A DNA stretch of 64,000 nt from Gluconobacter japonicus. GTDB lineage: Bacteria > Pseudomonadota > Alphaproteobacteria > Acetobacterales > Acetobacteraceae. Below, in pieces: positions 1 through 64,000 of the stretch. Both the position numbers and the translations under genes were made by a program. How positions within the stretch are numbered: the first letter of the stretch is position 1; each line of letters begins with the position of its first letter. The notes below the pieces were generated by a model, which saw only the letters and a program-made list of their open reading frames with translations, made no database searches and was not told the DNA's origin. Location of the stretch: NCBI RefSeq assembly GCF_002723975.1, contig NZ_BEWO01000001.1:124001-188000 (forward strand). Reading direction: 5' to 3'.

Positions 1-230
1 GCAAGCGGCACGTCATTGGTCACGACGATATCGAACGCCATCGCCTGTTCCGCAATCCAGTCATCCGCAACGTCGGGACCTTCCGGCACCACAACGCGCT
101 CGATCAGAGGCGACTGGGGAATATTGATCCAGCGATTGGCAACAACAAGCGTCTGGAGGCCATAACGGCCTGCCACACGGTAGATTTCATCTTTTACAGG
201 GCAAGCATCCGCATCAACCAACAGCCGCAT
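1..230 (-). CDS. yaiI: YaiI/YqxD-family protein (UPF0178/DUF188), 3' part outside the window
   Basis: The first 76 codons are visible; the gene continues past the window edge. The N-terminus reads MRLLVDADACPVKDEIYRVA. The DADACPVK motif near residues 6-13 is typical of the YaiI/YqxD family, small proteins related to PIN-like nuclease folds whose cellular role is not established. A second acidic stretch (FDIVVTNDVPL) near the cut end also fits the family. The ATG lies inside the end of gntK, overlapping it by 17 bases, so the gene is probably translated as the last visible member of the pentose phosphate operon. Family call firm, function unknown. Confidence 0.8.
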   Translation of the reverse strand, partial: MRLLVDADACPVKDEIYRVAGRYGLQTLVVANRWINIPQSPLIERVVVPEGPDVADDWIAEQAMAFDIVVTNDVPL

Positions 231-765
231 GAAGTTCTTTCTGGTTTTCTTCGTCACGAAATTGCTGGATCAGTTTTTCCAGTACCACATCAGGATGATC
301 TTCACCGCAGACATGAATAACCGGCTCATCTTCTCCTGGTTCTTCAAATGTGGCCAATTGGCTGGGCAGCAGGCTGGCCGGCATGAAGTGACCCTTTCGA
401 TGGGTCATGCGATCCGCCAGCACCTTCGGGTCAACACGGATATGAATAAACTCGACGGGGAGGTCCCGGCGGAGCTGTTCACGATAAATGCGCTTGAGAG
501 CAGAACAGGTCAGAACAGCGCCGTGCCCTGCGTCGATCTCCTTGCTCAACCAGTCACGACACAGTTCAAGCCACGGCTTGCGATCTTCGTCCGTCAGCGG
601 CTGCCCGGCACTCATTTTGTCAACATTGCTCTGGGGATGGAGCGCATCCCCTTCTTGAAAATGCCAGCCGAGACGGGTGGCAAGGCCGGTGGCAATCGTT
701 GTCTTGCCGGTCCCGGAAACTCCCATCACGACCAGAAATCGGGGCCTAATCCCTATGGTTCCCAT
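214..765 (-). CDS. gntK: Gluconokinase
   Basis: Phosphorylates gluconate to 6-phosphogluconate with ATP in the cytoplasm, so gluconate made or taken up by the cell enters the pentose phosphate pathway. The 183-residue length is normal for the GntK/shikimate-kinase-like family. A P-loop GVSGTGKT lies at residues 15-22, followed by the family-typical EGDALHP and LTDEDRKPWL stretches that hold the sugar-binding residues. The start overlaps the end of rpiA by 13 bases, with GGAG just upstream, so it is cotranscribed with rpiA, pgl and gnd. It sits immediately downstream of the enzymes that use its product, which supports the role. Confidence 0.95.
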   Translation of the reverse strand: MGTIGIRPRFLVVMGVSGTGKTTIATGLATRLGWHFQEGDALHPQSNVDKMSAGQPLTDEDRKPWLELCRDWLSKEIDAGHGAVLTCSALKRIYREQLRRDLPVEFIHIRVDPKVLADRMTHRKGHFMPASLLPSQLATFEEPGEDEPVIHVCGEDHPDVVLEKLIQQFRDEENQKELHAAVG

Positions 766-1445
766 CGCTCCACTCCCTGTTCTGTAGCAACCAGAACTTC
801 AGACGCCATGTTCAGGAACATGCCGTGTTCCACCACGCCTACGATCGCGTCTATCTGGCGCGCCAGTTCTTCCGGGTCCTCGATCGGACCGAACGTGCAA
901 TCCAGAATCATGTTGCCGTTGTCACTGACAAACAGGTTTCCGTCACGGTCGGTCCGCGGCTTGACGCCCTTGGCACCGCAGGCTGACAACCGTTCTGCCG
1001 TGCATTCCCAACCAAAAGAAATCACTTCCACGGGAATTGGGGCACGCTCGCCAAGGTGATCAACCGGCTTGCTGCCATCCACAATGACGACGAATTTCTT
1101 CGCGGCCTGTGCAACAATCTTTTCCCGCAGAAGTGCTCCGCCAAGGCCTTTGATCAGGTGCAACGGCCCACGCTGGACTTCATCCGCCCCATCAATGGCA
1201 ATATCGAGCCGACGATGAGCCGCAAAATCCGTCAGTGGAATACCGGCTTTCTTCGCCTTGCGGGCACTGTCTTCGGACGTTGGAATCCCCACAATGTGAA
1301 GACCTTCCGTGATCCGCTCACCCAGTCGCTCGATCATGTAAGTCGCAGTGCTGCCCGTTCCTAGGCCGACAACCATCCCGCTTTTGACCATATCTGCTGC
1401 TTGCCGGGCTGCGGTACGCTTGTGGATTTCCATATCCGAACTCAT
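753..1445 (-). CDS. rpiA: Ribose-5-phosphate isomerase A
   Basis: Interconverts ribulose 5-phosphate and ribose 5-phosphate in the non-oxidative pentose phosphate pathway. The 230 residues match RpiA. Visible hallmarks are the phosphate-binding GLGTGST at residues 27-33, the DGADEV motif with the catalytic acid, and the KGLGGALLREK stretch bearing the catalytic lysine region. The start codon overlaps the pgl stop in an ATGA arrangement, so translational coupling is likely. It lies between pgl and gntK in the eight-gene minus-strand cluster. Confidence 0.95.
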   Translation of the reverse strand: MSSDMEIHKRTAARQAADMVKSGMVVGLGTGSTATYMIERLGERITEGLHIVGIPTSEDSARKAKKAGIPLTDFAAHRRLDIAIDGADEVQRGPLHLIKGLGGALLREKIVAQAAKKFVVIVDGSKPVDHLGERAPIPVEVISFGWECTAERLSACGAKGVKPRTDRDGNLFVSDNGNMILDCTFGPIEDPEELARQIDAIVGVVEHGMFLNMASEVLVATEQGVERWEP

Positions 1446-2182
1446 GCCGCGTCTCCCGTTGCGGCACGGTCAGCCAGAATGACAATACGACCTTCACTGA
1501 TCACATTCGCGGACGGGAGGCTCTTATCTCCGTCCCGCAGACGCTTCAGCATCTCAACCTTGGAGGCACCGGTCACAAGGAAAACCACCAGAGCGCTGGA
1601 AGCGATCGCCGGATATGTCAGTGTAATGCGTTCATGCGGTGCAGTCTTCGGAGCCGCCGTTCCCACCCATGCCGTCTTTTCCTGCAGCACAGGCTCACCT
1701 GGAAACAGCGAGGCGGTATGACCATCTGTTCCCAGACCCAGCATCACGAGATCAAAAAGCGGACGAGCCGGATCAAGTCTGGTCGCGCCATAGGCCGTCT
1801 CAAGCGTCTTCTGGTAGGCCTTCGCATCGGTTTCGACAGTTGAACCTGTCGGCATTGGATGAACATTGCCTGCCGGAACCGGCACGTGGCTGATCAGCAC
1901 AGACTGTCCAACCGCATGATTGCTGTCCACGTGACCCTCGGGAACATGCCGCTCATCTCCGTAGAAGATCTCGACGCGCTCCCAGGGAATACGCTTTGCA
2001 AATTCCGGTTCGGCCAGGAGTTCAAACAGGCGCTTGGGCGTTGATCCACCAGAGAGGGCAACACGGAATTTTCCGTCCGTTTTGGCGAGAACACCTTCTA
2101 CCAGAAGATCCGCCATTCTAAGGGCGACTGCTTCTGAATCAGGCAGTGTTTCCAGCGTTGCTGTACGGATATCGCTCGTCAT
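1442..2182 (-). CDS. pgl: 6-phosphogluconolactonase
   Basis: Hydrolyses 6-phosphogluconolactone to 6-phosphogluconate, the second oxidative step of the pentose phosphate pathway. The protein has 246 residues, as expected for the DevB/SOL-type lactonase. ALSGGSTPK near the N-terminus, the GDERHVP motif and the LGLGTDGHTASLFPG segment are the three hallmark regions of the family. The start overlaps the stop of the upstream HAD gene (ATGA) and its stop overlaps the rpiA start in the same way. The zwf gene that would supply the substrate is not in this window. Confidence 0.95.
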   Translation of the reverse strand: MTSDIRTATLETLPDSEAVALRMADLLVEGVLAKTDGKFRVALSGGSTPKRLFELLAEPEFAKRIPWERVEIFYGDERHVPEGHVDSNHAVGQSVLISHVPVPAGNVHPMPTGSTVETDAKAYQKTLETAYGATRLDPARPLFDLVMLGLGTDGHTASLFPGEPVLQEKTAWVGTAAPKTAPHERITLTYPAIASSALVVFLVTGASKVEMLKRLRDGDKSLPSANVISEGRIVILADRAATGDAA

Positions 2183-3039
2183 GTGTTGCGGACCCTTGGC
2201 AGAATGTAACGCTCGACAGCTTTGGCCCAGCCATCGCGTTCATTGGTGTCTGTAAAAACCTGGGCAGCGGCTCTTACGTCTTCTTCAGCCTGCCCCATCG
2301 CAATACCCAACCCTGCGACGGAGAACATCGGCAGGTCGTTATGGGCATCCCCCAGGCAGGCCACTTCATACGGCTCCATGCCATGGGCGCGGGCCAGTTC
2401 ACGCACGGCTTCGCCCTTGTTGGCAAGCGCAGGCGTAATGCCGAGCAGCATTTCCGAAGAACGCCGCACACTTGCCTCACCCCGGAGCATGGCCGCCAGT
2501 TCCGTTTCGACACGCTGAAGCAGATCGTAGTCGTTGCTAACGCCCATGACTTTGCCGATCCCGTCGAATTCATGACGAAGATCCGGCACCTGATGTGGCG
2601 TCAAACCGGTAATGCGGCGTTCATGCTCCACAAACGGTGTCGCGACGTCACTGACCATCCAGTAGGACTGCCGCAAAAGCCAGGTCTCGATCCCATGGAC
2701 ATGCAGCATGTCATGCACCACGGAGAGAACATCCCGGGAAAGGACACGGCTGACCGTTGGTGTTCCATCCGGCGCAAAAATAATGCCACCGTTGAAACCA
2801 GCGTTTTGACCGCTCAAGCCGAGTTGTGAAATGTATTTTGTCATCGCAGCCGGTGGCCGCGCACTTGCCAGACAGAGCGGAATACCGCGCTTCTGCAGCT
2901 CCTTTGCCATCGCCATCGTAGAGGGAGCGATTGTCTTTTCCGGTGTCAGGAGCGTTCCATCCATATCGGAAACAACCATCCGGATCGTATCCGGCATTGG
3001 AGGAAGTTCCGCGTGAATGGTATCGAGATCAATGGACAT
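2179..3039 (-). CDS. Cof-type HAD-superfamily phosphatase
   Basis: A 286-residue haloacid-dehalogenase phosphatase. Motif I is DMDGT at residues 25-29, with the nucleophile Asp25 and acid Asp27. Motif IV is GDAHNDLPMF near residue 232, and a large cap insertion sits between motifs II and III as in Cof-type (class IIB) sugar-phosphate phosphatases. It lies between gnd and pgl and overlaps pgl by four bases, so it is made together with the pentose phosphate enzymes. I infer a sugar phosphate or phosphosugar-acid substrate, perhaps a side product, but the sequence does not show which. It is separated from gnd by a 12-bp hairpin. Confidence 0.85.
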   Translation of the reverse strand: MSIDLDTIHAELPPMPDTIRMVVSDMDGTLLTPEKTIAPSTMAMAKELQKRGIPLCLASARPPAAMTKYISQLGLSGQNAGFNGGIIFAPDGTPTVSRVLSRDVLSVVHDMLHVHGIETWLLRQSYWMVSDVATPFVEHERRITGLTPHQVPDLRHEFDGIGKVMGVSNDYDLLQRVETELAAMLRGEASVRRSSEMLLGITPALANKGEAVRELARAHGMEPYEVACLGDAHNDLPMFSVAGLGIAMGQAEEDVRAAAQVFTDTNERDGWAKAVERYILPRVRNT

Positions 3040-3069
3040 GCAAGCCCCTGTCGGTCGGCCATATTGAAT

Positions 3070-3100
3070 GGGGGAATGAGCATACTGCGCTCACTCCCCC
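3070..3100 (-). terminator. Intergenic hairpin between gnd and the HAD gene
   Basis: Arms 3070-3081 and 3089-3100 form a 12-bp stem with one G-U wobble when transcribed on the minus strand, closing a 7-base loop. No U-tract follows, so this is not a classical intrinsic terminator. It could weaken read-through, mark a processing site or stabilise the upstream gnd message. Confidence 0.6.
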
Positions 3101-3121
3101 TTGCCCATCCGTCAGAAGGGC

Positions 3122-4120
3122 TTATTTCGGCTCGACGTGACCGCCAAAGCCGAAACGTTGTGCTGAGAGGATCTTCTCGGCGAAGTTGTTGCCCGACCGC
3201 GAACGGAAACGGGTGAAGAGAGCCGCCGTCATGACAGGCGCCGGCACGTCTTCCTCAATAGCTGCTTCGATCGTCCAGCGACCTTCACCAGAGTCGGCCA
3301 CTTCACCGGAGAACTCGGAAAGTTCACCCGACTTGGCGAGGGCTTCTGCCGTCAGATCCAGCAGCCAGGACGACACGACACTGCCGCGACGCCAGACTTC
3401 GGCAATATCCGCCATGTTCAGATCGAAGCGATCGCCTTCGGCCAGAACAGGAGAGTTCTTGCTCTTCATGATGTCAAAACCTTCCGCGAAGGCCTGCATC
3501 ATTCCGTATTCGATGCCGTTGTGGATCATTTTCACAAAGTGACCTGAACCGGACGGACCACAGTGCAGATAGCCCTGCTCAGCCCGCGGATCGAGACCCG
3601 GAGCATCACGGTTCGGCGTAACGGGAACATCGCCCTTGCCTGGAGCCAGAGCAGCCAGAATTGGATCGATATAATCCGCAGCCTCCTTAGGCCCGCCATA
3701 CATCATGCAGTACCCGCGTTCGAGGCCCCACACGCCGCCGGACGTCCCGACATCAACGTAGGAAATACCCTTTGCAGACAGTTCTTCTGCACGTCGGACG
3801 TCATCCTTGTAGTAGCTGTTGCCACCGTCGATGATGACGTCACCCTTGCCCAGTAGCGTGCCAAGCTGTTGCACGCAGGCTTCGGTAATCTTGCCAGCAG
3901 GCAGCATGACCCAGACGACACGATGCGTGTCCCCTTCGAGGCCCTTCACAAGGGCCTCGACACTGTCCACACCCGTAGCGCGTCCACCTTCGGCACGCTG
4001 CACGATGGAGTCCGTAACGGACGCCGTGCGGTCATGCACAACAACATCATGTCCATGACGGGTCAGGCGGACGGCAATATTGCCGCCCATACGACCCAGA
4101 CCAATGATACCGATACGCAT
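3122..4120 (-). CDS. gnd: 6-phosphogluconate dehydrogenase, decarboxylating (short form)
   Basis: Oxidatively decarboxylates 6-phosphogluconate to ribulose 5-phosphate. The 332-residue length is that of the short (GntZ/YqeC-like) class, not the roughly 470-residue E. coli type. The Rossmann motif GLGRMG lies at residues 7-12, and the substrate and catalytic region [19 protein letters not shown] follows near residue 190. An aspartate after the second strand (HDR, residue 30) suggests that NAD can be used; this is inference. It starts 3 bases after the tal-pgi stop on the minus strand and feeds ribulose 5-phosphate to rpiA and tkt in the same cluster. Confidence 0.95.
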
Positions 4121-4123
4121 GCC

Positions 4124-6994
4124 TTATGCTCCTGCAATCGCTTTATGAATGGCCGCAGCAAGGGTCTTCAGGCCCTCTTCCAGCGATCCATCGATATGCA
4201 CCCGCAGGGCACGACGCCCACGGGCTGAAAGAACCTCAAAATCACCGCGAGCCTGTGCCGCCTTGACGACACCAAAGCTGAAGCCATGTCCCGGAACCGG
4301 AACATCAGCCGCGTCCTTCGCAGTCACCTGAAGGAAAACACCACTGTCCGGTCCACCCTTGTAGGCCTGCCCCGTCGAGTGAAGGAACCGGGGACCAAAC
4401 TCGGCTGCCGTAGCAACCTTGAGTGCGTTCCGCAGATCCATACGGACGTCCTGCGCCCAATCACGTGTCTCCCGGTTACGCTCGATGTAAGCCAGAAGGC
4501 CCACATAGTCGCCCGGTCCAACACGCTCAAAGTGCTTCTTCAGAATGGAGACCGTATCGCCTGCTCCAAGAGCCGCAGCATTCTTCTCATCCGCGTAGAA
4601 GGAGAAGTTTCCATCAACGGCAAACGGTGCCTCAGCCGGGAGAGAGCCGGTTTCAGCATAGGCTGTGGTCAGCTTGCGCGTTTCCACCTTGCTGAACTCG
4701 ACATCTGGCTGATCGAACGGATCAATGCCCAGAACCGCACCGGCAACAGCCGTGGCGAATTCAAAGACAAAGAAAGCCTGACCAATCTCATTCTTGTCCG
4801 ACAGACGGACCGTCACGACCGGAGCTCCCGCTTCGCGCAGTGCACCCAGACGACTGTCAGGCGTGTCACCTTCAAGCAGCAGGTCCACGAAAACACGGTC
4901 CTTGCCGTAGACGTCAGGCGTACCGAGTTCTTCCTCGTCGATCGGAACGAGACCCGTGCCCTTCTTGCCGGTACTTTCGGCAATGAGCTGCTCGAGCCAT
5001 GCCCCGAAGGACGCGATGCCCTTGGAGGCCAGGATCGTCACCTTGTCACGGCCAAAGCACTTGGCCGAATGACCAAGGATCAGACCCAGCGTCACACCCG
5101 GATTGACGTGTGCCGGCGCACTTGGACCACAGCTCTCGACCATCAGGTTCGTGATCGTCAGGAACTTACGAACGTCCAGACCGCTGACAGCGGCAGGCAC
5201 CAGACCGAAGTTGGACAGCACGGAGAACCGGCCACCAATTTTCGGATCACCGTAGAAAATGCGCCAGAAGCCGTTTTCTTCGGCGACCTTCTGCATGTGG
5301 GAGTCAGGGTCCGTGATGGCGATGAAGTTATCGCCCGGAGCCTTGCCCAGAGCCTGACCGGCAACCGTCCAGAAATGCGCGAACAGAATGTTCGGCTCCA
5401 GCGTGCCGCCAGATTTGCTGGCCACGATGAACAGGGTCTTCTTGAGATCGACTGCCTTCTCGTAAGTGCGAACCTGCTGAGGGTCCGTGCTGTCGAGAAC
5501 ATGCAGCTTTGGCCATCCTTCCTGCTGCCCGAACGTCTCGGCCAGTACTTCCGGACCAAGGCTCGAACCGCCCATACCCAGAAGAAGAATGTCAGTGAAC
5601 CCACGGCTGCGAACATCACGAGCCAGAAGTTCCAGCTCTTCAATGTGCCACAGACGGTCCTGAACGATGGTCAGCCAGTTCAGCCAGCCGGCTTCCGGGC
5701 CATTCGTCCAGACAGAGGCGTCCTTCGCCCAGATGCGACGGACCAGACCTTCCTTGCTCCACGCCTTCTCGGATTCCGCAACATCGTCGCGGATATCAGA
5801 GGGAAGGTCAGCTGTGACGTGGAGCAACCGTTTTCCCAGCACAGACTCCCGCTTTTCAGCGACCGCACCAAGAAGGGTATCGAAGGATTCAGAGAAGGAC
5901 GCACAACCATCCTTCACCAGCTTCGCCGTAACACCGGCCAGATCCAGACCGAGGCGCTCAGCCTCAGCAAGAACATGACGGGCTTCTTCAACATTTTCCG
6001 TCAGGCTCTCACGAAGCTTGCCGTGATCACGGAAGGCATCGAACGTTGCTGGTGGAATGGTGTTGACCGTCTCCGGACCAATCAGCTCTTCGACGTACAG
6101 GACGTCAGAGTAAGCCTTGTCTTTTGTACCGGTGCTGGCCCAGAGCAGACGCTGCGGGTTGGCACCCTTGGCAGCGAGTGCCTGCCAACGTGGGCTCTTC
6201 TTGACGTCCAGATAATATTGGTAAGCGATCTTGGCGTTCGCAATGGCAACCTTGCCACGCAGAGCCTTGAGCGCTTCCGCATCCTTGTCGCCAGCGGCAA
6301 CACGGCGGTCGATCTCGCCATCAATCTTCGCGTCGATACGGCTGACGAAGAAGGAGGCCACGCTGGAGATGTGGGAAATGTCTTCCCCACGGGCTGCGCG
6401 GGCTTCAAGACCGGAAATATACGCTTCCAGAACGGCCTTGTAGGCTTCCAGAGAGAACAGCAGCGTCACGTTGATGTTGATGCCGTCCGCAATCGCTTCG
6501 CGGATCGCACCCGTGCCTTCTGCCGTGCCCGGAATCTTGACCATCAGGTTCTTGCGACCGACAGCCTTCCACAGGCGACGGGCTTCGGTGATGGTGCCGT
6601 GCGCGTCAAATGCGAGATACGGAGAGACTTCGAGGCTGACGTACCCGTCCAGGCCCTTGGTCTTTTCGAACACCGGATAGAGAACACCGCAGGCAGCGCG
6701 GATGTCATCAATCGCGAGGTGTTCGTAAAGATCTCCAGCAGAGAGACCTTCCCCTTCGAGAAGCTTGCGGATCTGGGGATCGTATTCCGTCCCCTTACCG
6801 ATGGCCTTCTCGAAAATGGCTGGGTTGGAGGTCACCCCGCGAAGCCCGTCTTCCTCGACGAGCTTCTTGAGGCTGCCATCTTCCGTAAAGCTGCGCTGGA
6901 TAAAGTCCAGCCAGGGGGACTGGCCATGCTTTTCCAGATCCCGCAGGACACTGCCCACTTTATCTAGGCCGGTATTAGAGATTGTGTCTGCCAC
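4124..6994 (-). CDS. tal-pgi: Bifunctional transaldolase / glucose-6-phosphate isomerase
   Basis: A 956-residue fusion. Residues 1 to about 370 are transaldolase, with TSNPAIFEKAIG near residue 55 and the Schiff-base lysine in NLMVKIPGT. Residues from about 400 to the end are glucose-6-phosphate isomerase, with LLGMGGSSLGPE and IVASKSGGTLEPN. The enzyme returns sedoheptulose 7-phosphate plus glyceraldehyde 3-phosphate to fructose 6-phosphate and then to glucose 6-phosphate, so carbon can cycle through the oxidative branch. Such fusions are known from acetic acid bacteria and some other groups. The gene starts 11 bases after tkt. The antisense strand is open for about 890 codons, a side effect of strong codon bias. 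Confidence 0.96.
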   Translation of the reverse strand: MADTISNTGLDKVGSVLRDLEKHGQSPWLDFIQRSFTEDGSLKKLVEEDGLRGVTSNPAIFEKAIGKGTEYDPQIRKLLEGEGLSAGDLYEHLAIDDIRAACGVLYPVFEKTKGLDGYVSLEVSPYLAFDAHGTITEARRLWKAVGRKNLMVKIPGTAEGTGAIREAIADGININVTLLFSLEAYKAVLEAYISGLEARAARGEDISHISSVASFFVSRIDAKIDGEIDRRVAAGDKDAEALKALRGKVAIANAKIAYQYYLDVKKSPRWQALAAKGANPQRLLWASTGTKDKAYSDVLYVEELIGPETVNTIPPATFDAFRDHGKLRESLTENVEEARHVLAEAERLGLDLAGVTAKLVKDGCASFSESFDTLLGAVAEKRESVLGKRLLHVTADLPSDIRDDVAESEKAWSKEGLVRRIWAKDASVWTNGPEAGWLNWLTIVQDRLWHIEELELLARDVRSRGFTDILLLGMGGSSLGPEVLAETFGQQEGWPKLHVLDSTDPQQVRTYEKAVDLKKTLFIVASKSGGTLEPNILFAHFWTVAGQALGKAPGDNFIAITDPDSHMQKVAEENGFWRIFYGDPKIGGRFSVLSNFGLVPAAVSGLDVRKFLTITNLMVESCGPSAPAHVNPGVTLGLILGHSAKCFGRDKVTILASKGIASFGAWLEQLIAESTGKKGTGLVPIDEEELGTPDVYGKDRVFVDLLLEGDTPDSRLGALREAGAPVVTVRLSDKNEIGQAFFVFEFATAVAGAVLGIDPFDQPDVEFSKVETRKLTTAYAETGSLPAEAPFAVDGNFSFYADEKNAAALGAGDTVSILKKHFERVGPGDYVGLLAYIERNRETRDWAQDVRMDLRNALKVATAAEFGPRFLHSTGQAYKGGPDSGVFLQVTAKDAADVPVPGHGFSFGVVKAAQARGDFEVLSARGRRALRVHIDGSLEEGLKTLAAAIHKAIAGA

Positions 6995-7005
6995 AGGCTC
7001 TCTCC

Positions 7006-9063
7006 TTACTTGCTACGGGCAGCCTGACGCTTTGCGGCGTCAAAGACTGCTTCCGGCGTAAACCCGAACTTGGTCAGAAGTGCAGAGGCCGGAGCCGATG
7101 CACCAAACGTATTCATGGCGATGATCGCACCGCCGAGACCGACGTAACGGTCCCAGCCAAAGGCTGCTGCCTGCTCAACGGCCACACGGCCAATCACGTC
7201 AGGCGGCAGGACAGAGTCGCGGTATTCCTGAGGCTGCTCTTCGAAAAGATCGAAACTTGGGAACGATACCACGCGAGCCTTCACACCTTCTGCCGTAAGC
7301 TTTTCATAAGCTTCGACAACCAGCGATACTTCAGAACCCGACGCCATCAGAATCACATCCGGCTTACCGTCACAGGAGGCCAGAACGTATGCACCCTTGG
7401 CCAGACCGGAAGCCGCTGCGTACTTGCTGCGGTCAATTGTTGGCAGATTCTGGCGGCTCAGAGCCAGAACAGCAGGCTTGTGCGTCAGCGGGATCAGCGT
7501 GCGCCAGGCTTCTGCAACCTCGTTGGCGTCGGACGGACGGATCGTCATGATGCCCGGGGTCGCGCGAAGTTGAGCAAGCTGCTCGATCGGCTGATGGGTC
7601 GGCCCATCTTCACCGACGCCAATGGAGTCATGCGTGAAGATATACGTCACCGGCAGTTCCATGATGGCCGACAGACGGATCGGAGCCTTCATGTAGTCGG
7701 AGAAGATCAGGAAGCCGGAGCCATAAGCCCGGATACCGGACAGAGCGATACCGTTGCAGATGGAACCCATCGCGTGCTCACGCACACCGAAATGCAGGTT
7801 GCGGCCACCATAAGTGCCACCCCACTGCGGCGGCTGGAACGATCCACCACCCTTGATGTCCGTCTTCGTGGATGGCGTCAGGTCAGCGGAGCCACCAATC
7901 ATCCAAGGCAGGTTCTTGGCGACGGCATTCAGCACCTGACCAGAGCTTGCACGAGAGGCGACGCCCTTTGCATCAGCTTCGAAAACCGGGATGTCCTTGT
8001 CCCAGCCTTCTGGCAGACGGTGCTCGAAGATCGCTTCAAGCTCGGCAGCTTCCTTGGGATGCGCTTCCTTGTAAGCCGAGAACAGTTCACGCCACTGGGC
8101 ATTGGCAGCCGCACCGCGCTTGCCAAGACCTTCTGCGAAGTGCTCCTTCACACCGTCCGGCACATAGAAGTCACCAGCCCCTTCCGGCCAGCCATAAGTG
8201 GCCTTCGCGCCCTTGATCTCGTCCGCACCCAGCGGTTCACCATGAGCCGAAGCCGTACCGGCCTTCTTGGGAGCACCATACCCGATGACCGTTTTCAGAA
8301 CGATCAGGCTTGGACGGTCCGTTACCTTCTTGGCTTCCTGAAGCGCCTTCAGGATCGCATCGACGTCGTTGCCGTCCGTCAGCGTCTGAACGTGCCACTT
8401 GTAGGCTTCGAAGCGCTTGCCAACGTCTTCCGTCAGAGCAAGGTCCGTCGAACCTTCAATGGAGATCTGGTTGGAATCGTAAACCCAGGTCAGGTTACCA
8501 AGACCAAGATGCCCAGCCGTGGAAGCTGCTTCCGAAGCCACGCCTTCCATCATGTCGCCATCGCCACAGAACACCGTGACGTGATAGTCGAACAGCTTGA
8601 AACCGGGACGGTTATACGTCTCAGCCAGCCACTTCTCGGCAATCGCCATACCGACTGAGTTGCCACAGCCCTGACCCAGAGGGCCGGTTGTGGTTTCAAC
8701 ACCAGACGTGAAACGATATTCTGGATGGCCCGGCGTACGGGAGTTCAACTGGCGGAACTGCTTCAGATCCTCGATCGTCAGAGCCGGGCTCTCGACAACC
8801 TTGCCATCCTGAATGTCGCGAACGCCTGTCAGGAACAGCGTCGAGTATAGCAGCATGGAGGCGTGCCCGACGGACAGGACGAAACGGTCACGGGCTGGCC
8901 ATAGCGGATCAGCCGGATCGTAGTTCAGATCATGCTGCCACAGCGCATACATTGCAGGAGCGAGAGCCATCGCCGTTCCGGGATGACCGGAATTCGCGCG
9001 CTCGACGCCGTCCATGGAAAGTGTGCGGATGGTATTGATACCGAGTTCAGGAAGGGTACTCAT
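7006..9063 (-). CDS. tkt: Transketolase
   Basis: A 685-residue thiamine diphosphate enzyme that moves two-carbon units between pentose, heptose, hexose and triose phosphates. The cofactor motif begins GDGDMMEG and ends at the Asn in YDSNQISIEG. The N-terminal substrate region SGHPG is near residue 25, and the pyrimidine-domain stretch FGVREHAMG is present. It is the first gene of the minus-strand pentose phosphate cluster, so the operon promoter should lie in 9064-9184, shared with the divergent hydrolase gene. Length and motifs leave little doubt. Confidence 0.97.
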   Translation of the reverse strand: MSTLPELGINTIRTLSMDGVERANSGHPGTAMALAPAMYALWQHDLNYDPADPLWPARDRFVLSVGHASMLLYSTLFLTGVRDIQDGKVVESPALTIEDLKQFRQLNSRTPGHPEYRFTSGVETTTGPLGQGCGNSVGMAIAEKWLAETYNRPGFKLFDYHVTVFCGDGDMMEGVASEAASTAGHLGLGNLTWVYDSNQISIEGSTDLALTEDVGKRFEAYKWHVQTLTDGNDVDAILKALQEAKKVTDRPSLIVLKTVIGYGAPKKAGTASAHGEPLGADEIKGAKATYGWPEGAGDFYVPDGVKEHFAEGLGKRGAAANAQWRELFSAYKEAHPKEAAELEAIFEHRLPEGWDKDIPVFEADAKGVASRASSGQVLNAVAKNLPWMIGGSADLTPSTKTDIKGGGSFQPPQWGGTYGGRNLHFGVREHAMGSICNGIALSGIRAYGSGFLIFSDYMKAPIRLSAIMELPVTYIFTHDSIGVGEDGPTHQPIEQLAQLRATPGIMTIRPSDANEVAEAWRTLIPLTHKPAVLALSRQNLPTIDRSKYAAASGLAKGAYVLASCDGKPDVILMASGSEVSLVVEAYEKLTAEGVKARVVSFPSFDLFEEQPQEYRDSVLPPDVIGRVAVEQAAAFGWDRYVGLGGAIIAMNTFGASAPASALLTKFGFTPEAVFDAAKRQAARSK

Positions 9064-9184
9064 CGGTATAGGGTCTCCGGCTTGTGACGAGCGGGGGAAA
9101 GATCAATGATGCCCCCGCACCTTCTGCAGCCACGGCATGACGCGATATCACGTCTGACGCAATGCTTGATGGGTAAACCATATT

Positions 9185-10198
9185 GTGAAACACGCTCTTG
9201 TGCTCGACGACAACCCGCTACACTTCGACGGAACACGCTATTTCAACCCACCTTCATGGCGTCCAGACACCGCTGGCCCCGTGCGAACACCGGGTCAGCG
9301 CTTCCGAAATATCCTGAAATGGCAGCTCAGCCTGCGTCCCCGCTGGCCCGATGCCCTGCCGCCTCAGACACCCCACACCCTGACTGCTCCCGCGCCCGGT
9401 GAATGCCTCGCAACCTTCATCGGCCATGCCACCGTTCTGCTTCAGTTCGGACGGCAGGGGCGTGAACCATTACGCATCATCACGGACCCGGTGTTTTCAG
9501 AACGCTGTTCCCCCTTCCGCAGTTTCGGTCCCAAACGCGTCCGCCCACCCGGCATTCCTCTGGAAGCCCTTCCACCCATCGACATGATCCTGGTGTCGCA
9601 CTGCCACTACGATCATATGGATCTGCCAACCCTGCGGGTTCTGGCGGCAAAGAACGACGCAGTGTGCATTTCCCTGTCAGGCAATCGTAGACATCTGGAA
9701 AAGGCCGGACTTCCCCGCATCGTCGAACTCGACTGGTGGGAAGGCACACAGGCTGAAGGTGCGCGAATCACGGCAACCCCAGCCCTGCATGGGAGCGCCC
9801 GCACACCGTTCGACCAGAACATGGCGCTTTGGGGCGGCTTTATGATCGAAGCCGAAGGTAAAAAAGCCTTCTTCGCTGGCGATACTGCCTGGGGCAGACA
9901 TTTCGACGCCATCCATCGGCGCTGGAACACCATGGATCTCGCCATCCTCCCCATCGGCGCCTATGAACCGCGCAATTTCATGCGCCGTGTTCATATGAAC
10001 CCGGAAGAAGCCGTGATGGCATTCGACACCCTCACGCCGGATCAGGCCATCGCTATCCATTTCGGAACTTTCCAGCTCACGGATGAAGCCATTCTGGAAC
10101 CTGCCGCACGACTGGAAATCGCTTCCCAGGATCGTCCAAGACGCTTCAAAGCGCTGGAAAATGGCGAGACCCTTACCCTTCCGTCACCAAGCCGCTAA
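9185..10198 (+). CDS. Metallo-beta-lactamase-fold hydrolase (RomA/NAPE-PLD-like)
   Basis: A 337-residue protein of the metallo-beta-lactamase superfamily. It shows the zinc ligand motif SHCHYDHMD, the earlier FIGHATVLLQ and ITDPVFSER strands, then FFAGDTAWG and a late IHFGTF histidine. This arrangement is that of the RomA / N-acyl-phosphatidylethanolamine phospholipase D-like branch (Lactamase_B_2), often described as outer-membrane-linked in bacteria. No signal peptide is obvious. The start is a GTG at 9185 with a weak ribosome site. The true substrate is unknown; a phosphodiester of a lipid is one possibility by analogy. Confidence 0.8.
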   Translation: MKHALVLDDNPLHFDGTRYFNPPSWRPDTAGPVRTPGQRFRNILKWQLSLRPRWPDALPPQTPHTLTAPAPGECLATFIGHATVLLQFGRQGREPLRIITDPVFSERCSPFRSFGPKRVRPPGIPLEALPPIDMILVSHCHYDHMDLPTLRVLAAKNDAVCISLSGNRRHLEKAGLPRIVELDWWEGTQAEGARITATPALHGSARTPFDQNMALWGGFMIEAEGKKAFFAGDTAWGRHFDAIHRRWNTMDLAILPIGAYEPRNFMRRVHMNPEEAVMAFDTLTPDQAIAIHFGTFQLTDEAILEPAARLEIASQDRPRRFKALENGETLTLPSPSR

Positions 10199-10234
10199 CC
10201 TAGGGCCACATTGTCCCCTCTGGTGGAAACCGTC

Positions 10235-10738
10235 ATGAACGCACAGACCGTCAACTTCACTCCCGAACAGATTACCGCCCTGTTCATTGACGCCGCCCGT
10301 GAGGGTGACACAGACCTGCTGACCCAGTTCCTTGATGCAGGAATGGCCATCGACACGCCTGACAGCCGCGGTTACACGGCCCTGATCGTGTCCACCTATA
10401 ACGGACATATGGAAGCGGCCCGACTGCTGCTTCAGCGAAATGCCAATACAGAAGCCACCGATCTCAAAGGCGCAACAGCCCTTTCAGGCGTTGCATTCAA
10501 GGGGCTGACGGACATCGCCAAAATCCTGATCGATCACGGAGCACAGGTCGATCATGCCAATTTCTCAGGCCGTACCCCGCTCATGTTTGCCATCATGTTC
10601 GGCCGGGAAGACATGGCGCGCCTTCTTCTCAACGCGGGCGCCAACCCCGATCATCGCGATGTGGACGGCGTCTCTGCGCGTGATCTGGCCGAACGCCAGA
10701 ATCTGACAGGTCTTTTCACTGAAAGAACAGGCGCATGA
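10235..10738 (+). CDS. Ankyrin-repeat protein
   Basis: A 167-residue protein made almost wholly of four to five ankyrin repeats, for example DSRGYTALIVSTYNGHMEAA, DLKGATALSGVAFKGLTDIA and NFSGRTPLMFAIMFGREDMA. Ankyrin repeats bind other proteins; no enzymatic domain or signal peptide is seen. I chose the ATG at 10235 because GGTGGAAA lies just upstream; an in-frame TTG at 10211 would add eight residues. The stop overlaps the hisC start (ATGA), so the two genes are probably translationally coupled, although no functional link is evident. Confidence 0.85.
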   Translation: MNAQTVNFTPEQITALFIDAAREGDTDLLTQFLDAGMAIDTPDSRGYTALIVSTYNGHMEAARLLLQRNANTEATDLKGATALSGVAFKGLTDIAKILIDHGAQVDHANFSGRTPLMFAIMFGREDMARLLLNAGANPDHRDVDGVSARDLAERQNLTGLFTERTGA

Positions 10739-11805
10739 GCCGTTTCTGGAACCGTCGCGTCCACGATCTTGATCCCTACGTTCCCGGCGAACAGCCGAAA
10801 CTTACGAATCTGCTCAAACTCAATACCAACGAGTCCCCCTACGGACCCAGCCCGAAAGTGCTGGAGGCGATCCGCGCCTCAGCGACAGACACGCTGCGCC
10901 TGTATCCGGACCCGACAGCAACGGCCCTGCGCGAAAGCATTGCCGAACGTTTTGATGTGTCGGCAGAGTGTGTTTTCGTGGGCAACGGCTCAGACGAAGT
11001 GCTGGCTCACGCCTTCCGTGCCCTGTTCCACGACGACGCGCCTCTCTATTTTTCAGACGTCACATACGGCTTTTACCCCGTCTATTGCGGCCTGTTCGAA
11101 CAGCCTTTCAAACAGTTTCCGCTGAATGACGACTATGAGATCAACATCGACGCCTATGACGGCCCATGTGGCGGCGTAGTTGTTGCAAATCCCAATGCCA
11201 ATACGGGCCTGGCCCTCTCGCTCGAGCAGATCGAAACACTGGCCCTGCGCCACCCGGACAGAACCGTCATCATCGACGAAGCCTATGTGGATTTCGGCGC
11301 CGAGTCGGCCATCCCCCTCACAAAGCGCCATGACAACCTTCTGGTGGTGCAAACGCTGTCCAAATCCTACGCACTGGCAGGGCTGCGGGTTGGCTTTGCC
11401 ATCGGCTCCCCGGAACTGATCGAAGGACTGATCCGGGTTAAGGACAGCTTCAACTCATACCCCCTGTCCCGCCCGGCGCAGGAAGGTGCGATCGCGGCCA
11501 TCAGGGATACGGACTGGCTCGCGGACATTACACGCAGGGTCATGGCCAGCCGCGCAACCCTTGTTCCAGAACTCGAAAATCTCGGCTTCCAAGTCCTGCC
11601 ATCCTGTGCCAACTTCGTTCTCATGCGTCATCCGGCGCATCCGGCCGGTTCGGTCGCCGCCGCCCTGCGCGAGCGCTCGATCCTGGTACGGCATCTTTCA
11701 ACCCCGCGTATCCAGAACTGGCTACGCGTCACGATCGGAACTGACGAGGCCTGCACACGCCTGATTGACGCCCTTCGGGCCATCATTCTGAGCAACCGAT
11801 CCTGA
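10735..11805 (+). CDS. hisC: Histidinol-phosphate aminotransferase
   Basis: A PLP-dependent class I/II aminotransferase of 356 residues that converts imidazole-acetol phosphate plus glutamate to histidinol phosphate in histidine synthesis. Typical features are LLKLNTNESPYGPSP at the N-terminus, the PLP-binding lysine in TLSKSYALAGLRVGF, IIDEAYVDF, and the C-terminal LRVTIGT with its arginine. It is separated from any other his gene in this window. Some HisC proteins also act on aromatic amino acids, so a broader role cannot be excluded. It follows the ankyrin gene with a four-base overlap and ends before a pair of hairpins. Confidence 0.93.
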   Translation: MSRFWNRRVHDLDPYVPGEQPKLTNLLKLNTNESPYGPSPKVLEAIRASATDTLRLYPDPTATALRESIAERFDVSAECVFVGNGSDEVLAHAFRALFHDDAPLYFSDVTYGFYPVYCGLFEQPFKQFPLNDDYEINIDAYDGPCGGVVVANPNANTGLALSLEQIETLALRHPDRTVIIDEAYVDFGAESAIPLTKRHDNLLVVQTLSKSYALAGLRVGFAIGSPELIEGLIRVKDSFNSYPLSRPAQEGAIAAIRDTDWLADITRRVMASRATLVPELENLGFQVLPSCANFVLMRHPAHPAGSVAAALRERSILVRHLSTPRIQNWLRVTIGTDEACTRLIDALRAIILSNRS

Positions 11806-11814
11806 ACCAAGCCT

Positions 11815-11832
11815 GGGCGGACTGATCCGCCC
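11815..11832 (+). terminator. Hairpin after hisC
   Basis: A perfect 7-bp GC-rich stem (gggcgga with tccgccc) and a 4-base loop lie 10 bases after the hisC stop. There is no U-tract, so by itself it is a weak candidate terminator. A second hairpin follows at 11861. Confidence 0.5.
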
Positions 11833-11860
11833 TCACGATCATGACCTCCCAGAGGCCAAC

Positions 11861-11880
11861 CGGTGCACCCTCGTGCACCG
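11861..11880 (+). terminator. Second hairpin after hisC
   Basis: Arms cggtgcac (11861-11868) and gtgcaccg (11873-11880) form a perfect 8-bp stem with a 4-base loop. The following bases (ttctgcatttct) are moderately T-rich. It probably acts with the hairpin at 11815 to end the ankyrin-hisC transcript. Confidence 0.55.
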
Positions 11881-11937
11881 TTCTGCATTTCTGACAAATG
11901 CGGAGGCTTCTGGCATTTCGTGCTGAAAGACCAAGAC

Positions 11938-12222
11938 ATGCGCGCATTCCACGGACAAATGTCCGACAACCAGCCTATCCGCCGCAATCAGGCCGAAAAG
12001 GAAAAGCAGCTTCGGGACCTCAAGGAGACGCTTGCGTCCATGAAGTCCCATACCTCACCGGCTCTCAAGGAGAGCGTCCAGCGCCGCATCAAGGAACTGG
12101 AAACAGAACTCCGTGCCGCTGCCCGCGAGAAAGCGACCCGTGACGCCAATCGGAGCGAGCAGCCGCAGGATCAGCAGCGCCAGCGCCGTGCGCCGCGCCG
12201 GAACACCATCCGCTCCATGTGA
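11938..12222 (+). CDS. Small basic coiled-coil protein
   Basis: An unrecognised protein of about 94 residues. After MSDNQPIRRNQ comes a charged helical stretch with heptad-like spacing (EKEKQLRDLKETLASMKSHT through IKELETELRAAAREKAT). The tail is rich in Gln, Arg and Pro. No signal peptide or membrane segment is seen. The start is uncertain: ATG at 11938 or 11959 are both possible, and neither has a strong ribosome site. An upstream GTG at 11863 lies in the terminator hairpin and is unlikely. The coiled coil suggests a structural or partner-binding role; nothing more can be said. Confidence 0.6.
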   Translation: MRAFHGQMSDNQPIRRNQAEKEKQLRDLKETLASMKSHTSPALKESVQRRIKELETELRAAAREKATRDANRSEQPQDQQRQRRAPRRNTIRSM

Positions 12223-12249
12223 GGATGATTGGAGCCGGGCTTGTGTCGA

Positions 12250-13041
12250 TTACTGACCCGCCCGGTTCCACGCCTCGCCCATGCAGCGAAGCCGGATCGG
12301 GTGCATGCCATCCGTTTCCGTCAGAACATAAAACGCCGAATAGCTTCCGCTAGGACGTCCCGAACGCGACTTGAGAAAATTGAAAACACTTCGATCAGCC
12401 GTCATCCGTGTCTGGTCCCCAGCCAAAGGCTGATTCCAGAGGTCGAGAACCTCCGGCACCCGGGTTCGATCAATCATCAGACAGTTCGGATCAACAAACC
12501 CCCCATACGCCTCACGAAACAGACCGCCACCCAACCCAATGGATTCCCATTGGTCTTCACAGACGGGTTTCAGCGTTCGAGGATGAACGAACCATCGCCC
12601 CGACCACGCCCAGTCATGCCCTTCAATCGCCTCCAGCAGGGAGTGAAGATGGTCAGGAGCCCACCAGTTATCATCGTCCAGATAGGCAATACGGGGTGCA
12701 TTGGAGAGTTGGCTCAGCACACTGCGCAAGACGCCACCGTCCCACGCCTTCCCGAAACCACCATGCCGTTCGGATGTAGAATACCCCGGCCATAAAACCT
12801 GTACGGTCCATCCTTCCGGCCTACCCTGACAGACTTGCTCCAGCATGTCCTGCGCCCCGTCTGGAGGAGCGACATCCACCCCAATCATGATCTGAACACG
12901 CAGATGCCCCATCTGGGCAAATACAGAGTCCAACGCATTTTTCAGGGTGGGTCTCAGCAGGCTGGGGATGACCACCGCGACATCAAAAGGACGCTGATCG
13001 GGCTGACCATCGTCAGCAAAAATGTGAAGTCCAGGACGCAT
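12250..13041 (-). CDS. Glycosyltransferase family 2-like protein
   Basis: A 263-residue protein with a GT-A type nucleotide-sugar fold. FDVAVVIPSLLRPTLKNAL near residue 20 matches the first strand of family 2 transferases, and IAYLDDDNWWAPDHL near residue 140 contains a DDD that would bind metal and the sugar nucleotide. GGGLFREAYGGF and the late tryptophan-rich part complete the domain. No membrane segment is evident, so it is probably cytoplasmic. Acceptor and donor are unknown, and no other polysaccharide gene is adjacent. It lies 19 bases downstream of the HNH gene. Confidence 0.65.
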   Translation of the reverse strand: MRPGLHIFADDGQPDQRPFDVAVVIPSLLRPTLKNALDSVFAQMGHLRVQIMIGVDVAPPDGAQDMLEQVCQGRPEGWTVQVLWPGYSTSERHGGFGKAWDGGVLRSVLSQLSNAPRIAYLDDDNWWAPDHLHSLLEAIEGHDWAWSGRWFVHPRTLKPVCEDQWESIGLGGGLFREAYGGFVDPNCLMIDRTRVPEVLDLWNQPLAGDQTRMTADRSVFNFLKSRSGRPSGSYSAFYVLTETDGMHPIRLRCMGEAWNRAGQ

Positions 13042-13060
13042 GCCTCAAGACTACGAAACG

Positions 13061-13426
13061 TCAGGCCATCCGTCCACGGCGCGGCCCGCGCTTGGAAGCT
13101 GCTCGTCGTGTAGGAGCATGAAAATCAGCGGGCTTCCGACTTATCCATGACAGAAATGGTGCAAGCACTGCCTCCTGACGCAGGGCTTCAGGTTCATTTA
13201 GACGAACGGCCAGTTCCACTTCGCTAAAATGCGCGTGAATAGCATTGTGACAGACCTGATGCAGTCGAACTGTTTCCGCCTGAGCGCCGCCCTTCAGCTT
13301 TGGTATGAGATGATGACATGAAGACCGCGCCGTCGACGGAATAAGTCTTCCACACAGCCCACAGCAGACACCATCATACGCGCCCGGCGGCTCCAACCGT
13401 TTTTCAAATGCTCGGTTTCTTCCCAT
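13061..13426 (-). CDS. HNH endonuclease domain protein
   Basis: A 121-residue protein with an HNH fold. A zinc-ribbon-like CGLCGRLIP is followed by SCHHLIPKLKGG, then the LHQVCHNAIHAHFSE stretch that carries the asparagine and histidine of the ββα-metal motif. The ATG at 13426 was chosen because MGRNRAFEKR starts the conserved part; a longer frame upstream overlaps the divergent aminopeptidase gene. Stand-alone HNH proteins of this YajD-like kind are common and their target is usually unknown. It has no restriction or toxin partner here and is transcribed towards the glycosyltransferase gene. Confidence 0.75.
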   Translation of the reverse strand: MGRNRAFEKRLEPPGAYDGVCCGLCGRLIPSTARSSCHHLIPKLKGGAQAETVRLHQVCHNAIHAHFSEVELAVRLNEPEALRQEAVLAPFLSWISRKPADFHAPTRRAASKRGPRRGRMA

Positions 13427-13505
13427 GGGCTGTGAGAGTGGGTCCATAGAGAGCGAAGCGCAAGTCTTGGCACCACTCTTGCACTTCCCTTCTCCAACCC
13501 CCACC

Positions 13506-14789
13506 ATGACAGACAGATTTTCCATTGCGAAAGAGCAAGACGTGCCCGTTCCTTCCCCCTTTTCGCACGAACAGCTTCTGGACCGGCTTGGTGAAGTTGC
13601 CGTCCGCGTTGGTCTGAATATCAAGCCTGGGCAGCAGCTTCTCATCACGGCTCCGCTCGATGCAGTGCCACTTGTCCGCCGCGTCACGGAACACGCCTAC
13701 AAGGCTGGCGCTTCCCTCGTCACCACACTGTACGCTGACGATGAAGCTACTCTGGCCCGCTACATCCACGCTTCCGACGATGCTTTCGACACGGCTCCCA
13801 CCTGGCTCGCCAACGGGATCGCCCAGGCATTCCGGGACGGCGCGGCCCGCATGGCCATCACCGGCGCCAACCCGACCCTTCTCGCCGGACAGGACCCGGA
13901 GCGCATTTCCCGGGCCAATCGCGCCAACTCAGCCGCCAATCGTCCGGCCATGGAAATCATCACCCAGTTTGCTGTAAACTGGAACATCATTGCCTGCGCC
14001 ACCCCCGCCTGGGCTGCTCAGGTATTCCCCGACCTGCCCGCAGATGAGGCGCTGACCGCCCTATGGAACGGCATCTTCAAATCATCCCGCGTTGATGTCC
14101 CTGATCCGGTTGCAGACTGGAAGGCCCATAATGCGCGCCTCCATGCCCGCGCCAAATACATGAATGACACGCGGTTCGACGCGCTGCACTTCTCCGGCCC
14201 CGGCACGGATCTGACGGTGGGTCTGGCAGACGGCCACGCATGGGCTGGGGGCTCGGAAGAGGCGCTGAATGGTGTCGTGTGCAACCCGAACATCCCCACA
14301 GAAGAGATTTTCACGACGCCACATCGCTCCCGCGTCAATGGAACGGTGTGCAGCACCAAGCCTCTTTTCCATCAGGGCACCCTGATTGACGATATTTCCG
14401 TCCGCTTCGAAGACGGCCGGATTGTCGAGGCTCACGCCAGCAAGGGCGAGAATGTCCTGCATCGTATTCTGGACACAGATGAAGGTGCCCGTCGCATTGG
14501 AGAGGTGGCCCTCGTGCCGCATTCCTCCCCGATTTCCGCCAGCGGCATTCTCTACAAGAACACCCTGTTTGACGAAAATGCGTCCAGCCATATCGCGCTT
14601 GGGCAGGCTTATACCAAGTGCATGGTCGATATTGAGGGCCTGACGCCGGAACAGCTTCTGGAACGCGGCGTTAATGATTCCCTGATCCATATCGACTGGA
14701 TGATCGGGTCGGACAAGATTGATCTTGATGGTCTCAAGGACGGAACACGCACGCCTCTCATGCGTGCTGGTGAATGGGTGATTTCATGA
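13506..14789 (+). CDS. Aminopeptidase, M29 family (AmpS/thermophilic aminopeptidase type)
   Basis: A 427-residue metallopeptidase that removes N-terminal residues from peptides in the cytoplasm. The M29 hallmarks are PTEEIFTTPHRSRVNGTV near residue 260, a glutamate-bearing GEVALVPHSSPIS, and ENASSHIALGQAY with metal-ligand histidine. The ATG at 13506 is preferred; an in-frame ATG at 13425 would add 27 residues and overlap the start of the HNH gene on the other strand. The stop overlaps the next gene (ATGA), so coupling to the exported protein that follows is likely. Confidence 0.88.
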   Translation: MTDRFSIAKEQDVPVPSPFSHEQLLDRLGEVAVRVGLNIKPGQQLLITAPLDAVPLVRRVTEHAYKAGASLVTTLYADDEATLARYIHASDDAFDTAPTWLANGIAQAFRDGAARMAITGANPTLLAGQDPERISRANRANSAANRPAMEIITQFAVNWNIIACATPAWAAQVFPDLPADEALTALWNGIFKSSRVDVPDPVADWKAHNARLHARAKYMNDTRFDALHFSGPGTDLTVGLADGHAWAGGSEEALNGVVCNPNIPTEEIFTTPHRSRVNGTVCSTKPLFHQGTLIDDISVRFEDGRIVEAHASKGENVLHRILDTDEGARRIGEVALVPHSSPISASGILYKNTLFDENASSHIALGQAYTKCMVDIEGLTPEQLLERGVNDSLIHIDWMIGSDKIDLDGLKDGTRTPLMRAGEWVIS

Positions 14790-15298
14790 TTTTTCGACGC
14801 AGCTTTCTTGCTGTCTTCGCCTTGGCAACAGGGGCTATCACGCCCCTGACTGCATCGGCTCAGGGCGCTCCCAGCCAGACCGAAATTGACGGACAATCCG
14901 GTCAGCAGTCCGCACAGATTCCACCGCAGTTCCGCGCGGACGCAGAACGCGCCATGCGTTATGTATTGCCTGCCGACTTTATGCCCCGCGCGGTTTCGGC
15001 AATCAGCGAGCTTCAGGGACGCAACATCCAACCCCCAAATTCGCAGGGACTTGGACTTCAGGATATGATCGTCCGTGCAAGCCAGGTACCCGGTTTCCCG
15101 GATGTTTTGCGTTCACACGGCTTCACACCGGAAACATTCATTATCGGCATGACAACCTTCGGTATGACACTTGCCGCCAGCAATGGTCAGGTTCCCGCCG
15201 GAATGCCTTCTCCCAATCCTACCAATGTTGCACTGTTCAAAGCCCATCCGGATCAGGTCAACGCCCTGATGCAGGCTATGGGAAACCCACCGCACTGA
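14786..15298 (+). CDS. Exported protein of unknown function
   Basis: A 170-residue protein with a clear Sec signal peptide: MIFRRSFLAVFALATGAITP followed by a probable cleavage after TASAQG near residue 24. The mature part is mostly helical with Gln- and Pro-rich patches, including an IPPQFRADAERAMRYVLP stretch. I do not recognise a family. The ATG at 14786 overlaps the aminopeptidase stop by four bases and is preferred over an upstream in-frame ATG at 14774. A strong terminator follows, so this gene closes the aminopeptidase unit. Confidence 0.75.
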   Translation: MIFRRSFLAVFALATGAITPLTASAQGAPSQTEIDGQSGQQSAQIPPQFRADAERAMRYVLPADFMPRAVSAISELQGRNIQPPNSQGLGLQDMIVRASQVPGFPDVLRSHGFTPETFIIGMTTFGMTLAASNGQVPAGMPSPNPTNVALFKAHPDQVNALMQAMGNPPH

Positions 15299-15306
15299 TA
15301 TTTTCG

Positions 15307-15339
15307 GGCATATCCTTTTGAAAGGGTATGCCTTCTTTT
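15307..15339 (+). terminator. Rho-independent terminator
   Basis: Arms 15307-15317 and 15322-15332 form an 11-bp stem with one G-U pair and a 4-base loop. The tail ttctttt follows at 15333-15339. It ends the aminopeptidase and exported-protein transcript. Confidence 0.85.
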
Positions 15340-15367
15340 CCGGACAGAGCCCTGATAAAACAGCGCC

Positions 15368-15784
15368 ATGCCCGTGATGCTCGATCCTTCTACACTTCCA
15401 TCCGTCAATATTCTTGGCCTGGCCCAGTCTGGAGCCATTCTTCGCGCCGAACGCGAAACTGCGCCCAACGGAATACCAGCCTTCATTACGAAAGAAGGCT
15501 GGAACGAGTTGATTGCAGCCCATGCTGATAATCATACGGCGCCTCATACAGTCGTGCTTCCTGCGCTTGAGAAAGCCGTTGCCCGTATTCTGTCCCACGC
15601 TGCCGAATCAGCTCAGAGTGAAGGGAAGACTGCTCCTGTCATCAGTCTGGAAAGCGACCTTTTCCAAAGTGATTCCACCCTTATTCTGGCTTTTGTCCGG
15701 GATGAAACCCACCCTGTTGCCTGCGCTTTGATAGGTACTGCAGGCCACCTGGTTGATATGCTTAGGGGCGACGGATCAATTTAA
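15368..15784 (+). CDS. Hypothetical protein
   Basis: An unrecognised 138-residue protein without signal peptide or membrane segment. The N-terminus (MPVMLDPSTLPSVNILGLAQ) is followed by an alpha-beta pattern, including VISLESDLFQSDSTLILAFV and a hydrophobic tail region ACALIGTAGHLVDML. Its last nine bases overlap the convergent fliJ-like gene. Position next to fliJ and fliI might hint at a flagellar link, but the strand is opposite and there is no further support. Confidence 0.6.
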   Translation: MPVMLDPSTLPSVNILGLAQSGAILRAERETAPNGIPAFITKEGWNELIAAHADNHTAPHTVVLPALEKAVARILSHAAESAQSEGKTAPVISLESDLFQSDSTLILAFVRDETHPVACALIGTAGHLVDMLRGDGSI

Positions 15785-16201
15785 AGTTCTCTGCCGTAGC
15801 GCCAACTCATCCAGAACGGCCTGTTCTTTACGAAGATGCTGCTGCTGAATTTCGACCCGCTGCTTCTCTTCCAGCTTTTCCACGGCCTTCAGGGCTGCCT
15901 GTGCCATCAGAAGAGCTGACCGGATGCAATCCCTGTCCATGGCAGCCTGCCGACATTTTTCCTGAGCATCAGAAATGGCCTGCTGCCCGACAGGGAGCCA
16001 ACGACTGAATGCTTCCACTGCTCCATCGTCAGCCGCTGGATCAGAAGCCAGCTTTTGCTCCGTCAGAAGGTGCTGGTGCTTCTGTCCCAGAAGCGTTTCT
16101 GCGGCTGCCTCGCGGGCAACAGCCTCTCCAAAAGCCTTTTCCACATCTGCCAGTTCATGGCGTCTCAGGCGACGAAGAGCCTCAAGCGGCATCTGCCTCA
16201 T
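15776..16201 (-). CDS. fliJ: FliJ-like flagellar coiled-coil protein
   Basis: A 141-residue, highly charged and almost wholly helical protein, predicted as a long coiled coil (for example ADVEKAFGEAVAREAAAETL and AALKAVEKLEEKQRVEIQQQ). FliJ is the soluble stalk-like component that works with the FliI ATPase in flagellar type III export, and it normally has this length and composition. The call rests on this and on its place 20 bases downstream of fliI on the same strand. Sequence conservation in FliJ is low, so the assignment is by context more than by motif. Confidence 0.7.
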   Translation of the reverse strand: MRQMPLEALRRLRRHELADVEKAFGEAVAREAAAETLLGQKHQHLLTEQKLASDPAADDGAVEAFSRWLPVGQQAISDAQEKCRQAAMDRDCIRSALLMAQAALKAVEKLEEKQRVEIQQQHLRKEQAVLDELALRQRTLN

Positions 16202-16221
16202 TATCTTTTCTCCGATAGCGG

Positions 16222-17598
16222 TCAGGCTGCGGAAGCCATGATGGTTCCAAGCTGCTCAAAGGCCTCCAGGCACCTTGAGCGTTCATTTTTTCCCTGAGAC
16301 AGAAACGCATCCAGTTGAGGCATCAGGCGAATAGCCTCATCCACGTCTTTCTCTGTCCCGGATTTGTAAGCACCCAGCCGGATCATATCGGCCATGCGTT
16401 CATAGGTTGCCATGATCGCCCGCGCCTGGCGGGTTAATCGGTTTTCTTCCGCCGAATTACATCCGGGAACAGCTCGAGACAGGGAGCGAAGAACGTCGAT
16501 TGCCGGATACCGCCCCTGCTCTCCGATCTTCCGATCAAGAATGATATGACCATCGAGAATGCCGCGCACAGCATCAGCAACCGGCTCGTTATGGTCATCC
16601 CCCTCCACCAGGACCGTGAACAGAGCCGTAATCATGCCCTGCCCGGGATAGCCCGGCCCCGCCCGCTCCAGCAATTTCGGTAATTCGGCAAAAACAGAAG
16701 GTGGGTAACCCCGTGTCGCGGGGGGTTCTCCGGCTGACAAACCGATTTCGCGCAAAGCCATGCAATAGCGGGTTACGCTGTCCATCAGAAGCAGAACCGA
16801 TTTGCCCTGATCACGAAAATACTCGGCGATGGCCATGGCAGAAACAGCTGCATCACGGCGCATCAAGGGAGGCGTGTCCGATGTCGCAATGACAACGACG
16901 CTCCGTGCAAGCCCTTCCGGACCAAGGTCGTCTTCGATGAATTCCCGGACTTCTCGGCCTCGCTCTCCCACGAGTGCAATGACCGCGACATCAAAGTCCG
17001 CGCCTCGGACCAGCATAGACAATAGCGTTGATTTACCAACACCAGATCCTGCAAACAGGCCTAACCTTTGCCCGCGCCGACATGTTGTAAATGCATCAAG
17101 CGCCCTGACCCCCAGATCAATTCTGTCTCCAAGTCTGGCGCGGGTCGCAGCATTTGGGGGCGAACTGAGTACCGGCTGCTGAGTCAGGGCAGGAATCAGG
17201 GGTCCCTTGCCGTCCATCGGTACACCAAGCGGATCAATAACACGCCCCAACCAGCTCTCATTCACGCCAAGAGAGGCACAGGACTGTCCACTTAGAGGAA
17301 TCTGTGCCTCACAACCGGGTCCAATACCTTCAAGGCTTCCAAACGCCATCACTCTGGCTTGCGCCTCATGAAACCCTACAACCTCTGACTGTATGGTGCT
17401 TCCAGAACGTGCATGAATTACGATTCGATCCCCGATTGAAACGAGTCCTTCCAGACCACGGATTGTCACACACAGACCTGTCACGTCCTGAACGGTTCCC
17501 ACTGCACCGTCAGGTTGCAAATTAGCCACCTTCTCCAGAAGCTTCTCAAGGAAACTTGGAGACGAGTATTTCCGCTGTTTTTCCGTGGCTTCTGGCAT
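16222..17598 (-). CDS. fliI: Flagellum-specific ATP synthase FliI
   Basis: The 458-residue ATPase of the flagellar type III export apparatus, related to the F1 beta subunit. The Walker A motif GLFAGSGVGKSTLLS is near residue 185, followed by ALVGERGREVREF and the Walker B region SVLLLMDSVTRY. GEPPATRGYPPSVFAELPKL is the family-typical stretch. It acts on the cytoplasmic face of the flagellar base. It is followed by the fliJ-like gene and diverges from ctrA, with a shared 152-base upstream region; CtrA controls flagellar genes in other alphaproteobacteria. Confidence 0.95.
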   Translation of the reverse strand: MPEATEKQRKYSSPSFLEKLLEKVANLQPDGAVGTVQDVTGLCVTIRGLEGLVSIGDRIVIHARSGSTIQSEVVGFHEAQARVMAFGSLEGIGPGCEAQIPLSGQSCASLGVNESWLGRVIDPLGVPMDGKGPLIPALTQQPVLSSPPNAATRARLGDRIDLGVRALDAFTTCRRGQRLGLFAGSGVGKSTLLSMLVRGADFDVAVIALVGERGREVREFIEDDLGPEGLARSVVVIATSDTPPLMRRDAAVSAMAIAEYFRDQGKSVLLLMDSVTRYCMALREIGLSAGEPPATRGYPPSVFAELPKLLERAGPGYPGQGMITALFTVLVEGDDHNEPVADAVRGILDGHIILDRKIGEQGRYPAIDVLRSLSRAVPGCNSAEENRLTRQARAIMATYERMADMIRLGAYKSGTEKDVDEAIRLMPQLDAFLSQGKNERSRCLEAFEQLGTIMASAA

Positions 17599-17622
17599 CT
17601 TTAGAACGCTAAGCTGAAAGGG

Positions 17623-17637
17623 TTAACAAAAGTTGAA
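17623..17637. promoter_or_regulatory. Possible CtrA box in the fliI-ctrA intergenic region
   Basis: TTAA at 17623, seven bases, then TGAA at 17634. This is one mismatch from the TTAA-N7-TTAA consensus for CtrA binding known from Caulobacter. It lies 25 bases before the fliI start and 114 bases before ctrA. The motif is short and such near-matches occur by chance, so this is suggestive only. Confidence 0.3.
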
Positions 17638-17750
17638 GCCGCATTGCCACATGACGGAATAATGAAAAATTTACGATTTTCCGTTTCTATCTATCGACAT
17701 TTACAACCTTGGGTAGTAACCATTGCTTTACCAATCCTGGAGTTGAAAAC

Positions 17751-18494
17751 ATGCGTATCCTTCTTGTTGAGAGTGATCTTCAAGCCGCAGCGATCCTGTC
17801 CCAGATCCTGCGGACTGCGGCTTTCACCGTAGATCACACAGCCTCCGGCGAAGAAGCCATCGAGATGCTTCGTCATTACGATTACGATGTGATGGTTCTC
17901 GAGCTGCTGCTGAACGACATTGAAGGATATGACGTCATTCGCCGGGTACGCTCCTCCCGGATCACGACCCCCATTCTCGTTCTTTCTGCCCTGCTGCGCC
18001 CCCAGGCCAAGATCCGTGCATTCTCAATGGGTGCAGATGATTATATGGCCAAGCCCTACGATCCAGGCGAACTGATCGCTCGCCTTCAGGCAGTCATGCG
18101 TCGGTCCCGCGGGTTTGCTGAACCCTGTCTGCGAGTTGGAAATCTGGAACTCGATCTGAATGGCAAGAACGTCACCGTCGACGGAACGGCCCTGCATCTT
18201 ACAGGCAAGGAATATGCCATTCTGGAACTTCTGATCATCCGCAAAGGGTCAGTATTGACGAAAGACGCCTTCCTGAACCACCTCTATGGCGGCATCGACG
18301 AGCCGGAAATGAAGATCATTGACGTCTTCATCTGCAAACTTCGCCGCAAACTCCAGAAAGCCGGGGCAGAAAACCTGATCGCAACCGTATGGGGGCGCGG
18401 CTACATTCTGCGTGACGAACCAGCGACCGAAACCAGCTCTGCCGTACCGGAGCATCAGACCCGTACGCCTCAACCCGTCACAACATTCGCCTGA
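17751..18494 (+). CDS. ctrA: CtrA-family response regulator with Glu at the phosphorylation site
   Basis: A 247-residue OmpR/PhoB-type regulator matching CtrA, the master cell-cycle and motility regulator of alphaproteobacteria. The output domain (HLTGKEYAILELL, LTKDAFLNHLYGG, EMKIIDVFICKLRRKL) is nearly identical to what I recall of Caulobacter CtrA. In the receiver domain, residue 51, normally the phosphorylated Asp, is Glu (codon GAG in MVLELLLND), and residue 8 of the acidic pocket is Ser (VESD). Asp9, the Ser in VLSALL and the Lys in MAKPYD are kept. The C-terminus is FA instead of the AA degron. The start at 17751 has GGAG upstream and gives the canonical MRILLVE beginning. It diverges from fliI. 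Confidence 0.9.
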   Translation: MRILLVESDLQAAAILSQILRTAAFTVDHTASGEEAIEMLRHYDYDVMVLELLLNDIEGYDVIRRVRSSRITTPILVLSALLRPQAKIRAFSMGADDYMAKPYDPGELIARLQAVMRRSRGFAEPCLRVGNLELDLNGKNVTVDGTALHLTGKEYAILELLIIRKGSVLTKDAFLNHLYGGIDEPEMKIIDVFICKLRRKLQKAGAENLIATVWGRGYILRDEPATETSSAVPEHQTRTPQPVTTFA

Positions 18495-18503
18495 AAACAG
18501 CTT

Positions 18504-19313
18504 TCAGGATTGGTGCCATTCAGGCCGGATCGTTACCCCATGATCGACCGGCCCGTGCCCCTGCCCCAATCCGGGAGCATGTGACAGCGCCAGTCTGAGA
18601 TATTGGCTTCCCCGCCGAACGGCAGCGTCCAAATTCGTACCTTGTGCAATCCCAGTCGCAATTGCACTGGCCAGAGTACATCCCGTTCCATGCGTATGGA
18701 GGGTCTTTAGCCTCTCGCCACGAAGAACAACTTCGCTTCCATCAGAAAAAACCAGTAAATCCTCTAGGTCATCGCTCCGCAGATGCCCTCCTTTCAGGAG
18801 AACGGCCTGCGCACCTTGCTTCTGCAACTGATGCGCTGCAACACGCATTTCCTCCAGATCCGTAATGACCAGTCCGGTCATAACTTCAGCTTCCGGAATA
18901 TTGGGTGTCACAACCAGAGCGCGAGGAAGCAGGCGGCTCATCACGGCTTCCACTGCCTCCGCGTCCAGCAGAACCGAGCCGCTCGTGGACACCATGACAG
19001 GATCCAGAACCAGCGGCAGTTCTGAGCGAAGCGACAGTTCGTCTGCTACCGCATGAACGATTGCAGCATTGGACAACATGCCTGTTTTGCAGCAATCCGC
19101 TCCCAGATCATCCAGAACAACCTGCATCTGCTGACGAACAAAGGCAGGCGAGACAGCCTCGACCCCGAACACACCTAACGTGTTCTGAGCCGTCAAAGCT
19201 GTAATGGCACTCATGCCAAACCCACCCAGCGCCATGATGGTTTTGAGATCGGCCTGAATTCCGGCTCCCCCGCCCGAATCACTCCCAGCAACGGTCAGAA
19301 CCCGACCGATCAT
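18504..19313 (-). CDS. thiD: Hydroxymethylpyrimidine/phosphomethylpyrimidine kinase
   Basis: Phosphorylates HMP and HMP-phosphate to give HMP-diphosphate for thiamine synthesis. The 269-residue protein shows TVAGSDSGGGAGIQADLKT at the N-terminus, the GFGMSAITALTAQNTLGV stretch, LVLDPVMVSTSG, and the C-terminal anion-hole motif HTHGTGCTLASAIA. It starts 3 bases after glmM and is probably cotranscribed with it. I see no TPP riboswitch in front of it or of glmM. It is convergent with ctrA. Confidence 0.94.
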   Translation of the reverse strand: MIGRVLTVAGSDSGGGAGIQADLKTIMALGGFGMSAITALTAQNTLGVFGVEAVSPAFVRQQMQVVLDDLGADCCKTGMLSNAAIVHAVADELSLRSELPLVLDPVMVSTSGSVLLDAEAVEAVMSRLLPRALVVTPNIPEAEVMTGLVITDLEEMRVAAHQLQKQGAQAVLLKGGHLRSDDLEDLLVFSDGSEVVLRGERLKTLHTHGTGCTLASAIATGIAQGTNLDAAVRRGSQYLRLALSHAPGLGQGHGPVDHGVTIRPEWHQS

Positions 19314-19316
19314 CGT

Positions 19317-20675
19317 TTAATGTCCCGTAATGGCGCGGATCGCATCGCAAACATGATCCACGACTTCTACCACAAGAGCTTCCTCTTCCGCTTCCGCCAT
19401 GACGCGGATCAAGGGCTCAGTTCCACTTGCGCGCAGAACCAGACGCCCCCGACCGGCAAGACGTTCTTCAGCCCAGGATTTTGCAGCAGCCAGTTCTGGA
19501 CTACTTAAAGGGCTGACACCCGAATAACGCACATTTTTCAGAAGCTGGGGAAAAGGCTCGAAAACCTTACAGATTTCACTGGCGGGCTTCTTGGTTTCGA
19601 CCGACACAGCCAGAACCTGCAATGCTGCAATCAGACCATCGCCTGTCGTGGCATAATCGGACAGCACCATATGCCCGGACTGCTCACCACCGAGATTTCC
19701 ACCAATTTCGCGCATCCGCTCAACAACATAGCGATCACCAACGGCGGTCCGCTGGAGTTCCAGCCCTACTTCTGAAAGTGCTTTTTCAAGCCCCATGTTG
19801 GACATGACCGTTGCTACAACCGTCGTGCTACGAAGGCGATCGTGCTGCTTCCAGAACTTCGCAATCAGACCAAGGATCTGGTCTCCATCAACCAGGGTAC
19901 CGTTCTCATCGGCGATCAGTACGCGGTCGGCATCACCATCCAGAGCAATTCCGAAGTCTGCCTTGTGCTCCTTTACGGCCGCACAAAGCTTCTCTGGATG
20001 GGTTGAACCCACACCGTCATTGATGTTCAGTCCATCTGGAGAACATCCAATCTTGATGACTTCCGCTCCAAGCTCCCACAGAGCCGTCGGCGCTACACGG
20101 TAAGCCGAGCCATTCGCACAATCGAGGACGATCTTCAGGCCATCCAGCCGCAATCCGCGAGGGAAAGAGGCCTTGGCATTCTCAATGTAACGGCCCGCTG
20201 CATCATTCAGACGCGAGGCCCGACCGATCTGCTCCGGAGACGCCAGACGTCCGGACAGGTCCTCACCCATCAGCGTCTCGATCTCGCCTTCAACGTCATC
20301 GGATAGCTTGAAGCCATCCGGCCCGAACAGCTTGATACCGTTGTCTGTGAAAGGGTTATGGGAGGCTGAAATCATGACACCGAGATCAGCCCGGAGGGAA
20401 CGTGTCAGCATAGCGATGGCAGGTGTCGGCAACGGGCCAACAAGAATGACATCCATGCCAGCAGACAGGAAACCCGCCACAAGCGCGCACTCAATCATGT
20501 AGCCCGACAGGCGTGTGTCCTTGCCTAGCACGACACTATGCCGACGGCTTGGATTGCGCATGAAGTACAGCCCGGCTGCCTGTCCGAGTTTTTGGGCAAC
20601 TTCTACCGTCATCGGCGCGGTATTGGCTGTTCCCCTGATCCCGTCCGTCCCGAACAGTGCCCTCTTGCTGGCCAT
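19317..20675 (-). CDS. glmM: Phosphoglucosamine mutase
   Basis: Converts glucosamine 6-phosphate to glucosamine 1-phosphate, supplying UDP-GlcNAc for peptidoglycan and lipopolysaccharide. The 452 residues begin [18 protein letters not shown], the family N-terminus. The active-site serine is in [14 protein letters not shown] near residue 100, the metal loop is LDGDADRV, and the sugar-binding GGEQSGHM and the phosphate loop [12 protein letters not shown] are present. ATG at 20675 was chosen; an ATG at 20681 closer to the AGGA site would add two residues, and longer starts run into the terminator after ftsH. Confidence 0.95.
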
Positions 20676-20712
20676 GGTCATGAAATCCTGCGTGTCTCGA
20701 TAGATAAGAAAA

Positions 20713-20754
20713 AGGCGCGACACCGAGGGGGAAAGCCCCCTCAATGACGCGCCT
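20713..20754 (-). terminator. Rho-independent terminator of ftsH
   Basis: A two-tier hairpin. The inner stem is gaggggg with ccccctc (20725-20731, 20736-20742), and the outer stem is aggcgcg with cgcgcct (20713-20719, 20748-20754). On the minus strand it is followed by a T-rich tail (tttttctta), right after the ftsH stop. It separates ftsH from glmM-thiD. Confidence 0.9.
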
Positions 20755-20776
20755 GATGGTGCGGTTAACGGTCTGA

Positions 20777-22681
20777 TTAGCCTGCCTGCGGGGCCGGATC
20801 AAACGCGCCTGGACGCGTTGTTGGCACAGAAGCACGGCGATTATCGGGCAACTGCTCATCATCCGAAGCGCGCTCGATGGCTTCACCGCGCATAATGCGA
20901 CCAACATCATCGCCAGTCAGCGTCTCATACTCAAGAAGCGCTGCCGTCAGGCGATGCAGATCATCAATATGCGTCAGCAGCAGCTCGCGCGCCTGCTGAT
21001 AAGCCGTGTCGATGAGTGCCTTGATCTCCGTGTCGATCTCACGAGCCGTCTGCTCGGACAGGTTCTTGTTCTGCGTCACGGAATGACCCAGAAACACTTC
21101 CTGACCGTTATCGCCGTAAGAGATCATACCGAGCTTATCGCTCATGCCCCATTCGGTCACCATCCGGCGTGCCAGATCAGTGGCACTCTTGATGTCACCA
21201 GACGCACCGGCACTGACTTCTTCCGGGCCAAAGATAATTTCTTCTGCCACACGACCACCCATGGCGATCACCAGACGGGCAAGGCACCATTTCCGGCTGT
21301 AAGAAATATTATCCTTTTCCGGCAACGTCATCACCAGACCCAGAGCACGGCCACGCGGCACAATCGTTGCCTTGTGAATCGGATCGCTACCCGGCGTGAA
21401 GATGGCGCAGATGGCGTGACCGGACTCATGATAAGCCGTGGAGCGCTTTTCGTCTTCGGTCATGACCATGGAGCGACGTTCTGCCCCCATCATGACTTTG
21501 TCCTTGGCTTCCTCGAACTGAGCCATACCAACCGTCCGACGTCCCTGACGGGCCGACATCAGGGCAGCTTCATTCACAAGATTGGACAGATCCGCACCTG
21601 AGAAACCCGGCGTTCCGCGAGCAATGACCTTCGGATCCACGTCAGAAGACAGCGGCACCTTTTTCATGTGAACACGCAGGATCTTCTCACGCCCCGCCAC
21701 ATCGGGGTTCGGCACCACAACCTGGCGGTCAAAGCGCCCTGGACGCAGCAGAGCAGGGTCCAGAACGTCCGGACGGTTTGTTGCGGCAATGAGGATCACG
21801 CCCTCGTTGCTTTCAAAACCATCCATCTCAACCAGCATCTGGTTCAGCGTCTGCTCGCGCTCATCATTTCCACCGCCAAGGCCAGCGCCACGATGGCGAC
21901 CAACCGCGTCGATTTCATCGATGAAGATGATGCAAGGTGCAGCCTTCTTGCCCTGCTCGAACATGTCACGCACACGCGATGCACCGACACCGACGAACAT
22001 CTCCACAAAATCCGAACCGGAAATCGTGAAGAACGGAACATTGGCTTCACCAGCAATCGCGCGGGCCAGAAGCGTCTTACCCGTACCTGGAGGTCCAACG
22101 AGCAGAGCACCCTTGGGAATCTTGCCGCCCAGACGCGTGAACTTCTGCGGGTCTTTAAGGAACTCTACGATTTCCTCAAGCTCAGCCTTGGCTTCGTCGA
22201 TACCCGCAACATCCTCGAACGTCACGCGACCGGTTTTTTCCGTGAGCAGACGGGCCTTGGACTTACCAAAGCCCATGGCACGACCACCACCAGCCTGCAT
22301 TTGGCGGAACACCATGAAGCACAGACCAACCAGCAGCAGAACCGGCAGGTAAGCCCCCACATAGCGCAGGATCGGGCTTTCGCCGCTATCCATTGGCTTG
22401 GCGGTGACTTCCACACCCGCACTCGTCAGACGCGCCGGAAGACCCGGATCAATCGGCGCATACGTCTCGAAAGACGTGCCGTTCGTCAGTGTACCAGAAA
22501 CATTCTGTTCCTGGATCACGACTGAGCGAACCTGATGTTCATCCACATCATGAATGAAGTCGGAATAAGCGATCTGCTGGGCAGCGTGCTGGCTTCCACC
22601 GGGCTGGAAGGCGGTCAGCACTGCCATTCCGACCATGATGATGACCACCCAGATCGCAACGTTACGGCCTAAATTGTTCAT
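20777..22681 (-). CDS. ftsH: ATP-dependent zinc metalloprotease FtsH
   Basis: A 634-residue membrane-anchored AAA+ protease that degrades unassembled membrane proteins and some regulators. There are two membrane segments, residues about 6-23 and 108-125, flanking a small periplasmic domain. The AAA module follows with Walker [13 protein letters not shown], pore motif [13 protein letters not shown], Walker [13 protein letters not shown] and the second region of homology. The zinc protease motif is HESGHAI. It lies downstream of tilS after a 168-base gap that contains a heat-shock-like promoter, and ends at a strong terminator. Confidence 0.97.
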
Positions 22682-22805
22682 CTCGTTCTCTGTCGTCCTT
22701 CAGACTGTCTAACCGATGCAGCGTGGCTTCACCGTCTCAAACAGACCGACGTCATAGTCTACGTTGACTTCATAACATAGGCGGTCCTGCCCGTGTTCCT
22801 ACCCC

Positions 22806-22832
22806 ATAGGGGAAAGGAAAACGCATTTCAGG
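22806..22832 (-). promoter_or_regulatory. Possible sigma-32 (RpoH) promoter for ftsH
   Basis: On the minus strand CCTGAAA (22832-22826), a 13-base spacer, and CCCCTAT (22812-22806) resemble the RpoH consensus CTTGAAA-N13-15-CCCCATNT. It lies 125 bases before the ftsH ATG, in the only sizeable gap of this gene run. Control of ftsH by the heat-shock sigma factor is known in other proteobacteria. The start point has not been seen, so this is inference from motif and place. Confidence 0.5.
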
Positions 22833-22849
22833 GCATTTTGGTGCGCTTT

Positions 22850-24094
22850 TCATGTCATTGAACCCCTTTCTCCCGTCACAGGCACTCCTCCTGCCCAAAC
22901 AAAAGGGACTGTCCCAATGCCCTCGAGAACATCAGGCAAACCGATAACCTGTCCATTCCTCCACAGAGCCGGGAGCGTTCTCAAAGCCGACACAGGCAGA
23001 CGCAGACGTCTGGCATCCAACTGGAAAGCTCCCTCTCCCAGAGCGCCAATCATGCCGTCAGCAGGAAGAGCGTCTGCAGCGCCGCGCCATCGACCATCCC
23101 ATAGCACTCCGGCTTTTGCCGCGACCAAGCCTTCGACTGCCCGCTCCTCACGAACCAGCATGACACCGTCTCCGAAACGCCCTGCCGGACGCATCATGAC
23201 GCCTCCCAGCGTCCCCTGCCCACGCGATACAAGAGCCTGAACCTGCTCCCGAGACGGACGATATCTCTGCCCGGACACCAGGCGGATCAACGCTGCAATC
23301 GTGTTATCCTTTATCCCGTCAGGCTTCAGATGAACCCAGCCTGCCGAATGCCAGACTGCACTTTCCGCCAAAATACGCGCCAGTTTCCTGTCTTCGGAAC
23401 ACCGCAACACCTGTGCCGCGACCTGCCACTCCCGCGCGTGATCCCGCTGCGTCGATGACAGATCCTGTCGCCAGCGAACACGCTCAAAGCGCCTGTTCTG
23501 ATTGGAAGGATCTTCAATCCATGCAAGGCCGGCCGCACGCAATGTCGCACGTAGACGCTCCGGCGGCAGCATGAGGCAAGGCCGGACAATTCTGATCCGT
23601 CCCCGAAGAGCCACAGCCTCCATGCCGGCCAACCCGCTCGGACCACTGCCAGCATGCTGACGCATCCAGACTGTCTCATCCTGATCATGCAGATGGTGGG
23701 CAACCAGCAGATCAAGACACCCAGCCTCAACGCAGGCCTCTTCCAAAGCTTCAAAACGCGCATCCCGCGCGCGCTCCTGAAGCCGCCCTTCAGGAAAAGG
23801 CGCCAACTTTAAAACACGCGCGTCAATGCCCATCACCTGGAGGCGGCGGGCTGTCAGGCGTGCCTCAGCAGCAGATTCGACGCGTAAAGCATGATCTACA
23901 ACAAAAGCCACAACATGATGTCGCCACCGCTTTGCCAGCCATGCCAAGGCAAGGGAATCGCCCCCACCGGAAACAGCCAGCCCGACAGGAGCCTCTGCAA
24001 CGTCGGGCAACCAAGGTCCGACATTTTCCATCAAGGCGGAAAACTCGTCCGCCCCGACGGGACTGTTCAGATCAGTGACAGGCAGCACGTCCAC
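22850..24094 (-). CDS. tilS: tRNA(Ile)-lysidine synthase
   Basis: Adds lysine to C34 of the minor isoleucine tRNA so that it reads AUA. The 414-residue protein has the N-type ATP pyrophosphatase PP-loop AVSGGGDSLALAWLA near residue 45, the HHLHDQDETVWMR stretch and the RPCLMLPPERLR segment typical of TilS. The C-terminal part is less conserved. The start overlaps the end of cpoB by 23 bases, so the two share a transcript. A tilS-ftsH order downstream of tol-pal is common in alphaproteobacteria. Confidence 0.93.
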   Translation of the reverse strand: MDVLPVTDLNSPVGADEFSALMENVGPWLPDVAEAPVGLAVSGGGDSLALAWLAKRWRHHVVAFVVDHALRVESAAEARLTARRLQVMGIDARVLKLAPFPEGRLQERARDARFEALEEACVEAGCLDLLVAHHLHDQDETVWMRQHAGSGPSGLAGMEAVALRGRIRIVRPCLMLPPERLRATLRAAGLAWIEDPSNQNRRFERVRWRQDLSSTQRDHAREWQVAAQVLRCSEDRKLARILAESAVWHSAGWVHLKPDGIKDNTIAALIRLVSGQRYRPSREQVQALVSRGQGTLGGVMMRPAGRFGDGVMLVREERAVEGLVAAKAGVLWDGRWRGAADALPADGMIGALGEGAFQLDARRLRLPVSALRTLPALWRNGQVIGLPDVLEGIGTVPFVWAGGVPVTGERGSMT

Positions 24095-24950
24095 GGAACG
24101 TCGCAGCGGCAGACTTCACTCGAGGCGTTGGGGTTGGAAACTCGTCCTTCAGCTTGTCGAGGGCCTGACAAGCGGAGTTTTTGTCACCCATTGCCAGAAG
24201 AGAGGCTGCCACACCTAACAGCGAGTCCTGAGCCTTGGGGGATTTCGGAGCCTTATTATAGGCATCGTAGTAAGCAACAGCCGATTCACGATACTGCTTC
24301 TGCCCCGCGAGAGACTGGGCCAAAAGGAACTGGGAATCCATTTTCCCGGAAGCGCTTTTGGCCGTCTTGATGGCAAAGCGTGCATTCGTTTCAGCGTCGT
24401 CGTACTTACCAGCCTTCAGTGCTGCATTCCCAAGCTTCAAAGCTTCAAGAGCGGTCTTCGGTGCGGCATCCCCGGCAGCAGGCGCATCAGCTTCAGCAGC
24501 TTTTGCACTGGGCGCAGCAGATGCTGCGGCCGCGGGTGCCCCGCCCCCGCCGTTCTGAGACGCAAACTGCATGTCTGAAATCTGTTTGGACAGATTAGCC
24601 TGCGTTTCCTTCTGCGCGTTGGTCAACTGATCCAGTTCTCCACGCATCTGGCGGTTCTGCTCTTCAAGAGCCGAAACACGTTCAAGAAGCTGGGCAACCA
24701 TATTCCCGTCTGCACTGCCTCCAGACGATCCTCGTGATGCTGAAGAACTCGGCGCAGGCAAAGGCCCACTGTTCTGGATCTGCGAAAGCTGCTGCCGCAA
24801 AGAGGCAATTTCATCCTGAAGAGCAATCGCCTCACGGGAAGAAATCCCCCCGCCATCCGATGCGTCCTGCGCCAGAGCCGGCAGGACAGGGCAAAGCACA
24901 GAAAACGCCGTTCCGAGCATCAGTGCGCGGAGGGGACGGGACAGGGCCAT
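24072..24950 (-). CDS. cpoB: Tol-Pal associated cell division coordinator CpoB (YbgF)
   Basis: A 292-residue periplasmic protein. A signal peptide spans about residues 1-28 (ALMLGTAFSVLCPVLPALAQ), followed by a coiled coil (LLERVSALEEQNRQMRGEL), an Ala-rich linker, and a C-terminal TPR domain of about 120 residues (KLGNAALKAGKYDDAETNAR onwards). In E. coli this protein coordinates Tol-Pal driven outer membrane constriction with peptidoglycan synthesis. It follows pal after a strong terminator and overlaps tilS. Confidence 0.9.
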   Translation of the reverse strand: MALSRPLRALMLGTAFSVLCPVLPALAQDASDGGGISSREAIALQDEIASLRQQLSQIQNSGPLPAPSSSASRGSSGGSADGNMVAQLLERVSALEEQNRQMRGELDQLTNAQKETQANLSKQISDMQFASQNGGGGAPAAAASAAPSAKAAEADAPAAGDAAPKTALEALKLGNAALKAGKYDDAETNARFAIKTAKSASGKMDSQFLLAQSLAGQKQYRESAVAYYDAYNKAPKSPKAQDSLLGVAASLLAMGDKNSACQALDKLKDEFPTPTPRVKSAAATFRGRAACH

Positions 24951-25040
24951 GCAAGATCTCCTGAAACAGTTCAGCGCCCGGCCAGGGCGCTCTCTCGCAG
25001 TCGCCGGCGAGCACGGCAGTAGAGACAGTCATAAAACAGA

Positions 25041-25071
25041 AACGGCCGGGGGATAAGCTCCCCCGGCCGTT
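25041..25071 (-). terminator. Strong hairpin terminator after pal
   Basis: A perfect 13-bp stem (25041-25053 with 25059-25071) with a 5-base loop. On the minus strand it is followed by tctgttttatg. It ends the pal transcript 35 bases after the stop, before cpoB. Confidence 0.88.
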
Positions 25072-25105
25072 CAAACTGTCAGTCCGTCAGACGGATGACC
25101 CGGGT

Positions 25106-25585
25106 TCAGCGAACCGAGGTGATCGCGTTACGGTTCTGAGCCCATGAGGCTTCGTCATCACCATCAGCGGTCGGACGATCCTTACCGTAGGAGATCGTCG
25201 TGATGCGGGAAGCGCTCACGCCCTTGGCGACCAGATAGTCACGAGCAGCGTTTGCACGACGCTGGCCCAGAGCAATGTTGTACTCTTCCGTGCCGCGGTC
25301 ATCGCAGTTACCAGCGATCTGGATGCTGACCTGCGGATACTTCGCGAGCCATGCAGCCTGCTTGTCCAGCGTCGCGCGGGCTTCTTCGGAGAGCTGGGAA
25401 ACATTCAGCTCATAGAAGATACGATCGCCAACATTGGCAACCAGATCAGCTTCGCTGCCTGGCGTCGGGCCAGCTTCCTGCGTAGCTGCGCCAGCACCGG
25501 TGCTGTTGCCCGTATCGGTTTTGCCATCGGAGCAGGCTGCGAGAACGAGCGCCAGACCAAGCGCACCAAACACCTTGAACTTCAT
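25106..25585 (-). CDS. pal: Peptidoglycan-associated lipoprotein Pal
   Basis: A 159-residue outer-membrane lipoprotein that binds peptidoglycan through an OmpA-like domain and is recruited to division sites by the Tol proteins. The lipobox LVLAAC puts the lipidated cysteine at residue 18. The OmpA domain shows IQIAGNCDDRGTEEYN, then LGQRRANAARDYLVAKGV and the late NRNAITSVR. ATG at 25585 gives the proper short lipoprotein signal; longer frames upstream lack any such feature. It is separated from tolB by 587 bases and from cpoB by a strong terminator. Confidence 0.95.
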   Translation of the reverse strand: MKFKVFGALGLALVLAACSDGKTDTGNSTGAGAATQEAGPTPGSEADLVANVGDRIFYELNVSQLSEEARATLDKQAAWLAKYPQVSIQIAGNCDDRGTEEYNIALGQRRANAARDYLVAKGVSASRITTISYGKDRPTADGDDEASWAQNRNAITSVR

Positions 25586-26132
25586 GTGTCTCAACCCTGA
25601 GAACGGTTCCATATCAGGAACCGAAATGCGGCATAATGCCGCGTTGTTCCGGACCCACACCTTTCATTCGGAACCGCTCAAGAGTCGCATTGCAACTCCC
25701 AGCATACCCCCTGAAAAGCACTGGCCACTAGCGCCCATACTCATGACTTAAATCCGGGGTCAAGCATCCTGTGAGACACACCCCAGACGCCGGAGAACGA
25801 TTCTGATTCGAAACCAGAAAACGCAACATAAATGTCACAGATCTTAAATACGAATGTGGCGGAATTCTGCCAGTTGCTTTGCTGGACATCCTTTAAGCTC
25901 TTTATCACCATGCAGATGACGCACATCAGCCCAGCGCCATATGCGGGACAGAATTTTCCCATCTGCTGGTTTGGCTTCATTGATTTACAGAACATGCGAT
26001 GGAACCATCCTGCCCGTGAGAAGCAATCCCGGTTCAATCGACTCCATTTGACGGTCTGTCATCCGTCTTGATCAGGTCTGTAAACCTGCTCTTCATGTCG
26101 AACTTCTGCTCAAGACATTCGCAAGAAAAAAA
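25586..26132. other. Non-coding stretch between tolB and pal
   Basis: About 550 bases with no convincing gene. The short open frames on both strands (for example 25832-26071 plus and 25741-26037 minus) have unbiased codon use and no recognisable product. It should contain the pal promoter and 5' leader. Several dyads are present: 25628-25642, a TTCTG/CAGAA repeat around 25801-25819, and small hairpins near 26050-26095. A small RNA is possible but I cannot show one. Confidence 0.5.
25628..25642. repeat. 15-bp palindrome upstream of pal
   Basis: gcggcat and atgccgc are perfect inverted arms around a single A, 43 bases upstream of the pal ATG. It could be an operator or form a small hairpin in the pal leader. 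No known regulator site is recognised. Confidence 0.4.
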
Positions 26133-26164
26133 CCTCCACGTCAGAAACCTGCCTGACGTGGAGG
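26126..26164 (-). terminator. Rho-independent terminator after tolB
   Basis: A perfect 12-bp stem (26133-26144 with 26153-26164) with an 8-base loop. On the minus strand it is followed by a run of seven T. It lies 8 bases after the tolB stop and ends the tolQRAB transcript. Confidence 0.93.
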
Positions 26165-26172
26165 AAGCCTGT

Positions 26173-27537
26173 TCAGCCGTTCAGCGGAGACCAGGCCGGA
26201 TCGGACGCGCCAGTCGCCGTCCGGATCGGGCGCTCATTGAAGCCCGTGATGTCGATAGTCCCAATACCCGACGCAAAGCCCGCACCACCCGCACCCGAAG
26301 CGCTCTGACGGCAGAAAGCCAGCACACGACCGTTTGGACAGAACGTCGGCGACTCAACCGTGAAACCCTGCGTCAGGATACGCTCGCCCGTTCCGTCTGG
26401 ATTCATGACGCCCAGCGAGAAGCCACCGTGACCAATGCGAGTAAACGCAATCAGATCCCCACGCGGCGACCAGACCGGCGAGCCGTACTGACCGGACCCA
26501 TAGGAGATCCGGCGCGCACCGCCACCTGAAGCACCCATGATGTAAAGCTGCGGGCTACCACCACGATCGGAGTTGAAGACGATCTGGCTACCATCCGGGC
26601 TGAAGCACGGGCTGGTATCAATCGCGCCACCAGAGCTGGTGATCTGGTGCTTGCTGCGAGATCCAAGATCGACAACGAAGATGTCTGATCCACCGCCACG
26701 CGTTGCAGACAGAACAACACGACTGCCATCCGGTGAGAAACGCGGCGCGAATGAAATACCATCGAACTCACCCAGCATCTGCTGCCGACCAGAGCCAAGG
26801 TCGAACAGATACACACGCGGACGATTGTTCGCGTAAGACATGAACGCGACCTGATCGCGTGCCGGGTTGAAGCGCGGCGTCAGCGTCAGCCACTGGCCAC
26901 CGGTCAGCATACGGGAGTTGAACCCGTCCTGATCCATCAGCGCCAGACGCGTAATCTGATGACGACGTGGGCCTGTGCGGGCGATGTAAGCGATACGGGT
27001 ATCGAAATACCCCTTTTCCCCCAGCATCCGCTCATAAATCACATCAGCAATGATGTGAGCGATACGACGCCAGTTGGACGGAGACGCCGTATAAGCCGTG
27101 CCCTGAAGCTGCTCACCAGCCACAACGTTCCACAGCCGCATCTCAACGCGAACACTGCCAGAACCGACTGCGCGCCCTGCTACAGCAGCACGGGCACCCT
27201 GCGCCTTAAGGGCACTGAAATCGGGCGTGGAACCCGGAGGCACATCACCGCTCATGACTTTGAAGAGACCCGTGCTCTCCAGATCAGAAGAAATGACGCC
27301 AGAGATCTGCTCGCCCATCCCGGCACCGAAGCTCGGGATTACGATGGGGATCGGCGCCTGACGGGCCTGATCCACGGTAATTTCCGCCTCACCTCCACCA
27401 GATGCCGCGGCACCCTGTGCAAAAGCAGACAATGGCGTTGCCAGAAGGCCACCAGCCGCAGCCGTGGCACCAAGAACAGAACGGCGCGACAGCAGCGCGC
27501 TCAGAGCATCAGCTTCGGAATCGGAAATGAAGGTCAT
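26173..27537 (-). CDS. tolB: Tol-Pal protein TolB with a twin-arginine-type signal
   Basis: A 454-residue periplasmic protein that links Pal to the inner-membrane Tol complex. An N-terminal domain is followed by a six-bladed beta propeller with repeats such as APRFSPDGSRVV, SPCFSPDGSQIVFNSDRGG and SPVWSPRGDLIAF. The N-terminus carries SRRSVLGATAAAGG and then ATPLSAFAQG, which matches a Tat signal (S-R-R-x-x-L) in place of the usual Sec peptide. ATG at 27537 was chosen because GGAAT lies just upstream. It starts 16 bases after tolA and ends before a strong terminator. Confidence 0.94.
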   Translation of the reverse strand: MTFISDSEADALSALLSRRSVLGATAAAGGLLATPLSAFAQGAAASGGGEAEITVDQARQAPIPIVIPSFGAGMGEQISGVISSDLESTGLFKVMSGDVPPGSTPDFSALKAQGARAAVAGRAVGSGSVRVEMRLWNVVAGEQLQGTAYTASPSNWRRIAHIIADVIYERMLGEKGYFDTRIAYIARTGPRRHQITRLALMDQDGFNSRMLTGGQWLTLTPRFNPARDQVAFMSYANNRPRVYLFDLGSGRQQMLGEFDGISFAPRFSPDGSRVVLSATRGGGSDIFVVDLGSRSKHQITSSGGAIDTSPCFSPDGSQIVFNSDRGGSPQLYIMGASGGGARRISYGSGQYGSPVWSPRGDLIAFTRIGHGGFSLGVMNPDGTGERILTQGFTVESPTFCPNGRVLAFCRQSASGAGGAGFASGIGTIDITGFNERPIRTATGASDPAWSPLNG

Positions 27538-27553
27538 GATGATTCCTCTAGGG

Positions 27554-28549
27554 TTACGGCCTGAAGACAAAACGCAGCTGATGCGTCTGGCCTAGCAGGT
27601 TGGAAGGAATGGGCAGATGGGCACAGGTCGGGCTCAGCACTGCATCGCGCGCACGCTCCGCCAGCACACGATAGGATGGGTCTGACGCCATCTTCGCTGC
27701 TGTATCTGGAGCATACTTCACAAGACGTGCCTCACCCGTTGCATCCACCGTCACAATCAGATGCGCGACAAAGCTCGCATAGTTCCGCGCTTCCGTGTCT
27801 TCCGTGTAGCAACGACGCACGGAACCACCGATCGCTTTCTGATCGGCCATGGACAGGGACTTGGTAATATCCCCGTTGGGAACACCACCGCCATCTGGCG
27901 CCCCACCTTGCGGCGGATTGGCTTTCGCCTTGGGCGCATGCGTCTGCTTCTGGTCAGACCGGAAGCTGTCCAGCGTTGCCAGAAGGGAATGACTGTCCGC
28001 CTGCGTATTCTTGGACGCATTCGGCTGGGTCATATGCGAGAACTTCGGCGTATCGGGTAGCTTGTCAGCCTTCTGCGTCTGCGGGCTCGGCGGGGCCACC
28101 ATCGTCGACTTGGTCGGCGGGGATGGCTTCGGCGGCGACGCAGGCACAGGTTCCGGCGACGGCTCCGTGATCTTGGGCGGAAGCTTCGTCGGCGGCAGAG
28201 GCTGAGGCTTGGTCTCAGGCGCTGGCGGAACCGGCTGCGGCGGCGGTGGAGGCGGAGGTGGTTCTTCCGTCGGCGCCTTCAGAGGAGGCGTCGGGGACGG
28301 AGGAGCCTCGTTCTTCACGGGCGCAGGCGCAGGTGCCGGCTTGGGCGCCGGATGGTCAGCCTTGATAGGATGAGTGGGAGGACCAGCCTCCTCGAACTCC
28401 ATTTGCACCGCCGGAGGTTCCGGCGGCTCAGGAGGTTTCTCGAACGGGATCCGCACCACCAGGTACAGGATCAGTGCCGCATGGACACCAACCGAACCCA
28501 GCAGCGCGTTGCGAAAGCGACGCCTGTCCGAACGACGTGGACGCACCAC
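27554..28549 (-). CDS. tolA: TolA-position protein with proline-rich TonB-like middle domain
   Basis: A 331-residue protein with one N-terminal membrane helix (LLGSVGVHAALILYLVV, residues about 16-33). A long Pro/Lys/Glu-rich middle part (residues about 35-170, many PPxP units) and a C-terminal domain of about 100 residues follow (RCYTEDTEARNYASFVAHLI, VLSPTCAHLPIP, LRFVFRP). TolA spans the periplasm and couples TolQR energy to TolB and Pal. Here the usual Ala-rich helical domain II is replaced by a TonB-like proline stretch. The place between tolR and tolB supports the TolA role. The start is GTG. Confidence 0.85.
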   Translation of the reverse strand: MVRPRRSDRRRFRNALLGSVGVHAALILYLVVRIPFEKPPEPPEPPAVQMEFEEAGPPTHPIKADHPAPKPAPAPAPVKNEAPPSPTPPLKAPTEEPPPPPPPPQPVPPAPETKPQPLPPTKLPPKITEPSPEPVPASPPKPSPPTKSTMVAPPSPQTQKADKLPDTPKFSHMTQPNASKNTQADSHSLLATLDSFRSDQKQTHAPKAKANPPQGGAPDGGGVPNGDITKSLSMADQKAIGGSVRRCYTEDTEARNYASFVAHLIVTVDATGEARLVKYAPDTAAKMASDPSYRVLAERARDAVLSPTCAHLPIPSNLLGQTHQLRFVFRP

Positions 28550-28561
28550 TGGCGAAGTCCT

Positions 28562-28999
28562 TTACTGGCCGCTCTGAGGCTGCTGAGCGAGCAGCGCCAC
28601 ATGCGTAAAGCCGCCAGACGTGATCTGACCCATGACCTGCATCACGCGGCCATAGTCGATATGCGCATCGGCACGAACGAAGATCCGATGATTCGGATCA
28701 TTCTGGGACTGGACCTTGAGCTGGTCCACAAGCTGTTCCGGCGTGATCGGATCTTCGCCCAGATACAGCGAACCGTCATTGCGCAGCGAAACCGTGATCG
28801 GCTTCGTATCCGCATTGACCGGACTGGCATCCGTTTTGGGCAGATCAACATTGACGCCACTGGTCATCATCGGCGCCGTCACCATGAAAATGATGAGCAG
28901 CACCAGCATGACGTCCACCAGCGGTGTGACGTTGATCTCGGATGCCGGACGCCGACGACGGCCCCCTGCGCGCCCTCCTCCTCCAGCGGACATCCCCAT
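28562..28999 (-). CDS. tolR: TolR, ExbD/TolR family
   Basis: A 145-residue inner-membrane protein. The cytoplasmic N-terminus is Gly/Arg-rich, followed by INVTPLVDVMLVLLIIFMVT, the single membrane helix with the essential aspartate, then a periplasmic domain ending in a conserved GRVMQVMGQITSGGFTHVAL segment. With TolQ it forms the proton-driven motor of the Tol-Pal system. It starts 3 bases after tolQ and precedes tolA by 12 bases. Confidence 0.96.
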   Translation of the reverse strand: MGMSAGGGGRAGGRRRRPASEINVTPLVDVMLVLLIIFMVTAPMMTSGVNVDLPKTDASPVNADTKPITVSLRNDGSLYLGEDPITPEQLVDQLKVQSQNDPNHRIFVRADAHIDYGRVMQVMGQITSGGFTHVALLAQQPQSGQ

Positions 29000-29002
29000 G
29001 GA

Positions 29003-29746
29003 TCAGGCCTTCCCGCTGGTCGTCTCGTCCGCACGCTCTTCGGACTGGCGGGACAGGATGGCGGCGAATTCGGTTCCGAAAGCCTCCATACGGTCCGCAA
29101 ACTTGTCCGTGGAGTTGCTGAGAACGTTATAGGCAACGTAGGCGGGAATAGCCGTCACAAGGCCGATAGCCGTTGCGAACAGGGCTTCGGAAATACCCGG
29201 AGCCACGACGGAAAGATTGGTATTGTGCATGGCAGCGATCGAACCGAACGCATGCATGATACCCCAGACCGTACCGAACAGACCCACGAACGGTGCTACC
29301 GGGCCAATCGTTGCCAGGAAGATCAGGCGACGGCCCAGACGATCATTCTCGCGGGAAACGGTAATATTGATGGCACGGTCGATACGGTCCCGCACGCCAC
29401 CGCGCGCCAGATCGATCCCAACAATGCGTGCCGAACGACGCCATTCGCCCATGGCAGCCCCAAACACGGCGGCCATCGGGTGCGTCGGACGGGCACCATC
29501 GGATTCGTAAAGGTCGTCCAGCGAACCGCCGGACCAGAAACGGTCTTCAAATTCCGTCGCTTCACGATTCACGCGACGCATCAGAATGATTTTTTCCGCG
29601 ATGATCGCCCACACGCCTGCACTGCACAGGACGAGCCCGATCATGACCAGCTTTACGACGATGGACGCGTGCAGGAACAGGTCCAGAGGCGACAGACCGG
29701 CCGCACCGACCGCCCCAAGCGCACTCGAACTTACCTCATGATCCAC
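29003..29746 (-). CDS. tolQ: TolQ, MotA/TolQ/ExbB proton channel family
   Basis: A 247-residue inner-membrane protein with three membrane segments: residues about 22-42, about 145-165 (FLATIGPVAPFVGLFGTVWG) and about 185-210 (EALFATAIGLVTAIPAYVAY). The ATIGPVAPFVGLFGTVWGIM and GISEALFATAIGL stretches are family hallmarks. It forms the stator-like motor with TolR that energises outer-membrane constriction at division. It is the first tol gene after ybgC, with a 77-base gap. Confidence 0.96.
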   Translation of the reverse strand: MDHEVSSSALGAVGAAGLSPLDLFLHASIVVKLVMIGLVLCSAGVWAIIAEKIILMRRVNREATEFEDRFWSGGSLDDLYESDGARPTHPMAAVFGAAMGEWRRSARIVGIDLARGGVRDRIDRAINITVSRENDRLGRRLIFLATIGPVAPFVGLFGTVWGIMHAFGSIAAMHNTNLSVVAPGISEALFATAIGLVTAIPAYVAYNVLSNSTDKFADRMEAFGTEFAAILSRQSEERADETTSGKA

Positions 29747-29823
29747 TGTTCTCTCCTGTCCAGATCCTGTCCCTTACGGGTCAGGTCTCTCCATTGCACT
29801 TCGTGAGGAAACAGGAAAGTGGG

Positions 29824-30249
29824 TCAGACCTCTCCAGCCTCGAGTTTTCGAACAGCATCACACCAGCGAGGCGGAATTTTGGCAGGTTTCATTGTTTCTG
29901 CAGAAAGACACGCCAGTTCCACATCAATGACAACGGCGGTTTCGTTACCCTTTGAGAAATTCCGCACCGTCTGCTGAAGTTTCAGCCGTGTCGGCGTCAT
30001 AGCCTCCAGCGCAGTCTCGATTTCCATTTCATCATCGAGTCGCAACGGAGAGCGATATCGGATACTGGCCTGTCGGACGACGAAGGCCAGACCAAAATCA
30101 TTCAGAAGTTCCGTAACGGACGCATCTGCATCCCGCATGGCCTCGCTGCGTGCACGTTCGGCAAAGCCGAGATAGCGCGCATGATAGACAATCCCCCCGG
30201 CATCCGTGTCTTCATAATAAACCCGGAACCGGATTTTATGCGTTGCCAT
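29824..30249 (-). CDS. ybgC: Acyl-CoA thioesterase YbgC
   Basis: A 141-residue hotdog-fold thioesterase. The N-terminal FRVYYEDTDAGGIVYHARYL contains the catalytic aspartate, as in 4-hydroxybenzoyl-CoA thioesterase and YbgC. It hydrolyses acyl-CoA esters and is linked in other bacteria to phospholipid synthesis; the exact substrate here is unknown. Its place directly before tolQ is the classical tol-pal gene order. It lies 26 bases downstream of ruvB. Confidence 0.93.
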   Translation of the reverse strand: MATHKIRFRVYYEDTDAGGIVYHARYLGFAERARSEAMRDADASVTELLNDFGLAFVVRQASIRYRSPLRLDDEMEIETALEAMTPTRLKLQQTVRNFSKGNETAVVIDVELACLSAETMKPAKIPPRWCDAVRKLEAGEV

Positions 30250-30275
30250 CAGATCCTCCGCTCATATGCCCGGTT

Positions 30276-31319
30276 TCAGGTCGTCGTATCATCATCGAGC
30301 GCAGAAAGGAGATCTACCTGGCTCGCGGGCGGGTTCAGCCCCAGATGGCGCCAACCCGCTTCACCCAGCATGCGACCGCGCGCTGTCCGAAGCACCATGC
30401 CTTCCTGAATCAGATAAGGCTCAATGACATCTTCCAGCGTATCGCGCGCTTCCGCCAGACCAGCTGCAAGCGTCTCAACGCCCACCGGGCCGCCATGATG
30501 GTGTTCCGCAATTCGCAGCAGATAGCGCCGGTCCATCGCGTCCAAACCGCGTTCATCAACCTCAAGACGCGACAGTGCCGCATCCGCCGTGGCGCGATCA
30601 ATGATCGGTTTTTTCGCCACCAGTGCAAAATCGCGGACTCGCCGGAGCAGACGTCCGGCAATACGCGGCGTTCCTCGGGAACGACGTGCGATTTCCTCCG
30701 CACCATCATCGTTCAGATGCACACCGAGCTTGGTGGCCCCACGAGACACAATGGCCCGCAGTTCATCCGGTGTATAAAAAACAAGTCGCAGAGGAATGCC
30801 GAAGCGATCCCGCAAAGGCGTAGCCAGCAGACCGGCACGCGTCGTCGCGGCAACAAGCGTGAACGGCGCGAGATCAATCCGGACAGATCGAGCCGCCGGC
30901 CCTTCCCCGATAATCAGATCGAGTTGGAAATCCTCCATCGCAGGATAAAGAATTTCCTCAATCGCAGGCTGGAGACGATGAATTTCGTCAATAAACAGCA
31001 CATCACGCGGCTGAAGGTTCGTCAGGATCGCCGCCAGATCCCCTGCCCGCTGAATGACGGGACCGGACGTTGCCCGGAAACCGACACCCAGCTCACGGGA
31101 CACAATCTGTGCCAGCGTTGTCTTACCCAGACCCGGAGGGCCATGCAGCAGGACATGATCCAGAGCTTCGCCACGAGCCTTCGCGGCCTCGATAAAGATG
31201 GCAAGATTTTCGCGGCTGGCTTTCTGCCCCGTAAAATCGGCAAGGCTCTCCGGCCTGAGGCCACTTTCCGCAATGTCTTCCGGCAGACGAGCCGGGTCCG
31301 TTTCCCGAAATTCGCTCAT
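30276..31319 (-). CDS. ruvB: Holliday junction branch migration ATPase RuvB
   Basis: The 347-residue hexameric AAA+ motor that drives branch migration of Holliday junctions together with Ruv[19 protein letters not shown] near the N-terminus is followed by Walker [14 protein letters not shown], Walker [10 protein letters not shown], sensor LVAATTRAG and a C-terminal winged helix with [19 protein letters not shown] at 31319 overlaps the ruvA stop (ATGA) and is preferred to an in-frame upstream ATG at 31340. Confidence 0.97.
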
Positions 31320-31918
31320 CGGGCCAGTTCCTTCAGGCAAAGACGGATAGCCAGATCAAGGCTGGCATTCTCGTTTTCAGCCAGAACACGACTCAGCACC
31401 GGCCATGCTTCGGCCCGACGGAAGCCGAGACTCGCCAGCGCCAGCAGCGCATCATTTTCAACGCTTGGTCCGGTCACGATCCCCGGCATTGGTGCAGCCG
31501 TTCCGCCTCCCGGCATCTTGGCGACCTTGTTGCGCAGTTCGCTCAAAATACGGTCCGCAAGACGTGGCCCGACACCAGCAGCCCGCGTCAAAGACCCACG
31601 GTCTCCGGCATTGATGGCCAGTAGAATTTCACCTGGCGAGTTGGCCGATAAAATGGCCAGGGCAACCTTGGCGCCCACGCCCTGAACCGTCGTCAGCAGA
31701 CGGAACCACTCGCGCTCATCAGCGGTCCCGAACCCGTACAGCAGGATCGCATCTTCCCGGACGACTGTTTCAATCAGCAGACGTGCCACTTCAGGCGGAT
31801 GCGGAACATTTCCCAGCGTGCGTGTCGAGGCGGACACCACATAGCCGACGCCATTGACGTCCACGATGCAGCGCTCGCCTTCAATCTGCCCGACAAGACC
31901 CGTCAATTGTCCGATCAT
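31316..31918 (-). CDS. ruvA: Holliday junction DNA helicase subunit RuvA
   Basis: A 200-residue protein that binds the four-way junction and loads RuvB. The N-terminal OB domain begins [11 protein letters not shown] and shows [18 protein letters not shown]. Two helix-hairpin-helix motifs follow ([14 protein letters not shown] and [19 protein letters not shown]), and the small C-terminal domain III that touches RuvB ends the protein. It overlaps ruvC at its start and ruvB at its end, each by four bases. Confidence 0.96.
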
Positions 31919-32421
31919 GCCATTCGCTTCCCAAGAGCCACATGCGCCGCACTGGCTCGATGATGCGCGTGGCAGATCGCCACGGCCAGAGCATCGGAGG
32001 CATCTGCTTTATGAATAGCCACGCCGGGTAGCAGACGCTTCACCATCATCGTGACCTGCTCTTTCGTCGCCGCCCCGGTGCCGACCACGGATTTCTTGAC
32101 CATCATGGCCCCATATTCCGCGACGGGCAGCCCTTCATAGGCAGGCGTCAGAAGAGCCACACCACGAGCATAACCAAGCTTGAGCGTCGAAGAACCGTTG
32201 CGGTTTACGTAAGTTTCCTCAACCGCAGCTTCAGCGGGAGCATACTCACGGATCAGATTCTGGAGCTTCCCATGCAGCTCACAGAGCCGCAGGGGAACCG
32301 ATTCCTGGCCATCCGTTGCGATTACACCGGAAGCCACATGCTTCAGGCGGTTGCCATCCACATCAATAATCCCCCAGCCCATGAAACGCAGGCCGGGGTC
32401 TATGCCCATCAGACGGATCAA
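31915..32421 (-). CDS. ruvC: Holliday junction resolvase RuvC
   Basis: A 168-residue endonuclease that resolves Holliday junctions. The four catalytic acids are seen: Asp7 in [12 protein letters not shown], Glu in VEETYVNRN, and two Asp in [17 protein letters not shown] near residue 140. The length is normal. It overlaps yebC at its start (ATGA) and ruvA at its end, giving a tightly coupled yebC-ruvCAB set. Confidence 0.96.
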
Positions 32422-33167
32422 GCGGCTAGCGCCTGAGCCACGTCATCCGGAAGGTCGAAGTTGGCATAAACAGCCTGAACGTCGTCGTTGTCTTCCAGAA
32501 CGTCGATCAGCTTCAGAACCGTCCGGGCCTTTTCCTCATCCAGCGAAACGCTGTTTTCCGGGCGCCAGTCCAGCTTTGCGGACTGCGGCTCGCCAAAGCG
32601 GCTTTCAAGGGCGTCACGAACCGCGAAGAAATTTTCCATCTCGCAAGTGATCTCGTGACCTTCCTCAGTCAGCACAGCATTGTCAGCACCAGCTTCAATA
32701 GCGGCTTCGAGCATCTCGTCTTCGGACGCAGCATCGACCGGATAGGTCACGACACCCAGACGCTGGAACATGAAGGACACAGAGTTCGATTCACCCAGCG
32801 AACCGCCATGCTTGGAGAACGCAGCGCGGACTTCACCAGCCGTACGATTCCGGTTGTCCGTCAGGCCTTCGACAATGATCGCCACGCCAGCCGGGCCGTA
32901 ACCCTCATAACGCACTTCCACATAGTCTTCGCCGCCAGCAGCACCGGATGCCTTCTTAATGGCGCGCTCGACATTGTCCTTGGGCATGTTCGCTTCACGT
33001 GCGGCCGTAACAGCGGCACGCAGACGTGGGTTGGATGCCGGGTCAGGCAGACCGGACCGCGCTGCAACCGTAATTTCACGCAGGATTTTGGCAAACTGCT
33101 TGGCGCGTTTGGCATCCTGCGCGCCCTTGCGGTGCATGATGTTCTTAAATTGCGAATGACCGGCCAT
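32418..33167 (-). CDS. yebC: YebC/PmpR-family regulatory protein
   Basis: A 249-residue protein of the TACO1/YebC family. It begins [20 protein letters not shown], and shows [32 protein letters not shown] and [21 protein letters not shown], all typical. Members bind DNA or ribosomes; recent work in other organisms links them to translation of difficult motifs, while older work calls them transcriptional regulators. The gene lies 32 bases after secA and overlaps ruvC, the common yebC-ruvC order. Confidence 0.94.
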
Positions 33168-33199
33168 CGGTCGCTCCTTCCTCTACGGGTGTCAGAGGC

Positions 33200-35941
33200 T
33201 CAGGCGAGCCTGCCATGACAGTGTTTGAACTTCTGGCCCGATCCACACGGGCAAAGCGCATTGCGCGGCGTCTCTTCATACCACCGCTGAAGCGTGGCTG
33301 CATCTGGCTCTTCAACCGAACCCTCCGCCGCAAACTGCGGCTGAGGCGCGGCAAAGCTCATAACCGGCTGCGAAGCCTGTTCGAGCGCGGGAGCCATCGG
33401 CGGAGCCTCGAACGTCTCATGCTGGGCGGATGTATCCACAACCGGATAAGGCGGCGGCTCGCTCACGGCCTGAATGCGGCACATGGTCTGCGTCACGCGC
33501 ATCCGCATGTCATCCAGCATGGCCGTGAACATCTGGAAAGCTTCCTGCTTGTACTCGTTCAGCGGATCACGCTGACCATAAGCACGCAGGCCAATGCCCT
33601 GACGCAGCTGGTCCAGCCCATGCAGATGCTCTTTCCACACAGCATCGAACGTCGTGAGCACAACCTGCTTCTCAATCATGCGCATGAGTTCAGGCCCCAT
33701 GTTCGCCGTCCGGGCGGCCTGAGCCTTCTGGGCTTCGGCTTCCACACGCTCGATCACGCCTTCTGCATCCATGCCATCTTCCTTTGACCATTCGGCAATC
33801 GGAAGATCGAGGTTCAGGGTCTCTATCAGGCTCTTGGAAAGTCCTGCCGTATCCCAGGCTTCCGCAAAGGACTTCTCAGGAATATGGGCGTGGACCAGAT
33901 CCTCGATAGTGTGCAAACGCAGTTCCGCGATCACGCCAGACAGATCTTCAGACGACATGTATTCCTTGCGCTGGGAATACACTTCCTTGCGCTGGTCATT
34001 CATGACGTCGTCGTATTTCAGCGTGTTCTTGCGCATGTCGAAATTGCGGGCTTCAACGCGCTTCTGAGCTTTTTCGACGGCCTTGTTCAGCCAGGGGTGA
34101 ACAATCGCCTCCCCTTCCTTCAGACCCATCTTCTGCATCATCGCGCCCATACGGTCGCCAGAGAAAATGCGGATCAGATCGTCTTCAAGTGAAAGGAAGA
34201 AACGGGAATTACCCGGATCGCCCTGACGTCCCGAACGGCCACGCAGCTGGTTATCAACACGCCGGCTCTCATGACGCTCCGTCCCGATGACATACAGACC
34301 ACCGGATTCATGAACGGCGCCATGATTGGCCTCGACAGCCACCCGGATCTCCTCGGTAATCCGCGCACGTTCCGCTTCATCCTCGATGCCGTCCGTGTAG
34401 GCATGGGTCAGCATTTCAATATTGCCGCCCAGCTTGATGTCCGTACCGCGACCGGCCATGTTCGTGGCGATCGTGATGGCACCCGGGGCACCAGCCTGCG
34501 CAATGATGCTGGCTTCTTTTTCATGATGCCGGGCATTGAGCACGTTATGCTTGATGTCTCGTCCCGCCAAAATACTGGAGAGATATTCGCTCTTCTCAAT
34601 GGACGTCGTGCCCACAAGGATCGGCTGACCCTTGGCCGTAATTTCCTGAATCAGATCAGCAACGGCGTTAAACTTCTCGCCAGCCGTCAAATAAACTTCA
34701 TCATCCGTGTCGATCCGCTTCACCTGACGGTTCGTCGGGATTTCCACAACCGTCAGATTGTAGATTTCTGCGAACTCGTCGGCCTCGGTCATGGCCGTAC
34801 CAGTCATACCGGACAGCTTCGGATACAGGCGGAAGTAATTCTGGAACGTGATGGAGGCGAGCGTCTGGTTTTCCTGCTGGATTTCGACGTGCTCTTTCGC
34901 TTCCAGCGCCTGATGCAGACCATCAGAATAACGGCGGCCATCCATCATACGACCCGTGAATTCATCAATGATGATCACCTTGCCATCACGGACGATGTAA
35001 TCAACGTCCCGTGTAAACAGCGTATAGGCCCGCAGGGATTGCTGAACGTGATGCACCACAGCCACGTTGTGAATATCGTACAGGCCACCTTCCTGCAGAA
35101 CGCCGGCTTCATTCAGAAGCTCTTCAATCCGGTGCGATCCAGCTTCCGTCAGCGTCACGCTGCGCTGCTTCTCATCCTTGTCGAAAGTCTCGGGTTCCAG
35201 CACCAGCTTCGCCACGACCGCATCAACCGTCCGGTAAAGCTCTGAACTGTCGTCAGCGGGACCGGAAATGATCAGTGGCGTCCGGGCTTCGTCGATCAGG
35301 ATGCTGTCCACCTCATCCACGATGGCGTGGTTGAACGGACGCTGCACCATATCGGCGAGCGAATATTTCATATTGTCGCGCAGATAGTCGAAGCCGAACT
35401 CGTTGTTCGTTCCATAGGTAATGTCTGCGGCATAGGCTTCACGACGCTCTTCATCCGCCAGATTGGGGATAATCACGCCTGTCGTCAGACCAAGGAAGCT
35501 GTAAAGAACAGACATTTCCTCAGCATCACGACGGGCCAGGTAGTCGTTCACCGTCACGACATGCACGCCCTTGCCGGACAGCGCGTTCAGGTAAACGGCC
35601 AGCGTGGCGACAAGGGTTTTACCCTCGCCAGTCCGCATTTCAGCAATCCGACCGTCATGCAGAACCATTGCACCGATCAGCTGCACATCGAAATGGCGCT
35701 TACCCAGCACACGCTTCGACGCTTCACGGCAGACAGCAAAAGCTTCCGGCAGCATCGCATCCAGAGTTTCGCCTTTGGCGACGCGTTCTTTGAACTCTAC
35801 CGTCTTATGCTGAAGCTGCTCGTCACTGAGCGCCTGAACTGTGGGCTCCAGAGTGTTGATCTCGGGCACACGGCGCTGATACGCCTTGAGCGAACGATCA
35901 TTGGCGGAACCGAAGAGGGCGCGTGCGAGGCGTGCGAACAT
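33200..35941 (-). CDS. secA: Preprotein translocase ATPase SecA
   Basis: The 913-residue motor of the Sec export pathway. It begins [20 protein letters not shown]. Walker A is [13 protein letters not shown] near residue 105, the DEAD-like site [17 protein letters not shown] near residue 210, and the second nucleotide domain has [17 protein letters not shown]. The C-terminus carries the zinc motif [14 protein letters not shown], which binds SecB in other bacteria. ATG at 35941 gives the canonical N-terminus; an in-frame start at 35986 would add 15 residues. It heads the long minus-strand run and diverges from the isomerase gene. Confidence 0.97.
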
Positions 35942-36210
35942 GCTGAACCTTGAGATGCCGAGCACCCGATCAGAAGCTCTTTCCACCAGCGGAAAGACCT
36001 CCCAAACCGGGCAATCACGATTTTCACGTCACGTGGAGATAGGACCCGCGTGCCCACGGGTCAATGGAGAGGCACCCGGGAGGTCCACTAAAATGCCCAT
36101 TTCCGGAGTGTGACGGAATGGTAAGGGGCCGTGCTCTTGCAGGGTTGAGCGCGCTTTGTCATGGTGCTGCCCATTCGTTTTCCTCCTTCTTTATGGTCCG
36201 AGGTATTTTC

Positions 36211-37128
36211 ATGCGGCTTTCCCGCTCCACTCTCGCCTGTGCAGCACTTCTGGCTGGCACGTCGGTTTCAGCTCCTCTTGCTTTCGCGGCTCCTGCTGCC
36301 CCGGTTGCTGCTCCAGCACCGGCCGCTGCACCCGCTCCGAAGCCAGACATGGTGATCGCGACCGTCAATGGCGAAAAGATTACCCTCGGTGATGTTCAGC
36401 AGGCTGCTGGCAACCTGCCGCCGCAGGCCCGTCAGCTTCAGCCGTCCATGCTGATCCCGCTTCTGGTCAACCAGCTCGTCGACCAGAAGGCGATCCAGAT
36501 CGCTGCTGGCAAGGAAGGTCTGACCAACAAGCCGGAAGTCAAGGCTGCCATGCAGAACGCTGCCAACAGCGCTCTGCAGAATGCCTATCTGGAAGAGAAG
36601 GTCGCTCCGCTCGTGACCGATGCGGCTCTGCATGACTACTACCAGACGCATTACGCCAACCAGAAGCCTGAGCAGGAAGTTCACGCTCGCCACATCCTCG
36701 TGGAGACGGAAGCACAGGCCAAGGACATCATTGCCCAGCTCAACAAGGGTGCTGACTTCGCGAAGCTTGCTGGCCAGCTGTCCAAGGACAAGGGTTCCGC
36801 TGGTGCAAACGGTGGCGATCTTGGCTGGTTCAAGAAGGGTGACATGCTGCCGGCTTTCTCTGACGCCGCTTTCACCATGAAGCCAAACACGATCTCCCAG
36901 ACGCCGGTGCACACGCAGTACGGCTACCATGTGATCCAGGTTCTGGGCACGCGGACCGCTCCGATCCCGAGCTTCGACCAGATCCACGATCAGGTTCGTC
37001 AGGAACTGATCCGTGACAAGGTTCGCCAGATCGTTCAGCAGGCTGAATCTCAGGTGAAGGTTGTTCACTTCGACGCACAGGGCAAGCCAATCGCTGATGC
37101 CCCGGCTGCCGCTCCGGCCAAGAAGTAA
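36211..37128 (+). CDS. Periplasmic parvulin-type peptidyl-prolyl isomerase
   Basis: A 305-residue exported protein. The signal peptide is residues 1 to about 26 (MRLSRSTLACAALLAGTSVS), followed by an Ala/Pro-rich linker. A SurA/PrsA-like N-terminal helical part (ATVNGEKITLGDVQQAAGNL) precedes the parvulin domain with VHARHILVETEAQAKDII, DKGSAGANGGDLGWFKKGDM and TQYGYHVIQV. It helps fold exported proteins in the periplasm. ATG at 36211 has GAGG eight bases upstream; an ATG at 36193 is possible. Alanine codons are mostly GCT, unlike its neighbours, which suggests high expression. It lies four bases before argJ. Confidence 0.92.
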   Translation: MRLSRSTLACAALLAGTSVSAPLAFAAPAAPVAAPAPAAAPAPKPDMVIATVNGEKITLGDVQQAAGNLPPQARQLQPSMLIPLLVNQLVDQKAIQIAAGKEGLTNKPEVKAAMQNAANSALQNAYLEEKVAPLVTDAALHDYYQTHYANQKPEQEVHARHILVETEAQAKDIIAQLNKGADFAKLAGQLSKDKGSAGANGGDLGWFKKGDMLPAFSDAAFTMKPNTISQTPVHTQYGYHVIQVLGTRTAPIPSFDQIHDQVRQELIRDKVRQIVQQAESQVKVVHFDAQGKPIADAPAAAPAKK

Positions 37129-37132
37129 GACC

Positions 37133-38368
37133 ATGGGAAAACCGATCGCCGTGTCTCCGCTGTCCCGTCCCCTTCCGGACCTTTCAACGGTTGCCGGCGT
37201 ACGGCTTTCCGCCGTTGCCGCGGGCGTCCGCTATCAGGGCCGAACGGACCTGATGCTGGCGGAATTTGCCCCCGGCACGGTTGTCGCAGGCGTTTACACG
37301 CGTAACGCCTGCCCTGGCGCACCCATCCTGTGGTGCCGTCAGGCCCAGACAACCCCCTATGCCCGTGCTCTTCTGGTCAACGCCGGAAACGCCAACGTCT
37401 TCACCGGACGTGCAGGCATTCAAGCCTGCGAAGACTGCGCTGATGCTGTCAGCGCCATGTTCGACTGCCCGCCGCAGGACGTGTTCCTCGCCTCAACAGG
37501 CGTTATTGGCGAGAAACTTCCCCAGCAGCGCATTATTGACGCCCTTCCCGCCGCTCAGGCTGGACTGGACGAGAACAACTGGGAACAGGCTGCCCGCGCC
37601 ATCATGACGACGGACACCTTCCCGAAGGCGGCCCGCCGTGACGTGACCATTAACGGCACACCCGTTCGCCTTCAGGGCATCGCCAAGGGCTCCGGCATGG
37701 TTGCCCCAGACATGGCCACAATGCTGGCTTACGTCGCAACGGACGCCAAAATTCCGCAGAACATTCTCCAGTCCCTGCTGTCAGCCGGCTGCGCCAAGAG
37801 CTTCAACGCCATCACGGTCGATTCGGATACGTCCACGTCCGACATGCTGGTGTTGTTCGCTACGGGTCTTGCAGACAACGAACCTGTGACCGGCCCGCAT
37901 GATCCCGCTCTCGCCGAATTTACCGAAGCCCTGAACGACCTGCTTCTGGAACTTGCCATTCTCGTCGTCCGTGATGGCGAAGGCGCAACGAAGCAGATCC
38001 GGGTGGATGTCACAGGGGCTGACTCCGATGTGTCCGCCCACCGCATCGCCCTTTCGATTGCCAACTCGCCTCTGGTCAAAACGGCCATCGCTGGCGAAGA
38101 CGCAAATTGGGGCCGCGTGGTGATGGCTGTAGGCAAAAGCGGCGAACCCGCAGATCGGGACCGCCTCTCTGTCGCCATGGGCGGCACCTGGATCGCGCGT
38201 GAAGGTGGCGTTGTCGAAAACTACGACGAAGCCCCTGTTGTGGCCCACATGAAGGGTCAGGACATCGAAATCACAGTCGATCTCGGACTGGGTGACGGAC
38301 AGGCCCGCGTGTGGACCTGTGACCTCACGCATGGCTACATCGACATCAACGGGTCCTATCGCAGCTAA
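37133..38368 (+). CDS. argJ: Bifunctional ornithine acetyltransferase / N-acetylglutamate synthase
   Basis: A 411-residue self-cleaving enzyme that recycles the acetyl group from acetylornithine to glutamate in arginine synthesis. The cleavage site and catalytic threonine are in GSGMVAPDMATMLAYVATDA near residue 180-200, with ATM giving the new N-terminal Thr of the beta chain. STSDMLVLFATG and NWGRVVMAVGKSG are further hallmarks. The ATG at 37133 is preferred over in-frame starts inside the upstream gene. It is probably cotranscribed with the isomerase and ends before a large hairpin. Confidence 0.95.
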   Translation: MGKPIAVSPLSRPLPDLSTVAGVRLSAVAAGVRYQGRTDLMLAEFAPGTVVAGVYTRNACPGAPILWCRQAQTTPYARALLVNAGNANVFTGRAGIQACEDCADAVSAMFDCPPQDVFLASTGVIGEKLPQQRIIDALPAAQAGLDENNWEQAARAIMTTDTFPKAARRDVTINGTPVRLQGIAKGSGMVAPDMATMLAYVATDAKIPQNILQSLLSAGCAKSFNAITVDSDTSTSDMLVLFATGLADNEPVTGPHDPALAEFTEALNDLLLELAILVVRDGEGATKQIRVDVTGADSDVSAHRIALSIANSPLVKTAIAGEDANWGRVVMAVGKSGEPADRDRLSVAMGGTWIAREGGVVENYDEAPVVAHMKGQDIEITVDLGLGDGQARVWTCDLTHGYIDINGSYRS

Positions 38369-38385
38369 AACGCTCAACACGAGAG

Positions 38386-38419
38386 CGGGAGCAGGGCTTG
38401 TGCAGCCCTTCCGCTCCCG
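38386..38419 (+). terminator. Hairpin after argJ
   Basis: Outer arms cgggagc and gctcccg (38386-38392, 38413-38419) and inner arms agggct and agccct form a GC-rich compound stem 17 bases after the argJ stop. Only two T follow, so termination may depend on other factors. Confidence 0.65.
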
Positions 38420-38471
38420 TTAGCACAGTGATCGGCCCAATTGGCGGGCGCCCGGTAAGAGGAAACTGTCC

Positions 38472-39701
38472 ATGTCTGCTGCAACTCGTGTCGTTGTTCT
38501 CGGTGGCGGAGTCGGAGGTCTGGAGGCCGCGACGGCCCTTGGTCGCCGCAGCAACATTTCCCTGACACTCGTTGATCGCAGCCCGGTCCATTACTGGAAG
38601 CCCTCCCTGCATGAATTTGCAGCCGGCACGATGCAGCACGACGGCAACTGCATTCCCTTTACGGAAACTGCCGCAAAATTCGGTTTCAATTTCGTTCAGA
38701 GCGTTCCCACAGCCGTTGATCGCACAGCCCAAACGGTCACGCTCGAGAACGGCTCGACTCTCCCATACGATTATCTTGTCGTAGCCCTTGGATCGCGCGC
38801 CAACGATTTTGGTATTCCCGGAATTGTCGAGCATTGCCGTTTCATCGATAGCCTCAATGACGCGGACACACTGTATTCCGAGTTCCGCAAGGCGCTCCAG
38901 ACGGCACGCTCTGCCGGTCAGAAGCTGAGCCTCGGTATTGTCGGTGGTGGCGCTACAGGCGTGCAGCTTGCCGCAGAACTCTGCAAGGCCATCGATGAAG
39001 CACCGGGTTTGGGTGTATCGGTTCGCAAAAACGGTCTGGATGCCGTCCTGATCGAAACCGGCCCGCGTATTCTTCCGGCCTTTCCTGAAGCCGTCTCTGA
39101 AGCGGCTGCGGCACAACTGGAAAAGCTGGGCATTTCCGTTCGCACGGGAGCGATGGTCGTTGGAGCGGATGAAAACGGCTTCAACCTGAAATCGGGCGAG
39201 CAGATTCCTGCAACGCTCCGCATCTGGGCAGCCGGTGTTCGCGCTTCTGATGCAACAACGCTGTTCGATGGACTTGAGCGTGGTCGTGCAGGACAGCTTG
39301 GCGTGACCCAGACCCTCCAGACCACCGAAGACCCCAAGATTTTTGCTATTGGAGACTGTGCCCGCATTGATGCGGCTCCCGTCGCTCCTACAGCACAGGC
39401 AGCCCGTCAGCAGGGCCAGTATATCGGTCGTGTACTGCCACAGGTTATTGCCGGCCAGACGCCTGCTCCGTTCGTTTACAATGATCGCGGCGCTGTCGTG
39501 GCACTTGGTGATTACAATGGCTGGGGTATGCTGGATGCCAACCGCAGCTTTGGCGGTGGCTTGCTATCCGGTCTTTTTGCCCGTCTGATCCATGAAGGAC
39601 TGTACCGCCAGCATCAGGCTGGTATCGTAGGCTTGGCAAAAACAGCGTCCACGACGGTTCGGGAACATCTCTCGCCCGTCAAACCAGACCTCGGAGCCTG
39701 A
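38472..39701 (+). CDS. ndh: Type II NADH dehydrogenase (NDH-2)
   Basis: A 409-residue FAD-dependent, non-proton-pumping NADH:quinone oxidoreductase. The N-terminal FAD motif is VVVLGGGVGGLEAATALGRR, and a second nucleotide motif LGIVGGGATGVQLAAELCKA lies near residue 155. IFAIGDCARIDAAPVAPTAQ carries the FAD-contacting aspartate and AARQQGQYIGRVL follows. The C-terminal amphipathic part would attach it to the inner face of the membrane. Acetic acid bacteria depend on such enzymes to reoxidise NADH. GAGGAAA lies just before the ATG. Confidence 0.9.
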   Translation: MSAATRVVVLGGGVGGLEAATALGRRSNISLTLVDRSPVHYWKPSLHEFAAGTMQHDGNCIPFTETAAKFGFNFVQSVPTAVDRTAQTVTLENGSTLPYDYLVVALGSRANDFGIPGIVEHCRFIDSLNDADTLYSEFRKALQTARSAGQKLSLGIVGGGATGVQLAAELCKAIDEAPGLGVSVRKNGLDAVLIETGPRILPAFPEAVSEAAAAQLEKLGISVRTGAMVVGADENGFNLKSGEQIPATLRIWAAGVRASDATTLFDGLERGRAGQLGVTQTLQTTEDPKIFAIGDCARIDAAPVAPTAQAARQQGQYIGRVLPQVIAGQTPAPFVYNDRGAVVALGDYNGWGMLDANRSFGGGLLSGLFARLIHEGLYRQHQAGIVGLAKTASTTVREHLSPVKPDLGA

Positions 39702-39703
39702 AC

Positions 39704-39729
39704 TGCCCGACAGATGTGAGCGTCGGGCA
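39704..39729 (+). terminator. Hairpin after ndh
   Basis: tgcccgac and gtcgggca form a perfect 8-bp stem with a 10-base loop, 2 bases after the ndh stop. No U-tract follows. It may separate ndh from the dioxygenase gene only partly. Confidence 0.5.
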
Positions 39730-39751
39730 TGGCATCACCAAGTGAGCAGAC

Positions 39752-40501
39752 ATGACCGACACACCTCTGCCTTCAGCCTTCGACCAGACCGTGCAGCGGG
39801 TCGAAACCATTCTTTCTGAAAAAGGTTTCAAGTTTCTGCAGGCGGAGACAATGCGTCCGCTCCTGGAGCATGAAGGCCTGACAGACTGGGACACGTTTGC
39901 CGCAAGCTGGAATGACCTTGGTCTTGATCTGTACATGGCCGATGGTGGTCGGTACCGGCGGCGGCGCTATGCGACTTTCTCCGTCAATGATGGTCTGATT
40001 ACCCGCAAGCCGCATCAACCCCACTATCAGAGTCGAGACCACAACCTGCTGAATGGCGGAATTGAGCGCTGGTTCGGAGAGATCGAACCTCATATCGCGT
40101 CTCATCCTGCCATGCTGGCTGCAATCCGGACCATCAGCCGCTTCGCAGACGCGCTCACGCCATCGGAAGAAAAGCCGGAAAGCTGGCATACGGAAGTCCA
40201 TCAGTTCCGCATTGAGGCGCAACCTGACAGTGAGGGTCGCCCGACTCCTGAGGGGATGCACCGTGATGGTGTTGACTGGGTTCTGGTTCTGATGATCGGA
40301 CGGCATAACGTCGAACAGGGCGTCACGACCATTCATGACAACCAGAAAGACCTTCTGGGGTCTTTCATCCTGACCAAACCACTCGATGCTGCCATTGTGG
40401 ATGATCATCGAGTTTATCACGGCGTCACGGCTGTCACACCGCAGAACCCCAACGAACCAGCCTATCGGGACGTTCTGGTCATCACGCTTCGGCACGAATA
40501 A
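39752..40501 (+). CDS. Fe(II)/2-oxoglutarate-dependent dioxygenase (2OG-Fe_Oxy_2 type)
   Basis: A 249-residue protein with the cupin-type iron site of the 2OG-Fe dioxygenase family that includes BsmA and bacterial L-isoleucine dioxygenase. The HxD motif is MHRDGVDWVLVLMIGR near residue 170, the distal iron ligand is the His in DDHRVYHGVTAV near residue 220, and the 2-oxoglutarate arginine is in RDVLVITLRHE at the end. The N-terminal half, with RYRRRRYATFSV, is also typical. The family hydroxylates free amino acids in the few known cases; the substrate here cannot be read from sequence. Confidence 0.82.
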   Translation: MTDTPLPSAFDQTVQRVETILSEKGFKFLQAETMRPLLEHEGLTDWDTFAASWNDLGLDLYMADGGRYRRRRYATFSVNDGLITRKPHQPHYQSRDHNLLNGGIERWFGEIEPHIASHPAMLAAIRTISRFADALTPSEEKPESWHTEVHQFRIEAQPDSEGRPTPEGMHRDGVDWVLVLMIGRHNVEQGVTTIHDNQKDLLGSFILTKPLDAAIVDDHRVYHGVTAVTPQNPNEPAYRDVLVITLRHE

Positions 40502-40571
40502 CGTTCGAATCTTTCAAAGCTGGGAATCTGTCATGGATCGTCCGGCGTAATTCCGTGTTAAGAATCATATT

Positions 40572-41135
40572 ATGACGATCCAGCAGATTCTTTCCCGCAC
40601 CCGGCCTCGCCATCTGGCGCTGCTGGCAGTCTCCTCCCTCGCGATTGCCGCCACGGTAAGCGCCGCGACAACGCATCATCGGGCAAAGCACCATACGCAG
40701 CATTCTTCTGCTGCGGCAGCGGGTCCAGCCCCCGTCATTCTGTCTGCCCATCCTGGCACACAGCTTGATATCGATGCCCGCAAGCTGAATTCCGATGATT
40801 TGGAAGATGCCGCCAAGCATCACGACCACCCGGTTGTGCTGGTCGGCTCTGCGCCCCTGTCGTCTGGCAAAAATGACGAAGCCCTGTTCGTACAGCTTCA
40901 GTCCGCCCGTCTCTGCGGCTCTGCAGGCTGCACCACGTCCGTCTATCTGCGCCATAACGATAGCTGGAACACGGTTCTGGATTCAGTGAACGGTGATATT
41001 TCCGTTCTGCCCACACGCCATAAAGGCATGCACGATCTTCTGGTCGGCAAAAATGACAAGTGGATCTGGGATGGCAACGAGTATCAGGACACGCTGAGCG
41101 CACCGCCCATGCCCAAGATGAACGGACCGAACTGA
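40572..41135 (+). CDS. Exported protein of unknown function
   Basis: A 187-residue protein with a Sec signal peptide, about residues 1-32 (LALLAVSSLAIAATVSAAT), then a His-rich linker (THHRAKHHTQHS). The mature domain contains two cysteines (ARLCGSAGCTTSVYLRH) that may form a disulfide, and ends with a WIWDGNEYQD stretch. I do not recognise a family by motif. It lies between the dioxygenase gene and the tRNA on the opposite strand. Confidence 0.7.
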   Translation: MTIQQILSRTRPRHLALLAVSSLAIAATVSAATTHHRAKHHTQHSSAAAAGPAPVILSAHPGTQLDIDARKLNSDDLEDAAKHHDHPVVLVGSAPLSSGKNDEALFVQLQSARLCGSAGCTTSVYLRHNDSWNTVLDSVNGDISVLPTRHKGMHDLLVGKNDKWIWDGNEYQDTLSAPPMPKMNGPN

Positions 41136-41153
41136 CAATTTTTCAGGGAAGTC

Positions 41154-41227
41154 TGGAGCGGGTGAAGGGAATCGAACCCTCGTATGCAGCTTGGGAAGCT
41201 GCCGTTCTACCATTGAACTACACCCGC
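41154..41227 (-). tRNA. tRNA-Gly (anticodon CCC)
   Basis: The minus strand folds into a full cloverleaf: acceptor stem GCGGGTG with CACCCGC, D arm, anticodon stem GCAGC/GCTGC with loop TTCCCAA, and T arm GAGGGTTCGATTCCCTT. The loop places CCC at positions 34-36, reading GGG glycine codons. The 3' CCA is encoded. It stands alone, without neighbouring tRNA genes. Confidence 0.95.
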
Positions 41228-41282
41228 AATGTCGTCGCTTATATCCTCCCCTCCGCCTCTCTGCAATCCACGCCGAGGGGTG

Positions 41283-41311
41283 TTGACGCAAAACCACTCC
41301 TCGTTTCATAG
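41283..41311 (+). promoter_or_regulatory. Possible metZ promoter
   Basis: TTGACG at 41283-41288, a 17-base spacer and TCATAG at 41306-41311 give a reasonable sigma-70-like promoter. Transcription would begin about 20-25 bases before the SAM-II aptamer, which is the expected arrangement. Confidence 0.4.
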
Positions 41312-41341
41312 TCCTGCCCGTCAGACGGCCTTAAAGACCGT

Positions 41342-41405
41342 TTGGCCCTCGTGATTTGAGCGGCCGGCTTGCGGCGAGGATAAATAATTGCGCTAAAGAG
41401 GCCCT
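41342..41405 (+). promoter_or_regulatory. SAM-II riboswitch upstream of metZ
   Basis: The sequence follows the SAM-II aptamer pattern. P1 is cctcg (41347-41351) with cgagg (41375-41379). TGATTT comes directly after the 5' arm, gcttgc lies in the loop, GGATAAAT follows the 3' arm, and GCTAAAGAGG closes the pseudoknot. SAM-II elements in alphaproteobacteria sit before methionine genes such as metZ and metA and reduce expression when S-adenosylmethionine is plentiful. Unusually, the aptamer ends about 80 bases before the metZ ribosome site. Confidence 0.85.
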
Positions 41406-41407
41406 GC

Positions 41408-41478
41408 GGTTTTCCACCTACGGTTTCCTCAGGACTTCCACGGCCCGCCACATGCTTTTCACCTAAGCGGTGAAAACC
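41408..41478 (+). promoter_or_regulatory. Possible expression platform of the SAM-II riboswitch
   Basis: A perfect 8-bp hairpin (ttttcacc 41456-41463 with ggtgaaaa 41469-41476) lies just before the ribosome site. The stretch ggttttccacc at 41408-41418 can pair with the same 3' arm (41469-41478, one bulge). The two pairings exclude each other, as expected for a switch. Whether they are coupled to the aptamer is inference. Confidence 0.45.
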
Positions 41479-41496
41479 TTTGGAGGGACTGATCTT

Positions 41497-42690
41497 ATGT
41501 CTTCAGAAAACTGGCGCACAGCCACGCGTCTCCTGCACGATGCCCCGAACCGCACTGAATTCGGTGAAACGTCCGAAGCGCTCTTTCTGACATCCGGCTT
41601 CGTTTATGACAGCGCCGAGCAAGCGGCTGCTACTTTCACAGGCGATGTCGAGCATTTCCAATATTCGCGTTTCGGCAATCCGACGGTAGACACACTTCAG
41701 GAACGGCTTGCCCTTCTGGAAGGGGCAGAGGCCTGTATCGCCACGTCCACAGGCATGGGTGCGGTCTCGTCAGCTCTGCTGGCGCATGTCAAAACCGGTG
41801 AGCGCGTCGTTGCCTCTCGTGCGATCTTTGGCTCCTGCTACTGGATCGTCACGGTACTTCTGCCGCGCTACGGCATCGAGACCGAACTGGTCGACGGCGA
41901 CGATTACGAGGCCTGGGAAAAGGCTCTCTCGCGCCCAACAGCAGCAGTTCTGATCGAAAGCCCATCCAACCCGATGCTGGATGTGCTGGACATTCAGCGT
42001 ATTGCAGACCTTGCTCACAAGGCGGGTGCTCTGCTGATGGTGGACAACGTCTTCGCTTCCCCGATCGGTCAGTCCCCGCTCAAGCTGGGTGCAGACGTCG
42101 TGCTGTACTCCTGTACGAAGCATATTGACGGTCAGGGGCGTGTTCTAGGCGGTGCCGTTCTGGGCAACGACAAATGGATCAAGGAGACGCTCCAGCCGTT
42201 CACCCGCAATACGGGGAATGCTCTATCTCCCTTCAATGCCTGGGTGCTGCTAAAGGGCCTTGAAACCCTCAAGCTTCGCACCGAAGCCATGGCCCGCAAT
42301 GCGGCTGCCGTTGCCGATGCGCTGGCAACACTTCCGGGCGTCGTAAACGTTCGTTATCCGGGCCGCGCCGATCACCCTCAGCACGCCCTGGCCCAGAAGC
42401 AGATGAACAATGGCGGCTCTCTGGTGGCCTTTGAAGTCGAGAACGGCAAGGCCGGTGCCTTTGCCTGCCTCAATGCTTTCGGTCTGATTGCGATTTCCAA
42501 CAATCTTGGTGATGCCCGCAGCCTCGCGACCCATCCGGCCACGACGACCCATATGCGCGTCAGTGAAGAAGAACGTGCACGTCTGGGCATTACGGATGGC
42601 GTGATCCGTCTGTCCGTCGGGCTTGAAGACGCAGCCGACCTGATTGCAGACGTCACGGCTGGTGCTGCCGCGGCTCACGCTGCAAAATAA
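41497..42690 (+). CDS. metZ: O-succinylhomoserine sulfhydrylase
   Basis: A 397-residue PLP enzyme of the Cys/Met metabolism family that makes homocysteine from O-succinylhomoserine and sulfide. FQYSRFGNPTVDTLQERLA, STGMGAVSSALLAHVKTGE and the PLP lysine in VLYSCTKHIDGQGRVLGGAV are seen. The IDGQGR version after the lysine is characteristic of MetZ rather than MetB or MetC. ATG at 41497 follows GGAGGG by nine bases. The SAM-II riboswitch upstream supports a methionine role. Confidence 0.93.
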   Translation: MSSENWRTATRLLHDAPNRTEFGETSEALFLTSGFVYDSAEQAAATFTGDVEHFQYSRFGNPTVDTLQERLALLEGAEACIATSTGMGAVSSALLAHVKTGERVVASRAIFGSCYWIVTVLLPRYGIETELVDGDDYEAWEKALSRPTAAVLIESPSNPMLDVLDIQRIADLAHKAGALLMVDNVFASPIGQSPLKLGADVVLYSCTKHIDGQGRVLGGAVLGNDKWIKETLQPFTRNTGNALSPFNAWVLLKGLETLKLRTEAMARNAAAVADALATLPGVVNVRYPGRADHPQHALAQKQMNNGGSLVAFEVENGKAGAFACLNAFGLIAISNNLGDARSLATHPATTTHMRVSEEERARLGITDGVIRLSVGLEDAADLIADVTAGAAAAHAAK

Positions 42691-42730
42691 GTTTCCTGAC
42701 AAAAATGCGGGATGACATTAGAATGGCCTC

Positions 42731-43204
42731 ATGCCTGACAAGTCATCCCACCCTCACCTCCTGTCGGACCCGGAAACGGCGCTGGCCGAAGCCATGGATA
42801 ATGCGCCCCGTTTCAGCCAGATAACAGACGACGTGACCGTCACGGTCCGGACGTTCTGGCTGGACGACCAATCTCATCCGGAAGACCACCGCTTTGCGTG
42901 GGCCTATCATATTTGCATCGAAAATGGCCGGAAGGAGACCTTCCAGCTCATTTCCCGCAGTTGGGAAATCGTGGATGGCCTTGGGCGTATTGAACACGTT
43001 CATGGCGATGGAGTGGTGGGAGAACAGCCTATCATTCCGGCGAAAGACCAGTTCGACTACACGTCAGGCGCCATGCTCACGACGCCGGGCGGCTTCATGC
43101 GTGGCACGTATCACATGCTTGAACCCGTCTCCGGACAACGTTTCGACGTGCAGATTCCCACATTCAGCCTCGACAGCCCCCATGGCGAGGGACTTCTGCA
43201 CTGA
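42731..43204 (+). CDS. apaG: ApaG-domain protein
   Basis: A 157-residue protein with an ApaG fold (DUF525): ITDDVTVTVRTFWLDDQSHP, FAWAYHICIENGRKETFQLI, RSWEIVDGLGRIEHVHGDGVVG and FDYTSGAMLTTPGGFMRGTY. ApaG domains are small beta sandwiches whose role in bacteria is not settled; a link to Co2+ resistance or nucleotide binding has been proposed. About 25 N-terminal residues extend beyond the usual length, so a later start (ATG at 42794) is possible. It lies 40 bases after metZ. Confidence 0.9.
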   Translation: MPDKSSHPHLLSDPETALAEAMDNAPRFSQITDDVTVTVRTFWLDDQSHPEDHRFAWAYHICIENGRKETFQLISRSWEIVDGLGRIEHVHGDGVVGEQPIIPAKDQFDYTSGAMLTTPGGFMRGTYHMLEPVSGQRFDVQIPTFSLDSPHGEGLLH

Positions 43205-43259
43205 TGCAGGCTGACGCGCGGGCTTGACGTTCAGCCCCCCGCGGCCCATTCCTGCGCCC

Positions 43260-44426
43260 ATGCGTATCGCCGCCCTTCTTCTCGCCGCCGGTCGTGGTCG
43301 GCGATTTGCCGCCGCTTCACCCGAGGGTGAAGGTTCCTGCAAGCAGTTCCGGATGCTACGGGGCAAACCCGTCATCCGCCGCGCTGCAGAAGCTCTCCTG
43401 CCACATGTGGATGTGCTTCTGCCAGTTGGAGACGACCCCCTGCTGGCTGAAAGTCTTGCCGGGCTGAATGTTCTCCCCCCGGTTGCGGGCGGCGCGGAAC
43501 GTCACGACAGCGTACGGAACGGGCTGGAAACACTCGCTAACCTGCCGGAACCACCGGATCTTGTGCTGGTTCATGATGGCGCCCGTCCCTGCGTCCCGGC
43601 AGAAGTGGTTCAGAACGTCATTGAGGCGCTGAAGACCCATGCAGGCGTCATTCCCGCCGTGGCGGTCAGCGATACCATCAAGAAAGTTCGGGACGGCATC
43701 ATCATCGACACGGTCCCGCGCGAAAACCTGTGGCGCGCGCAGACGCCGCAGGGCTTCCATTTCCCGCCCCTGCTCGAGCTGCATCGCACCCACCGCGATG
43801 CCCGCACCGACGATGCAGCCCTGCTTGAACAGGGTGGCCATCCGGTCGCGATCGTTCAGGGATCGGACAACAATATCAAACTGACAGTTGCGGAGGATCT
43901 GATGCGTCTTGAAGGTGTAATCGACGGCAACCTGCTGCCCCGCGTCGGGCTTGGCTACGACGTTCACGCATTCGAGGAAGGCCGCAAGCTGATCCTCTGC
44001 GGGATTGAAATTCCCCACACGAAAGGTCTTGCTGGCCATTCGGACGCCGACGTCGGTATCCATACGCTGTGTGATGCTATTTATGGCGCACTGGCTGAGG
44101 GTGACATTGGCCGTCACTTCCCGCCGACCGACAACGAGTGGAAGGACATGGATTCGGCCCGCTTCCTGATCCATGCTGGCGAGCGCATCCGCGCCCGTGG
44201 TGGCTTCCTCGTGAATGCAGACATTACGCTGATCTGCGAGCGTCCCAAGATTGGCCCGCATGCTCAGGCAATGCAGGAGCGTCTGGCAGAACTGCTTCAG
44301 GTCAATGTCAGCCGCATTTCCGTGAAAGCCACAACATCCGAGCGTCTGGGCTTCACAGGCCGTGAAGAAGGAATTGCGGCCACGGCTGCTGTCAGCATCA
44401 TGGTACCGGACAACGGAGACGCCTGA
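43260..44426 (+). CDS. ispDF: Bifunctional IspD/IspF enzyme of the MEP pathway
   Basis: A 388-residue fusion. Residues 1 to about 225 are 2-C-methyl-D-erythritol 4-phosphate cytidylyltransferase ([35 protein letters not shown]). Residues about 230-388 are 2-C-methyl-D-erythritol 2,4-cyclodiphosphate synthase ([13 protein letters not shown] with metal ligands Asp and His, [36 protein letters not shown]). Both catalyse steps of isoprenoid precursor synthesis; the fusion is common in alphaproteobacteria. ATG at 43260 gives the canonical start. A terminator follows. Confidence 0.96.
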
Positions 44427-44456
44427 GCGTCTTCAGGTAATTCTATTTTTAGAGAG

Positions 44457-44488
44457 AGCCCGCTTCTCCGTGAAAGTGGGCTTTTTTC
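44457..44488 (+). terminator. Rho-independent terminator after ispDF
   Basis: agcccgctt (44457-44465) and aagtgggct (44474-44482) form a 9-bp stem with one G-U pair and an 8-base loop, followed by six T. It ends the ispDF transcript. Confidence 0.92.
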
Positions 44489-44545
44489 ATGCCCTCATAC
44501 TCAGGAGGACATGTCAGGCAAATAAACTGCGAGACAACAGGCGCC

Positions 44546-44674
44546 TCAGCCGTGAATAGCGCAGACAACAACAATAATCGGCGTTGCTGCCAGAAGTAGC
44601 CACGCTCCCATAGAACACTTCGCTACAAGGCGTGTACCCATGTGGCGCATGGGGCGACTGACGGATACCGACAT
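44546..44674 (-). CDS. Small membrane protein, 42 residues, unknown
   Basis: A 42-codon frame from ATG at 44674 to TGA at 44546. GAGG lies five bases before the ATG. The product starts with a basic segment (SVSRPMRHMGTRLVAK) and continues with one hydrophobic helix (GAWLLLAATPIIVVVCAIHG), giving a positive-inside single-pass membrane protein. It lies 140 bases downstream of the ATP12 gene on the same strand. The good ribosome site, charge pattern and helix make it more than a chance frame, but I know no homologue. Confidence 0.5.
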   Translation of the reverse strand: MSVSVSRPMRHMGTRLVAKCSMGAWLLLAATPIIVVVCAIHG

Positions 44675-44814
44675 ATCTTCCTCGACTCTGACGTTACAGG
44701 ACAGATCGAAAATTGCGCCAACACTTCCCTCAGAAGCCAGTCACTAATCATCTCGTTCTGTCACAGCGCCAGATGCGCCCCGAATATGGCAACATCATGC
44801 CTCACACGGAAAAT

Positions 44815-45504
44815 TCAGCCCTCTTGTGCAAAACCAAGAAACGTCAGGGCCTCAGTCGTATCCTGCTCCCGTGTCATCATGACGCGGAACAGTTCATCGT
44901 CCCGGCCCCAGACTTCAAGCTGCCGGCGCTCATCGGCGTTAGCAACGGAGATGGCCGCCTCTCTGCTGATCGTCCCCGAAACAAGAGCCAGAGCCAGAAG
45001 AAGACTTCCAAAACTCTGTGTTAGTACGCCCAAGGCTGCCAGTTCGGCCTCATTCTGTTGAGCCAGAAGGCGCTCCAGCCCCGTAATGTAATCACCTGAT
45101 TGCGTGATCGGCATCAGACCGTCTGTAACAATTGGTCGGATGCCTTCCTTGGCGAGCCATTCCAAAACACGCTCTACGGTCGAGTCGGGCTTCTCTTTGC
45201 GATAGCAGAGACCATCATCGAGTCCACGGCGGAGCAGGGTCTCCCGGGCCTCGACCAGATCGGGACGAATCCGTTCGATCATGGTGCCTGCGATGCGGGT
45301 CAGAGGCAGCTGCTCTGGCGTGAATGCCTCATTGTCCGGGATACGACTCCATTCGGCGACCAGCGCCTGCCCCAATGACCGTGAAGGGACAGCCAATACG
45401 GTGCCTTTCGGCAACCGGATTGGACGACCGTCCAGTTCCGGGCCGAACAAGCCGTCCTGCTCCCCGAGTGTCACGCTTTTCCAGAAACGCTTGCGACTGC
45501 TCAA
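44815..45504 (-). CDS. ATP12-family F1-ATPase assembly chaperone
   Basis: A 229-residue protein of the ATP12 family. ELDGRPIRLPKGTVLAVPSR near the N-terminus, ALVAEWSRIPDNEAFTPEQL and LPLTRIAGTMIERI are typical. The helical C-terminal part follows (LGVLTQSFGSLLLALALVSG). In mitochondria ATP12 protects the alpha subunit of F1 before assembly, and alphaproteobacteria keep a homologue. Its start overlaps the stop of the upstream AsmA-like gene by four bases. Confidence 0.9.
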   Translation of the reverse strand: MSSRKRFWKSVTLGEQDGLFGPELDGRPIRLPKGTVLAVPSRSLGQALVAEWSRIPDNEAFTPEQLPLTRIAGTMIERIRPDLVEARETLLRRGLDDGLCYRKEKPDSTVERVLEWLAKEGIRPIVTDGLMPITQSGDYITGLERLLAQQNEAELAALGVLTQSFGSLLLALALVSGTISREAAISVANADERRQLEVWGRDDELFRVMMTREQDTTEALTFLGFAQEG

Positions 45505-48083
45505 TGGAGAACTCCCAATGCACGCAGGATGTCGCCTGCCTTGTTATGATGATGAGGCTGTTCGGAAACAGGTGGTCCCGCCTGCCCTTCGCGGGCAGCA
45601 GCCAGCGCGGATGTGCAGGGATCCGCGACCGGGCCATCCCCGATCGAAAGCTGGAACCGCCCGTTTCCATCGCGATCCTGCTGGGCCTGGGGCTCAGAAA
45701 TGGTTCCCGTGACGATCACCGGCGTTGAGGCTCCAGCGCCTTCGAAATCAAGGCTTGGAACCAGATGCAGCGTCATCTCCTGCGATCCGAGATGAACTTC
45801 GCCATGTCCCTGTGTCGAAAAGCGCCCCGATTGCAGACCAATCGTGTCCAACGTGGCGACATCTTCCGCAAACGTCATGTGCAGCCCGAGACAGCGGAGC
45901 GGGCGCACACCGCTGCCCAGCAGAGAACCTGCCCCTGACCCGGCAATCCGTCCCAGAATCTGGCTGTCCACCTTTCCGTCTACCATGGAAACTCCCAGAT
46001 GGCCGGTCAGGGACTGACGGAGTGTCTCCAGCGTTTCACCCTGCCCCCTGACATCCCCTGCGACCTGAACCGGCCCCTGAAGCAGCAGAGGCAGCTTCAG
46101 GCTGTCCTCCAGCAATCCGACGGGCAGCACCAGAGGTTGGAACGTGAAATGTGCCGTGACCGGCAGCTTTGAGGCATCAAGATCAACCTGACCGGACAAG
46201 GTCAGCCCCTGTCCCTGCCCCGAAATCGGGTCAAGACGCAGATGGCCGTCGGACACTGTCAGGTGGGTCGCAAGATTGGTGTAATCGTGGCTGTAGAAGA
46301 CAACCCGGTCCAGCGTCAGGTGCAGATCAAGATCCTGCGCCCGCAAACGCTTGACCCATGCCGGTACCATGACCTGCGGGCCAGCGGACGCCTCCGGCGC
46401 AGCAGGCACGGCAGATTGGTCCTGTGTCTGTACAGGATGGGTGGCGACAGTCTTTGCCGCCTCTGTCGGTAACGGGACGGCAGGAGATTGCGGAGACACA
46501 GGAACAGATTTTCGGTCCTGCTCTGCCTGGGTCTGGGCAATCCAGAGACCACGGATGGCATCCAGATCAAGCTGCGTGGCATGGAGATGGCCGTTCAGCA
46601 GGGGCGTTGTATCGTCCCCTGTCAGAAGATGCAGCGTGCCATCCACATCCACTTCGTGGCTCTTGAACGCAAATCCGTCCAGCGTTGCTTCACTCAGACC
46701 CTTGCTGTCCAGCGTCCCCTGAAGAGACACATCATGCAGCACTGCCTTGGGCAGATGCAGGGTCCGGGCACCACCTTGCACGCCAAAATGGCTTGCCTCC
46801 GCACCAAGCGTTCCGGAGATCGTGACCCGGGCTTCATCCTGCGCGTTAACCGGTGGCGCCTTCTCATTCCCGCTGACAGCCGCAGTCAGAGACAGCGGAA
46901 GCGAGCGCAGTTCAGCCTCGACGGGAACTGTGGTCTGCCCATGATCGCGCCAGGCATGAACCGCCTGTTCCAGCGTGCCGGCCTTCCCCGCTAGCCGCCA
47001 GCCCATGTCGCGCCAGACCACATCTGCTGCGACTGAAAGCGGCGCTGTGGGTGCGTCAGCATCAAGGCGCAGGTTGCTGACTGTTGCGCCTCGGGCAGTC
47101 AGCCCAGCGGCATGAAGGTGCATCCGCCCTGGAACAAGGCTCTGGAGCAGAGCCTGCCCCTTATCCGCCCAGTCCGCATCCGTCAGTTCTCCGGCATCGC
47201 CCTGAACAGAAAATTCGCCTCCCAGACCACGCACATCCGGCAGATTGGCATGTGGGAACAGACGATGCGCGTCCTGCAGGTTTGGCCACTCGCCCTGAGC
47301 GGTCAATGCCAGACCGCGCAGATGGGGAACGTTATGAATCTGGCCATCCACGTTCAGCCAGTCCCGCTTTGCATCCGTGCCGAGCGTCGACCCTAGACTG
47401 AACGTCCATGGCTTTGACGCTGAGCGCAGCAGCGACAGATCACCCACATGGCCCTGAAGCGTGAAGGGTGTTGGGCCATGGCTTCCTTGCAGATTAATCC
47501 ATGGACTGGGACTACGAAGCCCGGCGAGATCCATCGTTCCGATCAGGAAAGATCCGCTCATGCCTTTCAGGTCGTCCCGCCATTGGACGCTACTGTTCGT
47601 CAGATGCAGGGCATCCAGCGACAGGTTCCAGTGAACCTGAACGCGCTCGCCAATATGCCTGCGAACAGGAAGCGGAGCATTTTTATCGCTACTATCAGTC
47701 TGGACAGGTCGGTTGAGAGACCAGTTGGCCCTCCCGTCCCGATCACGCTCCAGCGAAAGCGTGGCACCATCAACGACAAAGTCCTGAAAACGGACCTCCC
47801 GGTGCAGAAGCGCCAGAACCGACAGACCCGCATGAACGGTTCTGGCCTGGAAAACAGGCTTCTGCCCCGGACGTTGCAGAACAAGGTTCCGGGCTTCAAA
47901 GGACGGCCATGGCAGGATCTGGATGGATGATCCTTCAACGGCCATGGACAGGCCCGTCTCTTTCTTCAGGGCGTCAGCCACACGCTGGCGCAGCACATCC
48001 TGGTCGATCAGTTCATGTGCGGCAATGCTGGCGCCCACAAAGGCAACGATGACCCCGATGAGCGCGCCAGTGAGTTTCCTCAT
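45501..48083 (-). CDS. AsmA-family protein
   Basis: An 860-residue protein with an N-terminal membrane anchor (residues about 5-24, LTGALIGVIVAFVGASIAAH) and a long periplasmic beta-rich body. The AsmA N-terminal signature appears as GLSMAVEGSSIQILPWPSFE with ARNLVL. The C-terminal AsmA part runs from LPVTAHFTFQPLVLPVGLL to GSGAGSLLGSGVRPL and DTIGLQSGRFSTQGHGEVHL. Such proteins form long grooves thought to carry phospholipid between the membranes. It overlaps the rluC-like stop by one base and the ATP12 gene by four. Confidence 0.85.
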   Translation of the reverse strand: MRKLTGALIGVIVAFVGASIAAHELIDQDVLRQRVADALKKETGLSMAVEGSSIQILPWPSFEARNLVLQRPGQKPVFQARTVHAGLSVLALLHREVRFQDFVVDGATLSLERDRDGRANWSLNRPVQTDSSDKNAPLPVRRHIGERVQVHWNLSLDALHLTNSSVQWRDDLKGMSGSFLIGTMDLAGLRSPSPWINLQGSHGPTPFTLQGHVGDLSLLRSASKPWTFSLGSTLGTDAKRDWLNVDGQIHNVPHLRGLALTAQGEWPNLQDAHRLFPHANLPDVRGLGGEFSVQGDAGELTDADWADKGQALLQSLVPGRMHLHAAGLTARGATVSNLRLDADAPTAPLSVAADVVWRDMGWRLAGKAGTLEQAVHAWRDHGQTTVPVEAELRSLPLSLTAAVSGNEKAPPVNAQDEARVTISGTLGAEASHFGVQGGARTLHLPKAVLHDVSLQGTLDSKGLSEATLDGFAFKSHEVDVDGTLHLLTGDDTTPLLNGHLHATQLDLDAIRGLWIAQTQAEQDRKSVPVSPQSPAVPLPTEAAKTVATHPVQTQDQSAVPAAPEASAGPQVMVPAWVKRLRAQDLDLHLTLDRVVFYSHDYTNLATHLTVSDGHLRLDPISGQGQGLTLSGQVDLDASKLPVTAHFTFQPLVLPVGLLEDSLKLPLLLQGPVQVAGDVRGQGETLETLRQSLTGHLGVSMVDGKVDSQILGRIAGSGAGSLLGSGVRPLRCLGLHMTFAEDVATLDTIGLQSGRFSTQGHGEVHLGSQEMTLHLVPSLDFEGAGASTPVIVTGTISEPQAQQDRDGNGRFQLSIGDGPVADPCTSALAAAREGQAGPPVSEQPHHHNKAGDILRALGVLH

Positions 48084-49075
48084 TATTTTGCAGGCCCTTT
48101 GTTTCCCTTGATTCGCTTGGGTGCCGGTGTGTCACCCGGCACAAACCCCAAAGAGCGGAATGTCTCACGCATATGCGGCGGCAACGGGGCCGTGACGATC
48201 AGGCGTCCTCCGGCCGGATGCGGAATATCGAGCTGGCGGGCATGGAGATGCAGCCGGTCGATGAACCCTTCCGGATGGGCAGCTTTCCCGCCATAGCGCG
48301 GATCACCCACGATGGGCGTGCCAAGGGATTCGCAATGAACGCGAAGCTGATGCGTCCGGCCCGTCAGCGGAGACAGGGCCAGCCAGGAAAACTTCTTTCC
48401 AGCCGCATCAATCGTCTCATATTCGCTCTTGGCAGACACAGCATCTTCTTCGCCACGTGACGCAGCGACCACGAGAGCCGCTCCCCCTGCGCCAATCTTG
48501 GCGAGTGGTTGATCAATAATGCCGGAAGGCTGCGCCGGGCGCCCGACAACGATTGCCCAGTACGTCTTGCCCACATCACGCCCACGGAAGGCGGCTGCCA
48601 GCTTGGCGGCAACGCCCGGCGTGCGGGCAATCAGAAGGATGCCGGACGTGTCACGGTCGATACGATGCACAAGGCGCGGACGGTCTCCGTCTTCCTTGCG
48701 CAGACCGTCGAGCATCATGTCCACATGTTTGGTGATGCCGGGACCGCCCTGGGTTGCAAGGCCGGATGGCTTGTCCAGAACCAGCAGGTGATCGTCCTGG
48801 TAGATCACCATCTTTTCGATTTCCCGTACCAGCATCGGATCTGGCGGGGGAAGCGGTGCGGGCTGGCTTATATCCGGCAATGGCGGAATACGGACGCTCT
48901 GCCCCGGTGCGAGACGGGAGTTGGTCTGCACACGTCCCCCGTCGACGCGGACTTGCCCTGTCCGGCACAGCTTCTGAAGCGCGCCCTGCGTGAGATTGGG
49001 GTAGTGACGACGGAACCAGCGGTCGAGGCGCAGATCGGCTTCGTCTTCGGTAACAATACGGTTGGAAACTTTCAT
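48083..49075 (-). CDS. RluC/RluD-type 23S rRNA pseudouridine synthase
   Basis: A 330-residue enzyme. An S4 RNA-binding domain (LDRWFRRHYPNLTQGALQKL, VRVDGGRVQTNSRLAPG) precedes the catalytic domain with the aspartate motif RLVHRIDRDTSGILLIAR near residue 145 and LTGRTHQLRVHCESLG. It isomerises uridines in ribosomal RNA; RluC is the likeliest identity but RluD cannot be excluded. The start overlaps rarA by four bases, and the stop shares one base with the AsmA gene start. Confidence 0.88.
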   Translation of the reverse strand: MKVSNRIVTEDEADLRLDRWFRRHYPNLTQGALQKLCRTGQVRVDGGRVQTNSRLAPGQSVRIPPLPDISQPAPLPPPDPMLVREIEKMVIYQDDHLLVLDKPSGLATQGGPGITKHVDMMLDGLRKEDGDRPRLVHRIDRDTSGILLIARTPGVAAKLAAAFRGRDVGKTYWAIVVGRPAQPSGIIDQPLAKIGAGGAALVVAASRGEEDAVSAKSEYETIDAAGKKFSWLALSPLTGRTHQLRVHCESLGTPIVGDPRYGGKAAHPEGFIDRLHLHARQLDIPHPAGGRLIVTAPLPPHMRETFRSLGFVPGDTPAPKRIKGNKGPAK

Positions 49076-50484
49076 GGCTCGCGGGATGCCCTTTTGGCGG
49101 CCCGTATGTCCAGAAGTTTTCTGATACGGCCCTCGTAACCCCGGTCTGTCGGCTGATAGAGCGAGACCCGCTCCATGCCCTCCGGGAAATAGTTTTGACC
49201 CGAAAATGCGTCTTCAGAGTCATGATCGTATTCATAGCCCTTGCCGTACCCGATGTCTTTCATCAGGGCCGTCGGGGCGTTGAGAATATGGGACGGCGGC
49301 ATCAGGCTTCCGGTTTCCCGAGCCAGCTTTCTCGCCGCCTTATAGGCCATGTAAACGGCATTGGACTTCGGTGCCGTCGCCAGATGAACGACGACCTGCG
49401 CCAGAGCCAACTCCCCTTCCGGAGAGCCAAGCCGTTCATAGGTCTGCCATGCCGCAACAGCCATTGGCAGGGCATTCGGGTCCGCCTGCCCCACATCTTC
49501 CGCCGCGAAGCGCGTCAGACGCCGGGCGATATAGCGTGGATCTTCGCCCCCTTCGAGCATACGGGCAAACCAGTACAGCCCCGCATCCGGGTCACTGCCA
49601 CGCAGGGATTTATGCAGTGCGGAAATGAGATTGTAGTGCTCTTCGCGGTCCCGGTCGTACAGCACCGCCCGGCGGGACAGAAGCACTGCCAGATCCTTGG
49701 GGGTCAGTGCCCGGTTCGGGTCGAGCACGACGAGCTGTTCCACCATATTCAGAAGATAGCGCCCGTCCCCGTCCGCCATGGCTCGCAGGCTGGCACGCGC
49801 TTCACGATCCAATGGCAGGCGATGACCGACTTCTTCTTCCGCCCGGCGCAGAAGGGCCTCCAGGCTGGCGTCGTCCAAGCGGTTCAGCACCAGAACCTGA
49901 CATCGGGACAGAAGAGCCGCATTCAGGGCGAAAGACGGGTTCTCCGTTGTTGCACCGACAAGCACGACCGTGCCGCGCTCGACATAGGGCAGGAAGCCAT
50001 CCTGCTGAGCGCGGTTGAAACGATGGATTTCGTCTACGAACAGCAAAGTGCCGCGACCCGTTGCTTCCTGCCTTTTATCCGCCTCATCAAAGGCCTTTCG
50101 CAGTTCTGCCACGCCAGAGAAGACAGCAGAAATCTGGGAATAGAAAAGATTGGCTTTCCCGGCCAGCAGACGCGCAATCGTCGTCTTGCCGCATCCCGGC
50201 CCTCCCCAGAGGATCAGGCTAGAGAGCGTCCCTCGCGCCAGCATCCGCGTCAGGGTGCCTTCAGGGCCAAGAAGATGATCCTGCCCCCGCACTTCTTCGA
50301 GTGTTTTTGGACGCAGACGGTCCGCCAGAGGCTGTGTCCGCGATGGCGCGCGGGTTGGCATTCTGGGAGCCTCAATCGGACGGGACGGCTGGACAGGGCG
50401 CGAGGGCTGCGCCTCACGTCGTGGGGGCGTTTCCCTGCCGCTGGGGCCGGGCGTCGTCCCGAACAGATCCGTCATGTCCGTCAT
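49072..50484 (-). CDS. rarA: Replication-associated recombination ATPase RarA (MgsA)
   Basis: A 470-residue clamp-loader-like AAA+ ATPase. After a Pro/Arg-rich N-terminal stretch of about 50 residues comes PLADRLRPKTLEEVRGQDHL, Walker A ILWGGPGCGKTTIARLLA, Walker B TLLFVDEIHRFNRAQQD, sensor LVGATTENPSFALNAALLSR, and the C-terminal MgsA domain (GLYWFARMLEGGEDPRYIAR, YLPEGMERV-like end). It works at stalled replication forks. It is the first gene of the rarA-rluC-asmA-ATP12 overlapping set. Confidence 0.94.
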   Translation of the reverse strand: MTDMTDLFGTTPGPSGRETPPRREAQPSRPVQPSRPIEAPRMPTRAPSRTQPLADRLRPKTLEEVRGQDHLLGPEGTLTRMLARGTLSSLILWGGPGCGKTTIARLLAGKANLFYSQISAVFSGVAELRKAFDEADKRQEATGRGTLLFVDEIHRFNRAQQDGFLPYVERGTVVLVGATTENPSFALNAALLSRCQVLVLNRLDDASLEALLRRAEEEVGHRLPLDREARASLRAMADGDGRYLLNMVEQLVVLDPNRALTPKDLAVLLSRRAVLYDRDREEHYNLISALHKSLRGSDPDAGLYWFARMLEGGEDPRYIARRLTRFAAEDVGQADPNALPMAVAAWQTYERLGSPEGELALAQVVVHLATAPKSNAVYMAYKAARKLARETGSLMPPSHILNAPTALMKDIGYGKGYEYDHDSEDAFSGQNYFPEGMERVSLYQPTDRGYEGRIRKLLDIRAAKRASREP

Positions 50485-50560
50485 GGCTGCCTCCTGATAC
50501 GGGAACGATCATAGAACTCCCGTCCCTATTTCGGAACCACCGCGCCACGAAGGAAGAGGC

Positions 50561-53500
50561 TTATTCCATAATCTTCCGCAGAACGCCCGGAAGCAGCATG
50601 GACAGCGGATTGACCGTCATCTGAGGCTGGCCAACGGTCCCCTTGACGTCAAAGGTCGCCGCAAGCAGGCCGCCACCTTTCTCAGGCGCCAGAATATGCC
50701 CGACCCCCGGCAACTTGCCCGGAAGCGCATTCAGGCCGAACAGCGGCACAATAGTGCCGTGCAGATCCACAACAGACGTATCGAGATCAACCGGCCCTTC
50801 GACCGTTGCGCCAAGAGCCTGATTGCCGATTATCCCGTCATGCAGGGTCAGTTTCCGCCCTTCAAGACTGAGTTTCGTTGAGACACGCTTCACCTGGAAC
50901 CGATCCATATGGCTCTGACTCCAGTGAAGCGGGGACAGATCCGAAATAGCCGTCAGTGTGAACGGGGGCTGGAGGAACTCGAAGGGACCAATATCCAGAT
51001 GCCCGCGGAATGGCGGAAGGCCGAGACCAAGCCCCGATGAGCCAGCTTTGCCGCGCAGGAAATTTCCATCCAGATGCGCGACGCCGCCACCGATCCGGTC
51101 ATACAGACCCAGTTCTTTCAGCAGAATACCAAGATTGTCCACATCCAGCACGAATGGCTGCTGCTGCCCGGTATCCGCCAGCACAGCCCGCACACGAGAA
51201 GGCGCATCAAGAGCAAACCGGCCTGAAACAAGCGCGCCGTGACGGAGCTCCAGATGGGACACAACACCGCCGACCATGCCTTTGGGCCCGAAATAGACAC
51301 GAGGCGCCCGAACATCGATAGACCAGCCCTGATCCACATTGTCAGGCGTGCTGGGGCTTCCGGCTTCCCGTGTTGCGGCTTCTCTTGCGTCGTGCACGGC
51401 CTTGCGGGTTGCAGGGTCAAACAAGGGTGCCAGATCCAGCGGGTCTGCATCCAGAGCAATATGCACCGGGTCAGACGGCTGGTCTGGCAGCATGATCCGG
51501 GCACTTCCGGAGCTCCGTCCCAGCCGGAAGCCTTCAATGACAATACCGCTCAGCTTGCCGTTCTGCGTCACGCCCCGACCGGCAATGGCCAGCGTTTTGC
51601 CATGGGCCTGCAAACCGTCCAGGGCCACCATATCGTGGCCCTGCAACGCAATATGCCCTGTTGCAACAGCCGCTTCACCTACCGGTTTGGTCCAGACCGG
51701 CACCGTAATTCCCGCCTGCTCCATATCAAGCGACAGGGCAAGGTCAGCGAGAGAGCTGGCATGTTCGATGTAATGCGCGGACAACGTGGCATGTCCGGTG
51801 AAAAGCCCTGCCGGAACCAGATGCGCTTTTACAGCAGACAGCGGATCGAGGAACGCTTTTGCCTGAATATCCTGTAAAACCCGTTCCGGAGCGCCTTTCC
51901 GGAAATTCTCATTCACAACGACATGAACGGGAATCCCCCTCAGACGCCCATCTCCAGTAAGAGCCAGTCCACTTTCGGTTGCGGAAAGCGTGCCAGACGC
52001 CTCATCAACGGCATGCCCCATCAACACGTTCCCCAGATGCACGCTGGCAAAGGAGGCCTTGGCCTGGACGTGCATGTCCTCATCCTGAACATGCGACGTC
52101 AGCGGCAACGTCAGCCGCGCAGACGCATCGACAGATCCGGAGGGGTCCGTAAATGGTAACGGGTGCTTGGACAGCAGATGCAATCTCGGGTGTGACAGGA
52201 TATCTCTGAAAGCTGGCAGGGAGCCTTTCAGATGGGCTCTGATATCCCCCGTCGTCGGGCCTTTTTCGTAAAGATTTCCCAGCCGGACTTCCCCATCCGC
52301 AACCTGGATCGGCCCGCTTTCGGTCGCTTGTGTTCCATGCTGGAAACGCACAACCAGGGTATCGAATCCGTCAAATCCCAGCGTAGCGTCCAGCCCTGTC
52401 GCTGGAGCAATCGGACGGAGCCAATGAACCGTCAGATCATCGCCCAGCAGTTGCCCGTCCATGCTGGTGGGCAGGACATGCTTGAAACCGTTATTCGAAT
52501 GAACATGCGTGCGAACCTGAAGATCATGCCCGCGACCATGCGTAATATTGGCGACGATCCATTTCCGGCCACCTTTAATCAGATCGGTAGGCCAGACATT
52601 TCCAAGAGTGGCAAAATCAAAACCATCCAAGGCAGCCGTAGCGTCACCATCCAGCACCTTTGGATGTTTGAGGTCATCCACCATCAGGGCCGCAGTCGCA
52701 TGAAGGTGCGTCAGTGCTCCATGAGTATCGGCAAGCACCAACGTCAGGGTTGGCACGGCAAAAGAGGCGGGTCCCTTTGTCCCCGGCGATGTCATGTGAA
52801 GATTGATCTGGGCCTCACCACCACGCAGATCAATCGGCTCATCATCGCCCTGCCGGACATGCCCATTTCCAAGCATCAGGTGCAGCGCCAGACTGGATGG
52901 AAGTTCGCCCATCCCATGGGGCACCACCTGCATGTCCGCAGCAAGAGTGAGCGGAACGTTCCAGTTCGCCAGCCCCTTGCTGAAAACGCTCAATCCCTCT
53001 GGACGGAAAGCCGTGGATGTCAGGTGCCATTCGCCCATGCCGGGGGAAGTTTGGCCGCCTTTCGCCGTCAGCACCGTCTGGAACGATCCCACGCGCACGG
53101 AACTGGTCCACCAGCCGTTCCAGAGATAGTCTTTAGATAAACGGGTGACTTTCAGGCGCTGGCCGTGCGCTTCAATCGGTCCCAGCAGCAGGGACTGACC
53201 ATCCGGCAAACCTAAAAGCGTTATCGATACATTCCGCAGATCAACTGCGGCCAGACGGTCCATCTGGGTCGGAACACCCCGTCCGCCATGTTTTTGAGAC
53301 GGCAGATCAAGGTCAATGTCCCCATTGGCTTGTCGGCGCAGCACGAGGGAAACATCCTGAAGCCGCAGCCGACGCGGGGCAATAATACCGTGAAGCAAAG
53401 GCGCAAGCGCCAGGACGGTATCGGCTTCTCCGGCTGTTTCAGCAATCGTGCCATCCAGGCGCGTCACCGTGAGACCCCGCGCCTCCAGCATCAGCCCTGC

Positions 53501-53785
53501 AGAAATTCCGCCAGAACTTGGCTGCCACTGAACACGAAGTCTGGACCATGCCAGACGGCCTGCGGGATGACCGGGTTTCTTGCCTGCCACCACGGGAATT
53601 GGCTCGATCAGGCGGGAAATGGGGGTGACGTCTACGGGGCCGTGCGCCAGCTTCCACAACAGCAGGGTTCCAGCCGCTCCGGCAACTGCGACAGGAGCGG
53701 TCAGCACAAGGCAGACCCAACGTGCAACGCTCAGGTGTCGCGGAAGGCAGAACGGTCCAGGTGAATAAGGATCAGGCAGGGCCAT
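50561..53785 (-). CDS. YhdP/AsmA-like envelope protein (DUF3971 and AsmA C-terminal domains)
   Basis: A 1074-residue protein. One membrane helix lies at residues about 22-46 (WVCLVLTAPVAVAGAAGTLL), and the rest is a very long periplasmic beta-rich body. The middle matches the DUF3971 pattern, and the C-terminus shows VDLHGTIVPLFGLNALPGKL and GLLAATFDVKGTVGQPQMTV with NPLSMLLPGVLR, typical of YhdP. YhdP, TamB and YdbH carry phospholipids to the outer membrane in E. coli. It lies 76 bases upstream of the rarA set on the same strand boundary, and 63 bases downstream of bcp. Confidence 0.85.
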   Translation of the reverse strand: MALPDPYSPGPFCLPRHLSVARWVCLVLTAPVAVAGAAGTLLLWKLAHGPVDVTPISRLIEPIPVVAGKKPGHPAGRLAWSRLRVQWQPSSGGISAGLMLEARGLTVTRLDGTIAETAGEADTVLALAPLLHGIIAPRRLRLQDVSLVLRRQANGDIDLDLPSQKHGGRGVPTQMDRLAAVDLRNVSITLLGLPDGQSLLLGPIEAHGQRLKVTRLSKDYLWNGWWTSSVRVGSFQTVLTAKGGQTSPGMGEWHLTSTAFRPEGLSVFSKGLANWNVPLTLAADMQVVPHGMGELPSSLALHLMLGNGHVRQGDDEPIDLRGGEAQINLHMTSPGTKGPASFAVPTLTLVLADTHGALTHLHATAALMVDDLKHPKVLDGDATAALDGFDFATLGNVWPTDLIKGGRKWIVANITHGRGHDLQVRTHVHSNNGFKHVLPTSMDGQLLGDDLTVHWLRPIAPATGLDATLGFDGFDTLVVRFQHGTQATESGPIQVADGEVRLGNLYEKGPTTGDIRAHLKGSLPAFRDILSHPRLHLLSKHPLPFTDPSGSVDASARLTLPLTSHVQDEDMHVQAKASFASVHLGNVLMGHAVDEASGTLSATESGLALTGDGRLRGIPVHVVVNENFRKGAPERVLQDIQAKAFLDPLSAVKAHLVPAGLFTGHATLSAHYIEHASSLADLALSLDMEQAGITVPVWTKPVGEAAVATGHIALQGHDMVALDGLQAHGKTLAIAGRGVTQNGKLSGIVIEGFRLGRSSGSARIMLPDQPSDPVHIALDADPLDLAPLFDPATRKAVHDAREAATREAGSPSTPDNVDQGWSIDVRAPRVYFGPKGMVGGVVSHLELRHGALVSGRFALDAPSRVRAVLADTGQQQPFVLDVDNLGILLKELGLYDRIGGGVAHLDGNFLRGKAGSSGLGLGLPPFRGHLDIGPFEFLQPPFTLTAISDLSPLHWSQSHMDRFQVKRVSTKLSLEGRKLTLHDGIIGNQALGATVEGPVDLDTSVVDLHGTIVPLFGLNALPGKLPGVGHILAPEKGGGLLAATFDVKGTVGQPQMTVNPLSMLLPGVLRKIME

Positions 53786-53848
53786 GTCTGTATGCCGGCG
53801 GACGTCCGGCGTTCTCCCTGTCTGTGGAAAGGATGGCGGAAGGGCCGC

Positions 53849-54343
53849 TCAGGCCCCGCTGATCATATCCCGGAAAGCCTCAGCCACCAGTGCGGTATGA
53901 TCGGCAGGTTTCACTTTGCGCCAGATATGGCGGATGACACCGTTCCCATCCACAAGAAAGGAACTGCGTTCCATCCCCATATAGGTCCGCCCGTACATGG
54001 ATTTCTCAACCCATGTTCCATAAGCCTCGGCAACAGCGTGATCCTCATCGGAGGCCAGCGGAAATGTGAGAGCATATTTTTTGGCGAAACGGTCGATTTT
54101 CCCAACCGGGTCCGGGCTGACGCCAATAATCGTCAGCCCCTCGCTGTCGAAGGACGGCAGGTTTTCCTGAAGGGAACAGGCCTGCGTTGTGCAGCCGGGC
54201 GTATCGGCCTTGGGATAAAAATACAGCAGATACGGTTTGCCCTTCAGCGTTTCGCTGCTGACGGCACCGCCCCCCGAAACGGGAAGCGAAAACGCTGGAG
54301 CACGGCTACCCGGCTGAAGAGCATGATCTGTCATAGGCACCAT
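53849..54343 (-). CDS. bcp: Thioredoxin-dependent peroxiredoxin (Bcp)
   Basis: A 164-residue peroxiredoxin that reduces hydroperoxides. The catalytic pair is in FYPKADTPGCTTQACSLQEN: the peroxidatic cysteine follows TPG and a second cysteine comes four residues later, as in Bcp/PrxQ. FPLASDEDHAVAEAYGTW and the MGMERSSFLVDGNGVIRHIW region are also typical. The ATG at 54343 is taken; one at 54334 is possible. It sits alone between two exported-protein regions. Confidence 0.93.
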   Translation of the reverse strand: MVPMTDHALQPGSRAPAFSLPVSGGGAVSSETLKGKPYLLYFYPKADTPGCTTQACSLQENLPSFDSEGLTIIGVSPDPVGKIDRFAKKYALTFPLASDEDHAVAEAYGTWVEKSMYGRTYMGMERSSFLVDGNGVIRHIWRKVKPADHTALVAEAFRDMISGA

Positions 54344-54355
54344 GATTGCCTGACA

Positions 54356-54384
54356 CCCTTCGCCCGATCAAGGCGGACGAAGGG
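54356..54384 (-). terminator. Hairpin after the Gly/Pro-repeat gene
   Basis: cccttcgcccg (54356-54366) and cggacgaaggg (54374-54384) give an 11-bp stem with one G-U pair in the minus-strand RNA and a 7-base loop. No U-tract follows. It lies 10 bases after the stop at 54395 and before bcp. Confidence 0.55.
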
Positions 54385-54394
54385 CAATAATGCC

Positions 54395-54784
54395 TCAGTA
54401 TTGCGGATAAACCACAACAGGCGGCGGGGGCGGAGCATAAATAACGGGCGGGGGCGGCGCATAAACGACACGCGGCGGCGGAGCATAGACAACCGGCGGC
54501 GGTGGCGGACCATAGGACTGACCAAGCATCGCCCCACCAACAGCACCGATTGCAAGGCCGCCAAGAATTCCACCAATCACGGCACCGCTGTTTCCGTGAT
54601 GACCACCGTGATGCCAGCCCGGTCCAGGACCATAATAGCCACGTCCTGGGCCACCATATCCGGGACCGCCATAACCACCATGCCAATGCGCTTCAGCAGT
54701 GGGAACAACGGCATTCGGGGCAACTACTGCCGTGCCGATCAGCAGGGGTGCAGCCAGAAGAACTGCACGGGTGATGCGACGCAT
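54395..54784 (-). CDS. Exported Gly- and Pro-repeat protein with glycine zipper
   Basis: A 129-residue protein in four parts. A signal peptide is at residues about 1-32 (AVLLAAPLLIGTAVV, cleavage near AEAHW). A Gly/Tyr/Pro/His-rich segment (GGYGGPGYGGPGRGYYGPGP) follows, then a glycine zipper (VIGGILGGLAIGAVGGAMLG) that may insert in the outer membrane. The end is a tail of VVYAPPP-type repeats. GGAGA lies seven bases before the ATG at 54784. Similar small proteins are widespread in acetic acid bacteria, without known function; a surface or outer-membrane role is my inference. Confidence 0.75.
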   Translation of the reverse strand: MRRITRAVLLAAPLLIGTAVVAPNAVVPTAEAHWHGGYGGPGYGGPGRGYYGPGPGWHHGGHHGNSGAVIGGILGGLAIGAVGGAMLGQSYGPPPPPVVYAPPPRVVYAPPPPVIYAPPPPPVVVYPQY

Positions 54785-54933
54785 GGCAAATCTCCTCATT
54801 ACGTCAGACGGGGCAGTCCCGAAGAATGGTTCCGCCCGTCCTGTGAGAAGAAATCTGCCATAGGAAAATGGCAGGAAAAGGCAACAATCATGGCAGATTT
54901 TTCTCAAATCATGACGGCCATGGCGGGTGTTTT

Positions 54934-55503
54934 TCAGTGTTTGGGATCTATCCGGTGATAGCCTTCCGGAGGATCAAACAGATCATCCGCCTGTCCCGCC
55001 CGACTGACAGACGCTGCCTGCACAACAAGCCGTCCGCCTTGGGTTGCGCCCAATAACAGACCATCCGTCGTGTAACAGAAATCCGTGGGGAGTTTGTTCG
55101 TATCAACGCTTTCCCAGATCATGCAGGCCTCGCCCGCAATTGTGGCAGGACCAACCTGTTTCCACGTTCCGGGAGCAGGCGTACCGGGAGCGGAAAACGA
55201 ATCGCCGGGCGCTTCAGTCACGGTCGCACTTTTTGCGGTCGTATCCAGCACCATCAGCCGATGGGTCCGGTAATCCGTCAGCATGACCGTTGCGGCCCCC
55301 TCGGGGTCCACACGCTGGCGCCAGAGCTTTGAGCTCCAACGCATCCGTTGATGAAGATGCTGCCCGTTCGGGCCCACCATGACATAATCAATATCCGCAT
55401 CATGCATTGGCGTGACGTAGGGCGCTGTATCCGCGGCATACGTCGTCTGAGCGCCAAGAAGCAGCCCTGCCACTACAGCGAGCCCCCGGAAACCGCACCG
55501 CAT
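54934..55503 (-). CDS. Exported protein, paralogue of the next gene upstream
   Basis: A 189-residue protein with a signal peptide (residues 1 to about 23, LAVVAGLLLGAQTTYA). The mature part shares with its neighbour (55503-56369) a two-cysteine core, here ATIAGEACMIWES and CYTTDGLLLG, and a similar ending FDPPEGYHRI. This resembles the DUF4412 kind of periplasmic domain. It starts by overlapping the neighbour's stop by one base, so both come from one transcript with aat. Function unknown. Confidence 0.75.
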   Translation of the reverse strand: MRCGFRGLAVVAGLLLGAQTTYAADTAPYVTPMHDADIDYVMVGPNGQHLHQRMRWSSKLWRQRVDPEGAATVMLTDYRTHRLMVLDTTAKSATVTEAPGDSFSAPGTPAPGTWKQVGPATIAGEACMIWESVDTNKLPTDFCYTTDGLLLGATQGGRLVVQAASVSRAGQADDLFDPPEGYHRIDPKH

Positions 55504-56369
55504 CAGTTCTGGCCACCATTGGATGGGCCACTCGGAGGCTGATCAGGGGTCGAGACCGTTCCATCGCCTGCCGAATCACTGGAGACGGACGGCTGACTTG
55601 CGTCTTCAGGAGACACCGGTGGAACAACGGGAGCCGACGTCTCGGCAGGTGTGCCCTGTGCGGCAATATGGCCGGGCGCCTGCACAGCCGAATCGCCTGC
55701 CGCACCACCCTCTGGAACAGGAGCAGGCGTGGGTGACGTGGACTGGCTGCCACCAGCGGAAGAGTGATGGGGGGACGTACGAGGCGTGATTTCCTGGAAC
55801 CCTGCCGGTGGCTCGAATGTCGATGTCGGCAGATCTCCGTAAGCGACGTTCGTGGCCTGAATGGAGCCTTCTGCTCCATCCGCATCCACACCGTTCTCGG
55901 ACAGGATCACGCCATCCTCCGTCACGCAGGCGCTGGCCTTGCCGTGGGCCGTCTGGATATCCCATCGTCCACACGGGACGCCGGCAATCGTGGCCTGACC
56001 TGCCTTGGTGTATTTCATTCCGAGATCCAGCATGAACGGATTATGCAATCCATGCTGAGGCCGGATATGGGCGTAGAGTTTCCGCTCCAGCATGACGAGC
56101 GTCACAACCTGCTTGGGGCGATCAAGAATCGTAATGCCGCGTCCATCTGCGGAATCAATTCGCAGCAGATCTCCCGAACCGGAAAAATAGACCTTCACAT
56201 CTCCACCAGCCCCCTGCATCCCCGGAGCGGACAGATGATATGTGACAGTGACATCCCGCGCCGGAGACAGTCTCGGATGGTCATCGGCGTAGGCTGCTGT
56301 GCCGCTGCCTGCACAAAGAAGCAGACTTGCGAGAAAAGCAGACCGATGCCGCCGAAAGAGTGAAATCAT
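55503..56369 (-). CDS. Exported protein with DUF4412-like domain and Pro/Ser-rich tail
   Basis: A 288-residue protein. A signal peptide (ASLLLCAGSGTAAYA, cleavage near residue 28) precedes a beta-rich domain to about residue 190 (VTYHLSAPGMQGAGGDVKVY, MLERKLYAHI, ATIAGVPCGRWDI, ACVTEDGVILS, FEPPAGFQEI). A low-complexity tail of about 95 residues rich in Pro, Ser, Ala and Gly follows, probably disordered. The core is paralogous to the next gene. The start shares one base with the aat stop. Function unknown; a periplasmic binding or carrier role is only a guess. Confidence 0.75.
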   Translation of the reverse strand: MISLFRRHRSAFLASLLLCAGSGTAAYADDHPRLSPARDVTVTYHLSAPGMQGAGGDVKVYFSGSGDLLRIDSADGRGITILDRPKQVVTLVMLERKLYAHIRPQHGLHNPFMLDLGMKYTKAGQATIAGVPCGRWDIQTAHGKASACVTEDGVILSENGVDADGAEGSIQATNVAYGDLPTSTFEPPAGFQEITPRTSPHHSSAGGSQSTSPTPAPVPEGGAAGDSAVQAPGHIAAQGTPAETSAPVVPPVSPEDASQPSVSSDSAGDGTVSTPDQPPSGPSNGGQN

Positions 56370-57028
56370 CAGGACTCTCCTGGATGTGGGCGTAAAGACG
56401 CGATGTCATCGCGCAGGGCGTGCAGACTGAAATCGTCAGGCCAGACGGCGCGGACAGTCAAAGCCTGGTTGAGCAGAACCAGATAGTCCGCAGCAGGAAT
56501 ACCAATACCGCCCAATGTTGTCAGATGAGGTGTCGTGTACTGCGTATCCAGAAGGCGATAGCCTCCCTGACGCAATCCTGCAACGAGATGGACCAGCGCA
56601 ATCTTGGAAACATCCCGCTGACGGGAGAACATGCTTTCCCCGAAAAATACGCCCCCCAGCGCCACACCGTACAACCCGCCGACCAGCCTCTCGCCGTCCC
56701 AGACCTCAATGGAATGAGCATGGTTTCGCTGATGCAGGACGCCATAGAGGGCGCAGATGCGAGGACTGATCCAGGTCTCTTCCCGGCCGGGCGCCGGTTC
56801 GGCACAGGCCAGCATGACGTCTCCAAAAGCCCGGTCTGCCGTGACCTGAAACTTGCCGGACCGGATGGTCCGCATCAGCTTGCGCGGCACAACCATGCCA
56901 TCCAGTGGAAGAATTCCGCGTTCCTCCGGAAAGTACCAGTTCAGTTCATCACTGTCTCGGTCAGGAGCCATCGGGAAAATACCGGATGCATAGGCATCAA
57001 GCAGGCTTTCCGGTGTGACGTCAGACAT
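56369..57028 (-). CDS. aat: Leucyl/phenylalanyl-tRNA--protein transferase
   Basis: A 219-residue enzyme that adds Leu or Phe from tRNA to proteins with N-terminal Lys or Arg, marking them for ClpAP through the N-end rule. YASGIFPMAPDRDSDELNWY near the N-terminus, HSIEVWDGERLVGGLYGVAL and FFGESMFSRQRDVSKIALVH in the middle, and LLDTQYTTPHLTTLGG are the family motifs. It is the first gene of a three-gene unit with the two exported paralogues. Confidence 0.95.
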   Translation of the reverse strand: MSDVTPESLLDAYASGIFPMAPDRDSDELNWYFPEERGILPLDGMVVPRKLMRTIRSGKFQVTADRAFGDVMLACAEPAPGREETWISPRICALYGVLHQRNHAHSIEVWDGERLVGGLYGVALGGVFFGESMFSRQRDVSKIALVHLVAGLRQGGYRLLDTQYTTPHLTTLGGIGIPAADYLVLLNQALTVRAVWPDDFSLHALRDDIASLRPHPGES

Positions 57029-57121
57029 GCCGTCGGTGCTCTCGATCCTGCATAAGGGAAATATTGGCCTCTCTGTCTGTCGGCATGATACACAGATCCT
57101 CGACCTTCATGGAGAGCCGCC

Positions 57122-57289
57122 TTGCCACTCGCCTTTGTCTACATGATCTTTCTCATACCGCTGGCGCTCCTGCGCCTGCTGCTTCCTGAAGCACATGGCC
57201 TGCTGATGGCGCTTGTCAAAATCTGCCTTGCAGGAATTGTCTTCTGGGGACTTCTGGACTTCTGGCGCCTGCGCCCCAGCAAGGGTTAG
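57122..57289 (+). CDS. Small two-helix membrane protein, 55 residues, unknown
   Basis: A 55-codon frame from TTG at 57122 to TAG at 57289, with GGAGAG eight bases before the TTG; an ATG at 57143 is an alternative. It encodes two hydrophobic segments (AFVYMIFLIPLALLRLLLP and GLLMALVKICLAGIVFWGLL) and a basic tail (DFWRLRPSKG), so it looks like a hairpin-type inner-membrane protein. It diverges from aat and is convergent with the MAPEG gene five bases away. I do not recognise it. Confidence 0.5.
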   Translation: MPLAFVYMIFLIPLALLRLLLPEAHGLLMALVKICLAGIVFWGLLDFWRLRPSKG

Positions 57290-57293
57290 GCCT

Positions 57294-57683
57294 TCAAATC
57301 AGGCCCAGAAGAACCAGGAACAATCCGACCATCGATCCACCCCAGATGAGACTGCGCACTGCTCCCCAGCCAAACGCATAGGCTGGGACGTACAGCAGAC
57401 GCCCGAAGAAATAGAGCCCTGCACCCCAGGCAACCAGAGCGCCATCCTTTCCGGCGACATGCGCCAGAAGAACTGCCCCAATGAAAATCGGGAGTGTTTC
57501 CTGAAGGTTGGCCTGCGCGCGGCGCATCCGAGCAGCGAGTCCGGTATAATGTGGTGTCTCACCATCCCGGTTTCCGGTGGCCCACTGAACGCCGTCCTGA
57601 CGCCGACAGGCGGCCGAGGTGAGAAACAGGTGCGCAACGGCCAGAACGAGCGTCCAGCCCAGCCAGACAAGACTCATCGACAT
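57294..57683 (-). CDS. MAPEG-family membrane protein
   Basis: A 129-residue protein with four membrane helices: residues about 5-25, 60-78, 80-100 and 108-128. ARMRRAQANLQETLPIFIGA is the signature of the MAPEG family (membrane-associated proteins in eicosanoid and glutathione metabolism), with the arginines and ERxxxAxxNxxE-like pattern. Bacterial members often have glutathione transferase or peroxidase activity, though many are untested. It lies downstream of the EcsC gene on the same strand. Confidence 0.85.
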   Translation of the reverse strand: MSMSLVWLGWTLVLAVAHLFLTSAACRRQDGVQWATGNRDGETPHYTGLAARMRRAQANLQETLPIFIGAVLLAHVAGKDGALVAWGAGLYFFGRLLYVPAYAFGWGAVRSLIWGGSMVGLFLVLLGLI

Positions 57684-57714
57684 ACTGTTTCTCCGGTTTC
57701 AGCCTCCTGCAAAC

Positions 57715-58548
57715 TCAGGAGAAGGACTCAGACGTTGCTCCGGACCGCAGATCCATGGCTGCTTCATGAACGGCTCGACCATGCGTCCGTTCCAGGCGAC
57801 GGATCGTAAAATGTGCCCGGGCAAGCGCACGGTAATGCGCGAGGAACGCCGAATTGAGCGACGCACCACAGAGCGCACCGGCAACCGGCACCATCTGAAG
57901 GGCAAACTTCCGCGACAGGCCAATGCCATAATGAGACGCCACTTCGGAAATCAGCATCACGACCGGGCGTCCTCGTAACAGAGCGCGGGCCGAGAAGAAT
58001 CCGAGTTCGCCATCCTCGTCCTCCTGACGGGCCGGGAAGGTCTTGAGCGCAAAGACTTCCAGACAGGCCCGGCGCGTCTCTTCATCACGCAGGTCCTCGC
58101 CCTCCTCGCGGGCAATTCGGCCGATCTCACGCATGATGGTCAACGTCGTGAACCCGACATCCGGGGCCAGTCCGAACACTCCGCCAAAACCACCGACAGC
58201 GCCCGAGATGGCTACAGCCGCCTGTCCGGCATTCTCCCGCCACATATCGCGCTTGAGCGGAACGTCGTTTTTAATCCCGACGATCGCAACATTGAACGCC
58301 TGTTCAATGGCGACTTCCGCGGTCTTCTGCATTTTTTCCTGAAGACCCGGAGCAAGACCAAGTCCCTTCATCCCGAGTCGCGCAGCCTGTCCGACAGCAC
58401 CACCCATCAAATCAGCCAGACGGACGAGGACGCCGCGCCCCTGCTCGACGCGTGCCAGCACGGACTGAAGCTGGGCTAGGGACTCCCCGTCCAGCGCCAG
58501 TGATGCAAATTCGCTGGTCGGAAGCTGCGAGCCATTCTCTACGGTCAT
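57715..58548 (-). CDS. EcsC-domain protein
   Basis: A 277-residue protein with an EcsC domain. KMQKTAEVAIEQAFNVAIVG, GQAAVAISGAVGGFGGVFGL, APDVGFTTLTIMREIGRIAR with EEGEDLRDEETRRACLEVFA, and a glycine-rich hydrophobic ALQMVPVAGALCGASLNSAF are typical. The domain is widespread and its role is unclear; some members associate with membranes. The ATG at 58548 was chosen because AGGAG lies 11 bases upstream; a TTG at 58557 is too near to it. It diverges from the next gene. Confidence 0.8.
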   Translation of the reverse strand: MTVENGSQLPTSEFASLALDGESLAQLQSVLARVEQGRGVLVRLADLMGGAVGQAARLGMKGLGLAPGLQEKMQKTAEVAIEQAFNVAIVGIKNDVPLKRDMWRENAGQAAVAISGAVGGFGGVFGLAPDVGFTTLTIMREIGRIAREEGEDLRDEETRRACLEVFALKTFPARQEDEDGELGFFSARALLRGRPVVMLISEVASHYGIGLSRKFALQMVPVAGALCGASLNSAFLAHYRALARAHFTIRRLERTHGRAVHEAAMDLRSGATSESFS

Positions 58549-58665
58549 GACGATCAAAACTCCTGTTCGTAAGACCCGAAACCGTTTACCCGATAGCAGG
58601 TTTCATATCGCATCACGAAAGCCCCCTGCTTGACGGGTGCCACGGCCGGGTGTGGAGAAGGACAT

Positions 58666-59184
58666 ATGATGAAAACATTTTCCCGCTGGATCCTGTCTGC
58701 CCCACTGGCGGTCAGTCTCCTCGCGACAGTCGCCACGCCGGCGCTGTCCGCTCCACATCATGCCCATCGTAGCCACAGTACGGCCGATCTGCCACAGATC
58801 CCGCCCTCGACGGCGCATCAGTTGAACAATCAGCCTGACAAGGTTCTGACGCCCGCACAGCAGGTTGCCCTGCCGGACGGCGGTGCACCGCCCCCGCCGC
58901 ATGGCTACACGACAGTTGAAGACTCGGAAGAGAGACTCGCGAACTACAGCGGGGAAGTGAGAACTCATCTGCCGGTCGGGATGCCGGGCACCAATGCCGA
59001 GCAGAAAACCAACGGCGCAAACAATTTGCCGTCCCATTTCAGCATTTTCGGGATGCCGGTGAAGTTCAATGCTCCCGTTACAGCCCCTTATCATAGCGAA
59101 GACCTGCCGCTGACCTATGCCGGACATCCGTCCAACGGGCAGACGAATATTCTGGTCAACGGCGACGCCTCAGACATTCACTGA
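58666..59184 (+). CDS. Exported protein of unknown function
   Basis: A 172-residue protein with a signal peptide (LSAPLAVSLLATVATPALSA, cleavage near residue 31), then a His-rich start of the mature chain (PHHAHRSHS). The rest is rich in Pro, Asn and Gly with little predicted structure (HFSIFGMPVKFNAPVTAPYH). GAAGGA lies before the ATG at 58666, and a second ATG follows at once. I recognise no family. It ends two bases before the convergent EVE gene. Confidence 0.7.
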   Translation: MMKTFSRWILSAPLAVSLLATVATPALSAPHHAHRSHSTADLPQIPPSTAHQLNNQPDKVLTPAQQVALPDGGAPPPPHGYTTVEDSEERLANYSGEVRTHLPVGMPGTNAEQKTNGANNLPSHFSIFGMPVKFNAPVTAPYHSEDLPLTYAGHPSNGQTNILVNGDASDIH

Positions 59185-59186
59185 GG

Positions 59187-59606
59187 TCAGCGCCCTTTTA
59201 CCCAGTCTCCGATTTTCGTCAGGTAGCGGAACTCCGGTTCCGTGACCGGCGCAACGGAGAGGCGGGACTGCTTCAGCAACGCCATGTTTTCCAGTTCAGG
59301 GTCAGCCTTGATCTGCGCGAGCGTAATGGGCTTTGCAAAAGCGCCATTTGCTTTCACATCCACACAGACCCAACGCGGATCCTCCGCAGTCGGGTCCGGA
59401 TATGCTTCCTTCACGACGTCCACGACACCCACAATCTGCTTTTCACTCACGGAATGGTAGAAAAGCGCCAGATCACCGATCTTCATGGCGGCCAGATTAT
59501 TGCGGGCCTGATAGTTGCGAACGCCTGTCCAGGGTTCCACCCCGTTGTGAACCTGTTCGCTCCACGAAAAGGCTTCGGGTTCAGATTTTATCAGCCAGTA
59601 CGCCAC
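59187..59606 (-). CDS. EVE-domain protein (PUA-like fold)
   Basis: A 139-residue protein consisting of one EVE domain. It begins MAYWLIKSEPEAFSW and shows EPWTGVRNYQARNNLAAMKI, LALFYHSVSEKQIVGVVDVV and ALLKQSRLSVAPV. EVE domains are PUA-like and related to YTH domains that read modified bases; stand-alone bacterial members are thought to bind modified nucleic acid but their target is unknown. It diverges from the ccm genes with about 150 bases between the starts. Confidence 0.92.
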   Translation of the reverse strand: MAYWLIKSEPEAFSWSEQVHNGVEPWTGVRNYQARNNLAAMKIGDLALFYHSVSEKQIVGVVDVVKEAYPDPTAEDPRWVCVDVKANGAFAKPITLAQIKADPELENMALLKQSRLSVAPVTEPEFRYLTKIGDWVKGR

Positions 59607-59755
59607 GTCATTCTCCTGCGAAAAGTTCCCCTTTCGCGCTCATTTCCGTGAAACGTGATAACAGTCATAGGAACAATGGGACAATGCACCTCTTCCGATT
59701 GTGAGGGGTTCGGACTATTTCATGTAGAAATATTTCGCGGAGTTTGAGAGTTCCC

Positions 59756-60517
59756 GTGCGCCCTACGCCTAATCTGCTCCATCGTTATGCCAATCCGGGG
59801 CAGTTCCTGCGTCTGGCCCGTGCGCTTCAGCCATGGCTGTCCACCGGCGCGATCATCTTCCTGACGGTCGGGATCGTATGGGGCCTGTTCTTCGCCCCTG
59901 CGGACTGGCAACAGGGCGAGACGGTCCGGATCATGTATGTGCATGTTCCCATGGCCTGGCTAGCCTCGTCCTGTTACCTCGGCCTGGCCATCTGCGGCCT
60001 GCTGTCGCTGGTCTGGCGCCATCCGTTGGCCGATCTGGCCGCCATCGAGATTGGCCCGGTCGGAGCCTGCGCTGCTGCATTGTGTCTCATTACCGGCTCC
60101 CTTTGGGGTCAACCGATGTGGGGCACATGGTGGGTCTGGGATGCGCGCCTGACCTCCGTTCTGGTGCTGTTTTTCCTATATCTGGGCCATATCGCCCTGA
60201 TTCGCGCTTTCGATGAGCCTGCCCGCGGGCAACGCGCCGCCGCCATTCTGGCTCTTGCTGGCGCGATTGACCTGCCGATCATCAAGTTCAGTGTGCAGTG
60301 GTGGAACACCCTGCATCAGCCGGACAGCATCACGCTGACAGGGGCTCCCACCATGTCCATGACGATGCTCTGGCCCCTCCTCATCACGACCATCGGCTTC
60401 ACGCTTGGTGTTGCCGCAGTCATTTTCGCCCGGCTGAGTGCCGCAATCCACGAGAGCCGAACCCGTCAGCTTATAGCCCGGTCCCGGCTCAACCGTTCGG
60501 ACAGGTCCGCAGCATGA
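59756..60517 (+). CDS. ccmC: Heme export / maturation protein CcmC
   Basis: A 253-residue inner-membrane protein with six membrane helices that transfers heme to CcmE during cytochrome c maturation. The tryptophan-rich heme motif is GTWWVWDARLTSVLVLFFLY near residue 120, with conserved histidines in RIMYVHVPMAWLAS and VQWWNTLHQP. The start is uncertain: GTG at 59756 is preferred, TTG at 59744 would add four residues. It is the first ccm gene here, and its stop overlaps ccmD. Confidence 0.93.
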   Translation: MRPTPNLLHRYANPGQFLRLARALQPWLSTGAIIFLTVGIVWGLFFAPADWQQGETVRIMYVHVPMAWLASSCYLGLAICGLLSLVWRHPLADLAAIEIGPVGACAAALCLITGSLWGQPMWGTWWVWDARLTSVLVLFFLYLGHIALIRAFDEPARGQRAAAILALAGAIDLPIIKFSVQWWNTLHQPDSITLTGAPTMSMTMLWPLLITTIGFTLGVAAVIFARLSAAIHESRTRQLIARSRLNRSDRSAA

Positions 60518-60681
60518 TGCATCTTCCCAATCACTGGCCCTATATTGCCGCCGCTTATGGTTTGACCATTGGCTGTTCGCTGGTTCTCGGCATTGGTGCG
60601 GCCCTGCGCCTGCGCCGCGCCAAAACCCGGCTGGCCGCTGTCGAAAGCCAGCTTCGCCACCGTGAAAGCTCCGCATCATGA
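60514..60681 (+). CDS. ccmD: Heme exporter protein CcmD
   Basis: A 55-residue protein with one membrane helix (IAAAYGLTIGCSLVLGIGAA) followed by the typical arginine-rich cytoplasmic part (LRLRRAKTRLAAVESQL). The NHWPYIAAAYGL beginning matches CcmD. It helps release holo-CcmE from CcmC. It overlaps ccmC and ccmE by four bases each. ATG at 60514 or at once after it (60517) may be used. Confidence 0.9.
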   Translation: MMHLPNHWPYIAAAYGLTIGCSLVLGIGAALRLRRAKTRLAAVESQLRHRESSAS

Positions 60682-61181
60682 CCCGCAAGACACGCCGTCT
60701 CTGGATTGTCATCGCCTGCCTTGCCTGCATCAGTTCCGCTGCGGCTCTTACGCTACGGGCGTTCTCATCCAATATCGTGTTCTTCATGGCTCCCTCGCAG
60801 GTCAAAGCGAACCCACCATCTCCGGCCCGGACAATCCGTCTTGGCGGCATGGTGATGGCGGGCTCCCTGCATCGCATTACGGAAAATGGGGCTCCGGTGA
60901 ACTCCTTTAACGTCACCGATGGCCAGGCTGCCGTGGAAGTCCATTACACGGGCATCCTCCCGGACCTGTTCCGCGAAGGTCAGAGCGTCGTTGCTCTCGG
61001 AACCGTCCAGAAAGACGGTGGCTTCACGGCCAGCGAAGTTCTCGCCAAGCATGATGAAACCTACATGCCCAAGGAAGTGGCCGACGAACTGAAACGCACG
61101 GGCAAGTGGGACCCGCGCTTCGGCAAGGCGCCTGACGCTGCCAGCTGGGACACCATGACCGCCAAGAAAGCCGGAGGCTGA
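60678..61181 (+). CDS. ccmE: Cytochrome c maturation heme chaperone CcmE
   Basis: A 167-residue periplasmic, membrane-anchored heme chaperone. A single helix lies at residues about 7-28, followed by an OB-fold: IVFFMAPSQV, RLGGMVMAGS, EVHYTGILPDLFREGQSVVA. The heme-binding histidine is in VLAKHDETYMPKEV near residue 122. It overlaps ccmD by four bases and precedes ccmF by eight. Confidence 0.96.
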   Translation: MTRKTRRLWIVIACLACISSAAALTLRAFSSNIVFFMAPSQVKANPPSPARTIRLGGMVMAGSLHRITENGAPVNSFNVTDGQAAVEVHYTGILPDLFREGQSVVALGTVQKDGGFTASEVLAKHDETYMPKEVADELKRTGKWDPRFGKAPDAASWDTMTAKKAGG

Positions 61182-61189
61182 ACACCATA

Positions 61190-63169
61190 ATGTTCGGACC
61201 AGAACAGGGCCATTTCGCCCTGGCCCTCGCCTGTGTTCTCGCACTCATCCAGTTTGTTGTTCCCCTCTGGGGCGCTCACAAGCGCAATGCCCGCCTCGTG
61301 GCGCTGGCTCCGTTTCTGGCGGTGTCGCAGCTTCTCGCTCTGGCGATCTCATTCTTCAGCCTGATCATGTGCGCCGTGCATGATGACTTCTCGGTTCAGA
61401 ACGTCGCCGCAAACTCCGCCGCGTCCAAGCCACTGCTTTATAAAATCACGGGTGTCTGGGGAAATCATGAAGGGTCCGTTTTGCTCTGGACCCTGATCCT
61501 CGGTGTCTGCGGCGCGGCTGTCGCTGCATTCGGGCGAAATCTTCCGGATATCCTGCGTGGGCGCGTTCTTGCGGTCCTCGGGGGTGTTTCAGCCGGTTTC
61601 CAGCTTTTCTGCCTTCTGACGTCCAATCCGTTCGACCGCGTTTTTCCGGCTCCAATGGATGGTCAGGGCATGAACCCGCTGCTTCAGGACCCCGGCCTCG
61701 CATTCCATCCCCCCATTCTCTACACGGGCTATGTCGGCTTTGCCGTCCCGTTCGCGTTTGCCGTCGCCGCTCTTCTTGAAGGGCGCGTTGATGCCGCATG
61801 GGGGCGCTGGGTCCGCCCGTGGGCAGTCGCAGCCTGGTGCTTCCTGACCTGCGGTATCGCGCTGGGATCCTGGTGGTCATATTATGTGCTGGGCTGGGGC
61901 GGATACTGGTTCTGGGACCCGGTGGAAAACGCGTCTCTTATTCCATGGCTGACGGGCACCGCCCTTGTTCACTCCGCCATCGTGGTGGAGAAGCGCGAGG
62001 GTCTGAAGATCTGGACCGTTCTGCTGGCGATTGCGACGTTCTCGTTCTCGCTCTCCGGCACCTTCCTCGTCCGTTCAGGCATCCTGAACTCCGTTCATGC
62101 CTTCGCGAATGATCCGGCCCGTGGTGTGTTCATTCTCGGCCTTCTGGCGCTGGTTATCGGTGGCTCGCTCGCTCTCTTCGCCTGGCGTGCACCGTCCCTG
62201 ACCTCAGGCGGCCTGTTCTCACCTGTGTCCCGCGAAGGCTCGCTGGTGCTGAACAACATTCTGCTGTGTTCCATCTGCGCCGTTGTTGTGACGGGCACGA
62301 TGTACCCGCCCTTCATGCAGCTTCTGGCAGGCCGTACCATTTCTGTCGGCAAGCCGTTTTTTGACGCCGCCACCATCCCCCTGACAATCCCGCTCCTTCT
62401 GGCCATGGGCGTCGGCACGGCTCTGCCCTGGAAGCGCGCACAACTGGCGCGCACGTTCTCGCATCTATTCGTGGCGGCCATTATTGCTGCTGTCGGGCTC
62501 GTGCTGTGCTTCTGGAAATTCTCTGGTGCACTCCCGATCGCCTGTGGTGCATTGGCCATCTGGGTCATGGCCGCGTCCGTCACGGATATCCTGCGCCGCG
62601 TCGGACTAGGTCATTCCAGCATGAGCGAGATGCTCGCCCGCTCCCGGAACCTGCCGCGCTCCAGTTGGGGTGCGGCGTTGGCTCATATTGGTGCGGGCAT
62701 TACCGTTCTGGGTCTGTGCGGCATGTCCGGTGCCCAGCATGCGATTGTGGAAATCCATGTTGGTGAGACGCGGAGCCTTGCGGGAGATGACTGGACTCTT
62801 CTCAACGTACACGATTATGCAGGCCCGAATTATCGCGCCATGCAGGCCGATATCGCCATCCGTCACAACGGCAGACTGATTACGACGCTGCATCCGGAAA
62901 AGCGCGATTTCACCACGCAGAACCAGACCACAACGGAAGTCGCCATTCATACGAACTTCATTACGGACCTCTATGGTGTGGTGGGCGATCGACACGGAAC
63001 GGGCGCGGATGCGACCTATGTGCTACGTCTGCACCGTAACCCGCTGGCTCCATGGATGTGGCTTGGCGGGCTGGTCATGGCGATTGGTGGGGCCTTCTCC
63101 CTGTCAGATCGTCGCCTGCGCGTCGGCGCTCCGAAAAGGGCGGCCACACGGAACATGGCCCAGGCCTGA
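61190..63169 (+). CDS. ccmF: Cytochrome c heme lyase subunit CcmF
   Basis: A 659-residue inner-membrane protein with about 15 helices that receives heme from CcmE and attaches it to apocytochrome c. The heme-handling WWD motif is WGGYWFWDPVENASLIPWL near residue 240, and GVWGNHEGSVLLWTLIL near residue 88 holds a conserved histidine. The C-terminal periplasmic loop (NQTTTEVAIHTNFITDLYGV) is typical. It is followed by ccmG after 12 bases. Confidence 0.97.
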   Translation: MFGPEQGHFALALACVLALIQFVVPLWGAHKRNARLVALAPFLAVSQLLALAISFFSLIMCAVHDDFSVQNVAANSAASKPLLYKITGVWGNHEGSVLLWTLILGVCGAAVAAFGRNLPDILRGRVLAVLGGVSAGFQLFCLLTSNPFDRVFPAPMDGQGMNPLLQDPGLAFHPPILYTGYVGFAVPFAFAVAALLEGRVDAAWGRWVRPWAVAAWCFLTCGIALGSWWSYYVLGWGGYWFWDPVENASLIPWLTGTALVHSAIVVEKREGLKIWTVLLAIATFSFSLSGTFLVRSGILNSVHAFANDPARGVFILGLLALVIGGSLALFAWRAPSLTSGGLFSPVSREGSLVLNNILLCSICAVVVTGTMYPPFMQLLAGRTISVGKPFFDAATIPLTIPLLLAMGVGTALPWKRAQLARTFSHLFVAAIIAAVGLVLCFWKFSGALPIACGALAIWVMAASVTDILRRVGLGHSSMSEMLARSRNLPRSSWGAALAHIGAGITVLGLCGMSGAQHAIVEIHVGETRSLAGDDWTLLNVHDYAGPNYRAMQADIAIRHNGRLITTLHPEKRDFTTQNQTTTEVAIHTNFITDLYGVVGDRHGTGADATYVLRLHRNPLAPWMWLGGLVMAIGGAFSLSDRRLRVGAPKRAATRNMAQA

Positions 63170-63181
63170 GGAGAGACACGC

Positions 63182-63736
63182 ATGAATTCAACACGACGTG
63201 GCCTGCTGACGGCCCTTCCGATTGTTGGTGCCGGCGTTCTGGGCGTCGGGTTCTGGAAAATGCTTCAAGGTATGGAAAGTGGCGGCTTTGACCCTCGGGC
63301 TGTGAAAAACCCGAATGTCGGGCGCCCCATTCCGCAGTTTGCCATGCCGGGTCTTCCTGGTCTGGGAGACGGCTTTACGGACAAGGAACTCAGGGCGGAG
63401 ACACGCCCGGTTCTGGTCAATTTCTTTGCGTCCTGGTGCATTCCGTGTGTTCAGGAAATGCCCGGCCTCCGCTCTATTTCACGGAACATGCCCATCTGGG
63501 GCATCGCCTATGAAGACAAGCCAGAAAATGCGAGCGCCTTCGTTCAGCGTGATGGGACGCCTTATGCCCGTGTCGCATCAGACCGCCATGGCCGTGTTGC
63601 GATTGACTGGGGTGTGACAGGAGTTCCGGAGAGCTTTCTCGTCGCGCCGGGGGGCCGAATCCTCTGGCATGGAAGCGCCGCGCTCGATCCGCAGATTTAT
63701 GAAGCGGAAATCCGCCCGCGACTGGCAGGCCTGTGA
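63182..63736 (+). CDS. ccmG: Thiol:disulfide interchange protein CcmG (DsbE)
   Basis: A 184-residue membrane-anchored thioredoxin-like protein that keeps apocytochrome cysteines reduced. It has an N-terminal anchor (LLTALPIVGAGVLGVGF), the active site FFASWCIPCVQEMP near residue 88, and IDWGVTGVPESFLVAPGGRI, which contains the cis-proline and the GVxGxPE motif of CcmG. The stop shares one base with the ccmH start. Confidence 0.95.
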   Translation: MNSTRRGLLTALPIVGAGVLGVGFWKMLQGMESGGFDPRAVKNPNVGRPIPQFAMPGLPGLGDGFTDKELRAETRPVLVNFFASWCIPCVQEMPGLRSISRNMPIWGIAYEDKPENASAFVQRDGTPYARVASDRHGRVAIDWGVTGVPESFLVAPGGRILWHGSAALDPQIYEAEIRPRLAGL

Positions 63737-64000
63737 TGAAACGTCTTTCTGCGCTGCTTCTGGCCACAACACTTGTAGGGGGTGGCATTGCGTTTGCCGT
63801 CGATGATCCGGCGGAAATGCTCCCTAATCCCGTACAGGAGAAGCGAGCCGAAGCGATTGGCGCTCATCTCCGCTGTCTTGTCTGCCAGAACGAAAGCATT
63901 GAAGACAGTAGCGCGCCTTTGGCTCGTGATCTTCGGAAAGTGGTGCGGGAGCAGGTCGCGTCCGGAAAGTCGGATCAGCAGATTATGGACTGGATGACGG
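63736..64000 (+). CDS. ccmH: Cytochrome c maturation protein CcmH (N-terminal part, cut by window end)
   Basis: The first 88 codons are visible. A signal peptide (LSALLLATTLVGGGIAFA) is followed by the CcmH active-site motif HLRCLVCQNESIEDSSAPLA, with two cysteines in LRCxxC, and the helical DLRKVVREQVASGKSDQQIM. It handles apocytochrome thiols with CcmG and CcmF. The ATG overlaps the ccmG stop. Whether it carries the CcmI-like TPR extension cannot be seen. Confidence 0.95.
   Translation, partial: MKRLSALLLATTLVGGGIAFAVDDPAEMLPNPVQEKRAEAIGAHLRCLVCQNESIEDSSAPLARDLRKVVREQVASGKSDQQIMDWMT

Follow-up and report, generated by a model that had tools for sequence, protein, structure and literature searches.

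A CtrA response regulator with glutamate at the phospho-acceptor position in Gluconobacter and other acetic acid bacteria without detectable ChpT

The window, a stretch of 64,000 nucleotides from Gluconobacter japonicus, carries a ctrA gene between genes for flagellar export and for ThiD. The features of the gene and its neighbours are the following.

17751..18494, + strand: ctrA, OmpR-type response regulator of 247 aa (translation, domain matches, genome search)
17751..18104, + strand: receiver domain, residues 1-118 (Response_reg match 3-112)
17772..17774, + strand: codon 8, AGT, Ser replacing a pocket Asp
17901..17903, + strand: codon 51, GAG, Glu replacing the phospho-acceptor Asp
18123..18416, + strand: winged-helix DNA-binding domain, residues 125-222 (Trans_reg_C match 145-220)
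18417..18491, + strand: unconserved tail ending in FA, without the AA degron (dN/dS about 0.7 in Gluconobacter)
16222..17598, - strand: fliI, flagellar export ATPase, divergent neighbour upstream of ctrA (TIGR03498 over cut-off)
15776..16201, - strand: fliJ, beyond fliI (PF02050 over cut-off; TIGR02473 under its cut-off)
18504..19313, - strand: thiD, convergent neighbour downstream of ctrA (TIGR00097 over cut-off)

An earlier, sequence-only reading had placed Glu at position 51 and Ser at position 8 of the protein, counted from the MRILLVE start, and the codons GAG and AGT bear this out. The translation starts MRILLVESD and retains Asp9, Ser79 and Lys101. Ser79 and Lys101 are the conserved Ser/Thr and Lys; residue 8 is presumably the equivalent of CheY D13. 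Neither Pfam domain (Response_reg, Trans_reg_C) is disrupted, and among NCBIfam models CtrA fits best, with 325.7 bits, below its 350-bit cut-off. By its receiver and its winged helix with the CtrA recognition region the protein is a CtrA ortholog, and it is closer to the CtrA of its relatives than to any other regulator of its genome. The divergent fliI neighbour is an arrangement that the window shares with many relatives that carry D51. A phosphorylatable receiver has the acceptor Asp and both pocket acids; this one has E51 and S8. It is thus an aspartate-less receiver, with the receiver fold (Response_reg match) and no acceptor Asp.

The nearest named relatives among the best 80 of 366 related loci belong to Gluconobacter thailandicus (93% identity) and G. 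frateurii (91%), and the ten best matches outside the family reach 53-59%. Compared with 51 CtrA loci from the rest of the class, mean identity is 64% in the DNA-binding domain and 47% in the receiver; residues 184-200 are near-identical to those of other CtrAs (85%). The claim of a CtrA-like DNA-binding domain therefore holds against these 51 loci, among which Caulobacter's own sequence is not included. Two explanations could be dismissed. A second ctrA with intact Asp51 was sought in the window's genome (3.16 Mb, 99.99% complete) and rejected, as only a single CtrA was found and the next response regulator is 36% identical. Furthermore, E51 recurs in independently sequenced species, and a sequencing error at codon 51 is therefore excluded.

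We aligned CtrA across the family and the class to trace the loss of D51. Among the best 80 of the 366 related loci, taken from a scan of named genomes, 47 have E51 and 33 have D51. The 47 E51 loci all carry labels of acetic acid bacteria, namely Gluconobacter, Neokomagataea, Tanticharoenia, Brytella, Acetobacter, Acidomonas, Asaia, Swaminathania, Saccharibacter or Gluconacetobacter. The D51 loci of this set come from Belnapia, Acidisphaera, Limobrevibacterium, Craurococcus and metagenome-assembled genomes (MAGs) under various labels; D8 and K101 are kept in 33 out of 33. Every named Gluconobacter, Asaia, Neokomagataea and Gluconacetobacter locus in the same best 80 has E51 except one D51 MAG, L102, which is labelled Asaia bogorensis and may be mislabelled. 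In the wider class, 142 genomes were searched and 91 gave a match, the window's own included; we read 51 loci from 50 of these genomes (11 best and 40 hand-picked), all outside the family, and D8, D51 and K101 are kept in all 51. By these comparisons E51 is a clade-wide trait and not a peculiarity of the window's strain.

CtrA is a cell-cycle and motility regulator which outside the acetic acid bacteria is phosphorylated through ChpT, and textbooks present its phosphorylation as the point at which the cell cycle of Alphaproteobacteria is controlled. We asked for the partners of the relay. ChpT was sought as PF10090 in 98 family genomes (52 + 46), with a positive Caulobacter control, and scored present in 26. 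The window's genome (G000) gave no match to PF10090. G390, G009, G192 and G001 were counted as negative, since their matches are weak and lie inside frames longer than 600 residues. In the E51 genomes G390 and G009 this match is short and lies within a long kinase-like frame; in G001 it reaches the cut-off when combined with its neighbours.

The state of the phospho-pocket follows the presence of ChpT. The set E/D7-D8-D51-S79-K101 is kept in 23 of 23 ChpT-positive genomes with a full CtrA read; of the remaining ChpT-positive genomes, G012 and G034 have no CtrA match (E <= 1e-45) and G062 has a broken one. The same set occurs in only four of 62 ChpT-negative genomes with a full CtrA (G013, G030, G316 and G333). 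The other 58 comprise 43 with E51, six with D51 in a changed pocket and nine with another residue, two of which (G068 and G096, 41-42% identity) are of doubtful orthology. Ten further ChpT-negative genomes, in which CtrA was not read, truncated, dropped or absent, were left out. Conversely, ChpT was scored absent in 43 of 43 E51 genomes tested. Three ChpT-negative Acetobacter genomes keep D8, D51, S79 and K101 and differ at D9 alone, which is K; G013 likewise keeps these four residues. The link between ChpT loss and pocket change would provide a simple marker, readable from genome data, for whether the relay works.

CckA gave a less clear-cut picture. As query we used a CckA-like protein from a ChpT-positive genome and scored the strongest candidates, at most 21 per genome. 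With this sampling, a match at E <= 5.4e-93 was obtained in 14 of 21 ChpT-positive genomes, one of them the source of the query (44-60% identity in the 13 others), and the remaining seven were ambiguous (four at 1.2e-78 to 3.5e-75, three at 1.1e-72 to 4.2e-71). None of 46 ChpT-negative genomes had a match better than 2.1e-73 among its strongest candidates, again at most 21. The best match in the window's genome, under the same limit, reached 7.1e-62 with 38% identity and covered the kinase-REC core only. This genome has 13 HisKA matches, 12 of them over the cut-off and hybrid kinases among them. In a domain-based approach we took the HisKA matches of three genomes and compared four proteins with NCBIfam and three with PDB. 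The NCBIfam CckA models gave 298.6 bits for L192, 296.3 for L193 and 405 for a ChpT-positive control, all below the cut-off of 1000. Both L192 and L193 are AHDFNNLL-type REC hybrid kinases of the window's genome; the general model PRK13557 ranks best for L192, and the CckA model ranks first, weakly, for L193. PDB did not discriminate, chain 5idj being the best match for all three such kinases. Because of the best match of L193 we grade CckA in the window's genome as 'not clear' rather than 'absent': no clear ortholog stands out.

Four small REC or REC-like proteins of the window's genome were considered as CpdR and rejected: two score 61 and 63 bits against a cut-off of 180, and the other two are not among the matches of the CpdR model. 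GcrA is kept in 59 of 60 panel genomes, the exception being the ChpT-positive G031. The sequence-only reading had proposed that this CtrA is not controlled by the CckA-ChpT phosphorelay and had pointed to chpT, cckA and cpdR as the genes to look for. Of these, ChpT was not detected, no CpdR was recognised among the four small proteins compared, and CckA carries the above reservation about L193. With ChpT undetected, no clear CckA and one acid of the pocket also gone, it is very unlikely that the CckA-ChpT relay controls CtrA in the window's genome; judged from gene content and residues, relay independence of CtrA is well supported.

Within the relay-less clade, position 51 is E in 42 of 55 members and D, A, H or T in the other 13; E can thus be dispensed with. 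Of the same 55 members, 45 have another residue in place of D8, 52 keep S79, and 51 have K or R at position 101. Given this variation, E51 may matter less than the sequence-only reading assumes. Several loci deserve mention in their own right. In genus g60 (L161, L163, L165, L166, L170, L182), three genomes have E51 and three D51, all with P8 and N9. Strongly diverged CtrA-like proteins occur in ChpT-negative genomes (L184 and L187 of genus g41, L188, L189, L190), with altered pockets that have N, E, R or S at 51. One ChpT-positive genome with an intact main CtrA contains a second, CtrA-like paralog, L200 (G016:C9), which has G51. Finally, a CtrA match at E <= 1e-45 is missing in seven of 80 family genomes (G117, G077, G100, G029, G116, G034 and G012), and GcrA is kept in all three of these that were tested (G100, G029, G116).

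To order these events we used trees containing CtrA rows only. A 59-row tree, calculated without the six pocket columns, unites the 39 acetic acid bacteria sampled, with a support of 93/97, just under the level of our starred branches. Position 51 needs six changes on this tree whether E or D is placed at the base of the clade, so a single gain of E51 at the base is not preferred. E51 arose at an early stage of the acetic acid bacteria, in one or several gains: a single origin at the base with reversion to D in core Acetobacter and repeated origins are equally parsimonious. With equal costs, D51E may or may not have coincided with the loss of the relay, and the three ChpT-negative Acetobacter with D51 may or may not be reversions. 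The D51 of genus g60 and of G046 are nested among E51 rows. G009, G295 and G387 combine E51 with intact D8D9 and K101; thus, D51E can precede the decay of the remaining pocket. A 108-row tree with long branches requires 14 changes at position 51 and four changes of ChpT state, with one independent pair on starred branches. The association of ChpT and pocket is therefore not statistically independent, with too few independent pairs for an independent-contrast test, and the association of ChpT with E51 is mainly one phylogenetic event rather than many.

Selection on the gene is uneven along its length. Among 21 Gluconobacter loci (median dS near 1), median dN/dS is 0.042 for the receiver, 0.027 for the DNA-binding domain and 0.73 for the tail; the D51 set gives 0.10-0.12, a value from very distant pairs that is not comparable with those of Gluconobacter. 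The receiver and the DNA-binding domain are under strong purifying selection, and the protein therefore works. We then compared 23 ChpT-positive rows with 42 E51 rows, leaving out seven deviant ChpT-negative rows and setting the helix limits ourselves. From the former to the latter, mean pairwise identity falls from 0.88 to 0.62 in the beta1 pocket, from 0.49 to 0.26 in alpha1 and from 0.72 to 0.53 in alpha3; the drop is small in alpha4-beta5-alpha5 (0.73 to 0.67) and in the DNA-binding domain (0.75 to 0.72). We take alpha1 to be the ChpT-docking face of CtrA and alpha4-beta5-alpha5 its dimer face. A relaxed docking face together with a kept dimer face is the pattern that a relay-free, dimer-forming regulator would show.

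For flagella we compared those genomes of the 60-genome panel that belong to the relay-less clade and gave a full CtrA, again without seven deviant rows. E51 is found in 23 of 28 genomes with FlhA (that of G273 is split) versus eight of 16 without it (p = 0.04, ignoring relatedness). As CtrA is kept in the 16 genomes without FlhA, it must have other roles too. At L008 (G000:C28:17230-20043) the window's genome has a second FlhA-like gene adjoining an OmpR-type regulator 32% identical to CtrA; this neighbourhood may represent another flagellar or export system under separate regulation.

At the C-terminus, FA in place of the AA degron had been read as a sign that ClpXP control may be altered. 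The change itself is a real lineage trend: the AA end occurs in none of 21 Gluconobacter, three Neokomagataea and seven Asaia/Swaminathania. Nevertheless, all 11 E51 Acetobacter of the nitrogenifigens group still end in AA, which makes the loss of this end a step separate from D51E. AA ends occur in 24 of the 33 D51 loci among the best 80 of 366 and in nine of 51 class-level CtrAs. DUF1465, which we equate with RcdA, has no match in any of the 60 panel genomes, D51 members included, with a positive Caulobacter control. An RcdA-dependent ClpXP substrate combines an AA C-terminus with RcdA; the window CtrA ends in FA, and the panel has no DUF1465 match.

The region between fliI and ctrA contains two short elements.

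17623..17637, + strand: TTAA-N7-TGAA, resembling a CtrA box with one mismatch, between the divergent fliI and ctrA; found at a conserved position in Gluconobacter
17703..17720, + strand: inverted repeat ACAACC-N3-GGTNGT, starting 48 nt before the ctrA ATG, family-specific

We counted as box-like any TTAA-N7-TTAA with up to one mismatch within 200 nt upstream. All 21 Gluconobacter have such a site (4.0 expected), placed at -127 to -129 and variable in its spacer; so have all seven Asaia/Swaminathania (1.6 expected) and all six genomes of genus g60 (1.3 expected), where five sites are exact. Their frequency is that of chance in Neokomagataea (2 of 3; 1.4 expected), E51 Acetobacter (1 of 11; 3.0) and D51 loci (2 of 31; 2.7), and likewise in the window scanned alone (3 sites, 2.96 expected). 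In the window, some 25 nt separate the site from the start of fliI, which it may serve. In the six g60 genomes no fliI was found within the sequence stretch examined beside ctrA, and the exact TTAA-N7-TTAA, about 140 nt upstream of ctrA in five of them, suggests possible autoregulation of ctrA.

The inverted repeat is found across the family. At 9 or more of its 11 fixed positions it matches 60 of 104 non-redundant family upstream regions (of 183; 2.1 expected) and none of 42 regions outside the family (0.8 expected). Of the 60 matches, 25 start at -46 to -50 and the remainder elsewhere; a second copy is present at some loci, most often 32 nt away. A weight matrix finds the element in 91 of the 104 regions, the same on which it was trained. 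An 18-base consensus with up to three mismatches occurs once per genome in five of six genomes, always just upstream of ctrA, and the window's element is the only such match in the window and in its genome. A reversed control pattern gives 1 to 4 matches per genome, and extra copies would be noticeable only above that background. Because the element accompanies D51 and E51 alike, it probably predates the loss of the relay. An RNA element was considered and rejected: no Rfam match was obtained for 17580-18500 up to E = 1, and the distance from the element to the ATG varies, which speaks for a DNA site.

Taken together, we propose that early acetic acid bacteria lost the CckA-ChpT phosphorelay and that Asp51 of their CtrA became Glu. 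Glu51 probably imitates the phosphorylated state in part, through the retained S79 and K101; CtrA would then dimerise through the alpha4-beta5-alpha5 face without a kinase, and the dimer would bind CtrA boxes, such as that between fliI and ctrA, kinase-free. Its output would be set mainly by the amount of protein made or kept. For E51 CtrA we thus infer an active state, dimerisation and control by amount: probably a natural relay-free CtrA that E51 holds active. For the CtrA of acetic acid bacteria we consider constitutive activity through E51 the likeliest mechanism, with a probability of roughly 55%. The D-to-E exchange alone, however, often fails to activate receivers (PMC4395418), which counts against this reading. 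More tentatively, control may have moved from phosphorylation to synthesis across the clade, with D51E coming first in an otherwise intact pocket, the relay replaced in one step and dosage set through the ctrA-promoter-specific ACAACC-N3-GGTNGT and a factor bound to it; we consider this full scenario possible but rather doubtful.

The main rival holds that residue 51 is no longer a switch: the receiver would be a dimerisation scaffold, active whatever sits at 51, and E51 the remnant of an early, tolerated substitution. The 13 clade members with D, A, H or T at 51 and the 45 with D8 replaced fit it well. Dependence on the residue at the D position has been disproved in some pseudo-receivers, Agrobacterium Rem is inhibited by MirA (PMC12632262), and ChxR with Asp or Ala at that position still binds DNA in vitro (PMC4395418). 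A free position 51 agrees poorly, though, with E51 in 42 of 55 members, with its occurrence in all named Gluconobacter, Asaia, Neokomagataea and Gluconacetobacter loci of the best 80 of 366 except the MAG L102, with the retention of S79 (52 of 55) and of K or R at 101 (51 of 55), or with non-E states being commoner in genomes without FlhA. We regard the scaffold as a serious but minority possibility.

A CtrA that is inactive, or used only in an unphosphorylated-like state as a relic or repressor, seems improbable to us, since dN/dS is 0.03-0.04 and three genera or groups conserve box-like sites upstream of the gene. In its favour, overexpression of a non-phosphorylatable D51A CtrA doubled gene transfer in Rhodobacter capsulatus, where the unphosphorylated protein has been proposed as the activator of gafA (PMC6363796). 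Similarly low is the chance that another kinase or acetyl phosphate still phosphorylates CtrA, here or at least in D51 Acetobacter. The three ChpT-negative Acetobacter genomes with D8, D51, S79 and K101, a D at the clade base as parsimonious as E, and the 13 HisKA matches of the window's genome (12 over the cut-off, hybrid kinases included) would allow it, but in the window CtrA the acceptor and one pocket acid are both replaced. A sequencing error and another intact CtrA within this genome are both to be regarded as refuted, given E51 in many independently sequenced species, a next regulator of 36% identity and a genome 99.99% complete. Constitutive activity through E51 thus remains our preferred reading.

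That the relay is patchy in Rhodospirillales is already known. Its members are missing to varying degrees, and Granulibacter has no ctrA (Brilli 2010, PMC2877005); chpT, cckA and divL occur in only 27-36% of genomes versus 72-82% for ctrA, gcrA and ccrM (Tomasch 2021, PMC8116508). D51 occurs in the main text of neither study. Caulobacter CtrA is discussed in PMC12733265, and the main text of PMC13214618 does not mention CtrA. We found no report of E51 in acetic acid bacterial CtrA in the open-access literature, subscription papers being outside our scope. New here are the residue change and its link to the loss of ChpT. In a large and industrially important clade, CtrA stays under strong selection although no relay can be detected. 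This shows how a phospho-switch can be lost and makes acetic acid bacteria natural species for testing phosphorylation-independent control of CtrA.

Among known systems, aspartate-less receivers and pseudo-receivers resemble the window CtrA in having a receiver without the acceptor Asp, and Glu is the commonest replacement (26% of aspartate-less receivers, PMC4395418). In contrast to these, here the master regulator of a known relay is affected; CtrA has no occurrence in the main texts of two reviews on such receivers. Rem, a different regulator from CtrA, governs motility. In Agrobacterium and relatives it is a pseudo-receiver regulator controlled by availability through its inhibitor MirA (PMC12632262). 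Caulobacter CtrA belongs to the same family as the window CtrA and has the same domain order. Unlike in Caulobacter, ChpT is undetected and CckA not clear, a further pocket acid is lost, and the AA end is lost in Gluconobacter. D51E was made in Caulobacter CtrA as a laboratory phosphomimetic (PMC12186491), whereas Glu51 is here the natural allele of most of a clade. If our reading is true, evolution made the same substitution that laboratories use.
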